Origin: Leptolyngbya sp. NIES-3755
Lineage (GTDB): Bacteria > Cyanobacteriota > Cyanobacteriia > Leptolyngbyales > Leptolyngbyaceae
Reading direction: 5' to 3'
DNA: 64,000 nucleotides
NCBI GenBank assembly: GCA_001548435.1
Contig: AP017308.1
Span: 753,030-817,029 of the forward strand
Shown: positions 1-64,000 of the stretch, in pieces
How positions within the stretch are numbered: the stretch's first letter is position 1
How the letters are laid out: each line of letters starts with the position of its first letter
Program-made: the position numbers and the translations under genes
The notes under the pieces: generated by a model
Databases searched by the model: none
What the model was told of the DNA's origin: nothing
What the model saw: the letters and a program-made list of their open reading frames with translations, nothing else

Positions 1-1
1 G

Positions 2-46
2 CGTGACGAACGCGAACTAGACATTGATAATCCTGCTTATACTTAA
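2..46 (+). CDS. 3' end of an unidentified upstream gene (partial)
   Basis: The frame beginning at base 2 reads as an acidic tail ending in NPAYT and a TAA stop at 44-46. It is open to the window edge and converges on the nuclease gene, whose stop codon it overlaps by four bases. Only 14 residues are visible, so neither family nor reality as a gene can be established. The frame could be open by chance. Confidence 0.3.
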   Translation, partial: RDERELDIDNPAYT

Positions 47-912
47 CTCCGATCGACTGCACTTTCGATCGCGGTTTGAATTCCTTCTGGAACATTGCTG
101 AGAAAGTCGTATCCGGTTTTCTGTTCTAGTGCATCCACACTGACGCGATAGTCTCTCCAAGTCTTGTCTTTGATGCCTTGAACGTTTGGAACATCGATCG
201 CAATTACCCGCGTTTTCTCAGTCACATCTGAAGCTCTTAAGTTGGGCTTATCCATCACGACAATCACTTTCCAAGTCGAGGATGGAATCGAAATCTTTTG
301 AGTGCCGATCGCGCCTTTTTCCCCGGCTCCACCTGCGATGATGTACAGTTCTTTTCCGGTGTTTACTAATCGGCGAGACTCGCTCTCTAAGCCTTCCCAC
401 ACATCGCGATTGTTATCAGGAGTTTGCGGAACAATGTTGGTCATCAAAAAGGTAGCAGAATTCGTTTGAGCATCTTTGGTGCGATCGGCAGAAGGAGTCA
501 TGTGTCCTCGATCGTATCCACTGCCGTTGTAGTCGCTAGATTTCACTTGATACCATCCTTTCGGCAGGGTCGTATCTGAACGGAAATCATTCGCACGAGG
601 AACGGTTCCGAGCCAGCTTTTGTTTAACTGCCAGCTTGACCAGTTAGGAATGTGTTTGCTGTTGTTATAAGAAATCGCGTAGGGGCGTGAATTATCTGCA
701 ATCAAGTAATCGTCTGCGTTGGCAACATTCGTGGTGGCTTCGCTGGGAATGCCCATTGTTAGGTGAACATTCGTAACGGGGGAGGGCAGCAACGGCTGAG
801 TGCCGATCGGCGTTTGGGGACGGTTCAGGAAGAGGATTAAGCCAACAATCACAGCAATTAAAAGGACTGCGATCGCGAAAAGTTGCCCACGGGGTTTCAG
901 CATATCGTCCAT
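43..912 (-). CDS. membrane-anchored DNA/RNA non-specific endonuclease (NUC family)
   Basis: This 289-residue protein starts with a short basic segment and a single hydrophobic helix (about residues 10-29), so it is either secreted or anchored facing the periplasm. The rest is the His-Me finger nuclease domain of the Serratia/NucA family. The diagnostic DRGHMTPSADR stretch carries the catalytic His, and a downstream NNRDVWEGLE segment carries the metal-ligand Asn. Proteins of this family cut DNA and RNA without sequence preference. Likely roles are nutrient scavenging or degradation of incoming DNA. A second ATG lies three codons downstream (903). It is transcribed alone and divergently from the DUF790 gene. 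Confidence 0.9.
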   Translation of the reverse strand: MDDMLKPRGQLFAIAVLLIAVIVGLILFLNRPQTPIGTQPLLPSPVTNVHLTMGIPSEATTNVANADDYLIADNSRPYAISYNNSKHIPNWSSWQLNKSWLGTVPRANDFRSDTTLPKGWYQVKSSDYNGSGYDRGHMTPSADRTKDAQTNSATFLMTNIVPQTPDNNRDVWEGLESESRRLVNTGKELYIIAGGAGEKGAIGTQKISIPSSTWKVIVVMDKPNLRASDVTEKTRVIAIDVPNVQGIKDKTWRDYRVSVDALEQKTGYDFLSNVPEGIQTAIESAVDRS

Positions 913-994
913 TTATCTTTGTTCAGCCTATTATGCAGCGGATTTTCGCTTCTGTCGCAAGTTAGGATAGATTCCTTAATGTGATAGCAAAACT

Positions 995-2212
995 ATGTTA
1001 CCGAGTGACTTACTGATTCATCGCTTAAATGGTGAAGAGATTGTTCCGAAGCGATTGTTGTTGGACGAAAAAACATTAGCGATCGCACAAGAGATTATTC
1101 TGATCTTTCAAGAAGCGCAACATGGAACCAGAAGTGAACTGAATCGACAGTTGCAAGCACTCGAAGGGGAAGAAACAGACTATCGAATTAAACGAGGATT
1201 AGCACATTTACTCAATAGTGCGTTTAGTACGTTTGAAACGGTGAGTCCGCTTGATCCACCGATGCTGAGAGAACGAGTGTTTGCACTGTCGGCGCAGAAG
1301 ATTCCGAGCACGATCGAGACTGATAATACGATCGAGACCGTTGCGACTCAGTTAAGCCAAGAACTGAACAGTGAAGTCTTTCCAGAGCAAGTCAAAACGG
1401 GATTGTATGCTGATCTACCGGAGAATCAAATTCTGATTGGTTTTGAAGCACCGACACCAGAAGCATTGATTCATCGCTATAACTTGTCGCAAGTGCAAGG
1501 AGTATTTTATCGAGCGAGTCACATGGTGATTAATGCTCACCGCAATGATCCGGGACAGTATAAGTTATTGTTCCGATATATGAAACTGTTCCAGTTAATG
1601 ACTTACATCGAAGGGGATGCAGATCATGGATTTACATTAACGATCGATGGTCCAACCAGTTTGTTTAAGCCTTCGACGCGGTATGGACTCGCGATCGCGA
1701 AATTACTTCCCGCTTTACTGCATGTGACTCGTTGGAGTTTAGCCGCAGAACTGCAAATCAATGATAGTTATGCAGACAAAAAGAGACAGGGGCGATTTGC
1801 GATCGATTCAGAGTGCGGTTTAGTTAGCCACTATCCCCCTGGAAAGACTTACGATAGTTTGCTCGAAGAGGGATTTGTCGATCGATGGAACAAAGCAAAA
1901 ACTGAATGGCGATTAGAACGTGAAGTGGATCTAATTCCAATTCCGGGGAGTGTGATGATTCCTGATTTTCGGGTTGTTCATCCTGATGGCAGAACATTCT
2001 TAGTTGAGATTGTTGGATATTGGCGACCGGAGTATTTGCGGAAGAAGTTTTCACAGGTGCGGCAGTCGGGGCGAGATGATTTGATTTTGGCAGTGTCAGA
2101 GCGATTGAACTTAGAGAAAGCGGGAGTGAAGGTTTCGGATACGCCTGCAAGGATTGTTTGGTTTAAGGATCAATTGTTGCCGAAAGCAATTTTGGAAGTG
2201 TTGGAACGATAG
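995..2212 (+). CDS. DUF790 family protein (Bax1-like nuclease)
   Basis: The 405-residue product has the LPSDLLIHRLNGEEIVPKRLL opening typical of DUF790 proteins. In archaea members of this family (Bax1) are structure-specific nucleases that partner the XPB helicase in DNA repair. The C-terminal third looks like a PD-(D/E)XK core: IPDFRV with Asp324, then FLVEIVGYW with Glu338, then a basic helix starting RPEYLRKK. No XPB-like helicase is adjacent. The upstream region is short and shared with the divergent nuclease gene, and a strong hairpin plus T-run follows the stop. Family assignment is firm; the repair role in cyanobacteria is inferred from archaea. Confidence 0.85.
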   Translation: MLPSDLLIHRLNGEEIVPKRLLLDEKTLAIAQEIILIFQEAQHGTRSELNRQLQALEGEETDYRIKRGLAHLLNSAFSTFETVSPLDPPMLRERVFALSAQKIPSTIETDNTIETVATQLSQELNSEVFPEQVKTGLYADLPENQILIGFEAPTPEALIHRYNLSQVQGVFYRASHMVINAHRNDPGQYKLLFRYMKLFQLMTYIEGDADHGFTLTIDGPTSLFKPSTRYGLAIAKLLPALLHVTRWSLAAELQINDSYADKKRQGRFAIDSECGLVSHYPPGKTYDSLLEEGFVDRWNKAKTEWRLEREVDLIPIPGSVMIPDFRVVHPDGRTFLVEIVGYWRPEYLRKKFSQVRQSGRDDLILAVSERLNLEKAGVKVSDTPARIVWFKDQLLPKAILEVLER

Positions 2213-2233
2213 TTCTTTTGCTTTAGAACAAAG

Positions 2234-2264
2234 GCGGGCATCTTGCCCGCTCCATAGATTTTTT
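2234..2264. terminator. hairpin terminator between convergent genes (REP-like palindrome)
   Basis: GCGGGCA, a TCT loop and TGCCCGC form a perfect 7-bp stem (2234-2250), followed eight bases later by a T-run. It lies between the DUF790 stop and the fumC stop and could terminate both. The GGGC...GCCC core resembles a palindrome scattered through many cyanobacterial genomes, so it may be a dispersed repeat used as a terminator. Confidence 0.65.
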
Positions 2265-3654
2265 AGCTTGGATAAATCATTTGCTCCGGGCGAACAATCT
2301 GATCGAATTCCTCTCCGGTTAGAAATCCCAATTCAATACAAGCCTGCCGCAAGGTTGAATTTTCTTGGTAGGCTTTGTAAGCAACTTTTGCTGCTCGATC
2401 GTATCCAATTTTCGGATTCAACGCAGTCACAAGCATCAATGAGTTTTCTAGAAATTGAGTAATACGATCACGGTTCGGTTGAATTCCTACAACCATGTGC
2501 TCAGTAAATGAACGACAAGCATCTGACAGAATGCGAATTGAATGAATCAGATTGTGAATTAACACAGGCTTGAATACATTTAATTCAAAGTTCCCCTGAC
2601 TTGCAGCAATTGCGATCGCATTATCATTTCCCATGACTTGCACACATACCATCGTCATCGCTTCACATTGAGTTGGATTGACCTTTCCTGGCATGATTGA
2701 TGATCCAGGCTCATTTGCAGGTAAGACTAATTCCCCTAGTCCGCAGCGAGGTCCTGAACCCATCCAGCGCAAATCGTTTGCTATCTTCATCAATGCACAA
2801 GCGAGTGTTTTGATTGCACCACTCGTGAATACGATCGCATCATGAGCCGCTAATGCTGCAAACTTATTCGGTGCACTGATAAAAGGCAGTTCAGTTAACT
2901 TTGCAATTTCAACTGCCGATCGCTCTGCAAATTCTGGATGTGTGTTAATTCCAGTCCCAACCGCAGTTCCACCAATCGCTAGTTCATACAATCCGGGTAA
3001 GGTTGCTTCGATTCTTGCGATCGCTTGATCTAACTGTGCAACATAGCCCGAAAATTCCTGACCTAATGTTAGGGGTACTGCATCCATTAGATGAGTTCGA
3101 CCGATTTTGATAATGGCTTCAAACTCATTTGATTTTTCTTGTAAAGCATCTCTTAGCTTCTTGATCATCGGTAGTAACTGCTGATGAATACTTTCCGCTG
3201 CTGCAATGTGCATTGCTGTAGGAAAGGTATCATTCGAGGACTGCGACATGTTCACATGATCATTTGGATGAACGGGATTTTTGCTACCTAAAACACCACC
3301 CGCAATGTCGATCGCTCGATTCGAGATCACTTCATTGGCATTCATATTCGTCTGTGTTCCGCTGCCCGTCTGCCACACAGATAATGGAAAGTGATCGTTT
3401 AGCTTGCCTTCGATTACCTCATCTGCGGCTTGAATGATCAAAGTTGCTTTCTCAACGGGTAGCTTTCCTAACTGTTGATTGACGATCGCGGCTGCTTTTT
3501 TCAGAATGCCAAAAGCTCGAATTAGCTCAGTCGGCATCTTGTCTTGTCCGATCGCGAAATAGAGTAGCGATCGCTGAGTTTGTGCGCCCCAGTAGCGATC
3601 AGACTGAACCGCGATCGCGCCCATACTATCGGTTTCTGTTCTGGTCGAATTCAT
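2263..3654 (-). CDS. fumC: class II fumarate hydratase
   Basis: Fumarase C reversibly hydrates fumarate to L-malate in the cytosol; the class II enzyme is an iron-independent homotetramer. The 463 residues match the family length. The superfamily signature [11 protein letters not shown] starts at residue 317 and supplies the mobile catalytic loop. The [14 protein letters not shown] and [15 protein letters not shown] substrate-binding segments are also present. The start at 3654 gives the usual short leader before the MGAIAV...YWGAQTQRS motif. It is monocistronic, converges on the DUF790 gene and is divergent from hsdM. Confidence 0.96.
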
Positions 3655-3761
3655 AATCTGCTCTCAGTCAAATGATTTCTAGCCTACCAAATTGCAAATT
3701 CTGTTTCAGTCAAGATCACCCCATGTAAGATAAAGTGATACCGCAGATTCGCTAGGCATCA

Positions 3762-5810
3762 ATGGCAGACCATCACCAACTCTCGAATTTTATTTGGCAA
3801 GTCGCTGATTTGTTGCGAGGTCCTTATCGTCCTCCTCAGTATGAGCGGGTGATGTTGCCGTTGACGGTGCTGCGGCGGTTTGATTGTGTGCTGGCTCCGA
3901 CAAAATTACAAGTGTTGCAGGCTTATAAAAAGTGGGAAGGAAAGCCTGATAGCTTAATTGACCCGATTTTGGATCAGGTGGCGGGAGAGCGGTTTCACAA
4001 TCATTCGGAGTTTAGCTTTGAAGGGACAGACGATGGATCGGGGAAGCGTCGAGGCGGATTGAAGGGCGATCCAGATAATATTGATAAACATTTGATTAGT
4101 TATATCAACGGATTTTCTAAGAATATTCGCGAGATCTTCGATCGCTTTGAATTCAGCGCAGAGATCGAGAAGATGCGAGAGGCGAATATTTTGTACCTCG
4201 TGGTTTCTAAGTTCTGTGAGATTGATTTACATCCTGACTCGGTGGATAACATTGAGATGGGATTGTTGTTTGAGGATTTGATTCGGCGGTTTAATGAAGC
4301 AGCAAATGAAACCGCAGGCGATCACTTTACGCCACGAGAAGTGATTCAGTTGATGGTGGATTTGCTGTTTGATCCGGATGATGCGGTACTGACTCAAGGC
4401 GTGATTTGTAAGATGCTTGATCCGACCTGCGGGACGGGTGGAATGCTGGCAGAAGCTCAGAAGTATTTGCGGGAAAACAATGCGGCAGCAAAGCTGTTTG
4501 TGTTTGGTCAGGATTTTAACCCTAGAGCGTATGCGATCGCGGCTTCTGACTTACTCCTAAAAGGCAATGATAAGAGCGATATTCGGTTTGGAGATACCTT
4601 GATTGATGATCAGTTTCCAGACGATCGCTTTGATTATTTGATTGCGAATCCGCCGTTTGGGGTGGATTGGAAGCGGCAGCAAAAGGATGTGAAGCTCGAA
4701 CACGATCGATATGGGTTTGCGGCGCGATTTGGGGCGGGTTTGCCACGGGTGAATGATGGATCGCTGCTGTTTTTGCAACATATGGTGAGTAAGTTTGAGC
4801 CTGTGGATCTTGAGCAGAAAAAGAATGGATCACGATTAGCGATCGTGTTTAATGGGTCGCCTTTGTTTACGGGTGGGGCGGGCAGTGGTGAGAGTGAGAT
4901 TCGCAAGTGGATTATCGAAAATGACTGGTTAGAAGCGATCGTGGCTTTGCCAGAGCAGATGTTTTATAACACCGGGATTGGAACTTACATTTGGGTGGTG
5001 ACGAATCGCAAGCAAAAGCACCGGAAAGGGCGGGTGCAGTTGATTGATGGGCGGGAACTCTGGAAACCGATGCGGCGGAGTTTGGGAGATAAGCGGCGGT
5101 ATTTGGGCGAGGAGGATATTTCGTCGATCGTGCAGGAGTACGGGCGATTTGCGGAGACGAAGATTAGTAAGATTTTTGAGAATGAGGATTTTGGCTATAA
5201 CCGAGTACCGATCGAGCGTCCGTTGCGGTTGGTGTATGAGATGAATTTGCAGCGGAAGAGCGATTTTCTCGATCGAGTGCCGCATTTGCTGGATGATGTG
5301 CAGGAGATCGATCGGAAGCTGGGGCGGGAGCCTCGGACGGATTGGAATGAGTTCGATCGATTGGTGAAGCAGTTGTTGGCGAATCGGGAAAGTAAGTGGA
5401 CAGCGGCGGAACGGAAGTTCTTTCGGGATGTGTTTACGCAGGTGGAACCGGAAGCTGATCCTGTTGTTCTGAAGGAGCGGAAAAGCAAACGGGAGCCGAA
5501 TGCGCGGGTTTGGGGATGGTTTCCGGTGGACGATGGAAAGGTTGAGCGGCTGTATGAGGCGGATAGTAAGCTCAGAGATTTTGAGAATGTGGAGCTAAAA
5601 GATGAGGTGGTGCGGTACTTTTGTGAGGAAGTGGAACCGCACGTCAGTGATGCTTGGGCAGATGGGGAGAAGATTCGCAGTGCTTATGAGATTAACTTTA
5701 ATCGGTACTTTTATGAGTATCAGCCGCCTAGACCATTAGCTGAGATTGATGTGGATTTGCGAGAGATGGAAGAGAAGATCTTACATTTGCTGCGGGAGGT
5801 GATTGGATAA
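3762..5810 (+). CDS. hsdM: type I restriction-modification DNA methyltransferase subunit
   Basis: HsdM transfers the SAM methyl group to adenine N6 at the site chosen by HsdS, marking self DNA. The 682-residue protein has an N-terminal helical HsdM_N region (about 10-150). The SAM-binding motif DPTCGTGG starts at Asp220, and the catalytic NPPF is at 296-299. A long helical C-terminal region should contact HsdS. TAA and the hsdS ATG share one base (TAATG), indicating translational coupling. The second half (about 5000-5800) strongly favours G-ending codons, unlike hsdR and the Septu genes, which suggests a separate history. Confidence 0.95.
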   Translation: MADHHQLSNFIWQVADLLRGPYRPPQYERVMLPLTVLRRFDCVLAPTKLQVLQAYKKWEGKPDSLIDPILDQVAGERFHNHSEFSFEGTDDGSGKRRGGLKGDPDNIDKHLISYINGFSKNIREIFDRFEFSAEIEKMREANILYLVVSKFCEIDLHPDSVDNIEMGLLFEDLIRRFNEAANETAGDHFTPREVIQLMVDLLFDPDDAVLTQGVICKMLDPTCGTGGMLAEAQKYLRENNAAAKLFVFGQDFNPRAYAIAASDLLLKGNDKSDIRFGDTLIDDQFPDDRFDYLIANPPFGVDWKRQQKDVKLEHDRYGFAARFGAGLPRVNDGSLLFLQHMVSKFEPVDLEQKKNGSRLAIVFNGSPLFTGGAGSGESEIRKWIIENDWLEAIVALPEQMFYNTGIGTYIWVVTNRKQKHRKGRVQLIDGRELWKPMRRSLGDKRRYLGEEDISSIVQEYGRFAETKISKIFENEDFGYNRVPIERPLRLVYEMNLQRKSDFLDRVPHLLDDVQEIDRKLGREPRTDWNEFDRLVKQLLANRESKWTAAERKFFRDVFTQVEPEADPVVLKERKSKREPNARVWGWFPVDDGKVERLYEADSKLRDFENVELKDEVVRYFCEEVEPHVSDAWADGEKIRSAYEINFNRYFYEYQPPRPLAEIDVDLREMEEKILHLLREVIG

Positions 5811-7165
5811 TGAATCTTGCAATTCTTGACAGAAGCTCCTTTAGTACCGAAAATCGCAGTTTTACTTGGATAGAAAGCCTCCCTTCAGGTTGGCAGGCAG
5901 TACGATTACGCCACTTAGCCAAGGAACCACTAGCTTATGGGGCGAACGAAGCTGCTCTAGAGGATTCTGCTGCTTTTCCTCGGTTCATTCGGATTACTGA
6001 CATTAACGAAGATGGTTCTTTACGTCCAGAAACTTTCAAATCTCTTGCTCCTGAGATTGCAGAGCCTTATTTGCTCAAGGAAGGAGATGTTCTATTAGCT
6101 CGGAGTGGTGCAACTGTTGGAAAAGCATTCATTTACAAGCGCGAATGGGGAAAAGCTTGTTTCGCAGGCTATTTAATCAAATTTAGCTGTAACCAAAATT
6201 TGCTATTGCCAGGATTTCTATTTGCATTTACTCAATCTTCTATCTATTGGTCACAGGTAAGATCGGGGACAATTCAAGCTACTATCCAAAATTTTAGCGC
6301 TGAGAAGTATAGTGAGATTTGTATTCCTTTGCCTCCGGTATATCAGCAACTCCGAATTATTAGCTATCTCGATCGAGAAACCGAAAAAATCGATGCGCTC
6401 ATTGCAGCAAAAAAGCGACTGCTGGAACTGTTGGGGGAAAAGCGTCGATCGATGATCACTCATGCAGTTACTTGCGGGTTAGATGCCAATGCACCGACCA
6501 AAGATTCTGGCTTGGAATGGTTAGGAACAGTTCCGGTGCATTGGACGATCGAACATTTGAAATATCATCTCTCTGATATCGAACAAGGTTGGTCGCCTCA
6601 GAGCGACAGTTATCCCGCAGAGATAGAAGAGTGGGGCGTTTTAAAGGTTGGTGCTGTTAATGGCTGGAACTTCAATCCTAATGAGAACAAGCGAATTCCA
6701 CCTGATTTAATCATTCCTTTAGAACATGAAATTAAACCTGGCGATATTCTAATCAGCCGAGCTAACACCACCGAATTAGTAGGCAGCGCTTCTCTTGTGA
6801 AAGAAGTACGCCCTAAACTGCTGCTATGCGACAAGCTATATCGTCCCGTGCTTCAAAGCAGGCGCTTGATTCCTGAATATTTGGTATTTTATCTAAGATC
6901 ATCGTCTGGGCGATTCGAGATTGAAAGCGATGCAACTGGAGCAAGCGGCTCAATGCAAAACATTTCACAAGGAACGATCGCGAATCTATGGATTCCGATT
7001 CCTCCTAAGAATGAGCAAGCTCAAATTGTTACTCATATTGAAAATCAGCTTTCATTACTTAGACAATTAGAAGAAACGACTCAGCAAGCGATCGCACTTC
7101 TCCAAGAACGCCGCACCTCCCTCATCTCCGCAGCCGTCACCGGGCAACTCGAAATCCCCAGTTAA
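5810..7165 (+). CDS. hsdS: type I restriction-modification specificity subunit
   Basis: HsdS recognises the bipartite DNA target and scaffolds HsdM and HsdR. The 451 residues show the usual two-fold layout. A first target-recognition domain lies at about 15-180. A conserved helical spacer beginning YLDRETEKIDALIAAKKRL follows. The second target-recognition domain starts near GLEWLGTVPVHW. The second spacer helix at the C-terminus contains ALLQERRTSLISAAVTGQ. The gene overlaps hsdM by one base and is eight bases from the PtuA-like gene, so hsdM-hsdS-ptuA-ptuB look like one transcript. The recognised sequence cannot be predicted. Confidence 0.95.
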   Translation: MNLAILDRSSFSTENRSFTWIESLPSGWQAVRLRHLAKEPLAYGANEAALEDSAAFPRFIRITDINEDGSLRPETFKSLAPEIAEPYLLKEGDVLLARSGATVGKAFIYKREWGKACFAGYLIKFSCNQNLLLPGFLFAFTQSSIYWSQVRSGTIQATIQNFSAEKYSEICIPLPPVYQQLRIISYLDRETEKIDALIAAKKRLLELLGEKRRSMITHAVTCGLDANAPTKDSGLEWLGTVPVHWTIEHLKYHLSDIEQGWSPQSDSYPAEIEEWGVLKVGAVNGWNFNPNENKRIPPDLIIPLEHEIKPGDILISRANTTELVGSASLVKEVRPKLLLCDKLYRPVLQSRRLIPEYLVFYLRSSSGRFEIESDATGASGSMQNISQGTIANLWIPIPPKNEQAQIVTHIENQLSLLRQLEETTQQAIALLQERRTSLISAAVTGQLEIPS

Positions 7166-7173
7166 TTAATACT

Positions 7174-8451
7174 ATGCTGCTCAAAAATCTCACCCTCAAC
7201 AATGTCCGTGCTTTTAGCCATGCCGAATTCACTTTTCAACCCGGCATGAACTTGATCGTTGGAATTAATGGTGTTGGCAAATCTACGGTTTTAGAAGTAA
7301 TTCGCATTGTCCTAGCCACAATTCTGCCTAAATTCAGCTTGGCAACTATTGAAAGAACCATTAAATTCAAAGCTGATGATATAAAAGTTGGAGAAAGTAG
7401 CTTAACAGTATCGTTGAATCTTCAAGTACTAGATACTCCTATCCAATGTGAATTTCAATATTTGAGGAAAGCTGAAGTTAAACTAAATCCAAATAATCAA
7501 GTAATTCTTGACAGGCTCAAACAGCGCGTAATACCCTTAGCAGTTTATTTTTCACCTCAACGTGCCATCGCAAGCATGGCGAAATCTAAGGATATTACGT
7601 ATGGAGTGTCAACTGCGTTTGTTGATGCACTTAAACATCGTGAGCTTCGCTTTCTAGAATTTGCAGACTGGCTCTTTGCTCAAGAAAATCTTGCATTAGA
7701 AAACGTCCCTCACGTCGAAAAGTTCATTGATACACTAAACTCCGTAATTTCCTATTTTCTTGATTCTCTAGGTCGTCCACGAGCTTTTCAACTGGTCAAG
7801 ATTCGTGATGTTAAAGACAAGCCGCACCATAAGAATATTGATGTAACTACGAATTTCAGAATCGAAAAATCTGGAGTAGGACTAACGGTATCACAACTTT
7901 CTGATGGTGAGCGCGGTATGCTTGCTCTTGTTCTGGATCTCGCTCGTCGTTTAGCGATCGCCAATCCCGATCTAGAAGATCCCCTACAAGGCAAAGCCGT
8001 CGTCCTCATTGATGAACTCGATCTCCATCTCCATCCAAAATGGCAACGCACGATCGTTCAAAAACTCACTACTACCTTTCCCAACTGTCAATTCATCGCC
8101 ACTACTCACTCTCCACTAATTATCAGTGAGGTTCCATCATCAGGTTTGATCCTACTCAGTCAAGAAGACGATCAAATCAATGTGATTCAATCTGGCTTAT
8201 ATGGTTTCGGATTCGATACAAGTTGGATTCTTCGTCATCTGATGGACACTGATTCTCGTAATCCTGAAGCTCAGACCCAGATTGATCGGGTCGAAGAAGC
8301 CCTAGAAGACGGCGACTTAGATCTCGCTCGTCAGCATCTGGAACAACTCAAAACAATGCTTCATGGAAAAGATGATGAAGTTATTCGTTTAGAAGCTAGC
8401 ATCAACAACCTGGAGGCTCTCGCGGATGCGATGGATACGGAAGCAGAATGA
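7174..8451 (+). CDS. ptuA: Septu-like AAA ATPase (PtuA-type)
   Basis: This 425-residue ATPase has the RecF/SMC-like ABC fold used by anti-phage sensor ATPases. Walker A GINGVGKST is at residues 30-38, an ABC signature-like SDGER near 243-247, and Walker B with Asp280-Glu281 in VVLIDELDLHLHP. A TTHSPLI switch segment follows. The C-terminus is helical and acidic. In Septu, PtuA oligomers control the HNH nuclease PtuB. Here the next gene encodes exactly such an HNH protein and overlaps by 26 bases, which drives the PtuA call. The pair sits inside a type I restriction locus, between hsdS and hsdR. A retron-type ATPase is the alternative, but no reverse transcriptase is present. Confidence 0.82.
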   Translation: MLLKNLTLNNVRAFSHAEFTFQPGMNLIVGINGVGKSTVLEVIRIVLATILPKFSLATIERTIKFKADDIKVGESSLTVSLNLQVLDTPIQCEFQYLRKAEVKLNPNNQVILDRLKQRVIPLAVYFSPQRAIASMAKSKDITYGVSTAFVDALKHRELRFLEFADWLFAQENLALENVPHVEKFIDTLNSVISYFLDSLGRPRAFQLVKIRDVKDKPHHKNIDVTTNFRIEKSGVGLTVSQLSDGERGMLALVLDLARRLAIANPDLEDPLQGKAVVLIDELDLHLHPKWQRTIVQKLTTTFPNCQFIATTHSPLIISEVPSSGLILLSQEDDQINVIQSGLYGFGFDTSWILRHLMDTDSRNPEAQTQIDRVEEALEDGDLDLARQHLEQLKTMLHGKDDEVIRLEASINNLEALADAMDTEAE

Positions 8452-9127
8452 ACCTCGCCAACTAACTGAATGGCGATTGAAATACAAAAAAGACCCTAAC
8501 TTAGGTTATGAACTTCTGCGTAAAAACAAAGAAGCCATAGCCGCTGTACATTTCTCTCTGCTTGAAGAACAAGGCTATCTTTGCGCCTATACAGGCACGG
8601 GTATAGATGAAAATTCCAGTCATATTGAACACATTAAACCGCAGACACACTGTCAACCGATCGAGACGGTGACTTATACCAATATTGTTGCGTGCTGTCC
8701 TGGCGCTAATAAACCCGACCCACCTTATGGAGCTAAGAAAAAAGACCATTGGCCCTCACCTGCTGAAGCTCACTTATTCGTTTCTCCTTTAGAACCATCT
8801 TGTGAAAGCAAATTTAGATATGCGAAGAATGGTGAGATTAAATATCAAGCAGGAGATCTAGCAGCACAAATTACAATTAAGAAACTGGGCTTAAATCATA
8901 AATTACTCATTGCTACTCGTAAAGCCACAATCCAAGGGGTTTTAGGTAAAACAAATAACTTATCTCTTAAAGACGCGAAACAACGTCTTAAACAACTTCA
9001 AAATCAGAATTCAGGAAAGTTAGAACCTTTCTGTTTTGTTATAATTCAAGCCTTGGAGAAATATATCAAATCGATTGAGTTTCGCCGCGCTCAAAAGCAA
9101 ATTCAATCGAAAAAAACGAAGAAATAG
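8426..9127 (+). CDS. ptuB: Septu-like HNH endonuclease (PtuB-type, TIGR02646-like)
   Basis: The 233-residue protein opens with a basic segment typical of TIGR02646/PtuB proteins. The HNH core is visible: YLCAYTG, then HIEHIKPQ (His66, His69) and TNIVACCPG with Asn86. PtuB is the DNA-cutting effector, thought to be held inactive by PtuA until phage infection. The ATG at 8426 is preceded by GGAGG at 8412-8416, inside the end of ptuA, which supports this start and coupled translation. The C-terminus is lysine-rich. Partner and gene order support Septu; activity is untested. Confidence 0.83.
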   Translation: MRWIRKQNEPRQLTEWRLKYKKDPNLGYELLRKNKEAIAAVHFSLLEEQGYLCAYTGTGIDENSSHIEHIKPQTHCQPIETVTYTNIVACCPGANKPDPPYGAKKKDHWPSPAEAHLFVSPLEPSCESKFRYAKNGEIKYQAGDLAAQITIKKLGLNHKLLIATRKATIQGVLGKTNNLSLKDAKQRLKQLQNQNSGKLEPFCFVIIQALEKYIKSIEFRRAQKQIQSKKTKK

Positions 9128-9184
9128 CATCAGCCATTTCTATTATCAGAAAGCCCTGTATAATTGTTGGAAAATTCAGAAATT

Positions 9185-9328
9185 ATGACTCGATCCAACG
9201 ATCATAACCGAGAAATCGATCGCCAACTGAGAAGCCTAAACCGCAGAGTTGATCGATTAGAATACTCACAAATTTCGCCTCAAGAATTTTCAGGAGCCTT
9301 CGATGAACAAGGCGAAACAGATTCATAA
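9185..9328 (+). CDS. small charged 47-residue protein of unknown function
   Basis: ATG at 9185 to TAA at 9326 encodes 47 residues, highly charged and mostly predicted helix (LRSLNRRVDRLEYSQISPQEF). The tail is acidic. The gene is co-directional with ptuB, 57 bases downstream, and its end overlaps the vapC stop by six bases. The LNRRVDRLE pattern resembles short coiled-coil proteins often seen in cyanobacterial accessory regions, but I cannot name a family. It may belong to the nested defence module or may not be translated. Confidence 0.5.
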   Translation: MTRSNDHNREIDRQLRSLNRRVDRLEYSQISPQEFSGAFDEQGETDS

Positions 9329-9730
9329 TAATCCGATCAATTCTCTTGGCGACTTAACTGGAATTGCTGCACTCGTAAACCCGGACAAATCGCGAGTCAC
9401 GATCGCATCAACACCATAAGCGATCGCACAAGCATACTGAACCGCATCCTCAAAATCTCGAAATTTCAAAATAACGGCTTGTTCTAAAATTGCTCGATCG
9501 ACTGCACAAATCTGCAAATCACTGAGAATTTGACTGATAGCCTCTTCAGATGCCTCTACCCCTGCTGCTTTCCGAACAATGTAATAGATATTAGTAATCG
9601 TAGTTGCAGCAATAAAACCTTCAATCTCTCCTGCATCAATTCGCTCAAACAATCGAGCAGCATCCTCTACAAATGGCTCTCTTTCCTGTAAAAAATCTAG
9701 AACTACATTCGTATCAATCAAAACTCGCAT
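9323..9730 (-). CDS. vapC: PIN-domain ribonuclease toxin (VapC-like)
   Basis: At 135 residues this has the PIN-domain length and acidic active-site pattern: VLIDTNVVLDFL near the start, a central Glu-rich segment, FRDFEDAVQYACA, and VTRDLSGF. PIN toxins are Mg-dependent RNases that cleave tRNA or rRNA and are neutralised by a co-transcribed antitoxin. The antitoxin ORF lies immediately upstream on the same strand; its TAA directly abuts this ATG. The pair is antisense to the hsd/ptu genes and separates ptuB from hsdR. Toxicity is inferred from the family. Confidence 0.87.
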   Translation of the reverse strand: MRVLIDTNVVLDFLQEREPFVEDAARLFERIDAGEIEGFIAATTITNIYYIVRKAAGVEASEEAISQILSDLQICAVDRAILEQAVILKFRDFEDAVQYACAIAYGVDAIVTRDLSGFTSAAIPVKSPRELIGLL

Positions 9731-9952
9731 TTACTGGTATTTCTCAGTCAGATAAGTTGCGTAATCTTCAGCATTCTCAGCGTCCGTTGGCGTGGGTGCA
9801 ACCTTCGCAATTCCCCGGAGACGAGATAGATTTTTCGGCTTCTTCTCTAAAGATGTCTCTTCCTGCAAAGAAAGAAGAACCGTCTGAACTAATTGCCATC
9901 GCTCTCGAATCGGCAATTGCAAGACCTGTTTTTGCAATTCTTGTAGTGTCAT
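9731..9952 (-). CDS. antitoxin of the VapC-like pair
   Basis: This 73-residue protein begins with a helical segment (LQELQKQVLQLPIRERWQLVQTVLLSLQ) of the kind found in cyanobacterial antitoxins of PIN and RelE toxins. A basic linker and an acidic tail (ENAEDYATYLTEKYQ), likely to bind the toxin, follow. No classical DNA-binding fold is obvious. Stop-start contact with the toxin gene gives the usual antitoxin-first order and coupled translation. The class is inferred from position and sequence style. Confidence 0.75.
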   Translation of the reverse strand: MTLQELQKQVLQLPIRERWQLVQTVLLSLQEETSLEKKPKNLSRLRGIAKVAPTPTDAENAEDYATYLTEKYQ

Positions 9953-10059
9953 TCAGATATCGCCTCGTTCTGCAACCTTCTTCAATTATGAAACAATGTT
10001 AACCCCTTCGAGAATTTGCTCTTAAAATAATCGAAGCCTTCGCAAAAGATCGAATTCTA

Positions 10060-13000
10060 ATGAGCATCCATACCGAAACCGCCTTCGAGCAAACCATCGA
10101 AGCTCATCTCCTCAACCACGGTTACATCTCCCTCAGCCCTAAGAAATTCGATCGCGATCGCGCCTTTTTCCCCGAACCCATTCTCCACTTCATCCAACAA
10201 ACCCAGCCCAAAGAATGGCAACGCCTCGAAAAACTCCACGGCGAAAACACTGCCGCTCAAATCCTCTCCGACCTCGACAAATGGCTTAACTCACACGGGA
10301 GCCTCCAAACCCTCCGCCACGGCTTCAAATGCTACGGACGTACTCTCAGAATCGCCACCTTCAAAGCCGCCCACACCCTAAACCCTGAACTCGAAGCCCA
10401 CTACCAAGCCAACCAACTCACCCTCACACGCCAACTTCAATACGGTAAAAAATCCGGCATTATCGACCTCACGATTAGTCTCAACGGCATTCCCCTGATT
10501 ACGATCGAGCTAAAAAATCCCCTCACCGGGCAAACCGCCGAAGATGCCAAAAAACAATACTGCCGCGATCGCGATCCGCGTGAACTAATCTTTGAATTCA
10601 ATCGCCGCACCTTAGTTCATTTTGCCGTTGATACCGAAGTGGTTTGGATGACCACACGACTTGCCGGAAACGCGACAACCTTTCTTCCCTTCAACCAAGG
10701 TTACGAAGGCGGCGCAGGCAATCCCCCCAATCAAACAAGCTATCGTACCGCTTACCTCTGGGAAGAAGTCTTAGAGCGCGATAGCTGTCTCGACCTATTT
10801 GCTCGTTTTCTACACCTCCAAACCGACGAAAAGCAAGACGACACCGGACGCAAATACAAAAAAGAAACCCTCATCTTTCCGCGCTATCATCAGCTTCAAG
10901 CTGTTCGCTCTCTCACCCAAGCTGCACAAACTGAAGGTATTGGACATAACTATCTGATCGAACATTCCGCAGGGAGTGGTAAGAGTAATACGATCGGCTG
11001 GCTGACTCATCGGTTGGCTTCTCTACACACCGAAACCAATGAGCGAATCTTTGATAGCGTGATTGTCATTACCGATCGTCGCGTTTTAGATCAACAACTT
11101 CAAAGTACGATCTATCAATTTGAGCATCGTCAAGGAGTCGTCCAAAAAATCGACAAAGACTCCAAGCAGCTTACTCAAGCTCTAGAATCTGCTGTCCCAA
11201 TTATCATTACGACCTTACAGAAGTTTCCTCACGTGACTAAGCAACTGCTCAAACTAGCAGAAGAACGAAAAGGCAATGCAGTCTTACCCACTCGTCGCTG
11301 TGCTGTAATCATTGATGAAGCTCATAGTTCTCAATCGGGTGAAACTGCGATCGAGCTAAAAAGCGTTCTCGGTGGTGAACAACTCCAGCAAGAAGCCAAA
11401 AAACGAGCCGAAGAAGAAGGATTAGAAAATTTAGAAGAACTGTTCAAAATCATGGCAGCGCGATCGCATCAAGCAAATCTTAGCTTCTTTGCGTTTACAG
11501 CTACACCAAAACATAAAACACTAAAATTCTTTGGTCGCAATGGTCAGGCGTTTCATAAATACACCATGCGGCAAGCGATCGAAGAAGGATTCATTATGGA
11601 TGTTCTCAAGAACTACACCACATACAAAACCTACTATAAATTGATCAATCATTCTGCCGAAGATCCCAACGTCGAGCGTAAAACTGCCGCTGCTGCACTC
11701 GCTCGTTTTCTGCGTCTCCACCCTCACAACATTGCTCAAAAGACCGAAATCATGGTCGAACACTTCAACGCTGTAACACGACACAAAATTGGCGGTAAAG
11801 CAAAAGCAATGGTTGTAACTGGATCGCGTCTTGAAGCGGTTCGATATAAACAAAGCTTCGATCGCTACATTCAATCTAAAGGCTATGAGATTAAATCTCT
11901 CGTTGCGTTCTCTGGCATTGTCGAAGATGATAAGTTCCCCGATCAAACCTACACTGAAGAAGCCTTGAACGGCATTCGAGAAAGTGAACTACCTGAACAA
12001 TTTGCAACTGATAGCTATCAAGTACTTCTTGTCGCGGAAAAGTACCAAACAGGCTTCGATCAACCTCTACTTCATAGTATGTATATCGATCGTCGTCTTG
12101 CTGGAATTCAAGCTGTTCAAACCCTCTCTCGTCTCAATCGCACTCATCCATTGAAGGAAGATACCTTTGTCTTAGATTTCATCAACGATCGAGAAGAAAT
12201 TCGCGAAGCCTTCAAACAGTTCTACGAAGGGGCAGAAATGGGCGAAGAAGCGACCCCAGAGCAGCTTTATCAACTGATTGCAAACTTAGATCAAACTGGA
12301 ATCTATCTCTCTGAAGAAGTCGATCGCTTCTGTACAATCTACTTCAAGCCAAAACAACGTCAGAACCAAGCAGATCATCAAGCGATGAATGCTTGTCTTG
12401 ATCCAGCCGTCGATCGCTTTATTCACTTCCAAGCCGAAGATCCCGACGAGGCAACACTTTGGCGCAATCAACTCACCGCATTCCGAAACCTTTATGCTTT
12501 CTTGAGCCAAGTCATTCCCTACCAAGATTCTGACCTTGAAAAGCGATATGTTTTTCTCCGTCATCTGTCTTCAAAGCTTCCTCGTCGAAGCGAAAAAATA
12601 CAATACGATTTCGATAGCGAGATTCAGCTTGAATACTATCGCCTGCAAAAAATCAGTGAAGGCTCGATCGAACTTAAGCAAGGATATCGCTACCCTTTAG
12701 ACGGACCTAAATCGGTTGGTAGCGGTCGTGTCAAAGAAAGTGAAGTTCCGCTTTCTCAACTGATTGGATTAATTAACGATCGCTTCGGGACGGATTTCAA
12801 TCAAGCGGATCAACTCTTTTTTGATCAAATTATCGAAACTGCTGTGAATTCCAGTGAGCTTCAACAAGCCGCTCAAGCAAATTCTAGAGACAATTTCGAT
12901 CTCTTGTTCAAACAAATTCTCCAGATGCTATTTGTCGAGCGAATTGACCAGAATGAAGGCATTTTCGCTCAGTACATGAGTGATCCTGCTTTTCAAAAAT

Positions 13001-13071
13001 TTGTGCGAGATGGACTGAGCAAAGAAGTGTATAACCGACTGAATCAAAATAGCGATCGCTTTAGTTACTAA
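10060..13071 (+). CDS. hsdR: type I restriction endonuclease subunit R
   Basis: HsdR is the ATP-driven translocase and nuclease of the type I complex. The 1003 residues contain an N-terminal PD-(D/E)XK nuclease with Asp136 (IIDLT) and Glu150-x-Lys152 (IELK). Helicase motor domains follow, with Walker A AGSGKSN (304-310) and DEAH at 419-422. The motif-VI-like QTLSRLNRT lies near 690, and a helical C-terminus binds the methylase core. It stands about 2.9 kb from hsdS because the Septu and toxin genes intervene, so it probably has its own promoter in 9953-10059. Its first ~900 bases favour C-ending codons. The 3' end overlaps the convergent ABC ATPase gene by 11 bases. Confidence 0.95.
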   Translation: MSIHTETAFEQTIEAHLLNHGYISLSPKKFDRDRAFFPEPILHFIQQTQPKEWQRLEKLHGENTAAQILSDLDKWLNSHGSLQTLRHGFKCYGRTLRIATFKAAHTLNPELEAHYQANQLTLTRQLQYGKKSGIIDLTISLNGIPLITIELKNPLTGQTAEDAKKQYCRDRDPRELIFEFNRRTLVHFAVDTEVVWMTTRLAGNATTFLPFNQGYEGGAGNPPNQTSYRTAYLWEEVLERDSCLDLFARFLHLQTDEKQDDTGRKYKKETLIFPRYHQLQAVRSLTQAAQTEGIGHNYLIEHSAGSGKSNTIGWLTHRLASLHTETNERIFDSVIVITDRRVLDQQLQSTIYQFEHRQGVVQKIDKDSKQLTQALESAVPIIITTLQKFPHVTKQLLKLAEERKGNAVLPTRRCAVIIDEAHSSQSGETAIELKSVLGGEQLQQEAKKRAEEEGLENLEELFKIMAARSHQANLSFFAFTATPKHKTLKFFGRNGQAFHKYTMRQAIEEGFIMDVLKNYTTYKTYYKLINHSAEDPNVERKTAAAALARFLRLHPHNIAQKTEIMVEHFNAVTRHKIGGKAKAMVVTGSRLEAVRYKQSFDRYIQSKGYEIKSLVAFSGIVEDDKFPDQTYTEEALNGIRESELPEQFATDSYQVLLVAEKYQTGFDQPLLHSMYIDRRLAGIQAVQTLSRLNRTHPLKEDTFVLDFINDREEIREAFKQFYEGAEMGEEATPEQLYQLIANLDQTGIYLSEEVDRFCTIYFKPKQRQNQADHQAMNACLDPAVDRFIHFQAEDPDEATLWRNQLTAFRNLYAFLSQVIPYQDSDLEKRYVFLRHLSSKLPRRSEKIQYDFDSEIQLEYYRLQKISEGSIELKQGYRYPLDGPKSVGSGRVKESEVPLSQLIGLINDRFGTDFNQADQLFFDQIIETAVNSSELQQAAQANSRDNFDLLFKQILQMLFVERIDQNEGIFAQYMSDPAFQKFVRDGLSKEVYNRLNQNSDRFSY

Positions 13072-13735
13072 CTACCAATCCATCCTTGACATGAATCACT
13101 CGCCGAGTTTGCGCTGCAATATCCGGTTCGTGCGTCACAATCACGATCGTAATTCCCTGCTGATTCAACTCGGTTAATAAACTCATTACCTCAGTCGAGG
13201 TCTGTGTATCTAATGCTCCAGTCGGCTCATCTGCAAGAACGAGCGCGGGACGATTGACCAAAGCACGAGCGATCGCGACTCGTTGCTGTTGTCCTCCAGA
13301 GAGTTGATTCGGTCGATTCGATAAACGTTCTGCGAGTCCAACTCGTGTGAGTGCTTCAGCGGCACGTTGCTTTCTTTGCGATCGCGGAATGCCAGCATAG
13401 ACCATTGGCAACATCACATTTTCTAAAGCGGTCGATCGATTCAATAGATTAAACTGCTGAAACACAAAGCCAATCCGCTGGTTGCGAATGTAAGCAAGTT
13501 CATCATTCTCTAAGGTTGTGAGATTGCGACCTTCAAGCACATAGTGACCATCAGAAGGTCGATCGAGACAGCCAATAATGTTCATCAAGGTCGATTTGCC
13601 TGATCCAGACATTCCCATGATCGCAACATATTCGCCTTCTTCAATTGCAAGATCAATTCCTTTGAGCACCGGAACATCAATGTCACCTAATCGGTAGGTC
13701 TTGGTAATGTTCTCCATCCAAATCATTGTTGCCAT
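13061..13735 (-). CDS. ABC transporter ATP-binding protein (MacB/DevA-type)
   Basis: This 224-residue ATPase powers the exporter encoded with the two upstream genes. It shows Walker A ([10 protein letters not shown]), the Q-loop (FVFQQFNLL), the [15 protein letters not shown] signature, Walker B ([12 protein letters not shown]) and the H-loop (VTHEPD). LolD/MacB/DevA-type ATPases have this length. It is the last gene of a three-gene minus-strand operon, three bases after the permease. In heterocyst-forming relatives the DevBCA version exports glycolipids. Here the substrate is unknown. Confidence 0.92.
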
Positions 13736-13738
13736 TGT

Positions 13739-14998
13739 TCAATCACTCCGCAAAGCTGCAATCGGATCAAGTCGAGCGGCATTTCGAGCGGGAATCACAC
13801 CTGCGATTAATCCGACGAACAAAGCTAGGGTTAATCCTGAAGCGATCGACAATCCCGAAATCACAAATGGAAAGCTAAATAGACTAGAAGCCGCGAATGC
13901 AAGTCCTAATCCTACTGCAACACCGACCGCACCTCCTAGCATTGAAACTAAGATGGCTTCAGTCAGAAATTGATTGAGAACTGCGCTGTTTGTTGCACCG
14001 ATCGCTTTTCTAATCCCAATCTCGCGAGTTCGTTCAACGACTGAAACCAGCATGATGTTTGCAATTCCGATTCCACCAACAATGAGGGAAATTCCAGCGA
14101 TCGCACTCACCAAAATCGTAAACAATCCCACGACACTGCTAAAGGTATTGATAATATCGACTTGATTGCTAATGCGGAAATCATCTGGTTTGGGTGGATA
14201 GATATTATGGCGAATTCTCAGGAGATTTGTAACCTGAAACTGTGCTGCTTCAAGCTCGATTTGATCTTTTGCTTTCACCCAAAACCCGCTAATTGCGCGA
14301 CCATTCAGCGAGTTATTTCCGACAATCCGCGAAGACATATTGGTGAGCGGAATATAAACGCGATCGTCTTGATCTTGTCCACCGACTGAACCTTTCGACT
14401 CTGCAACACCGACTACGGTATATCGATTGTTCTGAATCCGGATATTTACCCCGATCGCAGGTTCTCCAGGCGAAAATAAACTATCGCGGACTGCACTGCC
14501 AAGAACAACCACAGAGTTCGCATTCTGCATGTCGTCCTGGGTGAAAAATCGTCCTTCCTGCGGCTTGATCTCTTTCACATCAGAATAGTTTAGATCTATC
14601 CCTAAAATTGAAGTCGAATCATTCTGATCGTTATACACCACCTGTCCACCGCGTTGTAGAAAAGCAGTCACCCCTTCTGCTGCGGGAACCTGTCGTCCGA
14701 CTGCTTGAGCATCTTCGAGCGTTAATGTACTCGCTGATCCAGATCCTTGACTAATTCCGCCCGATCGAGCAACTCCAGACAGTACTAACATCACATTCGT
14801 TCCTAACGCCTGGATCTGTTGTTCTGTTGCTCTCTGAACGCCTTGCCCTACAGAAGTTACGGTGATCACAGAAGCAATCCCAATAATCACACCGAGCATG
14901 GTTAAACTGGTACGGAGTCGATTGCTCCAGAGTGCCTCCACTGCCATCGTAAAAATCTCTAGCAGTGAGATCGGACTCGATCGAATCACCTTTCCCAT
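13739..14998 (-). CDS. MacB-like ABC transporter permease
   Basis: The permease has one N-terminal membrane helix (ALWSNRLRTSLTMLGVIIGIASV). A large periplasmic MacB_PCD domain follows, then three C-terminal helices of the FtsX fold. The frame is open to 15055, but the start at 14998 is preferred. A strong AGGAGG lies just upstream in the end of the adaptor gene, and MGKVIRSSP matches the usual cytoplasmic leader. MacB proteins are mechanotransmitters that push substrates through a periplasmic adaptor and outer-membrane channel. No TolC-like gene is adjacent. Confidence 0.92.
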   Translation of the reverse strand: MGKVIRSSPISLLEIFTMAVEALWSNRLRTSLTMLGVIIGIASVITVTSVGQGVQRATEQQIQALGTNVMLVLSGVARSGGISQGSGSASTLTLEDAQAVGRQVPAAEGVTAFLQRGGQVVYNDQNDSTSILGIDLNYSDVKEIKPQEGRFFTQDDMQNANSVVVLGSAVRDSLFSPGEPAIGVNIRIQNNRYTVVGVAESKGSVGGQDQDDRVYIPLTNMSSRIVGNNSLNGRAISGFWVKAKDQIELEAAQFQVTNLLRIRHNIYPPKPDDFRISNQVDIINTFSSVVGLFTILVSAIAGISLIVGGIGIANIMLVSVVERTREIGIRKAIGATNSAVLNQFLTEAILVSMLGGAVGVAVGLGLAFAASSLFSFPFVISGLSIASGLTLALFVGLIAGVIPARNAARLDPIAALRSD

Positions 14999-15002
14999 GA
15001 TG

Positions 15003-16517
15003 CTAACCTCCTCCGCGTCTACTGCCACCACCCGGAGAACCGCCACCTGGCGCACCTGGAAACACAGATGGCGTTCTCGATTGCGGGCGTTCTCCTTGCG
15101 GGAAGCTAATCAATACTCGATCGCCTTGTGTTAGTCCCGACTCTACAACCGTTTTATCGTCGATCGTTGCCCCTGTCGTAATCTTCTGAAATTGCGGTCT
15201 TCCTTCTCTAGCAAGTAGCACTCCTGTCCCTTCTGCCTGACGCACGATCGCGACAGTGGGAATCACCAGCGCATTATCAATCTTGCCAACATCAAATTTG
15301 ACATTCACATTCATTCCAGCCTGTAAGTCATTTTGTCGATCGTCGATCGAGGTTTTCACTTCAAAGTTCGTGACATTCTGATCAACCGTCGATTGTTTTG
15401 CAAGTTGTACAACCGTTCCCGTAAACGATTTACCAGGGAAAGCATCTGCCTCGATCGTCACTCGTTGACCCACCTTAAGCCGCGAAATGCTAGTCTCTGG
15501 AACTTTCGCCACCACCTGATTCGTAGAAGCTAATGCTAAAATCGAGGAGGAAGTCGCAGAAGAAACCGCACTACTCGAAGTTGTTGGAGTCACGAATGAA
15601 CCTGGATCAGCAAACTTTCGAGTAATCACGCCACTAAACGGAGCACGAATCACGGTGTCATTAATCTGAGTTTGAACCGTTTTTAATTGTCCTTGAGCAC
15701 TCATCACCTGGGCACGAGCCGCTTCAATCTCTTCTGGGCGGCTTCCTGCTTGCTGTAAACTCAAAGCTTGTTTTAATTGTTCCACTTGAGCACGAGCCGC
15801 CGCAATCTCCTCTGGACGAGTTCCAGTTTGTTGGAGGTTTGCCGCTTGTTTTGCTTGTTCTACTTGAGCACGGGCAGTCGCTAAAGTCGTTCGAGAAGCA
15901 TCAAATTCACGTTGAGACAATGCACCTGCGGTGAACAATCGCTGATTTTGGTTATAGTTCAATTCTGCTTGTTGTAAATTCGCTTCGGCTGCTGTCACTT
16001 GCGATCGAGCTTGAGCAATTTCTTGAGGACGATTGCCCGCAATCAGTTTATCTAAATTCGCTTGAGCCGCTGTGAGTTGAGCTTCTGCTTGAGCAATTTC
16101 TTGGGGACGATTGCCTGATTCTAATCGCTTCAGATTTGCTTCAGCATTTGCGACTTGAGCTTGGGCTTGGATTAATTGTCCTTGAAAATTAGAATCATCC
16201 ATGTAGGCAAGAATTTGACCTGCTTGAACGCGATCGCCTTCTTTCACTAACAGTTGTCTCAAGACTCCAGAACTTTTCGGACTCACATTCACCGATTGAG
16301 CAGGCTGAACTGTTCCATTCGCAGCAATTGTAATCGCAGCATCGACTTGATCAACCGTCACGGTTTGGACTCTTCGCCTGGTTTCTCGTCGCTGAGATGC
16401 CGTGTATTGGTTATAGGCAAAAAGACCGCCAGTTCCTAATACGCCGATGATCAAGAGCCATACTGCCCACTTCGGAAGCTTCGGTTTGCTTTTCAACCAC
16501 TGTGTTACGGATACCAT
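15003..16517 (-). CDS. periplasmic adaptor of the tripartite ABC exporter (HlyD/MacA/DevB-type)
   Basis: This 504-residue membrane-fusion protein bridges the permease to an outer-membrane channel. A basic leader and one membrane helix (about 18-36) are followed by a barrel-sandwich half (NVSPKSSGVLRQLLVKEGDRV). A long helical hairpin, the second half-motif (TVIRAPFSGVITRKF) and a beta-barrel come next. The tail is Gly/Pro/Arg-rich. The hairpin contains internally repeated units marked by GNRPQEIAQA (twice) and G(T/S)RPEEI (twice), so this arm has grown by tandem duplication. It is the first gene of the operon. Confidence 0.92.
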   Translation of the reverse strand: MVSVTQWLKSKPKLPKWAVWLLIIGVLGTGGLFAYNQYTASQRRETRRRVQTVTVDQVDAAITIAANGTVQPAQSVNVSPKSSGVLRQLLVKEGDRVQAGQILAYMDDSNFQGQLIQAQAQVANAEANLKRLESGNRPQEIAQAEAQLTAAQANLDKLIAGNRPQEIAQARSQVTAAEANLQQAELNYNQNQRLFTAGALSQREFDASRTTLATARAQVEQAKQAANLQQTGTRPEEIAAARAQVEQLKQALSLQQAGSRPEEIEAARAQVMSAQGQLKTVQTQINDTVIRAPFSGVITRKFADPGSFVTPTTSSSAVSSATSSSILALASTNQVVAKVPETSISRLKVGQRVTIEADAFPGKSFTGTVVQLAKQSTVDQNVTNFEVKTSIDDRQNDLQAGMNVNVKFDVGKIDNALVIPTVAIVRQAEGTGVLLAREGRPQFQKITTGATIDDKTVVESGLTQGDRVLISFPQGERPQSRTPSVFPGAPGGGSPGGGSRRGGG

Positions 16518-17512
16518 GTTCCCCCTGTTGATTGATCAATGTGAGGATTGATCTTTTACTTAGTGTAAAGAATGCGCCTTTGGTTAGACTGCACGATCGC
16601 AAAAATGGCTCACCCTTTTCTGTTACGAGTTGTTGAGCCAGCGATCGAAGCCAAGTCCGTGTTAACACGGTCAATCAATTATGATGTATCGCTATATGTT
16701 TATGGACAAAATTTATACTTTAGCGCTTTTGAGTAGATACAAGATTTAATCTAAAGCTTTGTATGCGAGCAATATTTTCAATTCGGAATCCAATGGAAAC
16801 CGGAGTTTTGTAGAAAGTTCAGAAGTATGAAGTTTCTGTGAACCCCGATGGTCGAGATTGCGCTCAGTATTTTTTCCAGGTAAAGTTTACTCGATGTGCG
16901 TTGATTTACTGAGATTAAAGACTGCCGCTTCTGAGCGCAATTCGGTTTCAGAAGTCGCATTCACTCAACCTGTTCAAGCTTGCAATGCTTCGCACTATCG
17001 CATTACGTTTTCAGGAAGAATCTACCTTGTCTCTCTACGAGACAGCTTTAATAACAAGCCAGTGTTTACTCGCTCTTCCTGTGTTGCCCCACATTTGTAG
17101 AGCAATCGATATGAAGATAAACGTTTTTCTATGCTCGAATCGCAGTCAGTTAGCAACTTTAGCTCAGCGACACAGCGATTGTTCGATCGTGATTAAATCC
17201 AGGCATTTCCGGCTGAGGAACTGTCAACTCCTACTCATCAGAGTCTAAACGACTCACGCAATTTATGAGTGTATTCTGTATCACTTGATTCAGACAAAAG
17301 CATTCTCCGGTCTGACACTAGCAATAGTGATACACCTCATCAATGAACAGTCATTTTCGTTGTTCCTGATGCCCGTCGGCATTGATCCACAGAAGATCGA
17401 TCGCACGAGTCCAATAGTGCTTCTCAATGTTTTACCGGAACCTTTTTATCAAAAGCCTGGAGCTAGTCTTCTGCTAATTTTGCTCCTCAATCCAGTCCGG
17501 AATGTTTAACTA
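16518..17512. other. 995-bp intergenic region between divergent operons
   Basis: This stretch separates the exporter operon (leftward) from the exopolysaccharide cluster (rightward) and should hold both promoters. The short frames in it show no recognisable protein and conflict with one another. Composition is A+T-richer than the flanks. I see no RNA gene, riboswitch or repeat that I can defend. Confidence 0.5.
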
Positions 17513-18952
17513 ATGCTAATTCCGAAACCTATTTCCTCAAGTCGGCAACCGCCGTTTTTGGGGCGTGATCTTCGTGCCCCTACTTGGAAGCACACCTATA
17601 AAGCTTTCCCGATCAAGGGTCTACGAGTCGTCACCTTGATCGTGCTTGATGCGATCGCGCTGGGTGGTGCATGGCATCTTGCAACTCATTTTTCAACTCC
17701 CTGGAGTTCATTTTGGGCAGAGTCGATCGCATTGCTATTAGTGCTAGGAATTGAGTTCTGTGTGCTAATGGCAGGCGGATTCTACCAGCCCGGAGAATCT
17801 CGACGGAACTATCTGGGATTGATTCGTACTTTGACCATTGCAGAAGTGCTGTTGTGGTTAGTGGCATATTTTTATCAGCCCTCACAGTTCATTTCGCGAT
17901 CGCACTTTGTATTATTTTGGGTGCTGAGTGTCTTATTTGTCGTGATCGAGCGCTATGTGATTGATGTCGTCCTTCACTCACTCAGACAGCGCGGTATGGT
18001 TCGATATGCGGTTCTGTTGATTGCTGATCCCGATGAGCAAAAGCGATCAATCAGTCTGATTGAGCGTGAGAATCGATACAATCTTGTGCAGGTTCTAAGC
18101 TGTGATGCGTTAGATGCGGAAAGTCGCAGTGAAACGTTTGAAATCGTTCAAAATCTTGGAATTTCTGAGGTTTTTGTCTCTTGGAGTGCGATCAAAGAAC
18201 GATTGTTCCTAAGCTGGCAATTTCAATCCCTTGGGATTGTCTTGAACGTGATCCCCAGCGGATTCGAGTCTTTATTTCAAGGCTCAAAATTCTGGACGAT
18301 GCGGAGCTTTCCAGCATTAAGCTTTTCACCACCAACGATTACAGGCAGTGATTTCTGGATCAAGCGCGGATTTGATATCTGCCTCGCCTTTGTGCTATTG
18401 ATTGTTCTGTTTCCGATCTACTCGCTGATTGCGATCGCAATTAAACTAGATTCGCCCGGTTCGATCTTTTACCGCCAAGTTCGGATTGGTTTGCATGGGC
18501 AACCGTTCAAAGCTTGGAAGTTTCGCACAATGGTGGAAAATGCAGACCAATTGCAGCAGCATCTAGAAGCTCAAAATGAAATGAAAGATGGCATTTTATT
18601 TAAGCTCAAAGACGATCCCCGGATCACAAGATTAGGGAGATTTTTACGTCGATCGAGCTTGGATGAACTGCCGCAATTGATCAATGTTGTACTCGGTGAA
18701 ATGAGTCTCGTTGGACCTCGACCGCTTCCGGTACGCGATGTCGAAAAGTTCTTAGAGCACCATCTCGTTCGACAGGAGGTTTTGCCCGGTATTACAGGAC
18801 TGTGGCAAGTCTCTGGACGATCCTCGATCGAGAACTTTGAAGAAGTGATTCAACTCGACCTAACCTACATTCAGAACTGGTCTCTAGGACTGGATTTAGC
18901 AATTCTATTAAAAACGGTTCAGGTTGTTTTGTGCAAAACAGGAGCTTACTAA
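17513..18952 (+). CDS. polyprenyl-phosphate sugar phosphotransferase initiating exopolysaccharide synthesis
   Basis: This enzyme loads the first sugar-1-phosphate onto undecaprenyl phosphate. Of its 479 residues the first ~150 contain four to five membrane helices, followed by a CoA-binding-like domain. A re-entrant helix (FDICLAFVLLIVLFPIYSL) then leads into the catalytic domain. That domain carries KFRTM, DELPQLINVV, MSLVGPRP and GITGLWQVSGR, the hallmarks of WcaJ/WbaP-type transferases. It heads the cluster. The identity of the first sugar is not readable. Confidence 0.93.
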   Translation: MLIPKPISSSRQPPFLGRDLRAPTWKHTYKAFPIKGLRVVTLIVLDAIALGGAWHLATHFSTPWSSFWAESIALLLVLGIEFCVLMAGGFYQPGESRRNYLGLIRTLTIAEVLLWLVAYFYQPSQFISRSHFVLFWVLSVLFVVIERYVIDVVLHSLRQRGMVRYAVLLIADPDEQKRSISLIERENRYNLVQVLSCDALDAESRSETFEIVQNLGISEVFVSWSAIKERLFLSWQFQSLGIVLNVIPSGFESLFQGSKFWTMRSFPALSFSPPTITGSDFWIKRGFDICLAFVLLIVLFPIYSLIAIAIKLDSPGSIFYRQVRIGLHGQPFKAWKFRTMVENADQLQQHLEAQNEMKDGILFKLKDDPRITRLGRFLRRSSLDELPQLINVVLGEMSLVGPRPLPVRDVEKFLEHHLVRQEVLPGITGLWQVSGRSSIENFEEVIQLDLTYIQNWSLGLDLAILLKTVQVVLCKTGAY

Positions 18953-19145
18953 GTTAAGCTTACAGAAACAGCAATCTTGAGTGATTCGGCTCTACCCGGA
19001 TGAGATTGCGATAGATAATAGAGATTCTTACTGAATCTGGAGTGGGCTTCGACGGTCGTGTGATCTCAGTCTCTCCCGCCTTGCACTCTTATTGAGCCGC
19101 ACTTTAGGCAACGACTCTTTTTCGCCATTCATCAGGAGCATAACC

Positions 19146-19550
19146 ATGACTAAAAGATGCGATCGCAATCGTAAGCGATCAAAACGTCGATCGATTTATT
19201 GTCCCAAACATCCTGCTATCTATCTTGAAAGCTCTAGCCCGAAGTATCCAGTGTTTGCAGATCAAGCCGCACATCTTCAGCAGCGTGGGATCAGTCGAAA
19301 AAACGCGCAACTCGCGATCGCATCAAATCAGACGGTCACTTTGTCTGGGGAATGGTTAGAGGCATTCTGGTGCAATGAGTGTCAGAGGGTTGAGTGGTAT
19401 CACGTTCGCAAACAGAGCGATCGCTATCAGTTAAGCATTGCACCCTCAGAGATATGGCAGCGAGTCACCGGAGTGACTTATCCCAATTTCAACCCTTCTG
19501 TGAGCGAATTCACTCAGCGACAGTCTAGAGGAGCCGCGAGTTCTCGTTAG
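19146..19550 (+). CDS. small protein with two Cys-pair knuckles, function unknown
   Basis: The 134-residue product has a very basic N-terminus (MTKRCDRNRKRSKRR), then YCPKHP and CNECQ knuckles that could form a split zinc ribbon, and an intervening helix. I choose ATG 19146 over the open frame from 19092 because AGGAG sits seven bases upstream. It lies between the initiating transferase and the Wzc-like gene, co-directional with both. That suggests a regulatory or accessory role in polysaccharide production. No named family recognised. Confidence 0.7.
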   Translation: MTKRCDRNRKRSKRRSIYCPKHPAIYLESSSPKYPVFADQAAHLQQRGISRKNAQLAIASNQTVTLSGEWLEAFWCNECQRVEWYHVRKQSDRYQLSIAPSEIWQRVTGVTYPNFNPSVSEFTQRQSRGAASSR

Positions 19551-19629
19551 TTTTCGATCGCCCTACTGTGTAGATGACCGTACTTGGAGTCCTGAACATT
19601 GTGTACGCTTGAATCGATTTAGAGATAGC

Positions 19630-21915
19630 ATGAAACAACCTCAAAATCCTTCTCAGACCCCAGCATCAGACGCGATCGAACTTGATCTGCGTAAAACGTT
19701 TATGATGCTGACTCGCTACTGGTTGCCCGCGACCTTGGCGTTCAGTCTGGTGACGGTTCCAGCAGCCGTCTTTCTCATGACTCGCAAATCGTCGTATCAG
19801 GCGACCGGCGCAGTATTAGTAAAAAAGCAAGCCTCTACGACTTCAGTACTAGGGTTGCAAGTAGATGTCGGCGAAATTGAGTCACTGGATAAATCGGGTC
19901 CGCTGACGACTCAAGCAGAATTGATCAAATCTCTGCCCATTGTGCAACGAACGATCGAGGATCTGAATCTTCAAGACGACGACAATGCCCCATTAAAGGT
20001 CGAGGACTTTCTTAAACGGCTCAAAGTGACTCCGGTGAACCGAAGTGACATTCTGAGAGTGGAATACCGCAGTAACGACCCGATGGAAGCAGCAGAAGTG
20101 GTGAATCATTTGATGCAGCTTTATGTGCAGGACAATCTTACGGCAAATCGGGCTGAAGCAAAGTCCGCGAGAGAATTTATCCAAAGTCAACTGCCTGAAG
20201 TCGAGCGCAATGTTCGTCAGGTGGAAGGTGAGATTCGCGCCTTTAAAGAAAACAATCAAATCGTTGCATTAGATCAAGAGCAGCGCAATTCTGTTGAGAT
20301 TACTTCAGATTTTAATAAACGGATTGAAGATACTCGCGCCAAGTTAGTCGGAGCGATTCAAAAAGTAAATGCCTTAAAAAATCAAGTTGGAACTAGCAAC
20401 GAGATCGGAGTGGCGCAAGTGGCGCTGAGTCAATCTACCGGGGTTCAAGAAACCCTGAAGCGATCGCAGGAATTACAAAATCAATTAGCCGTCACCTTGG
20501 GACGTTATCGAGCAGGACATCCTAAAGTGACAGAACTTCAGCGCCAAGTTTCGGAACTTCAAGAACTGCTCCAGCAACGAGTTGCGACGGTGGTGGGTCA
20601 AACTACAGCCCCACGTGCTACTGAGGATGATCTCCAGATGGGGCAGTTTCGACAGCAGCTAGTGACAGAACTGGTGATGGCTGAAATTGAACAGATGAGC
20701 TTAGAGGGTCAAGTCGAGAGTCTATCAGGAGCCTTATCAGCGCAACAACAACGAGCAAGTACCTTACCCAGATTATCGACTCGTCAAGCCGAGTTAGAGC
20801 GTCGTCTAAGAGCCTCACAATCCACGTATGAAAGCTTACTGAGCAAGCTACAAGAAATTCAGGTTGCAGAACAACAACAGCTTGGAAATGCCCGGATTAC
20901 GTCTAAAGCGCTCATTCCTGAAAAGCCAACCTTGCTCACTTCGGCATTAGGTCGATCGCTGTTACTTGCAGGAAGTGGTGGGGCGGGATTGCTGCTGGCA
21001 TTTGCAGCGACAGTATTGGCGTATTTACTCGATCGACGAATTCGCACGGTTCAGGATCTCAAAGATGTGTTCGATTATCCTGTGCTCGGAATGATTCCCT
21101 CGTTTACAGATAGTGGCTTATCTCAAGTCATGGAATCATTGACCAAGAACTTACAAAAGCTTGGCAATCTTAATGTCGTTGATACTGAGTTAGTCGTGCG
21201 AGATGCCCCTCGATCGGCTCCTGCGGCAGCGTATCAAATGTTGCAATCGAACTTGAAATATGTCAGTTCCGATCGAGAAGCGAGAGCGATCGTGGTTTCA
21301 AGCTGTATTCCTTCTGAAGGGAAGAGTACGGTTTCAGCCAACTTAGCTTCTGCTTTTGCTCAAATTGGGAAGCGAGTCTTACTGATTGATGCCGATTTAC
21401 GTCGCCCTCGACAGCACCATGTCTGGAGTTTAGGAACGAATGATGTTGGGTTTAGCGATGTTTTGGTCGGAGTTTCCACCTTAGAGGATGCGCTGTGTCC
21501 GGTGATGGAAAACTTATGGTTACTGCCTGCTGGGAAGATTCCGCCCAACCCGATCGCGCTGCTCGATAGTGAACGAATGTCTTTCCTCATGCAAGTATTT
21601 TTAGAGCGCTATGACTATGTGATATTTGACACGCCGCCACTTTCTGGAATTGCAGATGCCACGATTTTAGGCAAGAGAGCAGATGGTTTAGTCTTAGTGT
21701 CTCGCTTGGGTGTGATTAACTTCGATACGGCTAAGAATGCAAAAGAGTACATTCGGCAGGCAGAACAAAAAGTATTGGGAATTGTGGTCAATGATGTGAA
21801 TCCGAAAGATGAGCCAGATAGCTACTTCTACGGAAGCTACTACTACTATGGTTCAGAGAACTCCGGAGCAATTCAAAACGGGCGCACTCCCGTGGGTAGC
21901 AATCGACAACGTTAG
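19630..21915 (+). CDS. Wzc-like polysaccharide copolymerase / BY-kinase
   Basis: This is an inner-membrane chain-length regulator fused to a cytoplasmic tyrosine autokinase. A Wzz domain with membrane helix 1 (WLPATLAFSLVTVPAAVFL) comes first. A long periplasmic coiled coil and helix 2 (SLLLAGSGGAGLLLAFAATVLAYLL) follow. The kinase domain has Walker A at SEGKST (Lys565), Walker A' VLLIDADLRRP and Walker B YVIFDTPP. The C-terminus carries the tyrosine cluster SYFYGSYYYYGS, the probable phosphorylation sites. A TTG at 19609 in the same frame is an alternative start; ATG 19630 is preferred weakly. The Wza-like gene follows within 15 bases. Confidence 0.92.
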   Translation: MKQPQNPSQTPASDAIELDLRKTFMMLTRYWLPATLAFSLVTVPAAVFLMTRKSSYQATGAVLVKKQASTTSVLGLQVDVGEIESLDKSGPLTTQAELIKSLPIVQRTIEDLNLQDDDNAPLKVEDFLKRLKVTPVNRSDILRVEYRSNDPMEAAEVVNHLMQLYVQDNLTANRAEAKSAREFIQSQLPEVERNVRQVEGEIRAFKENNQIVALDQEQRNSVEITSDFNKRIEDTRAKLVGAIQKVNALKNQVGTSNEIGVAQVALSQSTGVQETLKRSQELQNQLAVTLGRYRAGHPKVTELQRQVSELQELLQQRVATVVGQTTAPRATEDDLQMGQFRQQLVTELVMAEIEQMSLEGQVESLSGALSAQQQRASTLPRLSTRQAELERRLRASQSTYESLLSKLQEIQVAEQQQLGNARITSKALIPEKPTLLTSALGRSLLLAGSGGAGLLLAFAATVLAYLLDRRIRTVQDLKDVFDYPVLGMIPSFTDSGLSQVMESLTKNLQKLGNLNVVDTELVVRDAPRSAPAAAYQMLQSNLKYVSSDREARAIVVSSCIPSEGKSTVSANLASAFAQIGKRVLLIDADLRRPRQHHVWSLGTNDVGFSDVLVGVSTLEDALCPVMENLWLLPAGKIPPNPIALLDSERMSFLMQVFLERYDYVIFDTPPLSGIADATILGKRADGLVLVSRLGVINFDTAKNAKEYIRQAEQKVLGIVVNDVNPKDEPDSYFYGSYYYYGSENSGAIQNGRTPVGSNRQR

Positions 21916-21929
21916 AGGAGCCTGAAACG

Positions 21930-22940
21930 ATGCTTAATTTACGTCATGCTTTGATTGTGCTCATACTGGGAGCGAGTCCGATCGCTGCGACTCCAATTTT
22001 GGCAGAAACGAAACCTGTCAGCAGTCCGTTACCGCTACTTCGCGTCGATCCGTCTCCGAACAGTGCTTATGTGTTGGGAAAAGGCGATCGCATTTCGATC
22101 GCGGTCGCGAACTATGATGAGTTCAATGGTGAACGGACACTCATGCCCGATGGCACAATCACTTTACCGCTGATTGGCTCCCTGGCTGCCGCAGGTCTGA
22201 CGACCGAAGAACTTTCTCGACAGCTACAAGTTCGCTTGAACAAGCTAGTGATTGATCCCGTCGTGACTGTGAATTTGATTGGCTTGCGTCCAGTCCTGAT
22301 CAGTGTTTCTGGAGAAGTTCAGCGTCCGGGTCCGAGACAGTTTGAGGCAACCGATGGTAAAGCGAATTTGCTGGCTGCGATTAGTTCAGCAGGAGGAATT
22401 ACGCGCAATGCCGATATTAGTCAAGTTGAAGTCAAACGTCGATCGCAAAACGGACAGACCACTTCTAGAAGGTTCGATCTGTGGAAGGTGGTAAACGCTG
22501 AGCAACTTCCAGAAGATTTCACCTTGAGAGATGGCGATGCGATCGTTGTTCCGAAACTGACAGGAGATGCTCAGATTGACCGACTAGCCGTTGCTCGATC
22601 GAGCTTGTCTGCAAGTGCTGTTCGAGTTCGAGTGGTTGGAGAAGTGACCCGACCCGGAGAAGTTCAGGTTCCGCCCGATGGATCATTATCGAGTGCGATC
22701 GCGATCGCGGGAGGTCCGACCGATGATGCCAAAATGAATGAGGTCAAGTTCATCCGCGTCAACGAAACTGGACAGGCTGAACAACGAACTTTAGATTTGC
22801 GGAACTTGAGCGATAGTACTCAAGTGCAAGATGGAGATGTGTTGATTGTGCCGAAAAAACCGGTTGCAAGGACTTTAGATACGGCTGGACGGGTCTTTGG
22901 TCCACTGGGCTTTTTCTTGCGGCTGTTTACTGGGTTCTAG
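21930..22940 (+). CDS. polysaccharide export protein (Wza-like, SLBB domains)
   Basis: This 336-residue protein forms or feeds the outer-membrane exit channel for the polymer. It has a Sec signal peptide (about 1-25, cleavage near ILAETK). The Poly_export domain follows (YVLGKGDRISIAVANYDEFNGERTL, split here by position), then two SLBB domains, each opening with a VSGEVQRPGP- or VVGEVTRPGE-type strand. A GAGGAG ribosome-binding site precedes the ATG. No lipobox Cys is evident, unlike E. coli Wza. Confidence 0.93.
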   Translation: MLNLRHALIVLILGASPIAATPILAETKPVSSPLPLLRVDPSPNSAYVLGKGDRISIAVANYDEFNGERTLMPDGTITLPLIGSLAAAGLTTEELSRQLQVRLNKLVIDPVVTVNLIGLRPVLISVSGEVQRPGPRQFEATDGKANLLAAISSAGGITRNADISQVEVKRRSQNGQTTSRRFDLWKVVNAEQLPEDFTLRDGDAIVVPKLTGDAQIDRLAVARSSLSASAVRVRVVGEVTRPGEVQVPPDGSLSSAIAIAGGPTDDAKMNEVKFIRVNETGQAEQRTLDLRNLSDSTQVQDGDVLIVPKKPVARTLDTAGRVFGPLGFFLRLFTGF

Positions 22941-22973
22941 AGTGCTGAATAATGCAAAAGTTGGGAGGCACGA

Positions 22974-24371
22974 GTGAGCCTTAGAACTCAAGCGATTCGA
23001 GGCGGACTCTTTCTCGCAGTGCGGCAAAGTGTGGGTATCCTGATTAGTCTAGGCGGGGTGCTGCTGCTCACTCGGTTGATTGGTCCAGCACAGTATGGAC
23101 TCTATGCCGCCGGTTTAGGAGTCTATACCTATTTGCAAACCGTTTGTCAGCTTGGGGTTTCTGTCTATCTTGTGCGGACACAGGACGAAGACGATCGAGC
23201 CTTGTACGATCAAGCCTTCACACTGTTGCTTTTACTAGGAATTGCAGGAGCAACGATCGCGATCGCAATTCTTCCTTGGCTAGAGCAATGGATTCGGATT
23301 GATGGATTTCGCTCAATTGCTCAGGGAATGGTGCTGGGTTTACCGATCGCGCTGGTTGCTCAAGTGCCACTCGCCAAATTAGAGCGAAATTTAGACTATC
23401 GAAGAGTTGCAACATTTGAGCTTTGGAATCAACTGTTTTTCTACGTGATTGCGTTACCGATCGCGCTTCAATCGCAAACCGCTTGGGCACCTCTCGTCGG
23501 CTGGTGGGCAATGCAGCTTCAAGCAATGCTGCTCTTTTTCTGGGGTGCAAGCTACCGACCTCGACTGTGTTGGAAACCGCGCTTGCTGCGTGATCTACTG
23601 TCTTATAGTGCTGGTTTTTCGGTCTCGCTTTGGATCTGGCAACTCCGGAATTTAGTGAACCCTTTGGTGGTCGGACGATTTGTAGGAGCGGAAGCCGTTG
23701 GCTACCTTGCGCTGGCGATGCGACTGGTGGAATTATTAAGCTTTGTCAAATCAGCAACTTGGAGAATTGCACTTGCGACTCTTGCACGATTTCAGAACGA
23801 TCGAGAACGGTTGCGAAAAGCAGTCTCAGATGGAATGAGCTTACAACTATTAGCATTAGGTCCGTTGCTGACTGGTTTTGCGATCGCTAGTCCGTTACTC
23901 ATGCCCGTAATGTTCGGGGATCAGTGGTTGCCTGTGATTCATATCTATCCTTTTATTGCCTTGGGGTCTTTGAGCAATGCGATGTTTAACTTACATTCCT
24001 CTGTGCTATTTGTGCTTCAGAAAAATTGGGAAGTCACTATTTTTCATCTGATTCATGTGCTGTTATTTGCTGGAGCAAGCTTTGTTCTAGTTCCAACACT
24101 GGGAATTCAAGGGTATGGATGGGCAGAGATAGTGGCATTACTTTCTTACTGGCTGATTCATCAATTTCTAGTTCAACAAATCGGCTCACCGAGCTATGAA
24201 CTCTCTATAATCTGGTGGTTTGCTTTTTCAATCTCGCTGTTTACGGCGCAATTCGGCTGGTGGGCATGTATTGGATTGGGATTGATTGCGTTCCTGCCTG
24301 AGACACGTCAAAAGTTAAGCGAAGTATTTGAGCAAGTCAAAGGTTTGAGATCTCGCCATCAAGCAAACTGA
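22974..24371 (+). CDS. oligosaccharide flippase (Wzx, RfbX family)
   Basis: This 465-residue integral membrane protein has 12-14 hydrophobic helices and the MOP-superfamily opening GGLFLAVRQSVGILISLGGV. It should flip lipid-linked repeat units to the periplasmic face. Translation probably starts at GTG 22974, with GGGAGG nine bases upstream. It is co-directional with the copolymerase and the polymerase/ligase, matching a Wzx/Wzy-dependent pathway. Confidence 0.9.
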   Translation: MSLRTQAIRGGLFLAVRQSVGILISLGGVLLLTRLIGPAQYGLYAAGLGVYTYLQTVCQLGVSVYLVRTQDEDDRALYDQAFTLLLLLGIAGATIAIAILPWLEQWIRIDGFRSIAQGMVLGLPIALVAQVPLAKLERNLDYRRVATFELWNQLFFYVIALPIALQSQTAWAPLVGWWAMQLQAMLLFFWGASYRPRLCWKPRLLRDLLSYSAGFSVSLWIWQLRNLVNPLVVGRFVGAEAVGYLALAMRLVELLSFVKSATWRIALATLARFQNDRERLRKAVSDGMSLQLLALGPLLTGFAIASPLLMPVMFGDQWLPVIHIYPFIALGSLSNAMFNLHSSVLFVLQKNWEVTIFHLIHVLLFAGASFVLVPTLGIQGYGWAEIVALLSYWLIHQFLVQQIGSPSYELSIIWWFAFSISLFTAQFGWWACIGLGLIAFLPETRQKLSEVFEQVKGLRSRHQAN

Positions 24372-24375
24372 AACA

Positions 24376-25680
24376 ATGAGAAAAATCAACGTTACGTTTG
24401 GCGGAAATTCAAGTTGGATTTCGCAGACGACCAGCGGCATTCTACAGTTTTTGGAAGAAGCGTTTGTGGTCGGTGTGCTGCTGTTTTATACAGGCATGAT
24501 CGGACCTTTGATGAATCAAGGGATTTTCGATCGGACAAGCCGACTTGAAACGGTTTTAGGAGCGTTGATTTTTGCGATCGTCGTTCCCTTACTGTTGATC
24601 AATCTCAAGCAAGCGGTTCGAGTTCTGATGCGCTCCCCCGCGCTGATTGTGCTCACAACGTTTCTCTGTGTTTCTCTACTGTGGTCAGATGCTTACTCGA
24701 CTTCCGCAAGAGGGATTTTTCTATTACTGAGAGCGAGTGCTTTTGCGCTCTACTTCGCGACCCGATTTAGCTTAAAACAGCAGTTCCGATTGTTAGCGTG
24801 GTGTTTGGGAATCAGTATTGTGGGCAGCTTTCTGTTAGCTGTTGTCTTACCGAACTACGCGATCATGGGATCGGACCCAGGACTCTCAGGAGATGGAACT
24901 CAAGAAAGCATCCATGCAGGATCTTGGAAGGGCGTATTCGGACACAAGAATGTTTTATCTCGGTACATGGTGCTAAGTACGATCGTCTTTTTGCTCTCGT
25001 TAGTCTACAGTCGCGGTTACAAAGTAGTGATGTGGATTGGATTAGCATCATCGATCGTGTTAGTTGCACTCTCAACTTCGAGAACTGGACTCGCAGTACT
25101 GCTGTTTCTCGTGTTTTTGGTTCCGCTGTATTCCCGGTTGAAATTTAAGTCGATCGCGTCTTCGATTTTGCCAATTTTACTGGTGCTGATTGGTGGATCG
25201 GCTTTGATTTTCTTTGTTAGCAACACTGAAATGGTTCTAGGAACATTGGGGCGAGATGCAACACTCACTGGACGAACAGAGCTTTGGACCGCTTCTTGGG
25301 AACAAGCGATGCAGCGTCCACTGGTTGGACATGGGTATGGAGCGTTTTGGAGGACAATGCTGGCGTATGAGGTGTGGACAAAAGTAGGATGGGCGGCTCC
25401 TCACTCTCACAATGGATATATCGATGCGCTGATTGATCTTGGCTTTGTCGGTTTAGCACTCGCGATCGTGAGTTCGATCGTGGTTGCTTTCTATGGACTT
25501 CGATTTCTGAAGCAAGGAAAGTCACTAGAAGGAATTTGGATCTTGCTATTTCTAACGTTTCTACTGTTCTATAACTTCACCGAAAGTTCCTTTTTTCGCC
25601 AAACATTTTTATGGCTAGTCTATTTTTCAATTTCCCTTTCGGCTGCTTCAGATCACCTGATTTCTCAATCTGATGAGTGA
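24376..25680 (+). CDS. O-antigen polymerase/ligase family protein (Wzy/WaaL-type)
   Basis: The 434-residue protein has 10-12 membrane helices and a large periplasmic loop containing the Wzy_C-like GHGYGAFW and HSHNGYIDALIDLGFVGL motifs. It should join repeat units or ligate polymer at the periplasmic face. It begins four bases after the flippase stop and overlaps the next glycosyltransferase by eight bases. Polymerase versus ligase cannot be decided; position in a Wzx/Wzc cluster favours polymerase. Confidence 0.88.
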   Translation: MRKINVTFGGNSSWISQTTSGILQFLEEAFVVGVLLFYTGMIGPLMNQGIFDRTSRLETVLGALIFAIVVPLLLINLKQAVRVLMRSPALIVLTTFLCVSLLWSDAYSTSARGIFLLLRASAFALYFATRFSLKQQFRLLAWCLGISIVGSFLLAVVLPNYAIMGSDPGLSGDGTQESIHAGSWKGVFGHKNVLSRYMVLSTIVFLLSLVYSRGYKVVMWIGLASSIVLVALSTSRTGLAVLLFLVFLVPLYSRLKFKSIASSILPILLVLIGGSALIFFVSNTEMVLGTLGRDATLTGRTELWTASWEQAMQRPLVGHGYGAFWRTMLAYEVWTKVGWAAPHSHNGYIDALIDLGFVGLALAIVSSIVVAFYGLRFLKQGKSLEGIWILLFLTFLLFYNFTESSFFRQTFLWLVYFSISLSAASDHLISQSDE

Positions 25681-26611
25681 TGTTATGACGAAAAAGCCAG
25701 TTGTGAGCATTATTGTGAATAACTATAACTATGCTCAATTTTTACCGATCGCGATCGAGAGTGCACTTTCCCAAACTTATCCTGATGTCGAGGTGATTGT
25801 TGTCGATGATGGCTCAATCGATCGCTCAAGAACAATCATTCAACAATACGGTTCATCGATCAAAGCAGTTCTAAAAGAAAACGGGGGTCAATCTTCTGCG
25901 TTCAACGCTGGTTTTCAGGCGAGTACAGGCGAGATTATTTGTTTCTTAGATTCAGACGACTATTTCATGCCTGATAAAATTTCAGCGATCGTAGAGGTAT
26001 TTAACCAACATCCTGAGATTGATTGGTGTTTTCATGGCTTGAAACTGATTGATAAAAATGCAAATTTAATTCCAAGTAAAACAACATTAACGACTAGACT
26101 ATGGGACTTTCGAGATTCGATTCGTCAAGGACAATTATTAAACGTTCCGACTGCAACTTCTGCCTTATGTTTTCGACAGTCCTTGCTGAAGCAAATTCTA
26201 CCCATGCCCGAAGAAATCAAGATTACCAGTGACAACTACATCAAATATCTTGCTCTGGCATTGGGCAAAGGAATGTTCTTATCGAATCAGCTTGCCGTTC
26301 AAAGAATTCATGGCGACAATCACTATACTTTCAACCCAAATCTACCAAAGCTGCAAGAGAAAACACTCTTCCTCACTGCGTACTGGATCGAGCATCATTT
26401 TCCATTTTTGTATCAGCTAGCCGACAGTTTATTTAGTGCTGGAATTGCACTATCTTGGCGAAATCAAAAATCTGATCCGGCTCACAAAGAACTGATTCAG
26501 CAATACTTTTCGTCAATTTCGCTCCTACGCAAACTACGAATTCAACAACGATCGATTGTTTATTTCATCAAAGGTTTGATCAAGCAGTTCATGAATGCTC
26601 AGAAGCCATGA
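25673..26611 (+). CDS. family 2 glycosyltransferase
   Basis: This 312-residue GT-A enzyme has SIIVNNYNYAQFLPIAIESAL at its start, VIVVDDGSIDRS, a FLDSDD metal-binding DxD and a C-terminal helical segment. It transfers a nucleotide-activated sugar to the growing repeat unit on the cytoplasmic face. An alternative ATG at 25685 would remove the eight-base overlap with the polymerase gene. The next transferase gene overlaps it by four bases (ATGA). Confidence 0.92.
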   Translation: MSDVMTKKPVVSIIVNNYNYAQFLPIAIESALSQTYPDVEVIVVDDGSIDRSRTIIQQYGSSIKAVLKENGGQSSAFNAGFQASTGEIICFLDSDDYFMPDKISAIVEVFNQHPEIDWCFHGLKLIDKNANLIPSKTTLTTRLWDFRDSIRQGQLLNVPTATSALCFRQSLLKQILPMPEEIKITSDNYIKYLALALGKGMFLSNQLAVQRIHGDNHYTFNPNLPKLQEKTLFLTAYWIEHHFPFLYQLADSLFSAGIALSWRNQKSDPAHKELIQQYFSSISLLRKLRIQQRSIVYFIKGLIKQFMNAQKP

Positions 26612-27732
26612 TCCCAACTGTAGGAATTTACCGTTACACGCTTCTAAATTCGTCTGAGACCTTTGTGCGAAATCAAGCAGAAGCGCTTCAATCTTTTACG
26701 CCATACTATCTTGGAATGCGCCAAATCCAAGGACTCTCAACGGCTGAATCGCGGACGCTGATTGCCAATTCTGGAGGATTGTTCGGTCGAATCAAAGAGT
26801 ATTCAACGGTTCTCGGCATCGATGCTCAGTTTATTCAAAAAGTAAAAGCCATTTCTCCAAAGCTCATTCATGCTCATTTTGGGATTGATGGAGCCGTTGC
26901 ACTCCCGATCGCGAAAACATTAAATCTCCCATTACTGGTCACTTTTCATGGCTTCGATATCACGATTAAAGATGAATTTGCAACCCGTAAGCTAGGTCAA
27001 AGGTTGTACTGGCGACGCAAAGAAATACTAAAACAAGAAGCATCTGGCTTTATTGCAGTTTCTAAGTTCATTCAACAAAAACTATTAGATCAAAACTTTC
27101 CACCTGATAAAATCCACGTTCACTACATTGGAGTAAATACTCAAGAATTTCAGCCGAATCCTGCGATCGAGCGAGAATCGATCGTTCTATTTGTGGGCAG
27201 ATTAGTCGAAAAAAAAGGTTGTGAATTTCTGATCCGGGCAATGGCAGAAGTACAAAAAGTCTTACCAGAAGTCAAGCTTGTTGTGATTGGAGAAGGTTCC
27301 CTGAGGCAATCTCTTGAAACATTAGCCGCGAAATTACTGCGATCGTATACCTTTCTGGGATCACAACCGCCAGAGGTCGTCAAATCTTGGATGCAAAAAT
27401 CAAAAGTGTTCTCGGTTCCGAGTTTAACCGCACAGACCGGAGATGCAGAAGGATTTGGATTAGTCTTTGCGGAAGCTCAAGCAACGGGACTGCCTGTTGT
27501 CAGTTTTGCCAGTGGTGGTGTTCCTGAAGCAGTCGCACACGAAGAAACGGGGTTTTTAGCGATCGAGCAAGACAACGAAAAATTAGCCTTTTATCTTTTA
27601 CAACTTCTCAGCAATGAAGCACTCTGGCAAAAGTTCAGCTTTCAAGCTCAGCATCGAGTTCAAACGCTGTTTAATCTAGCAACTCAAACTCGAAAGTTAG
27701 AAGCCATTTATCAAAGTGCGATCGCAGCTTAA
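26608..27732 (+). CDS. family 4 glycosyltransferase
   Basis: The 374-residue GT-B enzyme has an acceptor-side domain containing HAHFGIDGAVALPIAKTL and a GT1 donor domain. The latter shows VLFVGRLVEKKGCEFLIRAM and the EGFGLVFAEAQATGLPVVSF nucleotide-sugar site. Overlap with the preceding gene by four bases indicates coupled translation. The sugar transferred is unknown. Confidence 0.93.
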   Translation: MIPTVGIYRYTLLNSSETFVRNQAEALQSFTPYYLGMRQIQGLSTAESRTLIANSGGLFGRIKEYSTVLGIDAQFIQKVKAISPKLIHAHFGIDGAVALPIAKTLNLPLLVTFHGFDITIKDEFATRKLGQRLYWRRKEILKQEASGFIAVSKFIQQKLLDQNFPPDKIHVHYIGVNTQEFQPNPAIERESIVLFVGRLVEKKGCEFLIRAMAEVQKVLPEVKLVVIGEGSLRQSLETLAAKLLRSYTFLGSQPPEVVKSWMQKSKVFSVPSLTAQTGDAEGFGLVFAEAQATGLPVVSFASGGVPEAVAHEETGFLAIEQDNEKLAFYLLQLLSNEALWQKFSFQAQHRVQTLFNLATQTRKLEAIYQSAIAA

Positions 27733-27759
27733 CTATTATCCCAATCGGAGGACTCTCAT

Positions 27760-28692
27760 TTGAATCCCTGTGTCAGCGTTGTTATTCCAACTTACAATCG
27801 CCCAGATCTCGTTAAACGAGCAGTCAAAAGTGCCTTACAGCAGACTTTGAAGGAGATCGAAGTCATTGTTGTTACGGATGGTCCTGATCCAACGACCGTA
27901 ACCGAACTTTCTCGGATTGATGATACTCGGCTTAGAGTGCTTTCTCTATCCAAAAGAAGGGGTGCTCCCGTCGCTCGAAATACTGGAATCGAAGCGGCTC
28001 AGGGAGAATGGATCGCTTTACTCGATGATGATGATGAGTGGATGCCTGAAAAGCTAGAACGACAATCTAAAATCGCTGCGGCATCTGAACATCAATTCCC
28101 GATCGTCAGTTGTCATCTACTCGCTCGAACTCCGAGAGGTGATTTTGTTTGGCCCAGAAGACTTCCACGATCTGGGGAATCTCTGGGAGACTATCTGTTT
28201 ATTCGCAAAAGCTTATTTATGGGTGAGACTTTGATTCTCACTTCGACGATTCTGGCTCCGAAAACGCTCTTTGAGAAGGTTCCATTCCTAGTCGGACTGC
28301 GGAAAAATCAAGATGCAGATTGGCTCGTGAAAGCAGATAAGGTTCCGGGTGTTGGAGTTGAGTTTCTGCCAGACACCTTAGCTATTTGGTATCGCGAAGA
28401 AAAACGTGTTAGTACCAGTACCACAAATGATTGGCGACATACGTTCGACTGGGGAAAAGAAGTTCGCCCGCTACTCTCTCCTCAAGCTTATGCAGGCTTT
28501 GTTCTCGTTTCAGTGGGATCAGATGCGTATTTGCAAGGGGACTATCGCGCCTTTTTTCCATTGCTCTGGAGTGCGTTCACCCTGGGAAGACCAACCCCTG
28601 CACCCCTTTTGTTTTACCTGCTGAATTGGATGATTCCACAACCTGCGAGACGTGCAGTAAGAACCCTGTTGATGAAAACACGATCGACATGA
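27760..28692 (+). CDS. family 2 glycosyltransferase
   Basis: This 310-residue GT-A enzyme has SVVIPTYNRPDLVKRAVKSAL, EVIVVTDG, GAPVARNTGIEAAQGEWIAL and an acidic LDDDDEW metal site with one extra Asp. The TTG start at 27760 is supported by GGAGGA seven bases upstream. Its TGA overlaps the ATG of the next transferase by three bases. Confidence 0.92.
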   Translation: MNPCVSVVIPTYNRPDLVKRAVKSALQQTLKEIEVIVVTDGPDPTTVTELSRIDDTRLRVLSLSKRRGAPVARNTGIEAAQGEWIALLDDDDEWMPEKLERQSKIAAASEHQFPIVSCHLLARTPRGDFVWPRRLPRSGESLGDYLFIRKSLFMGETLILTSTILAPKTLFEKVPFLVGLRKNQDADWLVKADKVPGVGVEFLPDTLAIWYREEKRVSTSTTNDWRHTFDWGKEVRPLLSPQAYAGFVLVSVGSDAYLQGDYRAFFPLLWSAFTLGRPTPAPLLFYLLNWMIPQPARRAVRTLLMKTRST

Positions 28693-29759
28693 AAATCGTA
28701 CAGCTAATTACCCAAATGGAAGCGGGCGGCGCTCAACGAGTTGCAGTCTTGCTTGCAGAAGCGCTTCGAGCCGATGGGGATGAGGTGGAAACGTGCTTTT
28801 TCTACTTAAAGCGACCCAGCCACACCGATCTACCGAACATCAAAGTCTTTTGTCCTCATCAACCCAGTGCCTTAGACTCTGTTCGGATTCTCTGTCGCTT
28901 CTGGCGCTATCTAAGGAAAACAAAGCCTGATGTTCTGATTACTCACACTCACTACGCGAACATTCTAGGGCAGATCATTGCTTATTTTTGTGGCGTTCCC
29001 GCTCGACTCGCAGTACAGCACAATCCCGTTAGTGTCTATCCAAAACTTGCTCGATCGAGCGATCGATTTCTCGGTTCAACACAAGTCTACTCTTGCAATG
29101 TGGCTGTCTCCGGTGCAGTCGTCGATTCCGTGACTCACTATCCGCGCTCTTACCGCAAGAAAATTGTCAAAATTCACAATGGCATTCCTCCCCTTCAGGT
29201 CACAGCTTCTAACGATCGAGTCCGAGCAGAATGGGGTTTGCCGCTAGAGGTTCCATTGCTGATCAATGTGGGTCGATTCGCTGAGCAAAAAAATCAGCAA
29301 ACTCTGATTGAAATGCTGCCTTTTATTCCAAATGCTCATCTGATTTTAGTGGGAGAGGGTGAGCTACGAGAGCAGTTGATTCAGCAAACTCGAACATTAG
29401 AGCTAGAAGATCGAGTGCATTTTCTAGGTGAACTCAAGCCCGATCAAGTCATGCAACTGATGTCGATCGCGACGATTTTTGTATTTCCCTCGATTTTTGA
29501 AGCGATGCCAATGGCAGTCATCGAAGCCATGAGACTCGGATTACCACTGGTCACGAGTGATATTCCAGCCCTGCGCGAAGTCATTGGAGATGCAGGACGA
29601 TTTGCTTCTGCTCATGACGTGAAACGGCTCGTTCAAGTCGTACAAGAAATTCTCGATTCGCCGACTTTGCAACATCGAATGAGGCATGAGTCGCTTCAGC
29701 GTTCTGAGTTGTTTTCGCTGCAAAAAATGGTAGAGGCATACAAACATCTATTTGCTTAA
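28689..29759 (+). CDS. family 4 glycosyltransferase
   Basis: At 356 residues this is a GT-B enzyme with the MEAGGAQRVAVLLAEAL opening of GT4 proteins, INVGRFAEQKNQQTLIEML, and a donor-site segment with FPSIFEAMPMAVIEAMRLG. The frame is open further upstream, but the ATG at 28689, overlapping the previous stop as ATGA, places the start right before the first Rossmann strand. It is part of the continuous transferase run. Confidence 0.92.
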   Translation: MKIVQLITQMEAGGAQRVAVLLAEALRADGDEVETCFFYLKRPSHTDLPNIKVFCPHQPSALDSVRILCRFWRYLRKTKPDVLITHTHYANILGQIIAYFCGVPARLAVQHNPVSVYPKLARSSDRFLGSTQVYSCNVAVSGAVVDSVTHYPRSYRKKIVKIHNGIPPLQVTASNDRVRAEWGLPLEVPLLINVGRFAEQKNQQTLIEMLPFIPNAHLILVGEGELREQLIQQTRTLELEDRVHFLGELKPDQVMQLMSIATIFVFPSIFEAMPMAVIEAMRLGLPLVTSDIPALREVIGDAGRFASAHDVKRLVQVVQEILDSPTLQHRMRHESLQRSELFSLQKMVEAYKHLFA

Positions 29760-29821
29760 CGATTCGCGATCTGAATCTACCACCGCGATCGCACATTCAT
29801 TTCACATAGAGGAACAACATT

Positions 29822-30601
29822 TTGTTTAGTCCTTGTTTTATTCTGGGTGCTCGTGTTCATGCTCTAACAATGAACGATCTGAATGATTTGATTGCTCAAT
29901 CGATCAAAGCTCGTCAGCGCTGGATTATTGCTCATCACAATTTGCATAGTCTTTATCTGATTCAGCGCGATCGCAAAATGAGACAGTTTTATCGATCAGC
30001 AACTTATACTCATATTGATGGAATGGCAGTTGTGCTGTTAGGACGACTGCTCAAATTTCCACTTCAGCGATCGCATCGAACGACTTATGCAGATTGGCTC
30101 CCTGTGTTGATGCAAAAGTGTATGCAGCATCAATGGAATGTGTTTTATTTAGGCTCTAAACCTGGGATCGCAGAACGAGGGTGTCAAGTGTTGCGACAGC
30201 AATTTCCGGGATTGCGAATTAGCGCGATCGATGGCTATTTTGATGCTCGATCGGATAGTTCAGATAATCGAGAAATCATTGCCAAAATCAATGCTCATCA
30301 GCCTGATATTCTCATGGTTGGAATGGGAATGCCGCGTCAAGAACATTGGATTATTGATAATGTAGAACAGCTAAATGTGCGGACGATTTTGCCTTGTGGG
30401 GCTGCGATCGACTACATTGCAGGCGCGATTCCTGTCCCTCCAAGATGGGCTGGACAATGCGGCTTAGAATGGCTATTTCGATTGATTGCTGAACCAAAAC
30501 GACTCTGGCGACGCTATTTAGTGGAACCCCTATTTCTCGGCAAATTGATCGTCGCACAGCAATTCAATCGGCAAATTTCTTACCAAGAAGATCTAGACTA
30601 G
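29822..30601 (+). CDS. WecB/TagA/CpsF family glycosyltransferase (GT26)
   Basis: This 259-residue enzyme carries the GT26 pattern: THIDGMAVVLLGRLL, FYLGSKPGIAERG, LMVGMGMPRQEHWI and GAAIDYIAGAIPVPPRW. Members add N-acetylmannosaminuronate-type or glucose residues to lipid-linked intermediates. The likely start is TTG 29822, with AGAGGA eight to thirteen bases upstream. It is the last transferase before the glycosidase gene. Confidence 0.92.
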   Translation: MFSPCFILGARVHALTMNDLNDLIAQSIKARQRWIIAHHNLHSLYLIQRDRKMRQFYRSATYTHIDGMAVVLLGRLLKFPLQRSHRTTYADWLPVLMQKCMQHQWNVFYLGSKPGIAERGCQVLRQQFPGLRISAIDGYFDARSDSSDNREIIAKINAHQPDILMVGMGMPRQEHWIIDNVEQLNVRTILPCGAAIDYIAGAIPVPPRWAGQCGLEWLFRLIAEPKRLWRRYLVEPLFLGKLIVAQQFNRQISYQEDLD

Positions 30602-30618
30602 GATTGTTCCTTACCCCC

Positions 30619-31848
30619 ATGAACCCAGACAAAACAGTGCAGCGTAAAAAGCACAAAAAGATTGTGTCTCGTCGCAGTCGCAAACCCGGAAAGCGTCTGA
30701 CAAGACGAAAATTTTTACTTCTTGGACTAGGCGCTTTAGTTGGGATTGGAGGCACTGCTTCGTTTGTTCGTGCAGATGAACTACTGTTCTATATTCGCTC
30801 TTTGGTTCGCCCACCGCGAGATTTCTCTGTGGTTGGAAAACAAAGCTTGAGAGAGCGAGCAACCGCGAAAGGATTAATCTATGGCTCCTCACTGCATCGT
30901 CGCGCTTTGGGGTCTGATCCAGAGTATGGAAAGCAAATTGCTCAAGAGTGTGGAATGTTAGTGCCAGAGTGGGAATTGAAATGGCGATCGCTGCGTCCGA
31001 GTCCCGATCGTTTTGATTTCTCAGGCGCAGATGCACTGCTCAATTTTGCTCAACAACATCAGATGCAGTTTCGAGGACATACTCTAGTTTGGCATCAAGC
31101 GAACCCAACTTGGTTAAGAGAAACCATCACTCGCCGTAATGCCGAAAAGCTTTTAGTTGATCATGTTCAAACTGTGGTGAAGCACTATGCAGGCAAGATT
31201 CACTCTTGGGATGTGGTGAATGAGGCGATTCGTCCTGGAGATGGTCAGCAGAATGGAATGCGTCAAACGCTTTGGCTTCAGAGCTTGGGAGAACAATACA
31301 TTGATATTGCGTTTAGAACAGCAGCAGCAGCAGATCCGAATGCGATGTTAGTGTACAACGATGTGAATTTAGAAGATGCTTCCAGAGAGCAAGAAACTCG
31401 AAGACAAGCAGTTTTAGGACTCTTAAGCCGAATGAAATCGCGGGGGACTCCAATTCATGCGTTGGGCATTCAGGGACATTGGGCAGCGTGGCAAGATCGC
31501 TTTGATCCGAATCGATATCGGGAGTTTCTGAGAGAGATTGCTAGCATGGGTCTCAAGATCATGATCACCGAGATGGATATTACCGATCGACGATTGCCCG
31601 GAGATATTCCAACCCGCGATCGCATTGTGGCGGGAATGTATGAGGACTATCTTTCTGTGGTGTTAGATGAACCTGCGGTGATTGGAGTGCTCACTTGGGG
31701 ATTGAGTGATAAGTATTCTTGGTTGTCTGACTATGCGCCTCGTCGCGATCGTAAACCTGTGCGTCCGTTGCCCTTAGATGATCGAATGCAGCGGAAGTTG
31801 GCTTGGAATGCGGTCGCTCGATCGTTCGATCGTACTTTTGCTCGATAA
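30619..31848 (+). CDS. GH10 family endo-beta-1,4-xylanase-like glycosidase, Tat-exported
   Basis: The catalytic domain is a GH10 barrel: FRGHTLVWHQANPTWL, then WDVVNEA with acid/base Glu202, then ITEMDIT with nucleophile Glu318, and LTWGLSDKYSWL. The N-terminus is a long basic leader with TRRKFLLLGLGALVG, a twin-arginine signal, so the folded enzyme should be exported. The frame also has a TTG at 30604; ATG 30619 is chosen. Placed at the end of an exopolysaccharide cluster, it more likely trims or releases the cell's own polymer than digests plant xylan. Confidence 0.92.
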   Translation: MNPDKTVQRKKHKKIVSRRSRKPGKRLTRRKFLLLGLGALVGIGGTASFVRADELLFYIRSLVRPPRDFSVVGKQSLRERATAKGLIYGSSLHRRALGSDPEYGKQIAQECGMLVPEWELKWRSLRPSPDRFDFSGADALLNFAQQHQMQFRGHTLVWHQANPTWLRETITRRNAEKLLVDHVQTVVKHYAGKIHSWDVVNEAIRPGDGQQNGMRQTLWLQSLGEQYIDIAFRTAAAADPNAMLVYNDVNLEDASREQETRRQAVLGLLSRMKSRGTPIHALGIQGHWAAWQDRFDPNRYREFLREIASMGLKIMITEMDITDRRLPGDIPTRDRIVAGMYEDYLSVVLDEPAVIGVLTWGLSDKYSWLSDYAPRRDRKPVRPLPLDDRMQRKLAWNAVARSFDRTFAR

Positions 31849-31875
31849 CAATCGGATTGTTCCAATTTGCTCCGT

Positions 31876-32421
31876 CTAAACTTCGGAAGGTTGTGGCACG
31901 GTTGCATTGCTCGGACTGAGCCAGATCAGACGATCGATCGCACACAGCATTCTTTCATCGCCAGGCACTTGAATGAAGAAGTTACTGTCTTGTCCGAATT
32001 CAATCTTTTGGACAGGAAGCCAAGATGAACCGGAACGAATTAACAACGTCGCATTCGAGTGTCGGCTGTAGTGACTGCGCCATGCTTTCCAGAGTTGGCG
32101 AACTTCGGTGTAGTTCGCTTCGTAGCCTGAAGGGATGGGACAGTGTTCGTATTGAACTAAACCTCGATCGCTGATGCCGATCGGAATATATTGACGCGAG
32201 ACCAAAACCCGATTGACAAGCTCTTGATAGGTCGAAGATTGCCGGACTAAAACGGCTCGAATTTGTCCGACTAATTTCGCAGTTGCAATCAGTTCACCTT
32301 TTTTGGCTAACAATTGCGCGGTGTTGAATGCGGGTTCAATTCGGAGGTTTTGATTTGCCAAAAATGAAAGTTCACCTTCAACAAATTTTTGAATCAACGC
32401 CAAATCATCGAGCTTGTTCAT
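31876..32421 (-). CDS. conserved hypothetical protein
   Basis: The 181-residue product is soluble, without signal peptide or membrane helix. It begins with a helix (DLALIQKFVEGELSFLANQNLRIE). A centre with alternating hydrophobics (LVQYEHCPIPSGYEANYTEVRQLW) follows, then a strand-rich C-terminus (TLLIRSGSSWLPVQKIEFGQDSNFFIQ). I do not recognise the family. It converges on the GH10 gene and is transcribed separately from bioA. Confidence 0.7.
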   Translation of the reverse strand: MNKLDDLALIQKFVEGELSFLANQNLRIEPAFNTAQLLAKKGELIATAKLVGQIRAVLVRQSSTYQELVNRVLVSRQYIPIGISDRGLVQYEHCPIPSGYEANYTEVRQLWKAWRSHYSRHSNATLLIRSGSSWLPVQKIEFGQDSNFFIQVPGDERMLCAIDRLIWLSPSNATVPQPSEV

Positions 32422-32544
32422 CGGAGGTTCGGAGGAGTAGACTGCTTAGTAGTTTGTGGTGACTACTTTGTTGTATTTATTACAAATAATATTCAGTGGT
32501 TAATTTTCTTCCTCCGGAGGAGTTTGATAAAGGAACGATGAATT

Positions 32545-33819
32545 TCAGAGCGATTTGAGAACGCGATCGATGACTCGATAAATTGATGCCAATTCATCCT
32601 CAGTAATACAATAAGGCGGCATAATATAGAGCGTGTCGCCCAAAGGACGTAAGAGAAATCCAGCCTCAAGAAACTTCGATTTGAGCAGGGGAGAAATCGC
32701 ATTAAAGTAACCCGATTCTTCCTCAGTTTTCACTTCCATTGCCGCGATCGTGCCGCAAACTCGGAATTGCTTCAGTCGAGAATGATCGAGAAGATAGCGA
32801 TCGAGAAATTTCCAATGCAAGGCTTCTAATCGTTGATAAGCTTCAGGATTTTCTGTCAGTAATCCAAGCGAAACGACCCCGGTTGCACAAGCTAATGGAT
32901 TCCCCGTATAAGAATGTCCATGATAAAACGCTTGAGTGGGATCATCGTGATAAAAAGCTTGATAAATGGCTTCAGTTGCGATCGTCACCGAGAGCGGTAA
33001 GCATCCACCAGATAGCCCTTTGGATAAGCAAATAATGTCTGGAGTTGCAGCAGATTTCAGACAGGCAAATAGTTCTCCAGTCCGTCCAAATCCGGTCATC
33101 ACTTCATCGTAAATCAGCAAAACATTGAATTGATTCGCTAATGTTCTCAGTGCTTGCAAAAATTGAGGACGGCACATTCTCATTCCGCCTGCCCCTTGAA
33201 TCAATGGCTCAATGAAAATTCCAATGATGTTTTGCTGTTTGAGCAATTGTTCGATCGATGCTAATACTTCAGTTTCTTTGCGATCAATATCCCGATCTCC
33301 CTGATAAGTTTCAGGAAAGGGAACTAATACCGTTTCAAACATTAAATCGCGGAATTTTTGCCACCAAGTTGAACCCGCTCCGATCGACATTGCTCCAATC
33401 GTATCGCCATGATATCCGCCTTCAAAAGTAATAAATTTAGTGCGATGTTCTCCCAGATTACGCCAGTACTGATACGCCATTTTGAGTGCAACCTCGATCG
33501 CAGTTGAACCATTATCAGAAAAGAATACTCTCGTCAGTTCTGATGGCAATTGAGCGAGCAATTTTTCTGCTAATTGTTCTGCCGGATCATGCGTAAATCC
33601 AGCAAAAATTACATGCTCTAACTGTTGTGCTTGTTGATACAGTGCTTCTGCAAGTGCGGGATGACTATGACCATGAATCGTGACCCACCAGCTTGAGATG
33701 CAATCGAGAATTCGTCGATCGTCTTCGAGTTCTAACCAAACTCCCTTACCGCGCTTCACTTTCAGCGGTTCAGGTGTGGTTTTCATCTGCGTAAAAGGTC
33801 GCCAAATCGGAGAGTTCAT
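32545..33819 (-). CDS. bioA: adenosylmethionine-8-amino-7-oxononanoate aminotransferase
   Basis: BioA makes 7,8-diaminononanoate for biotin synthesis, using SAM as amino donor and PLP as cofactor. The 424-residue chain shows WRPFTQM at the start, SSWWVTIHGHSHP, FSDNGSTAIEVALKM, LLIYDEVMTGFGRTG (PLP-binding Asp) and LSKGLSGGCLPL with Schiff-base Lys267. Length and motifs match the family. No bioD or bioF is next to it. Confidence 0.95.
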   Translation of the reverse strand: MNSPIWRPFTQMKTTPEPLKVKRGKGVWLELEDDRRILDCISSWWVTIHGHSHPALAEALYQQAQQLEHVIFAGFTHDPAEQLAEKLLAQLPSELTRVFFSDNGSTAIEVALKMAYQYWRNLGEHRTKFITFEGGYHGDTIGAMSIGAGSTWWQKFRDLMFETVLVPFPETYQGDRDIDRKETEVLASIEQLLKQQNIIGIFIEPLIQGAGGMRMCRPQFLQALRTLANQFNVLLIYDEVMTGFGRTGELFACLKSAATPDIICLSKGLSGGCLPLSVTIATEAIYQAFYHDDPTQAFYHGHSYTGNPLACATGVVSLGLLTENPEAYQRLEALHWKFLDRYLLDHSRLKQFRVCGTIAAMEVKTEEESGYFNAISPLLKSKFLEAGFLLRPLGDTLYIMPPYCITEDELASIYRVIDRVLKSL

Positions 33820-33879
33820 AGTTCGCGATGTGAGTTGCAGCGTTGACTATAATATCGCTAATGGTTTGAATTATCGATC

Positions 33880-34617
33880 GTGAAAAAACGCCTGCTCATT
33901 CTTGGGGGTACAACCGAAGCCACTCAGTTAGCAACACAAGCTAGAGAAATTCCAAATTTAGAAATAATCTCTTCGTTAGCGGGACGCACTCAACAACCCA
34001 TCAATCCAGTCGGAACGGTTCGGAGCGGCGGATTTGGTGGCGTAGAAGGATTAGTTCACTATCTTCAAGAGCAGCACATTGATTTAGTCATTGATGCGAC
34101 TCATCCGTTTGCGGCTCAGATTTCTTGGAATGCGGCAACTGCGGTCGATCGCGTTTCGATTCCAAAATTGTCGATCGTGCGTCCTGCTTGGAACTCTGAA
34201 CCCCACTGGATCGAGGTGGACAGTAATGAAGCAGCGGCAGCAATTTTGCCAGATCTAGCACAGCGGATCTTTTTAACGATCGGACGACAAGAGCTTGCGA
34301 CCTTTGCTCATCTGATCGATCTCTGGTTTCTGATGCGAATGATCGATCGACCCACTGTAGGAACATCGATTCCACCTGGGGTTGTGTTGTTAGCGCGTCC
34401 CCCATTTTCGGTTAAACAAGAGCGATCGTGGATGCAAGAGTATGCCATTCAAGCAATTGTTAGTAAAAACAGTGGTGGAGATGCAACCGTTTCTAAACTG
34501 ATCGCTGCACGAGAATTGAATCTTCCTGTCGTCATGGTGCAACGTCCAATCATGCCAGATGGAGCAACGGTCTCTGATGTTCAATCCGCATTAGATTGGA
34601 TTACTCAACAGCTTTGA
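33880..34617 (+). CDS. cobK: precorrin-6A reductase
   Basis: CobK reduces precorrin-6A (or cobalt-precorrin-6A) in corrin synthesis with NAD(P)H. The 245 residues include the opening RLLILGGTTEATQLA, VIDATHPFAAQIS and a C-terminal SKNSGGDATVSKLIAARELNLPVVMVQRP, all typical. Start is GTG 33880. It converges on cobL with 17 bases of 3' overlap. No cobalamin riboswitch was recognised in the short upstream region. Confidence 0.93.
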   Translation: MKKRLLILGGTTEATQLATQAREIPNLEIISSLAGRTQQPINPVGTVRSGGFGGVEGLVHYLQEQHIDLVIDATHPFAAQISWNAATAVDRVSIPKLSIVRPAWNSEPHWIEVDSNEAAAAILPDLAQRIFLTIGRQELATFAHLIDLWFLMRMIDRPTVGTSIPPGVVLLARPPFSVKQERSWMQEYAIQAIVSKNSGGDATVSKLIAARELNLPVVMVQRPIMPDGATVSDVQSALDWITQQL

Positions 34618-35803
34618 TCACGCACCATTGTGTAATAGGAGCCATTGCTTTCCAACTCAAAAACTTTCCTAAAGGTTCTGCTCGTTGAACTGCAACTCTA
34701 GTCAGTTCTCCTCCAAGCTTGTTCTGCCAGTGAAAGAGTTGTGCTTCAGTTTCAACCGTGACCGCATTGGCAACCAATCGCCCCCCCGGACGCAGCGATC
34801 GCCAACAGGTTTCAATCACATCCGGTACAGTCAAACCTCCACCAATGAAAATCGTATCGGGTTGCGGTAAATCTTGCAGTGCGATCGGGGCTTTTCCAGC
34901 CGCAATTCTGAGATTTGGAACTCCTAATGTGTTGGCATTGTGAGCAATTAACTTCAAGCGATCGACATTCGATTCAATCGCGATCGCTCGACATCTGCGA
35001 TCCGACCGCATCCATTCGATCGCAATCGATCCACATCCCGCCCCCACATCCCAAAGTAATTGTCCAGGCTGTGGAGCAAGTGTTGAAAGCGTCACGGCTC
35101 GAACTTCTCGCTTGGTCAACTGTCCGTCATGGGCATAGATCGAGTCGGGAATTCCTGGAATGCGAGATGGCAGAGAAGTAGAAGAACAAGTAATCGCGAT
35201 CGTATTCAAATCAGCAATCTCTGTGTTGTTCCAATGGCTTGCTGTTCCCGAAATGATTCGCTCTTTTGTTCCGCCTAAATGTTCTAGAACAATCATCGAA
35301 CTCTCTGCTAAACCGCGATCGCATAACATTCGAGCAACAATGGCAGGCGTTTGTCGATCGGCACTTAACACTAAAATTTTTGCATTCGGATAAAGCACTA
35401 AATGAAGCGATGCTGGATCACGTCCACATAAGCTTATTGTTTCAACCTCAGAGAGCGACCAACCCAACCGAGAACAAGCCAGACTAAACGCGGAAGGAGC
35501 GGGAACGATCGTCATTTCATCGATCGCAATCCGACGAGTGCAGGTCACGCCAATTCCATAACACATCGGATCACCACTGGCTAATACGCAAACCGATTGT
35601 CCTCGATAGCTCAGCAATTTCTGAATCGAATCTTCGATCGGGGAACTCCAATGAATTCTCAACCGCGAATCGTCAGGCAACATAGCAAGATGTCGATCGC
35701 CCCCAACGAGAATTTTGGCTTGATCAATCAGCGATCGACCAATTGGAGCGACCCCTTCAAGCCCATCCTCGCCAATTCCTACGATCGATAACCACTTGTC
35801 CAT
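34601..35803 (-). CDS. cobL: precorrin-6Y C5,15-methyltransferase (decarboxylating)
   Basis: CobL methylates C5 and C15 and decarboxylates the C12 acetate of precorrin-6Y. It is a fusion. The N-terminal CbiE-type tetrapyrrole methylase runs to about 200, with VGIGEDGLEG, LASGDPMCYGIG and CGRDPASLHL. The C-terminal CbiT-type methylase has LLWDVGAGCGSIAIEWMRS and IFIGGGLTVPDV. The frame opens at 35833, but the ATG at 35803 begins the MDKWLSIVGIG strand directly. The gene starts 32 bases from tRNA-Lys, which runs the other way. Confidence 0.93.
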   Translation of the reverse strand: MDKWLSIVGIGEDGLEGVAPIGRSLIDQAKILVGGDRHLAMLPDDSRLRIHWSSPIEDSIQKLLSYRGQSVCVLASGDPMCYGIGVTCTRRIAIDEMTIVPAPSAFSLACSRLGWSLSEVETISLCGRDPASLHLVLYPNAKILVLSADRQTPAIVARMLCDRGLAESSMIVLEHLGGTKERIISGTASHWNNTEIADLNTIAITCSSTSLPSRIPGIPDSIYAHDGQLTKREVRAVTLSTLAPQPGQLLWDVGAGCGSIAIEWMRSDRRCRAIAIESNVDRLKLIAHNANTLGVPNLRIAAGKAPIALQDLPQPDTIFIGGGLTVPDVIETCWRSLRPGGRLVANAVTVETEAQLFHWQNKLGGELTRVAVQRAEPLGKFLSWKAMAPITQWCVIKAVE

Positions 35804-35834
35804 ACAATCTTTGATATGATGTGAAAAGAACATC

Positions 35835-35906
35835 GGATGACTAGCTCAACGGTAGAGCATCGGACTCTTAATCCGCTGGTTCTGGGTTCGAGTCCCAGGT
35901 CATCCA
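35835..35906 (+). tRNA. tRNA-Lys(CTT)
   Basis: The 72-nt cloverleaf has acceptor GGATGAC/GTCATCC, D-arm GCTC...GAGC, anticodon loop CTCTTAA (anticodon CTT), a five-pair T-arm CTGGG/CCCAG around TTCGAGT, and discriminator A. CCA is not encoded. The anticodon stem has one terminal T-C mismatch. The 3' half, from the anticodon stem onward, is duplicated 1.65 kb downstream, marking it as an integration target. Confidence 0.94.
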
Positions 35907-35908
35907 TC
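35871..35908 (+). repeat. left core direct repeat (3' half of tRNA-Lys)
   Basis: Thirty-eight bases, from the 3' side of the anticodon stem through the T-arm and acceptor plus two bases, recur exactly at 37523-37560. tRNA 3' halves are classical attachment sites for tyrosine integrases. Confidence 0.8.
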
Positions 35909-36042
35909 AAACCAAAAATAACACAGAATCTCTGAGAGTCAACCCTAGTAAGGCTTTCAGGGATTTTTTATTGTGCCTTGAGGGATTCAGAATCTAAGAA
36001 ACTCTTATCGAAAATAGTTCAACTTTTTTAGAGACAAGGTTT

Positions 36043-36062
36043 TGAACCCATTCTGAACCCAT
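36043..36062 (+). repeat. left tandem 9-mers, candidate arm-type sites
   Basis: TGAACCCAT occurs at 36043-36051 and 36054-36062, an 11-base period. One-base variants recur with the same period at the other end of the segment, which argues against chance. Confidence 0.55.
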
Positions 36063-36431
36063 GACCTCAAAACAGAGATATTTGATCGCTAAAACCAACA
36101 CATGAACACGCTCTGAGAGCCACTTAGATCCACGTTACTACAGTGTAGAAAGTAAGGGGTTCTACGTTCTCTGAGCATTGCTGCATACTCTCCACTCAAA
36201 ATAGAAAAGGTTCCGTTAAGAACATATTTGACATTCTGATGAGTTTTTGATAATGGTTTCAATTCAGAGACTTAGAGAGTAAACAGCTTATGACCGCATA
36301 TGCTGATAGCTTCTCTAATCAAGCGAGAATGACTTTTAAGCAGTTTTAGAAATACTGAGAGAAAATCGGTGTATCTGAAGGTGAGAAGCGGTTAGAAGGC
36401 AAATATGAGGGAGTGAGGAAAGACGATCGAC

Positions 36432-36462
36432 AAAAAAAGAAAGGCAGAGTATGACCTCTACC
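36432..36462 (-). terminator. terminator of the two-gene cargo operon
   Basis: Read on the minus strand, GGTAGAG and CTCTGCC form a seven-pair stem with one G-T pair over a six-base loop. TTTCTTTTTTT follows. It lies about 30 bases past the stop of the 108-residue ORF. Confidence 0.7.
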
Positions 36463-36491
36463 TTCCTTGGCTCTATGAAATGCGATCGCGC

Positions 36492-36818
36492 TTAACTAGC
36501 AATAGCGGTCTTTACTGGTACTCCATTAGTGAGATGAATTGCCATATCATCCCCTGGGAATGCCTCAAATAAAGCAAGCCTTTCATCGATCAGGTATTCG
36601 TCATCAATTACCTGATTTGGATCGCGTTGCTCATCTTTCAAGAGAGCAAACAGTTTCAAGCCGTTCTGAGTTTCGAGATACCGCAATTGTGGCTGATATC
36701 CCATTTGTTCCAGAAGTTCCAGAGCTTCACTCACAGAATGGCTACGAATCTCAGACAGATCAACGTACCAGAGAATTTGTCCTGCTTTTGGATGCAGTTG
36801 AATTTGATGCTTGTTCAA
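36492..36818 (-). CDS. hypothetical protein in the tRNA-Lys segment
   Basis: The 108-residue acidic protein has a helix-rich N-terminal half (SVSEALELLEQMGYQPQLRYLE) and an acidic centre (DDEYLIDERLALFEAFPGDD). There is no signal peptide or known motif. Its ATG overlaps the stop of the upstream gene by four bases and a terminator follows, so it is the second gene of a two-gene transcript. Function unknown. Confidence 0.6.
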   Translation of the reverse strand: MNKHQIQLHPKAGQILWYVDLSEIRSHSVSEALELLEQMGYQPQLRYLETQNGLKLFALLKDEQRDPNQVIDDEYLIDERLALFEAFPGDDMAIHLTNGVPVKTAIAS

Positions 36819-37219
36819 TTTTCTACCTCGCTTCTAAGTTGACATCTGTAGAGCTTCCCTTTGATGTGTTTCACTCCGAGATATTGAGTTACCCCTCCCC
36901 CATTGAGCGAGAGCCATTCAGCCCTCTTTCTGCATTTCTCTTGAGCATCTGCCAAGGAATTCGCAAAAATGTCTTCGTCTCGATCTTCAGTCTGAGCTTC
37001 TGGATCGTCAAGCATGGGATGACGATCAGGAACTAGAGGTTTACTGGTAGGTTGCGGTTTCATCGGTCTAGACGGTCTAGCAGGGGCACTGTAGCCGCCA
37101 CTACTGCCACTACCGTTAGGGAATGCGGGAACAGGACGGAACTCGCTAGGTTCACATCCCAGAGTGAGAAATGCGATCGACAAACTGAGAAGCCGATCGA
37201 TATTCGGAGATTGCTTCAT
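36815..37219 (-). CDS. hypothetical exported Pro/Ser-rich protein
   Basis: The 134 residues start with a hydrophobic segment ending in LTLGC, a weak lipobox-like or Sec signal. A low-complexity stretch rich in Pro, Ser and Gly (about 25-62) follows. The small C-terminal domain has two Cys (AQEKCRKRAEW, LYRCQLR) that could form a disulfide. It is the first gene of the cargo operon. The family is not recognised. Confidence 0.6.
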   Translation of the reverse strand: MKQSPNIDRLLSLSIAFLTLGCEPSEFRPVPAFPNGSGSSGGYSAPARPSRPMKPQPTSKPLVPDRHPMLDDPEAQTEDRDEDIFANSLADAQEKCRKRAEWLSLNGGGVTQYLGVKHIKGKLYRCQLRSEVEN

Positions 37220-37423
37220 AATGACTTAGCTCTGTAACTGTCTGGTAGTTAACAGGGTTAGGAGTGGGGAAGTACGGCTAATACCTCCTCACTCCGTTCT
37301 GTATTGACAGAATTTTAGCAGGGAAGGATCAGGCGTTCTAGAAGGCGAGAGGAAACTTTAGGATTCACAGGTTTAATATATTGATCGATACCGGGTAAAA
37401 AATGATATCAGTAGCCAAATCTC

Positions 37424-37467
37424 TGAACACATATTGAACACATTTCTAAAAACTCGGATGTGTTCAA
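37424..37467. repeat. right 9-mers and a perfect 10-bp inverted repeat, candidate arm-type sites
   Basis: TGAACACAT occurs at 37424-37432 and 37435-37443. TTGAACACAT (37434-37443) is then mirrored by ATGTGTTCAA at 37458-37467 across 14 bases. These three copies lie within 100 bases of the right core repeat. The same site type, as TGAACCCAT pairs, occurs at the left end. Confidence 0.6.
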
Positions 37468-37505
37468 TAGCTGAAACTGCTTGTATATATCGACTTCATG
37501 TTCAA

Positions 37506-37558
37506 GGATGACTAGACTTTTGATCCGCTGGTTCTGGGTTCGAGTCCCAGGTCATCCA
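37506..37558 (+). pseudogene. tRNA-Lys-like remnant lacking the D-arm
   Basis: The copy begins GGATGACTAG exactly like tRNA-Lys, skips 19 bases covering the D-arm and the start of the anticodon stem, and resumes as ACTTTTG. It then matches the tRNA exactly to its 3' end. Acceptor and T-stems can still form, but the 5' anticodon strand is gone. The loop would read TTT instead of CTT. It is unlikely to be a working tRNA. Confidence 0.7.
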
Positions 37559-37560
37559 TC
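37523..37560 (+). repeat. right core direct repeat
   Basis: Exact copy of 35871-35908. Sequence identity ends at 37560, two bases past the tRNA discriminator, as at the left copy. Confidence 0.8.
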
Positions 37561-37607
37561 TTTTCAATGTCATGATCAGCCCGAAGGTTGACTGATCATT
37601 AACACAC

Positions 37608-38951
37608 TTAACAGTTCTGCAATCGCGTCAGTGCTACGACCAAACTATCTACCGAAGCTCGAACGGTCGAAGCAGGAGTGCCAGAATTCACCAAGATACT
37701 AAAGACGATCGGTGAATAATTTCGCGGAGTCACATAGCCCGATAGTGCTACCACACCCGAAATGGTTCCGGTCTTGGCAGATACAATTCCTTGGGCAGGT
37801 GTTCCCTGAAATCGACTGCTCAACGTGCCGCTCGTCCCTGCAACCGGAAGCGATCGACGAAACGTGGCTGCATCGGGTCTTAGTGCCATTGCTTGCAAAG
37901 TCTGGACAAATGCTTCTGCACTCGCTCGATTGCTGGCAGCGAGTCCTGAACCATCCACCATCCGATATCGATTCGGATTCACCCCTAACTCAGTGAGAAT
38001 CGATCGCACCGCTGCAACTCCGCTGGTGGTCGTATCTAAACTATTCGGGTCTTGCAAACGCCCTAAGGTTTTCAGTAATGCTTCTGCGTAGGCATTGTCG
38101 CTATCTTGATTAGTGGCAAAAATCAAAGTTGATAACGGTGGTGAACTGACAGAAGCCAATTCAACTTCTCCTTGAGGGGCAGGAGTTCGTTTTACGAGGG
38201 TTGAATTTTTCACTTGAATGCCTGCACTTGTCAACCGACTGCGAAACTCTCCCACAAAATAGTTCCCTGGATTCGGAATCGCATAAGAGTAGGTGCTGTT
38301 CTGATTCAGCATCAAACTATTAATCAGCGGTGCGTAAGGTTCACCTCGATGGTTTGGATTCCAGCTCGGATTAAATTCGGCTCCTCGAAAAGCGGTGTCA
38401 TCTCCGATCAGTTGATCCACTTGTCGAATTCCACGCTGTCGGAGTTGCTGCGTGAGCGAATTTAACTGAGCCGTTCCAAAACTCGGATCACCTTGACCAA
38501 TGACTCGCAGCGTTACCAAGGCGGGAGTGTTGCTATTTCCAAACACCGGAGTGCGAATTTGGTACTGTGCGCCCAATCGAACCAGTGCAGCAGCGGTTGT
38601 AAAAATCTTGTTGTTCGAGGCGGGTGCGAGTTGAGTAAACGGATTACGGGCGTACAAGTTACTTCTAGCACCGGGAGCGCCCTGAGTTTGAACCAGGACA
38701 CTCCAACTGGCGGGTAAGCGATCGACAATTTGATTCAATCGACTGCCCAACTGTGCGGGACAAATTCCCCCATTGACTGGAGCTTGCGTCGGACGGGCGG
38801 GAGTCGTTGGACGGGGCGGTAAGGGAAGCGGGGTGGGCTGAGTGCGAGGGGGGAGGGGAAGCGGAGTTTGAGCGTGAACTGCGAGCGTTTGAACTGCGAT
38901 CGACCAGGCAAGCGAGGCGCAAATCAGCGGAGCGAACTTCATAAGAGACAA
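37608..38951 (-). CDS. dacB: D-alanyl-D-alanine carboxypeptidase/endopeptidase (PBP4, S13 family)
   Basis: This periplasmic enzyme trims peptidoglycan stem peptides or cuts crosslinks. The 447 residues comprise a signal peptide (about 1-27), a Pro-rich linker of LPLPPR-type repeats and the S13 domain. The three penicillin-binding motifs are intact: SNNK at Ser112-Lys115, SDN at 284-286 and KTG at 393-395. It is monocistronic, next to the right end of the tRNA-Lys segment. Confidence 0.94.
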   Translation of the reverse strand: MSLMKFAPLICASLAWSIAVQTLAVHAQTPLPLPPRTQPTPLPLPPRPTTPARPTQAPVNGGICPAQLGSRLNQIVDRLPASWSVLVQTQGAPGARSNLYARNPFTQLAPASNNKIFTTAAALVRLGAQYQIRTPVFGNSNTPALVTLRVIGQGDPSFGTAQLNSLTQQLRQRGIRQVDQLIGDDTAFRGAEFNPSWNPNHRGEPYAPLINSLMLNQNSTYSYAIPNPGNYFVGEFRSRLTSAGIQVKNSTLVKRTPAPQGEVELASVSSPPLSTLIFATNQDSDNAYAEALLKTLGRLQDPNSLDTTTSGVAAVRSILTELGVNPNRYRMVDGSGLAASNRASAEAFVQTLQAMALRPDAATFRRSLPVAGTSGTLSSRFQGTPAQGIVSAKTGTISGVVALSGYVTPRNYSPIVFSILVNSGTPASTVRASVDSLVVALTRLQNC

Positions 38952-39054
38952 TTTCCGGGTGACATTTCCAACGGCATTGACTACAACACCATGAAATTTG
39001 TTGCACGATCAATCCGCAAAACACCCAGTCGATCGCACAAGAAATCGCTGCTAA

Positions 39055-40014
39055 TTATACGCTCATGGACAGCATTTTCTGAATGGGACGCAGTGCCGCG
39101 ATTCGAGTCGATTCTGGCAGGGTGATTTCAGGCGATCGATGTTTCATTGCCAGGTATAACTTTTCGAGTGTGTTTAATCGCATGTGCGGGCATTCATTAC
39201 AAGCACAATTGTTCAGCGGTGGAGCCGGAATAAACTGCTTATCAGGAGCGGCTTTCTGCATTTGGTGAATGATGCCAGGTTCGGTGACAACGATGAAAGA
39301 TGGTCGATCGCTCTTCTGACAGTATTTCAGCAACGCAGTAGTAGACCCAATGTAATCCGCATGACGTAGAACCGCTTCCTCACATTCTGGATGGGCGATC
39401 ACTTCCGCTTCGGGATGCTGAATTTTCAATTGCACCATTTTCTTCTCAGAGAAAGTTTCGTGCACGATGCAGCTTCCCTGCCACAACACCATTTCGCGTC
39501 CGGTTTGCGCCATCACATATCGACCTAGATTGCGATCGGGTGCGAAGATAATCGGCTGAGCCGCAGGAATTTGATTCACGATTTTGACCGCGTTGGCACT
39601 CGTGCAGATGATGTCACTCATTGCTTTGATGTCTGCGGTGCAATTTATGTAAGAAATTACCAAATGATCTGGGTATTTCGCCTTAAACTGCGCGAATTCA
39701 TTCGGAGGGCAGCTATCCGCGAGTGAGCATCCTGCATTCAGATCTGGTAGTAAAACGAGCTTATTTGGGTTGAGAATTTTCGCGGTTTCTGCCATGAAGT
39801 GAACGCCTGCAAAAACAATAACATCGGCATTCGTTTGAGCGGCTTGTTGAGATAGACCCAGCGAATCCCCAAGATAATCAGCAACATCCTGAATATCCGG
39901 ATCTTGGTAATAGTGTGCCAAAATCACCGCATTCAATTCGCGTTTGAGATCTGCGATCGCGCCGAATAAGTCGCGGGGCAGTGCAGGTTTTACTGGAGCA
40001 GCAGTCGTAAACAT
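39055..40014 (-). CDS. nadA: quinolinate synthase
   Basis: NadA condenses iminoaspartate with dihydroxyacetone phosphate to quinolinate for NAD synthesis, using a [4Fe-4S] cluster. The 319 residues contain [39 protein letters not shown] and [18 protein letters not shown], which provide the conserved cysteines. No nadB or nadC is adjacent. Confidence 0.95.
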
Positions 40015-40576
40015 AGCGCGATCGGTTCAGTAGAGAGTTTCGATAATTATAGTCTAAATTACCAAAAACAAAAATGCTATTTTGGATATTCTTACCAAGA
40101 CTAATAAAAGAGGAAGCGCGATTTTTAGCCTGCACCGATCTATATAGATGTCTTAGAAGCCCATTAAGAACACAGACGAACGAACAGAATTCTGCGAATG
40201 ATTCTAATCGCTCTCCAGGATCTACAAAATGGAGCGATCGCAGTTTCGCCAAACTTAACCCAATCTGATAGCCTCTTTCCCTTCATTAACTCTTTGCAAA
40301 ACTCGTTAAAATCTTCATCTCCGCCATTCGTCCGAACTTTTTCCGCCAATTCTCTGACCTAACTGATCAACGCCCTCAGTTTACGCTGTTGAGAGATAAA
40401 GAACTGATGACAAAATTTGATTTTTTATCCTGCTTTAGGTAGACGCTCGGATGTAATTAGAATATCTAATGCTTCATCTTCCCTTTTCAATCATTAAGAA
40501 ATTGTATATAAGCAGCAATACGCAAACTTTCCCCTACAGTAATCTTCCGCTGACCCCTCTTTTTTTTGTTGACTCC
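40015..40576. other. 562-bp divergent intergenic region (nadA / trmL)
   Basis: This A+T-rich spacer should hold both promoters. It includes a leftward frame (about 40164-40349) with a protein-like stretch (GGDEDFNEFCKELMKGKRLSDW), but with no start codon better than TTG and no ribosome-binding site, so it is not called. No RNA element is recognised. Confidence 0.5.
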
Positions 40577-41038
40577 ATGCCTAAAGTTGTTCTTGTTCAT
40601 CCTCAAATTCCCCCCAATACCGGAAATATCGCCCGGACTTGCGCCGCCACCTGCACCGAACTCCATCTTGTCGCACCGCTTGGATTTGAAATCAGCGATC
40701 GCTATCTCAAACGTGCAGGTCTCGACTATTGGGAATTCGTTCCGCTCACGATCCACTCCTCGATCGAAGCCTTTAAAACCTATTCCAATTCTGAAGGCGG
40801 ACGCTGGATCGGTTTCAGCGCCAAAGCAACTCAGAATTTTACCCAAATCGAATATCACGATAATGACTGGCTCTTATTCGGCAGCGAAACCGACGGACTC
40901 CCGGAAGACGTAATGCAAATTTGTCCCATTCTTGCCTACATCCCCATCACTCAGCCTAAAGTTCGCGGCTACAATCTCTCGGTTAGCGCAGCACTCGGAC
41001 TGTTTGAAGCACGTCGCCAACTCGGATACCTTAGCTAG
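40577..41038 (+). CDS. trmL: tRNA (cytidine/uridine-34 2'-O)-methyltransferase
   Basis: TrmL is a SPOUT enzyme that 2'-O-methylates the wobble nucleotide of tRNA-Leu using SAM. The 153 residues match TrmL length and show HPQIPPNTGNIARTCAAT, LLFGSETDGLP and IPITQPKVRGYNLSVSAALGLFEA, the three SPOUT motifs forming the knotted SAM site. The frame is open from 40469; ATG 40577 starts directly at the first strand and is preferred. It is monocistronic. Confidence 0.93.
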   Translation: MPKVVLVHPQIPPNTGNIARTCAATCTELHLVAPLGFEISDRYLKRAGLDYWEFVPLTIHSSIEAFKTYSNSEGGRWIGFSAKATQNFTQIEYHDNDWLLFGSETDGLPEDVMQICPILAYIPITQPKVRGYNLSVSAALGLFEARRQLGYLS

Positions 41039-41833
41039 ATATCTATATATATAGACATCTGGAAATGAAACCACGATCGACGTTTTATTCCGCCTTTTAA
41101 CGCACGATCGTGGTTCATTCATGAATGAGCAAGATGCAAATTCGATATCAGAAATTAGTGATTTGGAACACTAAATCTCAGATTTTCGATAAGAAATCCG
41201 TATCAAAAAATCCATCCTTCGCGCCCGTAATTTTGCGGATTTTCTATCAAATCAATTTAAGCGATCAGGATGTAAATCAGCACTTCAACGCTTTGTCCAC
41301 CAGGGACTTCAGCAATTCATATCAGAGCGCTAAGAAAAGCAAATCGAAATTGCCTGCATGAAATTACGGTTGAGCGATGGTATGGTTTACATTAACTTCT
41401 TGTCATCAAATACGGACAGGAAACATCTTGACTAAAATCTTCAATTTGTTCTAAAAGATTTCAGTCAGATCTATCCACAAGGATTACCCTGTTCACAGTC
41501 GTGAAACCGCAAATGAATCCCATGAATTGTTCGACTCATCGCCGGATTGCAAAGATTTTCAAAATCTGGTTCAACCCTGTGGTGACTTACAATTCAGCCG
41601 ATCCAATCTGCCTTCGCGAGTTGACAGTCACTCAGACAATCTGCTATCGATTCTTTCGGATGGATACGGAAAGGCTGAGCCAGTTTTCCAAAAGTTGGAA
41701 AGTAGGGTAGTCTTGCTTGGGGATCATCGCTGACTTAACGTTAAATTGTCTGATTAAAACTTATTCGAGTGACTGGCACCAAGTTTCGGACTCGATGACA
41801 GTTAAATGCTGCACACTTTAGGAGGTCGTTTTT
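41039..41833. other. 795-bp intergenic region with inverted repeats
   Basis: Short open frames here (for example 41125-41361) have no recognisable protein, start context or conservation pattern. The region holds the large dyad at 41069-41115 and an imperfect one (GATAAGAAATCCG at 41188 against CGGATTTTCTATC at 41236). It ends in the ribosome-binding site of the LysM/M23 gene. It probably contains that gene's promoter and a long leader. Confidence 0.5.
41069..41115. repeat. inverted repeat with 11-bp perfect arms
   Basis: AACCACGATCG (41069-41079) is mirrored by CGATCGTGGTT (41105-41115) across 25 bases. With one extra A tolerated, the match extends outward to ATGAA/TTCAT. The arms end in the CGATCG core of HIP1. 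No T-run follows, so a simple terminator is unlikely. Confidence 0.6.
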
Positions 41834-43657
41834 TTGAAACGAACAGTTCCGCAAGACCCAAATTCTGTTCCTTACAGCGTACTCGACTCTGAGAGTACGG
41901 AGGAGCACCCCCGGCAGATCACACCAGAGGGAAGTCGAACCGTTCGCACCTCTGCTGCCATGCTTGGAATCGCATTTTCAGTCGGCGCTTATGGCTTAGC
42001 CGCTCCTCAGCAAGCGGAAGCCGCCCCCACTGAACCCGCGACATCTGACCTCACTCCCAGTACCACGACTTCAGCGGATGCACCCAAGGGGTCTGAACCT
42101 GCCGCCGCTGTCCCGACTGTCACTCATGCAGTTCAGGAAGGTCAAACCCTCTGGAAGATTGCAGAACTCTATGGCATCGATGTAGCAAAGCTGGCGAACC
42201 TGAACGGGTTGCAGACCACCAGCGTTCTCTCGGTCGGTCAAGTCTTGCAAGTCCCTGCGACGAACCGAACTGCGATTAGCGGTGTGCCGATTCAGTCGCT
42301 GCCCAATCTCAAAGCGGTTCCGGTCATCCCCCCGCAGGCGAACAAGCCGGAAACTGTTCCTTCAGTGGTCGTGACGCGGAAGCAATCCGCCCTAGAAGGA
42401 CTCAGACAGAATCGCGATCGATTGAAGCAAAGTTTGGCGGAGTTGAAGTCTGAGGAGTCTGCGAAAACTGAATCGACCCCTGTGCAGGTTGCGACCTTGC
42501 CCCAGTCGAATACGCCGAGCTTGACAACTTATCGAGTGAATCCAGGTGAAACCCTGTCCTCGATCGCTCAAGCACACGGTATCTCAGCCCGTGAACTGGC
42601 AGAACTCAATCAGCTTAGCAACCCGAATTTGGTGCAAGCGAATCAGTTCATCAAAGTTCCTCAAAAAATTGCTCAGGCACTTCCTCAACCTGTGGCAGCT
42701 TCTGAACCTCAAGCGTCAACCCCGACGGATGTTCAAGTGCCCACCGTTCCGAGCCTTGCCTCGACTCAAAATCCGGTCACTCCAAATGCACCGTTGGCGA
42801 TCGGTGGCGATGCTCGTCAATTTGCCTTCTCGAACCCTGCTCGGAATCGCCCTTCGGAATCGCGATCGACAGAGGTTCGTCGCAGTGATGACCAATATGT
42901 GAATACGCTGCTGTCGGAAATTTCGCGTCTGCGGGAACGGTATCAGTCTTCTCGATCGACCCCTCGCGAGGCTCCCAAAGTTTCAGCCACTGAAACTCCC
43001 ACTCCTTCGCGTCGCGTCAATCCGCAGTTCAGACCGACTTCTCCCGTGGCTGCTCTCCGCACCGAAAGCCGAAGTGTTCCAACCGCTGCGGGTCAGACTC
43101 GATTAGAGCGGATGCTGGCAGATGCCCCGAAACCGAAAACGCAAGTGGTCGCGGCGGCTCCAGCGGGATCTGAATCGTATGCACCGATTCTGCGTTCTCC
43201 AGTCGGTAAAACGGTCTCTCCGAATCTACCTTCTCTCGGTCGTCCCGATTCCTACATGCCAGGACAACGCTTCAACGGCTATATTTGGCCCGCGAAAGGT
43301 GTTCTAACTTCTCCCTACGGTTGGCGTTGGGGACGGATGCACCGAGGGATTGACATTGCGGCTCCAGTCGGAACCCCGATTATGGCAGCGGCTCCTGGTA
43401 AAGTCGTGACCGCAGGCTGGAACGATGGTGGCTATGGCAACCTCGTCGAAGTCAAACATGCAGATGGCAGTGTGACGCTCTACGCTCACAACAGTCGCAT
43501 TTTGGTTCGAGTCGGTCAGCAGGTTCGTCAGGGTCAACAGATTGCTGAGATGGGTAGCACCGGATTTAGTACCGGACCGCACTCGCACTTTGAGGTACAC
43601 CTACCGGGTCGAGGTGCTGTGAACCCGATGGCGCTCTTGCCTCAATCTCGTAGCTAA
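41834..43657 (+). CDS. LysM-domain M23 family metallopeptidase
   Basis: The 607-residue envelope protein has a hydrophobic segment (TSAAMLGIAFSVGAYGLAAP, near 36-56). LysM 1 follows (about 95-140, VQEGQTLWKIAELYGI), then LysM 2 (about 232-277, VNPGETLSSIAQAHGI). After a long Ser/Thr/Pro-rich linker comes a C-terminal M23 domain. Zinc ligands are present: His503 and Asp507 (HRGID) and HSH at 583-585. It should therefore be an active peptidoglycan endopeptidase, like NlpD/EnvC relatives that retain catalysis. TTG start follows AGGAGG (41821-41826). Confidence 0.92.
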   Translation: MKRTVPQDPNSVPYSVLDSESTEEHPRQITPEGSRTVRTSAAMLGIAFSVGAYGLAAPQQAEAAPTEPATSDLTPSTTTSADAPKGSEPAAAVPTVTHAVQEGQTLWKIAELYGIDVAKLANLNGLQTTSVLSVGQVLQVPATNRTAISGVPIQSLPNLKAVPVIPPQANKPETVPSVVVTRKQSALEGLRQNRDRLKQSLAELKSEESAKTESTPVQVATLPQSNTPSLTTYRVNPGETLSSIAQAHGISARELAELNQLSNPNLVQANQFIKVPQKIAQALPQPVAASEPQASTPTDVQVPTVPSLASTQNPVTPNAPLAIGGDARQFAFSNPARNRPSESRSTEVRRSDDQYVNTLLSEISRLRERYQSSRSTPREAPKVSATETPTPSRRVNPQFRPTSPVAALRTESRSVPTAAGQTRLERMLADAPKPKTQVVAAAPAGSESYAPILRSPVGKTVSPNLPSLGRPDSYMPGQRFNGYIWPAKGVLTSPYGWRWGRMHRGIDIAAPVGTPIMAAAPGKVVTAGWNDGGYGNLVEVKHADGSVTLYAHNSRILVRVGQQVRQGQQIAEMGSTGFSTGPHSHFEVHLPGRGAVNPMALLPQSRS

Positions 43658-43669
43658 TCGATTTAAAGT

Positions 43670-43700
43670 GGGGAAGGTGTTTCATCTTCCTCATTTTTTT
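43670..43700 (+). terminator. rho-independent terminator after the LysM/M23 gene
   Basis: GGGGAAG pairs with CTTCCTC (one G-T pair) over a nine-base loop and is followed by ATTTTTTT, starting 12 bases after the stop codon. Confidence 0.75.
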
Positions 43701-43749
43701 GTGCGATCGCTTTATTCGCGTTCTCACTTGTGGTACTCTTAGTTCATAC

Positions 43750-43822
43750 GGCTCAGTAGCTCAGTGGTTAGAGCAGGGGACTCATAAGCCCAAGGTCGCA
43801 AGTTCAAATCTCGCCTGAGCCA
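43750..43822 (+). tRNA. tRNA-Met(CAT), elongator type
   Basis: A 73-nt cloverleaf with acceptor GGCTCAG/CTGAGCC, D-arm GCTC...GAGC and loop CTCATAA (anticodon CAT), discriminator A, no encoded CCA. The acceptor begins with a paired G, unlike initiator tRNA. tRNA-Ile2(CAT) is the alternative. The anticodon stem has mismatches at both ends and the T-stem has one A-C mismatch, so some erosion or editing is possible. A broken integrase gene follows by 140 bases. Confidence 0.88.
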
Positions 43823-43906
43823 TAAGGGAAATCAAGATACAGTAGGGGTTTTGAGGAATTCCTGCTGTTTTGCGTTGGGTCATGTTGGCTCAGTTTGGGC
43901 TAGAAA

Positions 43907-43926
43907 TTGGGGTAAATTTGGGGTAA
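43907..43926 (+). repeat. tandem TTGGGGTAA 9-mers, candidate integrase arm sites
   Basis: TTGGGGTAA occurs at 43907-43915 and 43918-43926, an 11-base period. This is between the tRNA and the integrase and matches the spacing of the tandem 9-mers at the tRNA-Lys segment. Two reverse-complement copies lie in the integrase coding region (44209 and 44221). Confidence 0.5.
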
Positions 43927-43962
43927 AACGTTTGAGTATGAATGTTCCTGTTTAGGAGACAC

Positions 43963-45120
43963 ATGAATGTACTCAAACAACCCGTCACGACGCGCTTTCA
44001 AAGGTTCAGATCAAAGTTTCAAACGATCGCATTCAACTTGTCTTTTCGGTGGCTAGCAAACGTCACTACCTCTCCACTGGACTTGCGGATACTCCTAGTA
44101 ATCGCAAAATGGCAGAACGCAAGGCAGCGATGATCGAAGATGACATTTTCAAGGACAGATTTGATCCAACGCTGGAAAAATATAAGCCACAATCGGCTCT
44201 CAGCACCGTTACCCCAAGTTTTACCCCAAGTGCGCCGCCAAAAACTTCGCTGATCGAGTTGTGGGAGCAGTACACCGAGTTTCAAAGCGCTCATCTCGAA
44301 GAAACGACGATCATTCGGGATTATGGCAAAGTCGAGAAGCGTCTTCGCAAAATGCCTAAGCCGAACCTTGAGGATGCAATTGCGATCCAGACTTATCTGC
44401 TCAAGAATTACGCGGCAGAAACGGCAAAGCGTACCCTGAAGCAACTGAGTGCTTGCTGCGAATGGGCAATGCGGAAGAAGCTGGTGTCTGACAATCCGTT
44501 CAAGGAGCTTGCGAAAGAAATTCGGACAAAAAAGAAGAGTCGGGTGTCGCGCAAGCCGTTCTCTCGGACTTGTGTTCCAGCCATCATCTCAGCTTTTGAG
44601 AATGACACTTATTCCTCGAAGTTCTCTCCGATTCGGCATTCTTTCTATGCGCCGTATGTCAAATTTCTGTTTCACACAGGATGCCGACCCGAAGAAGCGA
44701 TCGCACTGAAATGGAAGCACATTGAGAAGAATCGTATTCACTTCTGTGAAGCAGTCGCTACAGATGTGAGAATTCGTAAGTCTACTAAGACACATGAACC
44801 ACGCTACTTCCCGATCAATGCAGAATTGCAGCGCATTCTAGATGCGATTAGACCGCAAGATTGCAGTCCAAATGACTTGGTGTTTCCAGCCAGAAACGGG
44901 AAAGAACTGGATACGCACAACTTCTTGAATCGCGTCTGGAAACCTGTAGTCAAGCAGTTAGTGACAGCAGGCAAGGTAAAAGAATACTTGCCTCAGTACA
45001 ACTGTCGTCACACATTCATTACTCTGTGCTTAGAAGATGGAATTTCTTCGCGTCGGGTCGCTGAATGGTGTGGGTACGTCTGTTGCAGTAATCGAAGAGC
45101 ATTACGCAGGGACAATCAAC
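43963..45120 (+). pseudogene. tyrosine-type site-specific integrase with two frameshifts
   Basis: AGGAG precedes ATG 43963 (MNVLKQPVTTR), but the arm-binding domain (VQIKVSNDRIQLVFSVASKRHYL) continues in another frame. The shift falls near the TTT at 43996-43998. The central and catalytic domains are then open, with HTGCRPEEAIALKW (first Arg) and NCRHTF. Near 45072 a second shift occurs. The catalytic-tyrosine segment VAVIEEHYAGTINLQ is in the next frame, while the open frame gives nonsense residues. The C-terminus then runs into the IS4-type element. The gene should be inactive unless both shifts are recoded. It lies just downstream of tRNA-Met, its likely target. Confidence 0.82.
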
Positions 45121-45138
45121 CTTCAGGGGGTGACAACG
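45121..45138 (+). repeat. left terminal inverted repeat of the IS4-type element
   Basis: Eighteen bases, perfectly complementary to 46378-46395. The exact outer boundary could be three bases further in (CAGGGGG...), because no target duplication fixes it. Confidence 0.85.
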
Positions 45139-45189
45139 GGCTTGAAAGGTAGCAGCGATGCCGGATAGCAGCGATAAGCTCAGAAAAAA

Positions 45190-45216
45190 AGGAGTGAAAC
45201 CAATCGATTCACTCCT
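45190..45216 (+). promoter_or_regulatory. hairpin masking the transposase ribosome-binding site
   Basis: AGGAGTGAA (45190-45198) pairs perfectly with TTCACTCCT (45208-45216) over nine bases, directly before the transposase start. The 5' arm holds the only AGGAG-like sequence here, so transcripts entering from outside would have it sequestered. IS10 and IS50, members of the same family, use comparable fold-back protection. Confidence 0.55.
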
Positions 45217-45228
45217 ACATTGTTAAAA

Positions 45229-46374
45229 ATGTTGCCTATATTCTATCAATCCTGTTTGAAATCGCAACTCTCGGCTGCTCAATTCATCACGCTCGAAATC
45301 CTTGTCGAACTGTTGCAGCAAGAACGCAGAATTACGATTGAACGACTTGCAACGCTATTTCCCCAACCGATTCTATTTGAGAGTAGACGGCGCAATCTGC
45401 AACGATTCCTGAGTTTGCCCCAGATGACACCGGAAGCGTTATGGTTTCCCATCGCTAAGCAGTGGATTAAGCAACACATTCCGCGTGGACAAACCTTACA
45501 GATTGCACTTGACCGAACGCAATGGGATAAACATAACCTGATGATGGTCAGTTTTATTTATCAGAACCGAGCCATCCCGTTGTATTGGATATGGCTCGAT
45601 AAACAAGGACAGAGTTCTCTCAAGGATCAACAAAAAGTGTTGCGCCCTGTATTTCAATTGTTGAAAAAACGTCGCTTTGTCTTATTAGGAGACCGAGAAT
45701 TCCACAGTATCGAACTCGCTGCTTGGTGTGTGCAGAACCGAGTCTCGTTCGTGTTTCGTTTACCGAAGAGTACGACTGTTCAACCAGAGACAGGTGCAAG
45801 CTTTTCGCGCCTTGATCACCTGCCGCAAGTTCCCGGTGCTGCCGAACAATATCTGCAAATCCAAGTGACACAAAAACGCGGGTTCGGCAGACATAATCTG
45901 GTGATTTATCAGAAACGCGCTTATGCTCGATCCACAACGCCTGAGGTGTGGTACTTGCTCACCAATCTCACTGATGTCAATCAAGTGCTGTTTCACTACG
46001 ATTTCAGGTTCTGCATCGAGCCAGGATTTAAGGACTTGAAATCCGGTGGCTACCACCTCGAAGATTGCCATGCTGATCCACGTCGATTTACCGCTCTACT
46101 CGTACTCATGACCCTCGCCTATTCACTCGCTTCAATCCAGGGACATCGCATTCGCAAAAAACAAGTGCAGCGCTATGTCGGTCGAGTCAAAGAACCCAAA
46201 CGCACTCAAAATCGCCACAGCCAATTTTGGATCGGCTTGTATGGAAGTTTATGGATTGGCAGTCTCAATTTGTGGTCAACCTTGGCGCATCAACTCATGG
46301 CACTCAAACCCCAAAAACGCACCTTTTTCCAGCGAGGTCTGAACGCCATTTCCTTGATCCAGTCTGCTTTGTAG
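45229..46374 (+). CDS. IS4-family transposase
   Basis: The 381-residue DDE transposase (384 if TTG 45220 is used) has LDRTQWDKHNLMMVS (first Asp), LLGDREFHSIELAAW (second Asp) and YDFRFCIEPGFKDLKSG. The last gives the YREK-type signature Y-2-R-3-E-6-K with the catalytic Glu. The gene is intact and ends three bases before the right inverted repeat, so the element may still be active. Confidence 0.93.
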   Translation: MLPIFYQSCLKSQLSAAQFITLEILVELLQQERRITIERLATLFPQPILFESRRRNLQRFLSLPQMTPEALWFPIAKQWIKQHIPRGQTLQIALDRTQWDKHNLMMVSFIYQNRAIPLYWIWLDKQGQSSLKDQQKVLRPVFQLLKKRRFVLLGDREFHSIELAAWCVQNRVSFVFRLPKSTTVQPETGASFSRLDHLPQVPGAAEQYLQIQVTQKRGFGRHNLVIYQKRAYARSTTPEVWYLLTNLTDVNQVLFHYDFRFCIEPGFKDLKSGGYHLEDCHADPRRFTALLVLMTLAYSLASIQGHRIRKKQVQRYVGRVKEPKRTQNRHSQFWIGLYGSLWIGSLNLWSTLAHQLMALKPQKRTFFQRGLNAISLIQSAL

Positions 46375-46377
46375 CTT

Positions 46378-46395
46378 CGTTGTCACCCCCTGAAG
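46378..46395 (-). repeat. right terminal inverted repeat of the IS4-type element
   Basis: Reverse complement of 45121-45138 without mismatch. The DUF3883-protein frame reads straight through it into the element. Confidence 0.85.
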
Positions 46396-47560
46396 TCGAT
46401 CTCACCCGAAACACATCCCCTTCAGCAAATTCCTCGGATTTCGGCACTTGTACGATCGCTAAAATAAAACTCTCCGGTCGGTTCAGTCCAGCCAGCACCT
46501 CATTCCGCGTCACAGTAATCGTTTCAGCCCCTTCAATTCGCCCTTTCACCTCAATCAAGCGCAAGTGCTGCGAGTTCGGCACCCGCGACTCAATATCCCA
46601 TCCGCATTTCTGGGAACTCACATCAATCGGCTCATGCCCCAATCGTCGTTCTGCTTCCATCACTGCCTGCATTGCCATCTGCTCCACACGCTTCGTCTCC
46701 CGTGCAAACAAAGCAGGTTGAGACTGTCGTTTCCCCTGTAACCGCAACAACAACCCAATCGGCACCACCAACGCCCCGCCCACGACCAAAGGAGTTGCCG
46801 GAGAAATCTGCCGTTCCTGTTGCAGTTCCGCCATCCGCCGAGTCAGCCGGGACTGCAATTCATCCGCCCGCTGCTGCGCTAAAGCTGAGTTGAGCTTTGC
46901 ATTTGGCTTGCCTGCTCGTTCATCCAAGCGCAATTTCTCCGCCCGCCCATCCCAGTAGACAATTTCTTTGGTCAGCCGTTCCTTCACGGCTGCGATCGTT
47001 CGGTCAATCAAAGCCTCTTTCTGCTGCTTCACTTCCTCCAGATGCGCGGGCACAAGCTGGGTTACCGCATAACGTTTTGCCTGAGCCTCAAAATCCTCCC
47101 CTGAAAGCTGCTCCAGAATTTCGGGAATCAATGCCTGTTCTGTTTCATTCAAAGGGCGATAGTCCAAGTAAGGCGCATATCCAGCATGAATTGCTCGATC
47201 GCCTACTAACTCCACAAACTGCATTCGCTGTGAAATGATGCGGCGCTTTCCATTCGGATCGATTCGAGCATCTTGAATCGCATGTTCCAAGTAGACCAGC
47301 GATCGCACCTCTTCCTCTGGATCATTCTCATCGACCAGAATTGCACCTTGCTTTAGCAAATCCCGATACCGCTGCAAAATCAAATGAATTGTTGCATCCA
47401 GCAAAGGATGACTAGGACAGATAAACGCAGCAGGCGGTTTCCCCGGAACATTGATCTTTTCTTTATAGTCCTGAAGCGGCACAAGCGGAAATGCTGAGGC
47501 GACGGACTGAAACAGCGGAGAGTGCAGGTTAATTGGGACAGACTCACGATCGTCCATCAT
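46396..47560 (-). pseudogene. C-terminal fragment of a DUF3883 helicase-type protein, 3' end removed by the IS
   Basis: The frame (about 388 host-encoded residues) matches the C-terminal third of large SNF2-like helicases with DUF3883, a type found in defence loci such as DISARM (DrmD-like). CPSHPLLDATIHLILQRYRDLL, a coiled coil (LNSALAQQRADELQSRLTRRMAEL), a VVGGALVVPIGLLLRL segment and a DUF3883 nuclease-like core (GWDIESR, LRLIEVKGRIEG) are visible. No ATPase motor is present upstream. Downstream, codons continue into the IS and stop at 46304. It is therefore probably truncated at both ends. Confidence 0.72.
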
Positions 47561-47670
47561 TGTGATGACGCAACATGACTGACTACAGATTATGTTCTGA
47601 TCTTCAGCAGTCGTTGAAGTTTAGGTATGCTGCGATCGTCTCTCCTTGAACACAATTAGTAAAGGCACTT

Positions 47671-48075
47671 GTGAAACCTGAATTTGTTCTGAATGGGTAT
47701 TGCACCACCACTCTCGAAGCGTTCTACAGCGAGATTAGTCAGGTGCTGTTGGCAGGACAGCCTTGGGGCGAAAGTCTTGATGACCTCGACGAGGTTCTCG
47801 CGGGTAACTACGGACTCCTACCCGAAACGTTCCGATTGGTCTGGTGCAATGTAAATGTTGCCCGCACTACACTGAGCTATGGCGAAACCGTTCGTCAACT
47901 CACGCAACGGCTGCGAGATTGTCACCCTACTGTCCTGATTAAGACAGCTTGGGCACTGCGCTCAGCACTGCGAGAACAGGGACCGACTGTGTATGACTGG
48001 ATTGTGGAGATGATTAGCAAACATCCGAACGTGGAACTGATTTTGGTCGAGTCAGATCTACAGAGTGACGCTTAA
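47671..48075 (+). CDS. barstar-like ribonuclease inhibitor family protein
   Basis: The 134-residue product has the barstar layout: an early helix-turn with CTTTLEAFYSEISQVLL, GESLDDLDEVLAGNYGLLPETFRLVW (acidic inhibitory helix region) and a C-terminal strand VELILVESD. An insertion in the middle makes it longer than the 90-residue barstar. Barstars block secreted or toxic RNases of the barnase type. No such RNase gene is adjacent. Start is GTG 47671. Solitary immunity genes of this kind are common in islands. Confidence 0.72.
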   Translation: MKPEFVLNGYCTTTLEAFYSEISQVLLAGQPWGESLDDLDEVLAGNYGLLPETFRLVWCNVNVARTTLSYGETVRQLTQRLRDCHPTVLIKTAWALRSALREQGPTVYDWIVEMISKHPNVELILVESDLQSDA

Positions 48076-48254
48076 TGGCAGACGCTATTATTCGTGTTTG
48101 CGAGGCGCGATCGCCCTTAGCAACCGCAAAGCTCCCGCATCAATCCCGCTTGCCGATAGAGCACAACTCTCTTGCGAGTCTTACTCTGCTGGTTCCTCCT
48201 CAGTCGATTTAATAATGAAGCGATCGGAGAACTAAGGAGCGTCTGTACCCTGCG

Positions 48255-48294
48255 ATAGATGACCCATCTATACTAATCATTCGAGAGTAGTATA
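48255..48294. promoter_or_regulatory. two overlapping dyads and a TATACT box upstream of the Xre-type regulator
   Basis: ATAGATG-ACC-CATCTAT (48255-48271) is a perfect 7-bp dyad. TATACTA (48269-48275) mirrors TAGTATA (48288-48294) over 12 bases. TATACT (48269-48274) resembles a -10 box and lies in both dyads. The regulator gene starts 27 bases downstream, so autoregulation is a natural reading. Confidence 0.5.
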
Positions 48295-48320
48295 ACGTTC
48301 GCTATACGGGAGCCACTCTC

Positions 48321-48614
48321 ATGCAGTCTTCTCGTTCCCTTCCTAAATCAACCCTTGCACTCAAGCAAGCTGAGGTGATTCCGTTTATCCGAGAATTACG
48401 GCAGTTAACCGGATTGACTCAAGAGCAGCTTGCGGACGCTTTAGGGTTGTCTTTCGCTACGGTCAATCGTTGGGAAAACGGGCATATGCAGCCTTCAAAA
48501 CTGGCACTCAGACAAATCCGATCGCTGCTACAAGAATTGACCGCTTCTGCTGAGGTCGAGACGCAAAAGCGCAGCCAAGCATTGCTCGATCGCTATTTTT
48601 CGGTTGAAGTTTGA
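48321..48614 (+). CDS. Xre-family helix-turn-helix regulator
   Basis: This 97-residue protein has an HTH_3 domain at about 22-72: IRELRQLTGLTQEQLADALGLSFATVNRWENGHMQPS, with the recognition helix in SFATVNRWE. A short helical tail follows. GGGAG precedes the ATG by nine bases. It probably binds the dyads just upstream. It lies between island debris and the kinase genes and could regulate either. Confidence 0.9.
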   Translation: MQSSRSLPKSTLALKQAEVIPFIRELRQLTGLTQEQLADALGLSFATVNRWENGHMQPSKLALRQIRSLLQELTASAEVETQKRSQALLDRYFSVEV

Positions 48615-48705
48615 AGTGGATCAACTGTTTCTTTATCCGATCTGACGCAGCTAAAGAAATATCCCTCTATATTGATTGTCTATATTGAATGAGTAAGTTG
48701 CTGCA

Positions 48706-51435
48706 ATGTCTGATCCCAAGCAAGAAATTCGGAGTTACATTGTTGCGATCGCGCTCGTTGGGATTGCGACAATGCTGATGATAGGACTTGATCCCTACAT
48801 TAAAATTAGCAACACCTCATTTTTGCTCTTCTTTGGGGCAGTGACATTAAGTGCTTGGTATGGCGGACGATGGACGGGACTGGTAGTAACCGTCGTGTCA
48901 GCAATCCTGGCAAAGTACTTTTTCATCGATCCAAAGTTCAGCTTGTCTCTCACCTTTGCCAGTGGGTCAAGGCTCGTAATCTTTATCTTTCAGGGCTGGT
49001 TGATCAGTGTCCTAGTTGGGTCGTTACGCAGGACGCAACAGCGAATGCAGCGATCGCAGCGCCAACGAGAACAAGCCGAAGCCGATTTGCGCGACAGTGA
49101 GAACCGTTTTCAGCAGTTAGCTGCCGCCTCACCGAGCGTGATTTACACCGTGATCGAAGATTCTAACGGACCGACTCAGTTTGAGTATCTTAGTCCTGCT
49201 TTTGAGACAATTCATGAAATCTCGATCGGGGTTGCCCTGCAAAATGCTCAGGTGGTGATCGAGCAGATGCACCCCGACGATCGCGAAGGGTATCGCCAAG
49301 CGGTAGAACGCAGTATTGCCACCCTTCAACCGTTTCAGCACGAATGGAGAATTCTCACGCCTTCAGGTCGGGTGAAGTGGTTACAAGCCAATTCTCAGCC
49401 GCAACGTCGGGGTAATCAAGTCGTTTGGCATGGGATTGTCCAAGACGTAACCGATGCGAAACAGCGGGAAGCGGAACGTCAACAAGTAGAAGACAAACTC
49501 CGGGAGCGGGAAGCGGCATTAACAGAAGCCCAGAGACTCGGTAATATTGGTAGTTGGGAGTGGGACGCAAAGACCGATGTGACGACTGGCTCAGATCAAC
49601 TGCTCCGCATTTACGGCTTTGATCCAGAAACCGACACCATGCCCAACTTTGCTGATCAAGATGGCTGGCTGTATCCGCACGAAAGCTGGCAGCGCATCAA
49701 TGCAGGAGTACAACAGGCATTAACAACGGGACAGGGCTATGAACTCGATGTGCAAGCGTTTCGGAATGGGACTCCGATTTGGATTACCACTCGCAGCGAA
49801 GGGGTGTACGACTTAAACGGCGAGATGATTGGCTTACGGGGTACGGTTCAAGACATCACTGAGCGTAAACAAGCGGAAGCCAGTCTACGGAACAGTGAAG
49901 CGCGTTATCGACTTTTGGCTGAAGCCATTCCTCAACTCGTTTGGATTACAAACGCGGAAGGACAAAATGAATACGTTAACCAACAGTTTTGCGATTACGC
50001 GGGATTAACCCATGAAGAAATGTGTGGCTTAGGCTGGCTGTCGATTCTGCATCCAGACGATCAAGAAAGAACGCGCAATTGTTGGTTAGCCGCTGTTCGT
50101 AGCGGTGAGTTTTACGAGATTGAGTACCGCTTTCGTCGAGCGGATGGCGTGTATCGCTGGTTCTTAGGCAAAGGGATACCTGTAAAAGATGAGCAAGGGC
50201 GCATCAAGCAATGGTTTGGTACTTGCACCGACATTGAACCGCAAAAGCAAATTGAGCAAACCCGTCTGCAACTCCTCGAACAAGAACAAGCTGCACGAGA
50301 AGCCGCCGAACAAGCGAACCGGATCAAAGATGAGTTTTTAGCGGTACTGTCCCACGAACTGAGAACGCCCATGAATCCAATTCTGGGTTGGTCGAAGTTG
50401 CTCAAAGGTGGCAAGCTTGACGCAACAAAAGCGGCTCAAGCACTCGAAACCATCGATCGTAATGCCCAACTTCAGGTGCAGTTAATCGATGATTTACTCG
50501 ATATCTCGCGCATTCTGCGAGGCAAATTGAGCTTAAACCGTGCGCCCGTCAATCTCAATCCTGTGATTGCGGCTGCGATCGACACCGTCCAATTAGCAGC
50601 AGAAGCCAAAGCGATCGCAGTTCAGTTTATCTCTTCGCCCTCTGATCTCATCATTCAAGGCGATGCTGGACGATTACAGCAAGTCATTTGGAATCTTTTA
50701 TCGAATGCAGTCAAGTTCACTTCAACAGGCGGACAGGTCGGGATAAAGCTGTCTCAGGCGGGAACGAATGCCCAAATCGAAGTCAAAGACAACGGTAAAG
50801 GCATCAATCCTGACTTTCTGCCTTATGTTTTCGAGCATTTCCGCCAGGAAGATGGGGCAACGACGCGCAAGTTTGGCGGCTTAGGATTGGGTCTGTCGAT
50901 CGCTCGGCAAATTGTTGAACTTCACGGTGGATATATGAGCGTTGAAAGTGAAGGGGAAGGACAAGGAGCTACCTTTACCGTTCACCTTCCCCTAACTCTT
51001 ACATCCGTTGGTCTTCCAACTTCGGAGTCAGCTTCGGGGATTGCTTTCCGGGATTTAACGAATCTGAGAATTCTTGTGGTCGATGATGAACCAGATTCGC
51101 TAGAGATGGCGGCATTTGTGCTGGAGCAAGCGGGAGCGATCGTCACGACTGCTACCTCTGGATTTGAAGCCTTAGAACAAATTCAGCAGTCTGTTCCAGA
51201 TGCGATCGTTAGCGATATCGGGATGCCGGAAATGGACGGCTATGCACTGCTTCAACAAATTCGGCAGATCGAACAAGTCCAGAAAATTCCTGCCATTGCT
51301 TTAACTGCCTATGCAGGAGAATATGACCAGCGACAAGCGATCTCTGCTGGGTTCAATCAACATATTCCCAAACCTGTTGATCCAGATTTGCTTGTAAGCG
51401 CAATTTGCTCGTTGTGCAGCAAACCGTTGCCGTGA
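48706..51435 (+). CDS. hybrid histidine kinase: DUF4118-type membrane domain, three PAS, HisKA, HATPase, REC
   Basis: The 909 residues start with a KdpD-like DUF4118 membrane module (about 10-105, four helices, SAWYGGRWTGLVVTVVSAILAKYFF). Three PAS domains follow (about 130-255, 270-395, 398-520), each ending in the (D)ITERKQAE-type PAC signature. The HisKA helix has His550 in LSHELRTP. HATPase has N, G1 (DNGKGI) and G2 (GLGLGLSIA) boxes. A C-terminal receiver has phospho-acceptor Asp837 (SDIGMPEMDGY). It is complete, and no output regulator is next to it. The signal is unknown; PAS cofactors cannot be read from sequence. Confidence 0.93.
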   Translation: MSDPKQEIRSYIVAIALVGIATMLMIGLDPYIKISNTSFLLFFGAVTLSAWYGGRWTGLVVTVVSAILAKYFFIDPKFSLSLTFASGSRLVIFIFQGWLISVLVGSLRRTQQRMQRSQRQREQAEADLRDSENRFQQLAAASPSVIYTVIEDSNGPTQFEYLSPAFETIHEISIGVALQNAQVVIEQMHPDDREGYRQAVERSIATLQPFQHEWRILTPSGRVKWLQANSQPQRRGNQVVWHGIVQDVTDAKQREAERQQVEDKLREREAALTEAQRLGNIGSWEWDAKTDVTTGSDQLLRIYGFDPETDTMPNFADQDGWLYPHESWQRINAGVQQALTTGQGYELDVQAFRNGTPIWITTRSEGVYDLNGEMIGLRGTVQDITERKQAEASLRNSEARYRLLAEAIPQLVWITNAEGQNEYVNQQFCDYAGLTHEEMCGLGWLSILHPDDQERTRNCWLAAVRSGEFYEIEYRFRRADGVYRWFLGKGIPVKDEQGRIKQWFGTCTDIEPQKQIEQTRLQLLEQEQAAREAAEQANRIKDEFLAVLSHELRTPMNPILGWSKLLKGGKLDATKAAQALETIDRNAQLQVQLIDDLLDISRILRGKLSLNRAPVNLNPVIAAAIDTVQLAAEAKAIAVQFISSPSDLIIQGDAGRLQQVIWNLLSNAVKFTSTGGQVGIKLSQAGTNAQIEVKDNGKGINPDFLPYVFEHFRQEDGATTRKFGGLGLGLSIARQIVELHGGYMSVESEGEGQGATFTVHLPLTLTSVGLPTSESASGIAFRDLTNLRILVVDDEPDSLEMAAFVLEQAGAIVTTATSGFEALEQIQQSVPDAIVSDIGMPEMDGYALLQQIRQIEQVQKIPAIALTAYAGEYDQRQAISAGFNQHIPKPVDPDLLVSAICSLCSKPLP

Positions 51436-51539
51436 AAACTTTTCGGAATCATTTCAGCAAGAGGTTGATGCCATGAATTGTTCTCGGCTACGAATTGCAG
51501 AACCGCAAGCCATTCCCAAAATTTTGGCAAGCTAGACGC

Positions 51540-54500
51540 TTAACGGTTAACCAGTTGAGTGACAGTTTCAAGTAGCTCGATCGGATTGACAGGTTTAGTA
51601 ATATAAGCCTGGAATCCTGCCTTGATCGCTTTTTCTTGGTCTTCTGGATAAACAAATGCGGTCAAAGCCAGTGCAGGAATTTGTTGAGCTTGGGGCAAGG
51701 CTCGAATCTGCTGCATCAACTCATACCCGTCTAGCTCTGGCATTCCAATGTCACTGATAATGAGATCAAAGGGCTGATTTGCAATTAGCCCGATCGCACT
51801 TCGAGGTGAACTGATTGCGGTGACTGTCGCGCCATCTTGCTGAAGTAAAAAGCTCAACAGGTCTAAATTGTCTGGATCATCATCGACAGCGAGAATACGA
51901 ACGCCAGTCAGTGCAGTAGAAGCTTCGGGGAAAGCAGTAAACGATCCAGTTTCAGACCGATTCAAATCGACGGTTGGAGCTTGATTGATCCATGCTTCTC
52001 TAATCGGCAATGTCACTGTAAACGTCGTGCCTTGTTTAAGTCCAGGACTCTCGACTGTGACTTTGCCGCCATGCAGTTCCACAAGCTGCTGCACGATCGA
52101 GAGTCCCAGTCCTAAACCGCCATACTTGCGGGTACTACTGCCATCGGCTTGTCGGAAACGATCGAAGACATACGGCAAAAACTCAGGCGCAATGCCAATT
52201 CCGGTATCGCTGATTTGAACTTGAGTATAATGATTCGCCGCTGATAGCTCAACGCTCACTTGTCCGCCACCAGGAGTGAATTTGATTGCATTCGAGAGCA
52301 GATTCCAGAACACTTGCTGTAAGCGATCGCGATCTGCAATCAAATTCAGAGCGGGCAAACCTTGAAGTTTTAGGGTGATGGATTTAGCTTCGGCAGCAAA
52401 CTGTACTGTGTCGATCGCGCTTTGCAGGGTGAGTGCTAGATCAATGGGACGAAGCTCTAGTTTTAACTTGCCTTGAATCACCTGCGACACTTCTAGTAAA
52501 TCATCGACCAGTCGAAGTTGCTGCCGCACATTGCGCTCGATCGTCCCTAACACTTCAGCCGTCTTCGCAGGAGTAAGCCGTTGTGCTTGCATCATCGTTG
52601 TCCAACCCAGAATCGGATTGAGCGGTGTTCTTAGTTCGTGGGACAGTGCCGCGAGAAATTCGTCTTTGAGGCGGTTCGTCTGGATGAGTTCTTCGGTTCG
52701 CGCTGCTAAAGCGAATTCAGCTTGTTTACGCTGGGTGATGTCAGACAGAGTGCCAATGTAACCTGTCACAGCACCGTTCGGATCAACGACAGGAAGTGCT
52801 TCAATGTAGTACCACATCGTACTCCCATCGGATCGCACCATTCTGCCTTCGTTCTGATAGAGGTGTTGGGAGTCAGCCGTCTCACTCCATTGCAGCCACT
52901 CTTGCGTTAAGCGATCGCGATCGTTCGGATGCAGAGTTTCGACCCAACCCATGCCCAACGCGACTTCTGCCGAATGACCTGTCATCTCAGTCCAGCGAGG
53001 ATTGATATAGATACATGCACTGTTAGCATCAAACTGAAAGATCGTAATGGGCGAGGCTTGGGATAGCGTGACAAATCGCTGTTCGTTTTCCCGCAGAGTT
53101 TGTTCTGCCTGTTTACGATCGCTGATATCCTGTGCTGTTCCCATCATTCGGATAGGCTGTCCTGCTGCATCATAGAAAGCACGTCCTTTTGCAGCAATCC
53201 AGTGAAGGCTGCCATCTGACCAATGGCTCCGATATTCGATGTTGTACTCGACTTTTTCTTCGAGCGCACGAGTCACAGCAGCATGAGTGCGATCGCGATC
53301 GTCGGGATGGAGCGCATTCAGAAAGACTTCATAAGTGATTTCATCTGTTGGCGCAAATCCAAACAGTGCTTTACAGCGATCCGTCCAGACTAATTCATCT
53401 TGGGGGATGTCCCAGAACCACATACCGAGATCAGCGGCTTCTGTGGCGAGACGAGTTCGCTCTTCCTGTTCTCGCAACGCTTGATTTATTCGGGTTTGCT
53501 CAACGATCGACCAGAGCCGAGCGACGATTTCTTGCAGTAGCGCCACTTCATCCGATCGCCAATTTCGAGCCGTTTTGGAATTCACTGCCAGCAATGCGAC
53601 CCAAGCTCCCTCGATCACACAGGGAACGGCAATATACGCACTGACCCCATACGGGATGTAGTTGTCAATCAAAGCTGCTGTGTGCGGATTTGTTCTCACA
53701 TCTGCCACAATTACAGGCTGTCCAGCATGATAGAGCTTGAGTAGTTCAGGCGGAGCAAAGTTCGAGAGTGGATAAGTGCCGATTACGCTTGGCATATCCG
53801 ATCGCTGATACCAGTCTTGCTTCGCGATCGCAAACTCTGCTGCTGCATTAATCTCATTCCAAACAGCACGATCGACGTTGAGGTATTCGCCCACACTCCG
53901 CACAACTTCTAATGCCATTGCATCAGCATCCGAGAGTTGGCGCAGTCGGAGATCGAGATCTTTCAGAAATTGCTCATTTAGTTCGGCTAACTTGCGATCG
54001 TGAATATCCGTCGAAGTGCCGTACCAGCGTTTCGCCTGCCCCTGTTCATCTAGGACGGGGACTGCTCGAACCAGAAACCATCGGTAAGTGCCATCAGAAG
54101 CTCGTCTTAATCGGGTTTCATGTTCATAAATTTGGTTTGTTTCGACTGCGATCGCCCATTGATCAAATCCTGCTTGAACGTCATCAGGATGATAAATAGC
54201 AGCGATCTGCTCCGGGTCGTGGGATTGCTCTAGCGTTATTCCTGCATAGGCAATCCATTGTTGATTAACGTAATTTAATTTGCCTTCAGCATCACACATC
54301 CAAACGAACTGCGGCATCGAATCGCTGAGTTGCTGCAACTGTTGTTCTTTGTCGCGCAATGCTTGGTTTGCTCGTGTTTGCTCGATGATTGACCAAAGCC
54401 GAGCGACGATTTCTTGTAGAAGTGCAACTTCACCCGATCGCCAGTGTCGAACCGTTTGCGAAGTGACATTCAAGGTGGCGACCCAACGTCCTTCATAGAT

Positions 54501-55955
54501 GCAGGGCACACCAATATAAGAACGCAGATTTAAGCGCAGCAGGTTTTCGGCAAACGGAGCCGTAAAAGGATGCGTGATCACATCCAAAATCACCACAGGC
54601 TGACCTTTGTGAAGCGCTTCTACCATTGCTGGCAAAACATACTCTGAGATGCGGTAAGTTCCGACATTACTGGGAATCTCCTCCTGCCGTCGCCAGTCCT
54701 GCTCAACGGTGCAAAACTCCGCATCCGGATCAACCCGATCCCACATAGCGCGATCGACTTGGAAATAGTGACCGATCTGCCGCACCGCTTCCTCTGCCAT
54801 CGCATCGGCATCCGAGAGTTGTCGTAGCCGCAGGTCGAGGTCGCTGAGAAACTGCTCATGGCGTTGTGCTTGCTTAAGAACAGTGACATCCGCAAAGGCA
54901 GCGACACAGCCCTGCACTACACCTTGCTCATCGAATAGCGGCACAGCATTCACGAGCCAATCGTAAGACACTCCATCGCAGCGCACCAGTTGAATTTCCA
55001 CATCTCGCACTTCTACGCCCTGCCTCGCTGCCTGCTGCATCGGTAACTCTTCGCCCGGAATCTCTTGACCGTCGCGCAATTGTCTAAAGGGAAGTCGATC
55101 GGCTTCGGCTCCCGTTGCAGAGACATTCGTATCCGAGAGAACCGCTAACATCGACTGAGCAAAGCCATTGGCGCGAATCGTTTGGCAGGCGGAATCGTCT
55201 GCGATCGTAATCCCCACGGGAACAGCATCAAGAATCGTTTGCAGTTCATTCACTCGTCGAGCCAGTTCCCGATTCAGGCGTTGAATCTCGGTTTCGGCTT
55301 GTTTGCGATCGGTAATATCAAACGAAATCCCACGCATCAGTTTGGGGTTGTCTGAAGCTAATCCTGCCCGACTGAAAACCCAGCGTAGCCCTTGCTCTGG
55401 ATGATTGATCCGGTATTCTACATCAGCGATGCCCGTCGTTAAACATTGCTCAATCGCAGTTTGCGTAGCTGCTGCATCATCCGCATAAATCCGTGATTGC
55501 CAGGTGTTAAACGGCGTTGGATCATCGGGTGAAACGCCGAATAGTGAGTAGCCTTGCTCCGACCAAACCAGCTTTCCGGTTAGCGAATCCCATTCCCAGG
55601 TGGCAAAATCGGCAGCAACTTGAGCGAGTTCAAGTCGTTCTTCACTCGATCGCAAACGATCGAGCGATCGTTTGCGATCGCGATCGACCTGATTGAGCAT
55701 ACCAGCCCCGCGTCTAATCAGACCGAGTGCAATCACCCCCATCAAACCCGCGAATAAGACTAATCCAAAGCCAGAATTGTACCAGCCGAACTGTTGTCCT
55801 TGAAAAATCAGCCAACCCAGCACAAGCGGAAGTGCGATCGCTACTGGAATCAGTTGTCGAGCAATTCGACTGCCGATCGCATCTCGGTTGAGCGGTTGTG
55901 AACTCCGGTCAGAGGATGCAAGCGATGGTCTTGAGAATGGCGAAACAAAAGGCAT
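51540..55955 (-). CDS. large multi-PAS/GAF hybrid histidine kinase with C-terminal receiver
   Basis: The 1471-residue kinase has two N-terminal membrane helices (about 36-80). The sensor region reads PAS-PAS-GAF-PAS-GAF-PAS-PAS. The two GAF domains are near-copies (both contain DLDLRLRQLSDADAMA and EVALLQEIVARLWSI), so a PAS-GAF unit was duplicated. HisKA carries His1106 (LSHELRTP), HATPase has DTGIGI and GLGLGLSI, and the receiver has Asp1402. Its ATG shares one base with the stop of the disrupted kinase upstream (TGATG), so the two were probably one operon. The insertion in that gene may reduce its expression. Confidence 0.92.
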   Translation of the reverse strand: MPFVSPFSRPSLASSDRSSQPLNRDAIGSRIARQLIPVAIALPLVLGWLIFQGQQFGWYNSGFGLVLFAGLMGVIALGLIRRGAGMLNQVDRDRKRSLDRLRSSEERLELAQVAADFATWEWDSLTGKLVWSEQGYSLFGVSPDDPTPFNTWQSRIYADDAAATQTAIEQCLTTGIADVEYRINHPEQGLRWVFSRAGLASDNPKLMRGISFDITDRKQAETEIQRLNRELARRVNELQTILDAVPVGITIADDSACQTIRANGFAQSMLAVLSDTNVSATGAEADRLPFRQLRDGQEIPGEELPMQQAARQGVEVRDVEIQLVRCDGVSYDWLVNAVPLFDEQGVVQGCVAAFADVTVLKQAQRHEQFLSDLDLRLRQLSDADAMAEEAVRQIGHYFQVDRAMWDRVDPDAEFCTVEQDWRRQEEIPSNVGTYRISEYVLPAMVEALHKGQPVVILDVITHPFTAPFAENLLRLNLRSYIGVPCIYEGRWVATLNVTSQTVRHWRSGEVALLQEIVARLWSIIEQTRANQALRDKEQQLQQLSDSMPQFVWMCDAEGKLNYVNQQWIAYAGITLEQSHDPEQIAAIYHPDDVQAGFDQWAIAVETNQIYEHETRLRRASDGTYRWFLVRAVPVLDEQGQAKRWYGTSTDIHDRKLAELNEQFLKDLDLRLRQLSDADAMALEVVRSVGEYLNVDRAVWNEINAAAEFAIAKQDWYQRSDMPSVIGTYPLSNFAPPELLKLYHAGQPVIVADVRTNPHTAALIDNYIPYGVSAYIAVPCVIEGAWVALLAVNSKTARNWRSDEVALLQEIVARLWSIVEQTRINQALREQEERTRLATEAADLGMWFWDIPQDELVWTDRCKALFGFAPTDEITYEVFLNALHPDDRDRTHAAVTRALEEKVEYNIEYRSHWSDGSLHWIAAKGRAFYDAAGQPIRMMGTAQDISDRKQAEQTLRENEQRFVTLSQASPITIFQFDANSACIYINPRWTEMTGHSAEVALGMGWVETLHPNDRDRLTQEWLQWSETADSQHLYQNEGRMVRSDGSTMWYYIEALPVVDPNGAVTGYIGTLSDITQRKQAEFALAARTEELIQTNRLKDEFLAALSHELRTPLNPILGWTTMMQAQRLTPAKTAEVLGTIERNVRQQLRLVDDLLEVSQVIQGKLKLELRPIDLALTLQSAIDTVQFAAEAKSITLKLQGLPALNLIADRDRLQQVFWNLLSNAIKFTPGGGQVSVELSAANHYTQVQISDTGIGIAPEFLPYVFDRFRQADGSSTRKYGGLGLGLSIVQQLVELHGGKVTVESPGLKQGTTFTVTLPIREAWINQAPTVDLNRSETGSFTAFPEASTALTGVRILAVDDDPDNLDLLSFLLQQDGATVTAISSPRSAIGLIANQPFDLIISDIGMPELDGYELMQQIRALPQAQQIPALALTAFVYPEDQEKAIKAGFQAYITKPVNPIELLETVTQLVNR

Positions 55956-56710
55956 CAGGAACTTTTTCCTCTCACTAGGCTTAGGATTGTGGCAATCAGA
56001 TTATTCGGCTCAACAGGCTTCGTGAGATGCTGCTGAAACCCGGCAAGTTGCGATCGCTCTCGGTAAGTCGAACTCGCATAGGCGGTCAACGCGATCGCGG
56101 GAATTTGCCCCTCGGAATATAATTTTGCCTGTTGCACCAACTCATACCCGTCTCCGCCCGGCATGGCAAGGTCACTGATTAGTATATCGGGTTTGAATTG
56201 GCTCAAGCAGTCTAGTGCTGCCGCTGCTGAGGTCACAGCTTGCACTTCGGCTCCAAAATCTTCTAAGACAAACCGAATCAAGTCGAGCATATCCGGTTCA
56301 TCATCTACAGTCAGAATGCGAATTCCAGTCAGATCAAATGGAGCAACAATCGGGGAGTTTTGCCCAATCGCAGGAATTTCTAATCGGGGCAGGCGCACGG
56401 TAAAAGTGGCTCCTTGGTCGATGCCTGCACTTTCGGCGGTGATCGTGCCGCCATGCAGTTCGACGAGATTTTTGACGATCGCCAGTCCCAATCCTAAGCC
56501 ATCTTTCGATTCAGTATTTTGCTGTCCCTGCTTGAATCGCTCAAAAACGTAGGGCAAAAATTCTGGGGCAATGCCCTTGCCTGTATCCTGCACTCGTAAC
56601 TGTACCTGAGCCTCGACTTGCTCTAGCACAATCTCAATCTGTCCTCCAATTGGCGTGAATTTAATGGCATTCGTGAGCAGGTTCACGATGATTTGCTGAA
56701 GCCGATAGAA

Positions 56711-56719
56711 GTCTCCAGA
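56711..56719 (+). repeat. left 9-bp target-site duplication
   Basis: GTCTCCAGA here is repeated at 57897-57905 on the other side of the element. Confidence 0.88.
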
Positions 56720-56787
56720 GGGAGCGTGTCACCTTCTGAGGAGAAAAATGAGAATAAAGGAAACCGATTCCTGAAGAGGTTCCCGCG

Positions 56788-57887
56788 ATGACTCCTGAAG
56801 ACCAACAAGCGCTGAATGCCCATGTTCAAGCGATTGCAAAAATCTTGTACAACGATGCTGACAAAAGCCAGATAACGAATTTGGCAGAAATCGAAGCGAT
56901 GGTGCGAACTCAAGTGCAACAGCACGTCACACCAGGATTAGGGAGTTTTTTATCACAGCAGTTACCGCCACAACTGAAGGCTACCCGCGACGGTTGAAAA
57001 GTATCTTAGGAGAACTGCAATTGACGAGTGAACAAGCGACACGATTAGGGGTATCTGCGAGAAGCCAAATGAGTCCTTACTTGGAAGCGTGCTGTTTGAG
57101 AGCGAGTGCAACGGTTTCCTATGCCCGCGCAGAACGAGACATCGCGGTGTATACAGGAATGCGCGTCAGCGCCAAAACGCAACAACGATTAGTCCAGCGA
57201 CAACCGTGGGAAGAACTTGAACCCGAAGCGCCAGAGCCGATTCTGGAAATCAGTATTGATGGCGGCAATGTGAAGTTAACCAGTGGCACTCAAGACGAAC
57301 CGGACTGGCGACAGTACAAAGCCGTTCGCATCAATGGCAAGGGAGAAAGTCGAGCTTGGTTTCAGGACAATGAGGCATTGGTCGCAACAGTGAGCGCGCG
57401 TCCGATGGCAGAGGTCGTTGTCTGTCTGGGCGATGGACACGACGGCATCTGGAACTTGCATCAGCAGATCGTCGCGTTGAGCGAGCAACGGATTGAGATT
57501 CTCGATTGGTATCATCTCAAGGAGAACTTGTTCAAGTTATCGAGCGACGAAATCGACCGAGAACAGATAGAAGCTCAGTTATGGAAAGGAGATGTGAGCG
57601 CTGCTCTAGCCCAATTAGCGGCGTGTCCCTCCGATGAGGCAGAGCGGTTTTGCAACTATCTGCTGAAGCATCAACATCGGATTGTGAACTACGACTACTA
57701 CGCGGCTGAGGAGCTATGTTCGATTGGGTCAGGAGCCGTGGAATCGTTGGTCAAACAAATTGATCAACGGTTGCAGATTGTTGGAGGTCGGTGGAAAGCG
57801 GAGCATATTCCGAAAGTGCTGGCACAACGCTGTGCTTATCTCAATGAGCAACTGAATCCCACGACATCTATTCTCTCAAGAAGGTGA
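56788..57887 (+). CDS. ISKra4-family transposase made by -1 frameshifting
   Basis: Frame 1 (56788-56997) encodes a 69-residue helical N-terminus beginning MTPEDQQALNAHVQAIAKIL and stops at TGA. Frame 2, open across the overlap, carries the DDE core: ISIDGGNVKL (first Asp), LGDGHDGIWNLHQQI (second Asp), DWYHLKENLFKL and GSGAVESLVKQIDQR (likely catalytic Glu). A T-TTT-TTA slippery heptamer in the overlap would join them as ...GLGSFFITAVTATEGYPRR... into one protein of about 365 residues. Frame 2 alone lacks a good start (TTG 56994). Confidence 0.82.
56946..56952 (+). promoter_or_regulatory. -1 slippery heptamer T_TTT_TTA
   Basis: In frame 1 the codons are AGT TTT TTA, so both tRNAs can re-pair after slipping one base back. 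The -1 frame is open from before this site to 57887, and the frame-1 stop lies 45 bases downstream. Confidence 0.65.
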
Positions 57888-57896
57888 CACGCTCCC

Positions 57897-57905
57897 GTCT
57901 CCAGA
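57897..57905 (+). repeat. right 9-bp target-site duplication
   Basis: GTCTCCAGA, identical to 56711-56719. Confidence 0.88.
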
Positions 57906-60889
57906 AATCTGCGGCGTGATTGTTAAATCCGTTTGAAGTTGAATTTTCTTTGCCTCTGCCATTGGGCGAAGATTGTCTAACACCACTTCGATCACGTTGC
58001 TTAAATCCACAGGGGCTAGATTAATCTGCAATGTCCCTTTGACCATCCGGGAAATGTCGAGCAAATCTTCGATCAGTTGCACCTGAGTCTGAGTATTGCG
58101 ATAAATCGCATCAAGGGCTTTCGTCAGCGTAGCTTCGTCAAATTTGCGCGTTCTCAAGAGTTTTGCCCAGCCTTGAATGGCATTCAGGGGCGATCGCAGT
58201 TCATGGGCGACCACTGCCACAAATTCATCTTTGCTACGATTTGCGGCTTCCGCTTCTTCAAGCAATCGGTAGCTTTGCTCCACGTAGTGTTCGCGCTCGG
58301 CTTCGATGCGGATACGATCGCTAATATCCGTCGAAATTCCGCAGATTGCATACGGCTCACCTGCTTGATTTAGTAACGGAAACTTGACTGCAACGTAAGT
58401 GTGAATGCCATCATCAAGCGGTACGATTTCCTCCAAAGTCACAGCTTTTCCTGAAGCAAGTACTTGTCGATCGTTCTCACGCAGCGCCTCAGCAATCTCT
58501 TGTGGAAACAAATCATAGTCCGTTTTGCCACAAATCCAGTCGTTCGTGATGTTGAAGAGTCGTTCACACTCGCGGTTCATCAGTAAGTAATGCCCCTGCA
58601 CATCTTTCATAAAAATCGCAGCATTGGAGTTGTCAATAATGGCTTGCAGGCGCTGTTCACTTTCCCGCTGGGCGGTTTCGGCGCGAATGCGTTCAATCTG
58701 GCTCCAAACCCGCTCCTTCAGTTCGCGCATCAAGTCTAGCTCGTCTCTCTGCCAGTTGTAGGGCGTGGCGTGAAACACAGCGATCGAAAATTCCCATTGT
58801 CCATCGCGAATCAGCGGTGCGTTCAGTTCAGCACCGATGCCGAGTGAGGTGTATTTCACAGAATCAACGATGCGCGGATCAGTAGTGACATCTCGAAAGA
58901 CGATCATTTCGCCGTTTCTAATCGCTTGCCGTAACTCGTCAGTAATAAAGTCCCGAATCTGATACACCCCAACTAAGCTGGGCACACCAGGAAGTTGCCA
59001 GGAGTGATTCACGTAGGCTTCATTCGCGGCTTCGTTGATCTCGACTAAGGAAAATCGCGACGTATTGAGGTAGCGGTTGAGGTGTTCACCGATCGCTTGC
59101 ACCATTCCTGCGATCGAGGTTGTGTTAGTCAATGCTTGGCTAACCGTTGCCAGGAATTCACTTCTCATCTGGGCTTGCTTGCGTTCGGTGATCTCCTGCA
59201 CCATCACATTCACACCCACGATGCGCTGGTGCAGATCCGGTTGTGGGTAGTAAGAGACTAGCCAGTGACGCAGAACTCCCGGTTGAGCGCGATTTGTGCC
59301 TTCGACTTCCAGATTCAGAATCGGTTCCCCCGTTTCGATCACTTGTCGGTAGAGCGGTTCTAGCTGGTCTGCCATCTCTGGCACAATTTCCCGTAGCGTC
59401 CGCCCCAAATGCTCAGAGACAGGCAAGCCATTAATCTCGGCTAATCGCTCATTGATGCGAACAAATCTCAAATCCGTATCGACGAAGCACAAGCCGATCG
59501 GAGCCGTTGTGTAGATGCTTTCAATTTCATTGAATTGCTGTTGAAGCGTTGCCTCGGTGCGTTTACGTTCCGCTTCGAGGCGCTTCGCATCGCTAATATC
59601 CCGAAAATAAATGCCCAGTCCCGCCTCAGAAGGATAAGCATGAATTTCAAACCAATCGCCGCTCGGTTCATACAGCACTTCAAAATGTACGGCAACTTGT
59701 TCTGCCATTGCCCGTCGATATTCCCGTTCAATAATAGTTCCAACCGTCCAGGGGAATACCTCCCAGTGCGATTTGCCGAGATATTCTTCAGGTTCTAAAC
59801 GGCTCAAGTGGGAAATGACTTGGGTTGAAGCTGAATTGGCGTAGACAATGTGCCACTCGCGATCGAGAGTAGTATACGCATCGGTCATGCTTTCCCAAAT
59901 CGTCGTCATCTGCCGGTTCGCGGCTTGCAGTGCCAATTCTGCTTGTTTCCGCGCCGTCACATCGCGCCAGGAAATCACCATACCATCGCCTAACTTATTG
60001 GCACACATATCATAGGCACGAGTGAGATGCTGAGTTCCGAAGGTATCAGCGTAAATTAAGTTCTCCTTGATCAGCGGTTCTCCGGTCTCGACCACACGGC
60101 AATAGTCGGCAAATAGTCCCGTTTCATGATGCGCCGGAAACACCTCGCAGAGCGTTTTGCTCATGTCCGCCTCGGTCATCTCATTGCTCTTGAGGGCAGC
60201 GGCATTAAGATAATCAAACCGAAAATCGATAATCTGCCCAGATTCATCTCGAATCGCGGAAAAAATGCCAAAGCAATCGAGCATATTCTCGATCGACACC
60301 CGAAAGCGGTCGTCACTCTCCCTCAATTGCAGCCGTAATCGAGTATTCTCGATCGCGCTTCTCACTGCCGTTTGCAAACTTTCCGGGGTGAGTTGCTGCT
60401 TGATTAAATAATCCTCTGCTCCTAACTTAATTGCTTGAATCGCCTTTGAGAGCGCCCCGGAAGGAACAGTTCCATCGCCCTCTGCAATCATCACAACAGG
60501 TGGACGCAATTTACCCTTTGCCGACAGCGCCTCTAAAAATTCCAGTCCGTTCGCGTCGGGTAAATCGCTACCCAGCAGAATCGCATCGATCGCCTGAGTT
60601 CCACACAATGCCAGTCCTGCCGCTGCGGATTCTGCTTCCAAGACGCGATAGGTGCAGATTGCATCCGCCATCAAGTAGCTGCGATACTGTTCGCGATCGC
60701 AGCGCACATCTTCGACCAGTAACAAGGTGTGAACAGGACGACTCATAGGATATTCAAGCAAGACGACGAAACCCCTCAAAACTGAGAGTACTACTTATGG
60801 ATGAAGCCTAGATAATTCTTAAGACATAAAAATTAAATGATAGATTTCGTTAATTATTAAAGTATTGCGGCATCTAGGCTTGGATTGCC

Positions 60890-60994
60890 TCAAACGGCTG
60901 ACTCATCTCCTAGAATTTCAGCGATCGTGGTTGCCAGTGAATCTGTATCGATCGGTTTTAGTAAAAATGCTTTTTCGCCTGCTTGCATCGCCAC
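60890..60994 (-). pseudogene. C-terminal remnant of a response-regulator receiver domain
   Basis: Read leftward, the frame gives VAMQAGEKAFLLKP followed by a helix ending ILGDESAV and TGA. This is the last strand and helix of a receiver domain, including the conserved Lys-Pro. The upstream part with the phospho-acceptor Asp is absent, and an in-frame stop lies just before. About 34 residues remain, perhaps the tail of another lost hybrid kinase. Confidence 0.65.
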
Positions 60995-61165
60995 CGTAAT
61001 GTGGAACCGTCGCCTGAGGTTCTAACTCATTTTCATTCAGTCTATGGAGAGATAGGCTGGCTCCATCTAATGGAGTATTATAGCGAGAATTATATGCTTT
61101 TATATCTCTTTGAATAATAGTTATCCTTAGCGTCCTGTCTTTCTTGCTACGGAATTGCTTTGTTT

Positions 61166-63547
61166 ATGTCGAATGAGTCATCCAGCAACTTCATCAATGC
61201 AGTATCTCAGTTTGCGTCAACTCCGCAGGCTGGGATAGTGTTGCAGAATTCGGACGGTGTAATTCAGATGTGCAATGCTGAAGCTGGACGCATTTTAGGA
61301 CTCACAAGCGATCAGCTAATGGGCAGCACCTCGTTTGATCCCCCTTGACAGACGATTCATCCTGACGGTTCTCCTTTTCTTGGAGCAACGCATCCCGCAA
61401 TGGTCGCACTCGCAACTGGAGAGCCTTGCTGTGATGTCGTAATGGGTTTATACAAGCCGAGCGGTGAGCTAATTTGGTTGAAGATCAGTTCTCAACCGCT
61501 CTTTGCTTCAGACACAAAACCTCCGATCGCTGTTCTAACGACCTTTTCAGAATGCCAACCAGAATCAACCCATCCGCGGTCGCAGGGAGATTCCACGGTC
61601 AGCATTCAACAACAAATGGCTGAACTTGCAGCGATCTACGATCATGCTCCGGTTGGACTGTGCTTACTGGATGCCGATCGCCGATTTGTGCGAGTGAACG
61701 ATCTCTTAGCTGAAATCAATGGTATTCCTGCCGCTGACCACATTGGACGGACGGTACAAGAATTGCTTCCAGACCTGGCAGCGAATCAAGAACAAATCTT
61801 TCAGCAAGTGCTAGAAACTGGGCAACCGATTTTGAACATCGAAGTTCAGGGTACGACTCCATCTCAGCCAGACGTAGAGCGCGATTGGCTTGTGAGCTAC
61901 TATCCATTCCAAAATCTCGATCGCCAGGTTTGCGGCATTAGTATCATTGTCCAAGAAATCACAGAACTCAAGCGGCTCTCACAAACGTCCCAGGCGAATG
62001 AACTAATCTACCGCCATCTTGCGGATACTATGCCACAAATTCTCTGGACAGCAAATCCAGATGGCGGGGTCGATTACTACAATCAGCGGTGGTACGACTA
62101 CACAGGGATGACTTACGAGCAAACGCAGGGATGGGGCTGGAAACCTGTCTTGCATCCCGACGATCTGCAACGGTGTATCGATATTTGGAGCGAAGCAGTA
62201 CAAACTGGTGGGTTCTATCAAATTGAGTATCGCTTTCGTCGGGCTTCAGATGGTCAATATCGCTGGCATTTAGGACGCGCCTTTCCACTGCGGGATGAAG
62301 CTGGAACTATCATTAAATGGTTTGGTTCTTCAACCGATATTCATGACCAAAAGCAAGCGATCGAAGAACGCGACCAAGCCCTAGAGCGAGAACGCGCCGC
62401 CCGCACTGAACTTGAAAAAGCCAGTCGGATCAAGGATGAATTTCTTGCCGTTGTCTCTCACGAATTGCGCTCTCCCCTCAATCCGATTCTGGGCTGGTCT
62501 CGGTTGCTCAGAAGTAAACCTTTCGATGATGTGAGCCGCGATCGCGCCCTCGAAACAATCGAACGCAATGCTAAACTCCAATCGCAACTGATTGATGACT
62601 TGCTCGATGTTTCGCGAATTCTGCGCGGCAAATTGAGCGTTGCGATCGCGCCCGTGAATCTAGTCAGTGTGATAGAAGCTGCGATCGAAACAATAATAAT
62701 TGCTGCCGAAACTAAATCAATTCAGATTCACAAACACTTTGAGCCGCAAGTTGGCAGAGTTGGGGGAGACTTCAACCGCCTTCAGCAGGTGATCTGGAAC
62801 CTGCTCACCAATGCCATCAAATTCACACCCGAAGGTGGGCAAGTCGAAATTTATCTCACTCAAACTGAGCAGTCTGCTCAAATCCAAATCCGAGATACGG
62901 GCAAAGGCATTCGTGCTGATGCACTCCCTTACATTTTTGAACGATTTCGCCAAGCGGACAATGGCACGACCCGACAATTTGGCGGACTGGGACTCGGACT
63001 TGCAATTGTTCAGAACATTGTTGAAATTCACAAAGGCACAATCAAAGCCGATAGTGCTGGAGAGAATCAAGGTGCAACCTTCACAGTCGAGATTCCCTTA
63101 TTTGCTCAACCCATTACAGAAGTAGCCTACGCACCTCCAGTAGAGGACATCCAAGACAGTGAACGACCCCTTTCCGGGCTAAAGCTATTAGTCGTCGATG
63201 ATGAAGCAGACGCACGAGAGTTAAACCAGTTCTTACTAGAGCAATATGGTGCAACGGTCAAAGTCGCAGCCTCAGCAACAGAGGCTCTACCGCTCGTGAC
63301 TCACCTACTGCCCGATCTGATTGTGAGTGATTTGGGAATGCCGTTAGTAGATGGCTATGAGTTTATTCAACGAGTGCGCCAACTTCCTGCTAACCAAGGG
63401 GGAGAAATTCCTGCGATCGCGCTCACAGCGTATGTCCGCGAAGAAGATCGAATCGCGGCGATCGCGGCGGGATTTCAGGCACATCTAACAAAACCACTTG
63501 AACCTACAGAATTATTAAAAACAATTCTGCGATTAAGCAGAGGCTGA
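61166..63547 (+). pseudogene. PAS hybrid histidine kinase interrupted by one in-frame TGA
   Basis: From ATG 61166 the first PAS domain reads GIVLQNSDGVIQMCNAEAGR and GSTSFDPP. Then TGA (61346-61348, codon 61) follows, and the same frame continues QTIHPDGSPFLGATHPAMV as normal PAS sequence. Related PAS domains carry Trp at this position, so TGG to TGA is the simplest explanation. The remainder has two more PAS domains, HisKA with His432 (VSHELRSP), HATPase and a receiver (SDLGMPLVDGYEF). An internal ATG at 61400 could start a shorter but otherwise complete 715-residue kinase lacking only the first half-PAS. Confidence 0.8.
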
Positions 63548-63857
63548 TTACAAACTGAAGTGAGCAAAAAACTAGGAAAAAAGCTGTATCTACAGCAAAT
63601 GGATAGGCTTAGAAATTTCAAAAGCTCGGATGTATATCTCAAGTTATTACTGAGGTAGCACACTGCCACACGCTAAATCTCATGGCACTAAAACTTCGCT
63701 CCAGCTTAACCGTAAATATGCTTATACAGCTTGTAATAAGCTATCAGTGAGGTTACGGGTTTTGAGCGTTAACGACCGCAGGAATACGGGAATACTTGAT
63801 TGGCTTCATTTTCTTGAATAGAAGTCGTTCAGCTAGTGTGTTTCTCAAGTAGCCCCT
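63548..63857. other. 310-bp intergenic region
   Basis: A+T-rich spacer between the TGA-interrupted kinase and the partial gene at the window end. I see no clear terminator, repeat or RNA. It probably contains the promoter of the next gene. Confidence 0.45.
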
Positions 63858-64000
63858 ATGCCCCGTATTTTTGACAACATTGAACAACCACTGCTTCAGG
63901 AGCTTCGTGCTGTCCTAGAATCGGCAAATCGAGCAGATTTTTGTGTTGGCTATCTCAGGCTGACTGGATGGCAGCAGATTGATGATTTGATTGAGCGGTT
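63858..64000 (+). CDS. N-terminus of a PLD-domain / helicase-type protein (partial)
   Basis: The first 47 residues (MPRIFDNIEQPLLQELRAVL, then ESANRADFCVGYLRLTGWQQ) match the start of large proteins in which a phospholipase-D-like nuclease domain precedes a helicase. The RADFCVGYL strand and the following GW are typical of that N-terminal half-domain. The HxK motif and any helicase part lie beyond the window. Such proteins are frequent in defence islands. Confidence 0.5.
   Translation, partial: MPRIFDNIEQPLLQELRAVLESANRADFCVGYLRLTGWQQIDDLIER

Follow-up and report, generated by a model that had tools for sequence, protein, structure and literature searches.

A 1.65-kb segment at tRNA-Lys in Leptolyngbya sp. 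NIES-3755, probably the integrase-deleted relic of a small integrative element

The 1.65-kb segment that follows tRNA-Lys(CTT) in Leptolyngbya sp. NIES-3755 is probably a CIME-like relic, that is, a small integrative element from which the integrase has been deleted. This reading rests on features legible in the sequence itself: the direct repeats and arm-type pairs that bound the segment, an integrase-bearing sister element with the same module at tRNA-Arg(CCT) of the same genome (locus L046), a rule of 11-bp spacing in the arm-type pairs of related integrase loci and an apparent absence of matching arm pairs from the rest of the genome. The kind of element is already known; what the present case adds is the arm rule, the sister and the finding that cargo differs behind one signal peptide, and the relic shows by example how an integrase-less island can be traced to its source. 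Searching the open-access literature by title and abstract start returned no account of this element, which may have been published elsewhere.

Anatomy of the tRNA-Lys element

Coordinates refer to the window, i.e. the whole 64-kb stretch of DNA that was analysed, unless a locus is named. The features of the element are as follows:

35835-35906, + strand: intact tRNA-Lys(CTT), forming an attL-like left junction (ARAGORN; Rfam 69.7 bits)
35863-35908, + strand: left copy of the core direct repeat, 46 nt, of which 35871-35908 is exact
35922-35975 (approximate), + strand: terminator-like hairpin with a T run, between tRNA-Lys and the left arm pair (fold of 35909-35985, z -2.59)
36043-36062, + strand: left arm-type pair, TGAACCCAT twice with an 11-bp period (copies at 36043 and 36054)
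36103-36505, + strand: module in common with the sister (89 % identity over 407 columns; L046:5079-5483), with 36103 as the apparent joint
36492-36818, - strand: ORF1, 108 aa, without a known family; 12 of the 42 genomes of the order, this one among them, have homologues
36815-37219, - strand: ORF2, 134 aa, with a lipoprotein-like signal peptide and, at the C-terminus, a small domain in which two cysteines are conserved; 4-nt overlap with ORF1
37163-37364, + strand: second segment in common with the sister (86 % over 204 columns; L046:6071-6274), comprising the signal-peptide codons and the upstream region of the cargo operon
37424-37443, + strand: right arm-type pair, TGAACACAT twice with an 11-bp period (copies at 37424 and 37435)
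37458-37466, - strand: third arm-type copy, inverted
37506-37558, + strand: right junction, a broken tRNA-Lys copy made up of the first 9 bases and, after a gap of 19 nt, the 3' part, which has two changes in the anticodon loop
37515-37560, + strand: right copy of the core direct repeat

The original prediction described a core repeat bounding some 1.65 kb at tRNA-Lys, and this was borne out: the two copies are 96 % identical over 46 nt at a spacing of 1652 bp, and 38 nt of them (35871-35908 and 37523-37560) are exact. The same prediction described the duplicated part as the 3' half of the tRNA, which holds for the 38-nt exact copy and falls short at the right end, where the copy is more than a 3' half and also keeps the first 9 bases of tRNA-Lys, GGATGACTA, at 37506-37514, abutting the right repeat with 19 bases absent between. 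Rfam aligned 37506-37558 to tRNA model positions 1-71 with a score of 26.7 bits, just below the gathering score of 29, and the right core differs from tRNA-Lys at two positions, both in the anticodon loop. This is the one partial tRNA-Lys copy in the genome. Across 35700-37700, Rfam returned the two tRNA copies, one sub-threshold match on the opposite strand of the tRNA and nothing further, and in a search of plasmid DNA the match was to the tRNA among the matches listed (20 of 23 records). Hairpins were also found after tRNA-Met in the window and after tRNA-Arg in the sister. At the right junction, both small elements retain part of the tRNA 5' end (9/9 bases for Lys, at 37506-37514; weaker for Arg, at L046:6461-6471), and none was apparent by eye in six other partial tRNA-Lys copies of relatives.

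Tandem 9-mer pairs with an 11-base period occupy both ends, with an inverted third copy on the right, just as originally described. Counting 9-mers that use more than two letters, for which the chance expectation is about 0.24 (64000/4^9), perfect pairs of 11-bp period occur at three places in the 64-kb window, namely both ends of the element and an integrase remnant at tRNA-Met. That such a pair is not common genome-wide, as the original prediction required, was also tested: the spaced pair TGAACMCATNNTGAACMCAT matches the 6.76-Mb genome exactly at two sites, each inside the tRNA-Lys element, and allowing 2 mismatches added one further genomic place, as it did for the reversed control. Single TGAACMCAT 9-mers occur twice more in the window. 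With the tRNA 3' part repeated directly at both of its ends, an intact tRNA at one end and arm-type pairs of the expected spacing inside both ends, the segment has the anatomy of an integrative element of tRNA genes. The second left arm copy and the bases that follow it (36054-36067) match the complement of the tRNA-Arg T-arm (L046:2226-2239) over 14 nt (E 0.36), possibly by chance.

The cargo consists of two small genes on the minus strand, as had been proposed, and both frames are open. ORF2 and ORF1 are presumably translationally coupled and the signal peptide of ORF2 is presumably lipoprotein-like, both readings being taken from the sequence and its motifs. ORF1 homologues occur at 14 places in the 12 genomes; reading of the loci showed a small ORF2-like gene directly before ORF1 at L045, L105 and L108, and a shortened version at L099 and L102; tblastn recovered ORF2 at L045 and L102 only. 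The two cysteines of the C-terminal domain are kept in an alignment of seven ORF2 sequences. The cargo pair recurs in other cyanobacteria, and the sister carries a different pair behind the same signal peptide, which is a testable lead on what such small elements carry. The small genes around ORF2 and ORF1 are of similar kinds at L045, L105 and L108, judged by eye to encode a coiled membrane protein and proline-rich and surface-like proteins, and these surroundings look like one type of mobile element.

Neither Pfam nor PHROGs returned a family for ORF1 or ORF2 (no PHROG at E 1), and the one NCBIfam match to ORF1 was at chance level. ORF1 matched nothing in the phage collection and a single entry in the plasmid collection. 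The packaging, capsid and regulatory genes of a phage satellite were not recognised, there being no PHROG match and no match of ORF1 in the phage collection. A structure of ORF1 predicted from the single sequence had a mean pLDDT of 50 and was set aside.

The tRNA-Arg sister and the 11-bp arm rule

In the same genome, a 4.27-kb element is bounded by a 50-nt repeat (98 % identity, spacing 4273) at tRNA-Arg(CCT) (L046:2181-2256). It encodes an integrase of 426 aa (L046:2462-3742; PF00589 above cut-off) and an SprT-like protein (L046:4121-4786), and its arm pairs are TTGAGTACG on the left and CTGAGTACG on the right. The left ends of the two elements are laid out alike, with 136 nt from the tRNA to the first arm copy in the tRNA-Lys element and 137 nt in the sister. 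Between left arm pair and common module, the sister is longer by about 2.63 kb, and adding this to the tRNA-Lys element (1652 + 2625 = 4277) comes to within 4 bp of the sister's 4273. The cargo between the two common stretches differs, the sister having another gene pair: ORF2 and its counterpart are alike at 18 of 20 signal-peptide residues, with no BLAST alignment for the rest of ORF2, and ORF1 gave chance alignments only with its counterpart. No transfer genes were recognised in the sister, either in its ORF list or by a family scan of four of its proteins, and a viral-contig search with the tRNA-Arg integrase returned no relative. Among the relatives examined (6/7), the sister's right-hand gene was not found beside tRNA-Arg and synteny at tRNA-Arg was absent. 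Being small and apparently complete, the sister would allow integration, excision and arm specificity to be studied in a 4.3-kb element.

Several further observations concern the shared parts and the tRNA-Arg gene. The common module contains, at 36290-36451, a frame of 54 codons with two stops that both elements of this genome share; at E 0.1, the remaining 41 genomes of the order gave no match to it. The module was also considered as a structured RNA; folding on the two sequences gave 3 of 119 pairs with a double change, and we make no such claim. Upstream of the cargo operon, a hairpin at 37255-37289 is strong (z -4.4), and its counterpart in the sister is weaker and of other sequence (z -2.0). 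tRNA-Arg(CCT) is interrupted by about 0.2 kb in G006 (L203) and by about 0.65 kb in G002 (L207), perhaps by the intron known from cyanobacterial tRNA-Arg.

The 11-bp spacing recurs at other integrases. We compared 24 sources, comprising the window, L046, seven further integrase loci (six from this genome and one from G002) and 15 loci of the order picked among the best matches to the tRNA-Arg integrase, so that the sample is one selected as relatives of one integrase. They contain 25 integrase neighbourhoods; in 16, the 3' end of a same-strand tRNA is no more than 700 bp upstream, and the other 9 have no such tRNA. A 9-mer pair at period 11 was present in 14 of these 16 tRNA-to-integrase gaps with at most 1 mismatch, and a perfect pair in 10. 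The control periods 9, 10, 12, 13, 14, 15 and 16 gave 2, 2, 4, 2, 1, 1 and 1 of 16, respectively, with at most 1 mismatch, and 1, 0, 2, 0, 0, 0 and 0 of 16 for perfect pairs.

A third locus of this genome, L175, pairs tRNA-Thr(TGT) with a truncated integrase; its left end is 86 % like that of the tRNA-Arg element over 141 nt, and 10 kb of downstream sequence contained no second tRNA-Thr repeat. The left end of the tRNA-Lys element resembles that of tRNA-Thr over 28 nt at an identical offset (82 %, E 3e-4) and that of tRNA-Arg over 24 nt (83 %, E 0.015). A different 11-bp-period pair, ATTTAGGGA, lies near the far tRNA-Lys repeat in G001 and G002, so the arm rule extends beyond the integrase type of the sister. 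Where 9-mers paired at an 11-bp period lie immediately inside a tRNA, they mark likely att sites of cyanobacterial integrases even if the integrase is missing, so that orphan and decayed elements can be sought by their anatomy.

Related arrangements were seen in passing. The tRNA-Met relic in the window (43750-46374) has an arm pair TTGGGGTAA of 11-bp period at 43907 and a tyrosine integrase frame at 44049-45152, and a transposase-like gene (by eye) at 45220-46374 seems to have cut the integrase end. At L188 (G001:C30), a single tRNA-Gly(GCC) is flanked by two integrases, one on each strand, and an 11-bp-period pair lies next to either of them. Further repeats of 11-bp period, CGGAGTCAGTT, occur near the tRNA in the tRNA-Lys islands of G002 (L040:10202-10596) and G001 (L042:4643-4930), standing away from the far-end integrase of these islands.

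tRNA-Lys islands of relatives and the search for a helper integrase

A partial tRNA-Lys copy lies 17-33 kb downstream of the gene in at least four of seven genus relatives (G001, G002, G005 and G007) and in G012, these counts being lower bounds as five candidates per genome were scored. The resulting islands hold another type of integrase, of 373-374 aa and 43-89 % identical mutually, and the five islands gave no tblastn match to the Arg and Met integrases. The 373-aa frame beside the far repeat of G005 has relatives in G007 (89 %), G002 (66 %), G001 (65 %; 78 % on a second contig) and, as two frames, in G012 (48 % and 43 %); G007 additionally encodes a 186-aa PF00589 protein, short but scoring above the cut-off. 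Two homologues of this type occur in the genome under study (40 % over 384 columns; 37 % over 180 columns, partial), with no TGAACMCAT nearby. The search proposed at the outset, for relatives with TGAACMCAT tandem sites at tRNA-Lys and an integrase gene present, found no integrase-bearing tRNA-Lys element with such arms. The junction of tRNA-Lys with dacB is found in this genome only, among eight of the genus: in all seven relatives dacB lies away from tRNA-Lys and the nearest 1.5 kb around it contain no tRNA. What follows tRNA-Lys, or the far repeat, varies among these relatives, and an empty tRNA-Lys site was seen in none of them.

Within the tRNA-Lys element, the ORF list contains no integrase. 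A profile of 15 related integrases matched the tRNA-Met remnant and nothing else in the window, where the tRNA-Lys-island type had no match either. PF00589 has 22 matches in the genome, located in the window, L046 and 18 further loci; these 18 together with L175 make up 19 loci (L175-L180 and L213-L225), none of which contains a TGAACMCAT 9-mer. No helper integrase with matching arm sites was thus found in the genome. Outside it, arm-pattern searches covered exact matches. A looser pattern (with N) gave nine matches in six of 388 genomes of the class, the present one included with two of the matches, compared with two for the reversed control, and the sites in the five other genomes had no tRNA and no match to the Arg or Met integrase within about 1.5 kb either side (less at one contig end). 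Among genome contigs, TGAACMCATNNTGAACMCAT occurred in 42 stretches from many phyla, which is near chance (estimate about 30); two of these, L113 (cyanobacterial) and L123, had no tRNA, and L113 was also without a match to the tested proteins.

Proposed origin and comparison with known systems

We propose that a small integrative element, whose tyrosine integrase would have recognised a tRNA-Lys(CTT) core and flanking TGAACMCAT arm sites in tandem with an 11-bp period, integrated into the 3' part of tRNA-Lys, restoring the gene at the left end of the element. A later deletion from the left arm pair to the common module, with its joint near 36103, would have removed about 2.6 kb with the integrase and, by analogy with the tRNA-Arg sister, an SprT-like gene. 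What remained would be attL and attR with their arm sites, the common module and the two-gene cargo operon. The claim that the segment is a tyrosine-recombinase substrate without an integrase of its own draws support from the sister and the 11-bp-pair rule, and the suggestion that it is the relic of a larger element from a sister that carries both an integrase and the same module. The insertion, the integrase content of the lost stretch, the integrase type and the present immobility are what we infer from this anatomy. Because the tRNA-Lys islands of five relatives carry another type, either type may have placed the element; the common module and the left end favour the sister's type, and it is with moderate preference that we take the lost integrase to have been sister-like.

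The original prediction offered a satellite mobilised in trans as the other possibility. An integrase, resident or incoming, could still recognise the core and the arms in trans, in the way that MITEs are moved by transposases, and core and arm sites retained at both ends, two open cargo genes and the two homologues of the island integrase (one partial) would suit such a satellite. We consider it improbable, given that the genome has no second exact arm pair, no TGAACMCAT 9-mer around its other integrases and one partial tRNA-Lys copy only, and that, of 387 other class genomes, the five that have the looser exact pattern include none with a tRNA or an Arg/Met integrase match in the stretch around it. 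The right core, moreover, is a broken tRNA with two anticodon-loop differences. In the available text of one source, mismatches between recombination partners are typically deleterious, with named exceptions, and strand exchange in the anticodon loop is common for mycobacteriophages at tRNA genes (PMC10865867); the two changes would matter if strand exchange occurs in that loop. Since no cognate arm pair was found near an integrase, in this genome or by exact matching outside it, the satellite is not the best reading, and the tRNA-Lys element is probably unable to move now.

It is also rather unlikely, in our view, that the island integrase of the relatives placed the element, with module and cargo acquired from the tRNA-Arg element by recombination and the integrase later lost or never present in cis. 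That integrase type does sit at tRNA-Lys in five relatives, and pieces have apparently been exchanged, since the two elements have different arms and cargo but modules that are 86-89 % alike; however, the left-end spacing and the short left-end match agree with the tRNA-Arg and tRNA-Thr elements, and the far-repeat pair of G001 and G002 is a different sequence. We give very little credence to an origin without site-specific integration, in which the tRNA-Lys region was duplicated in tandem, unrelated DNA was inserted and the second tRNA decayed. The piece of tRNA 5' end in the right copy and the tRNA-Lys/dacB synteny unique to this genome among eight of the genus would fit a duplication, which nevertheless leaves unexplained the 11-bp-period pairs at both ends and a sister with an integrase, the same module and a weaker tRNA 5' fossil. 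Returning to the integrase-deleted relic, a broader idea, which we hold to be doubtful, is that the genome houses a family of very small elements built from exchangeable parts: a recombination module (core, arm pair and integrase), a shared 400-bp module and a two-gene cargo slot, where the signal peptide of a secreted or lipoprotein-like gene is kept and its mature protein and partner are swapped between elements. Integrase-less copies of such a family would persist as cargo islands and may still move if an integrase with matching arm sites arrives.

Among known systems, MITEs and other hitchers mobilised in trans are likewise short and have recombination sites and no recombinase (PMC11389934, available text), but the tRNA-Lys element is a single copy with these ends and no helper was found for it. 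Paired arm sites, and a stem-loop that separates the core from an arm site, are described for mycobacteriophage attP (PMC3203893, available text). The attP of phages with a lambda-like integrase (mycobacteriophage cluster K) resembles the element in its core in a tmRNA or tRNA gene, its two-sided arm pairs and its stem-loop, as far as the available texts describe it (PMC3203893, PMC10865867), whereas the tRNA-Lys element has no recognised phage genes and its arm sequences differ. The 17-kb tRNA-Lys element of G012 (L045) has the same tRNA and the ORF2-ORF1 pair but another integrase type in two frames, no perfect 11-bp-period pair, an AAA ATPase and many other genes.

A CIME is described in the available text of PMC5704250 as a decayed remnant that keeps attL and attR and has lost the integrase, and the tRNA-Lys element is alike in being a small remnant at a tRNA gene that keeps attL and attR without an integrase. 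Its right core is changed at two bases, its integrase-bearing ancestor is postulated from the tRNA-Arg sister, and that ancestor is not known to be an ICE or IME, no transfer gene having been recognised in the sister. The sister itself differs in having an integrase and an SprT-like gene, another tRNA, other arms and another cargo pair; it shares with the tRNA-Lys element the module, the left-end layout, arm pairs of 11-bp period and some of the tRNA 5' end at the right junction.
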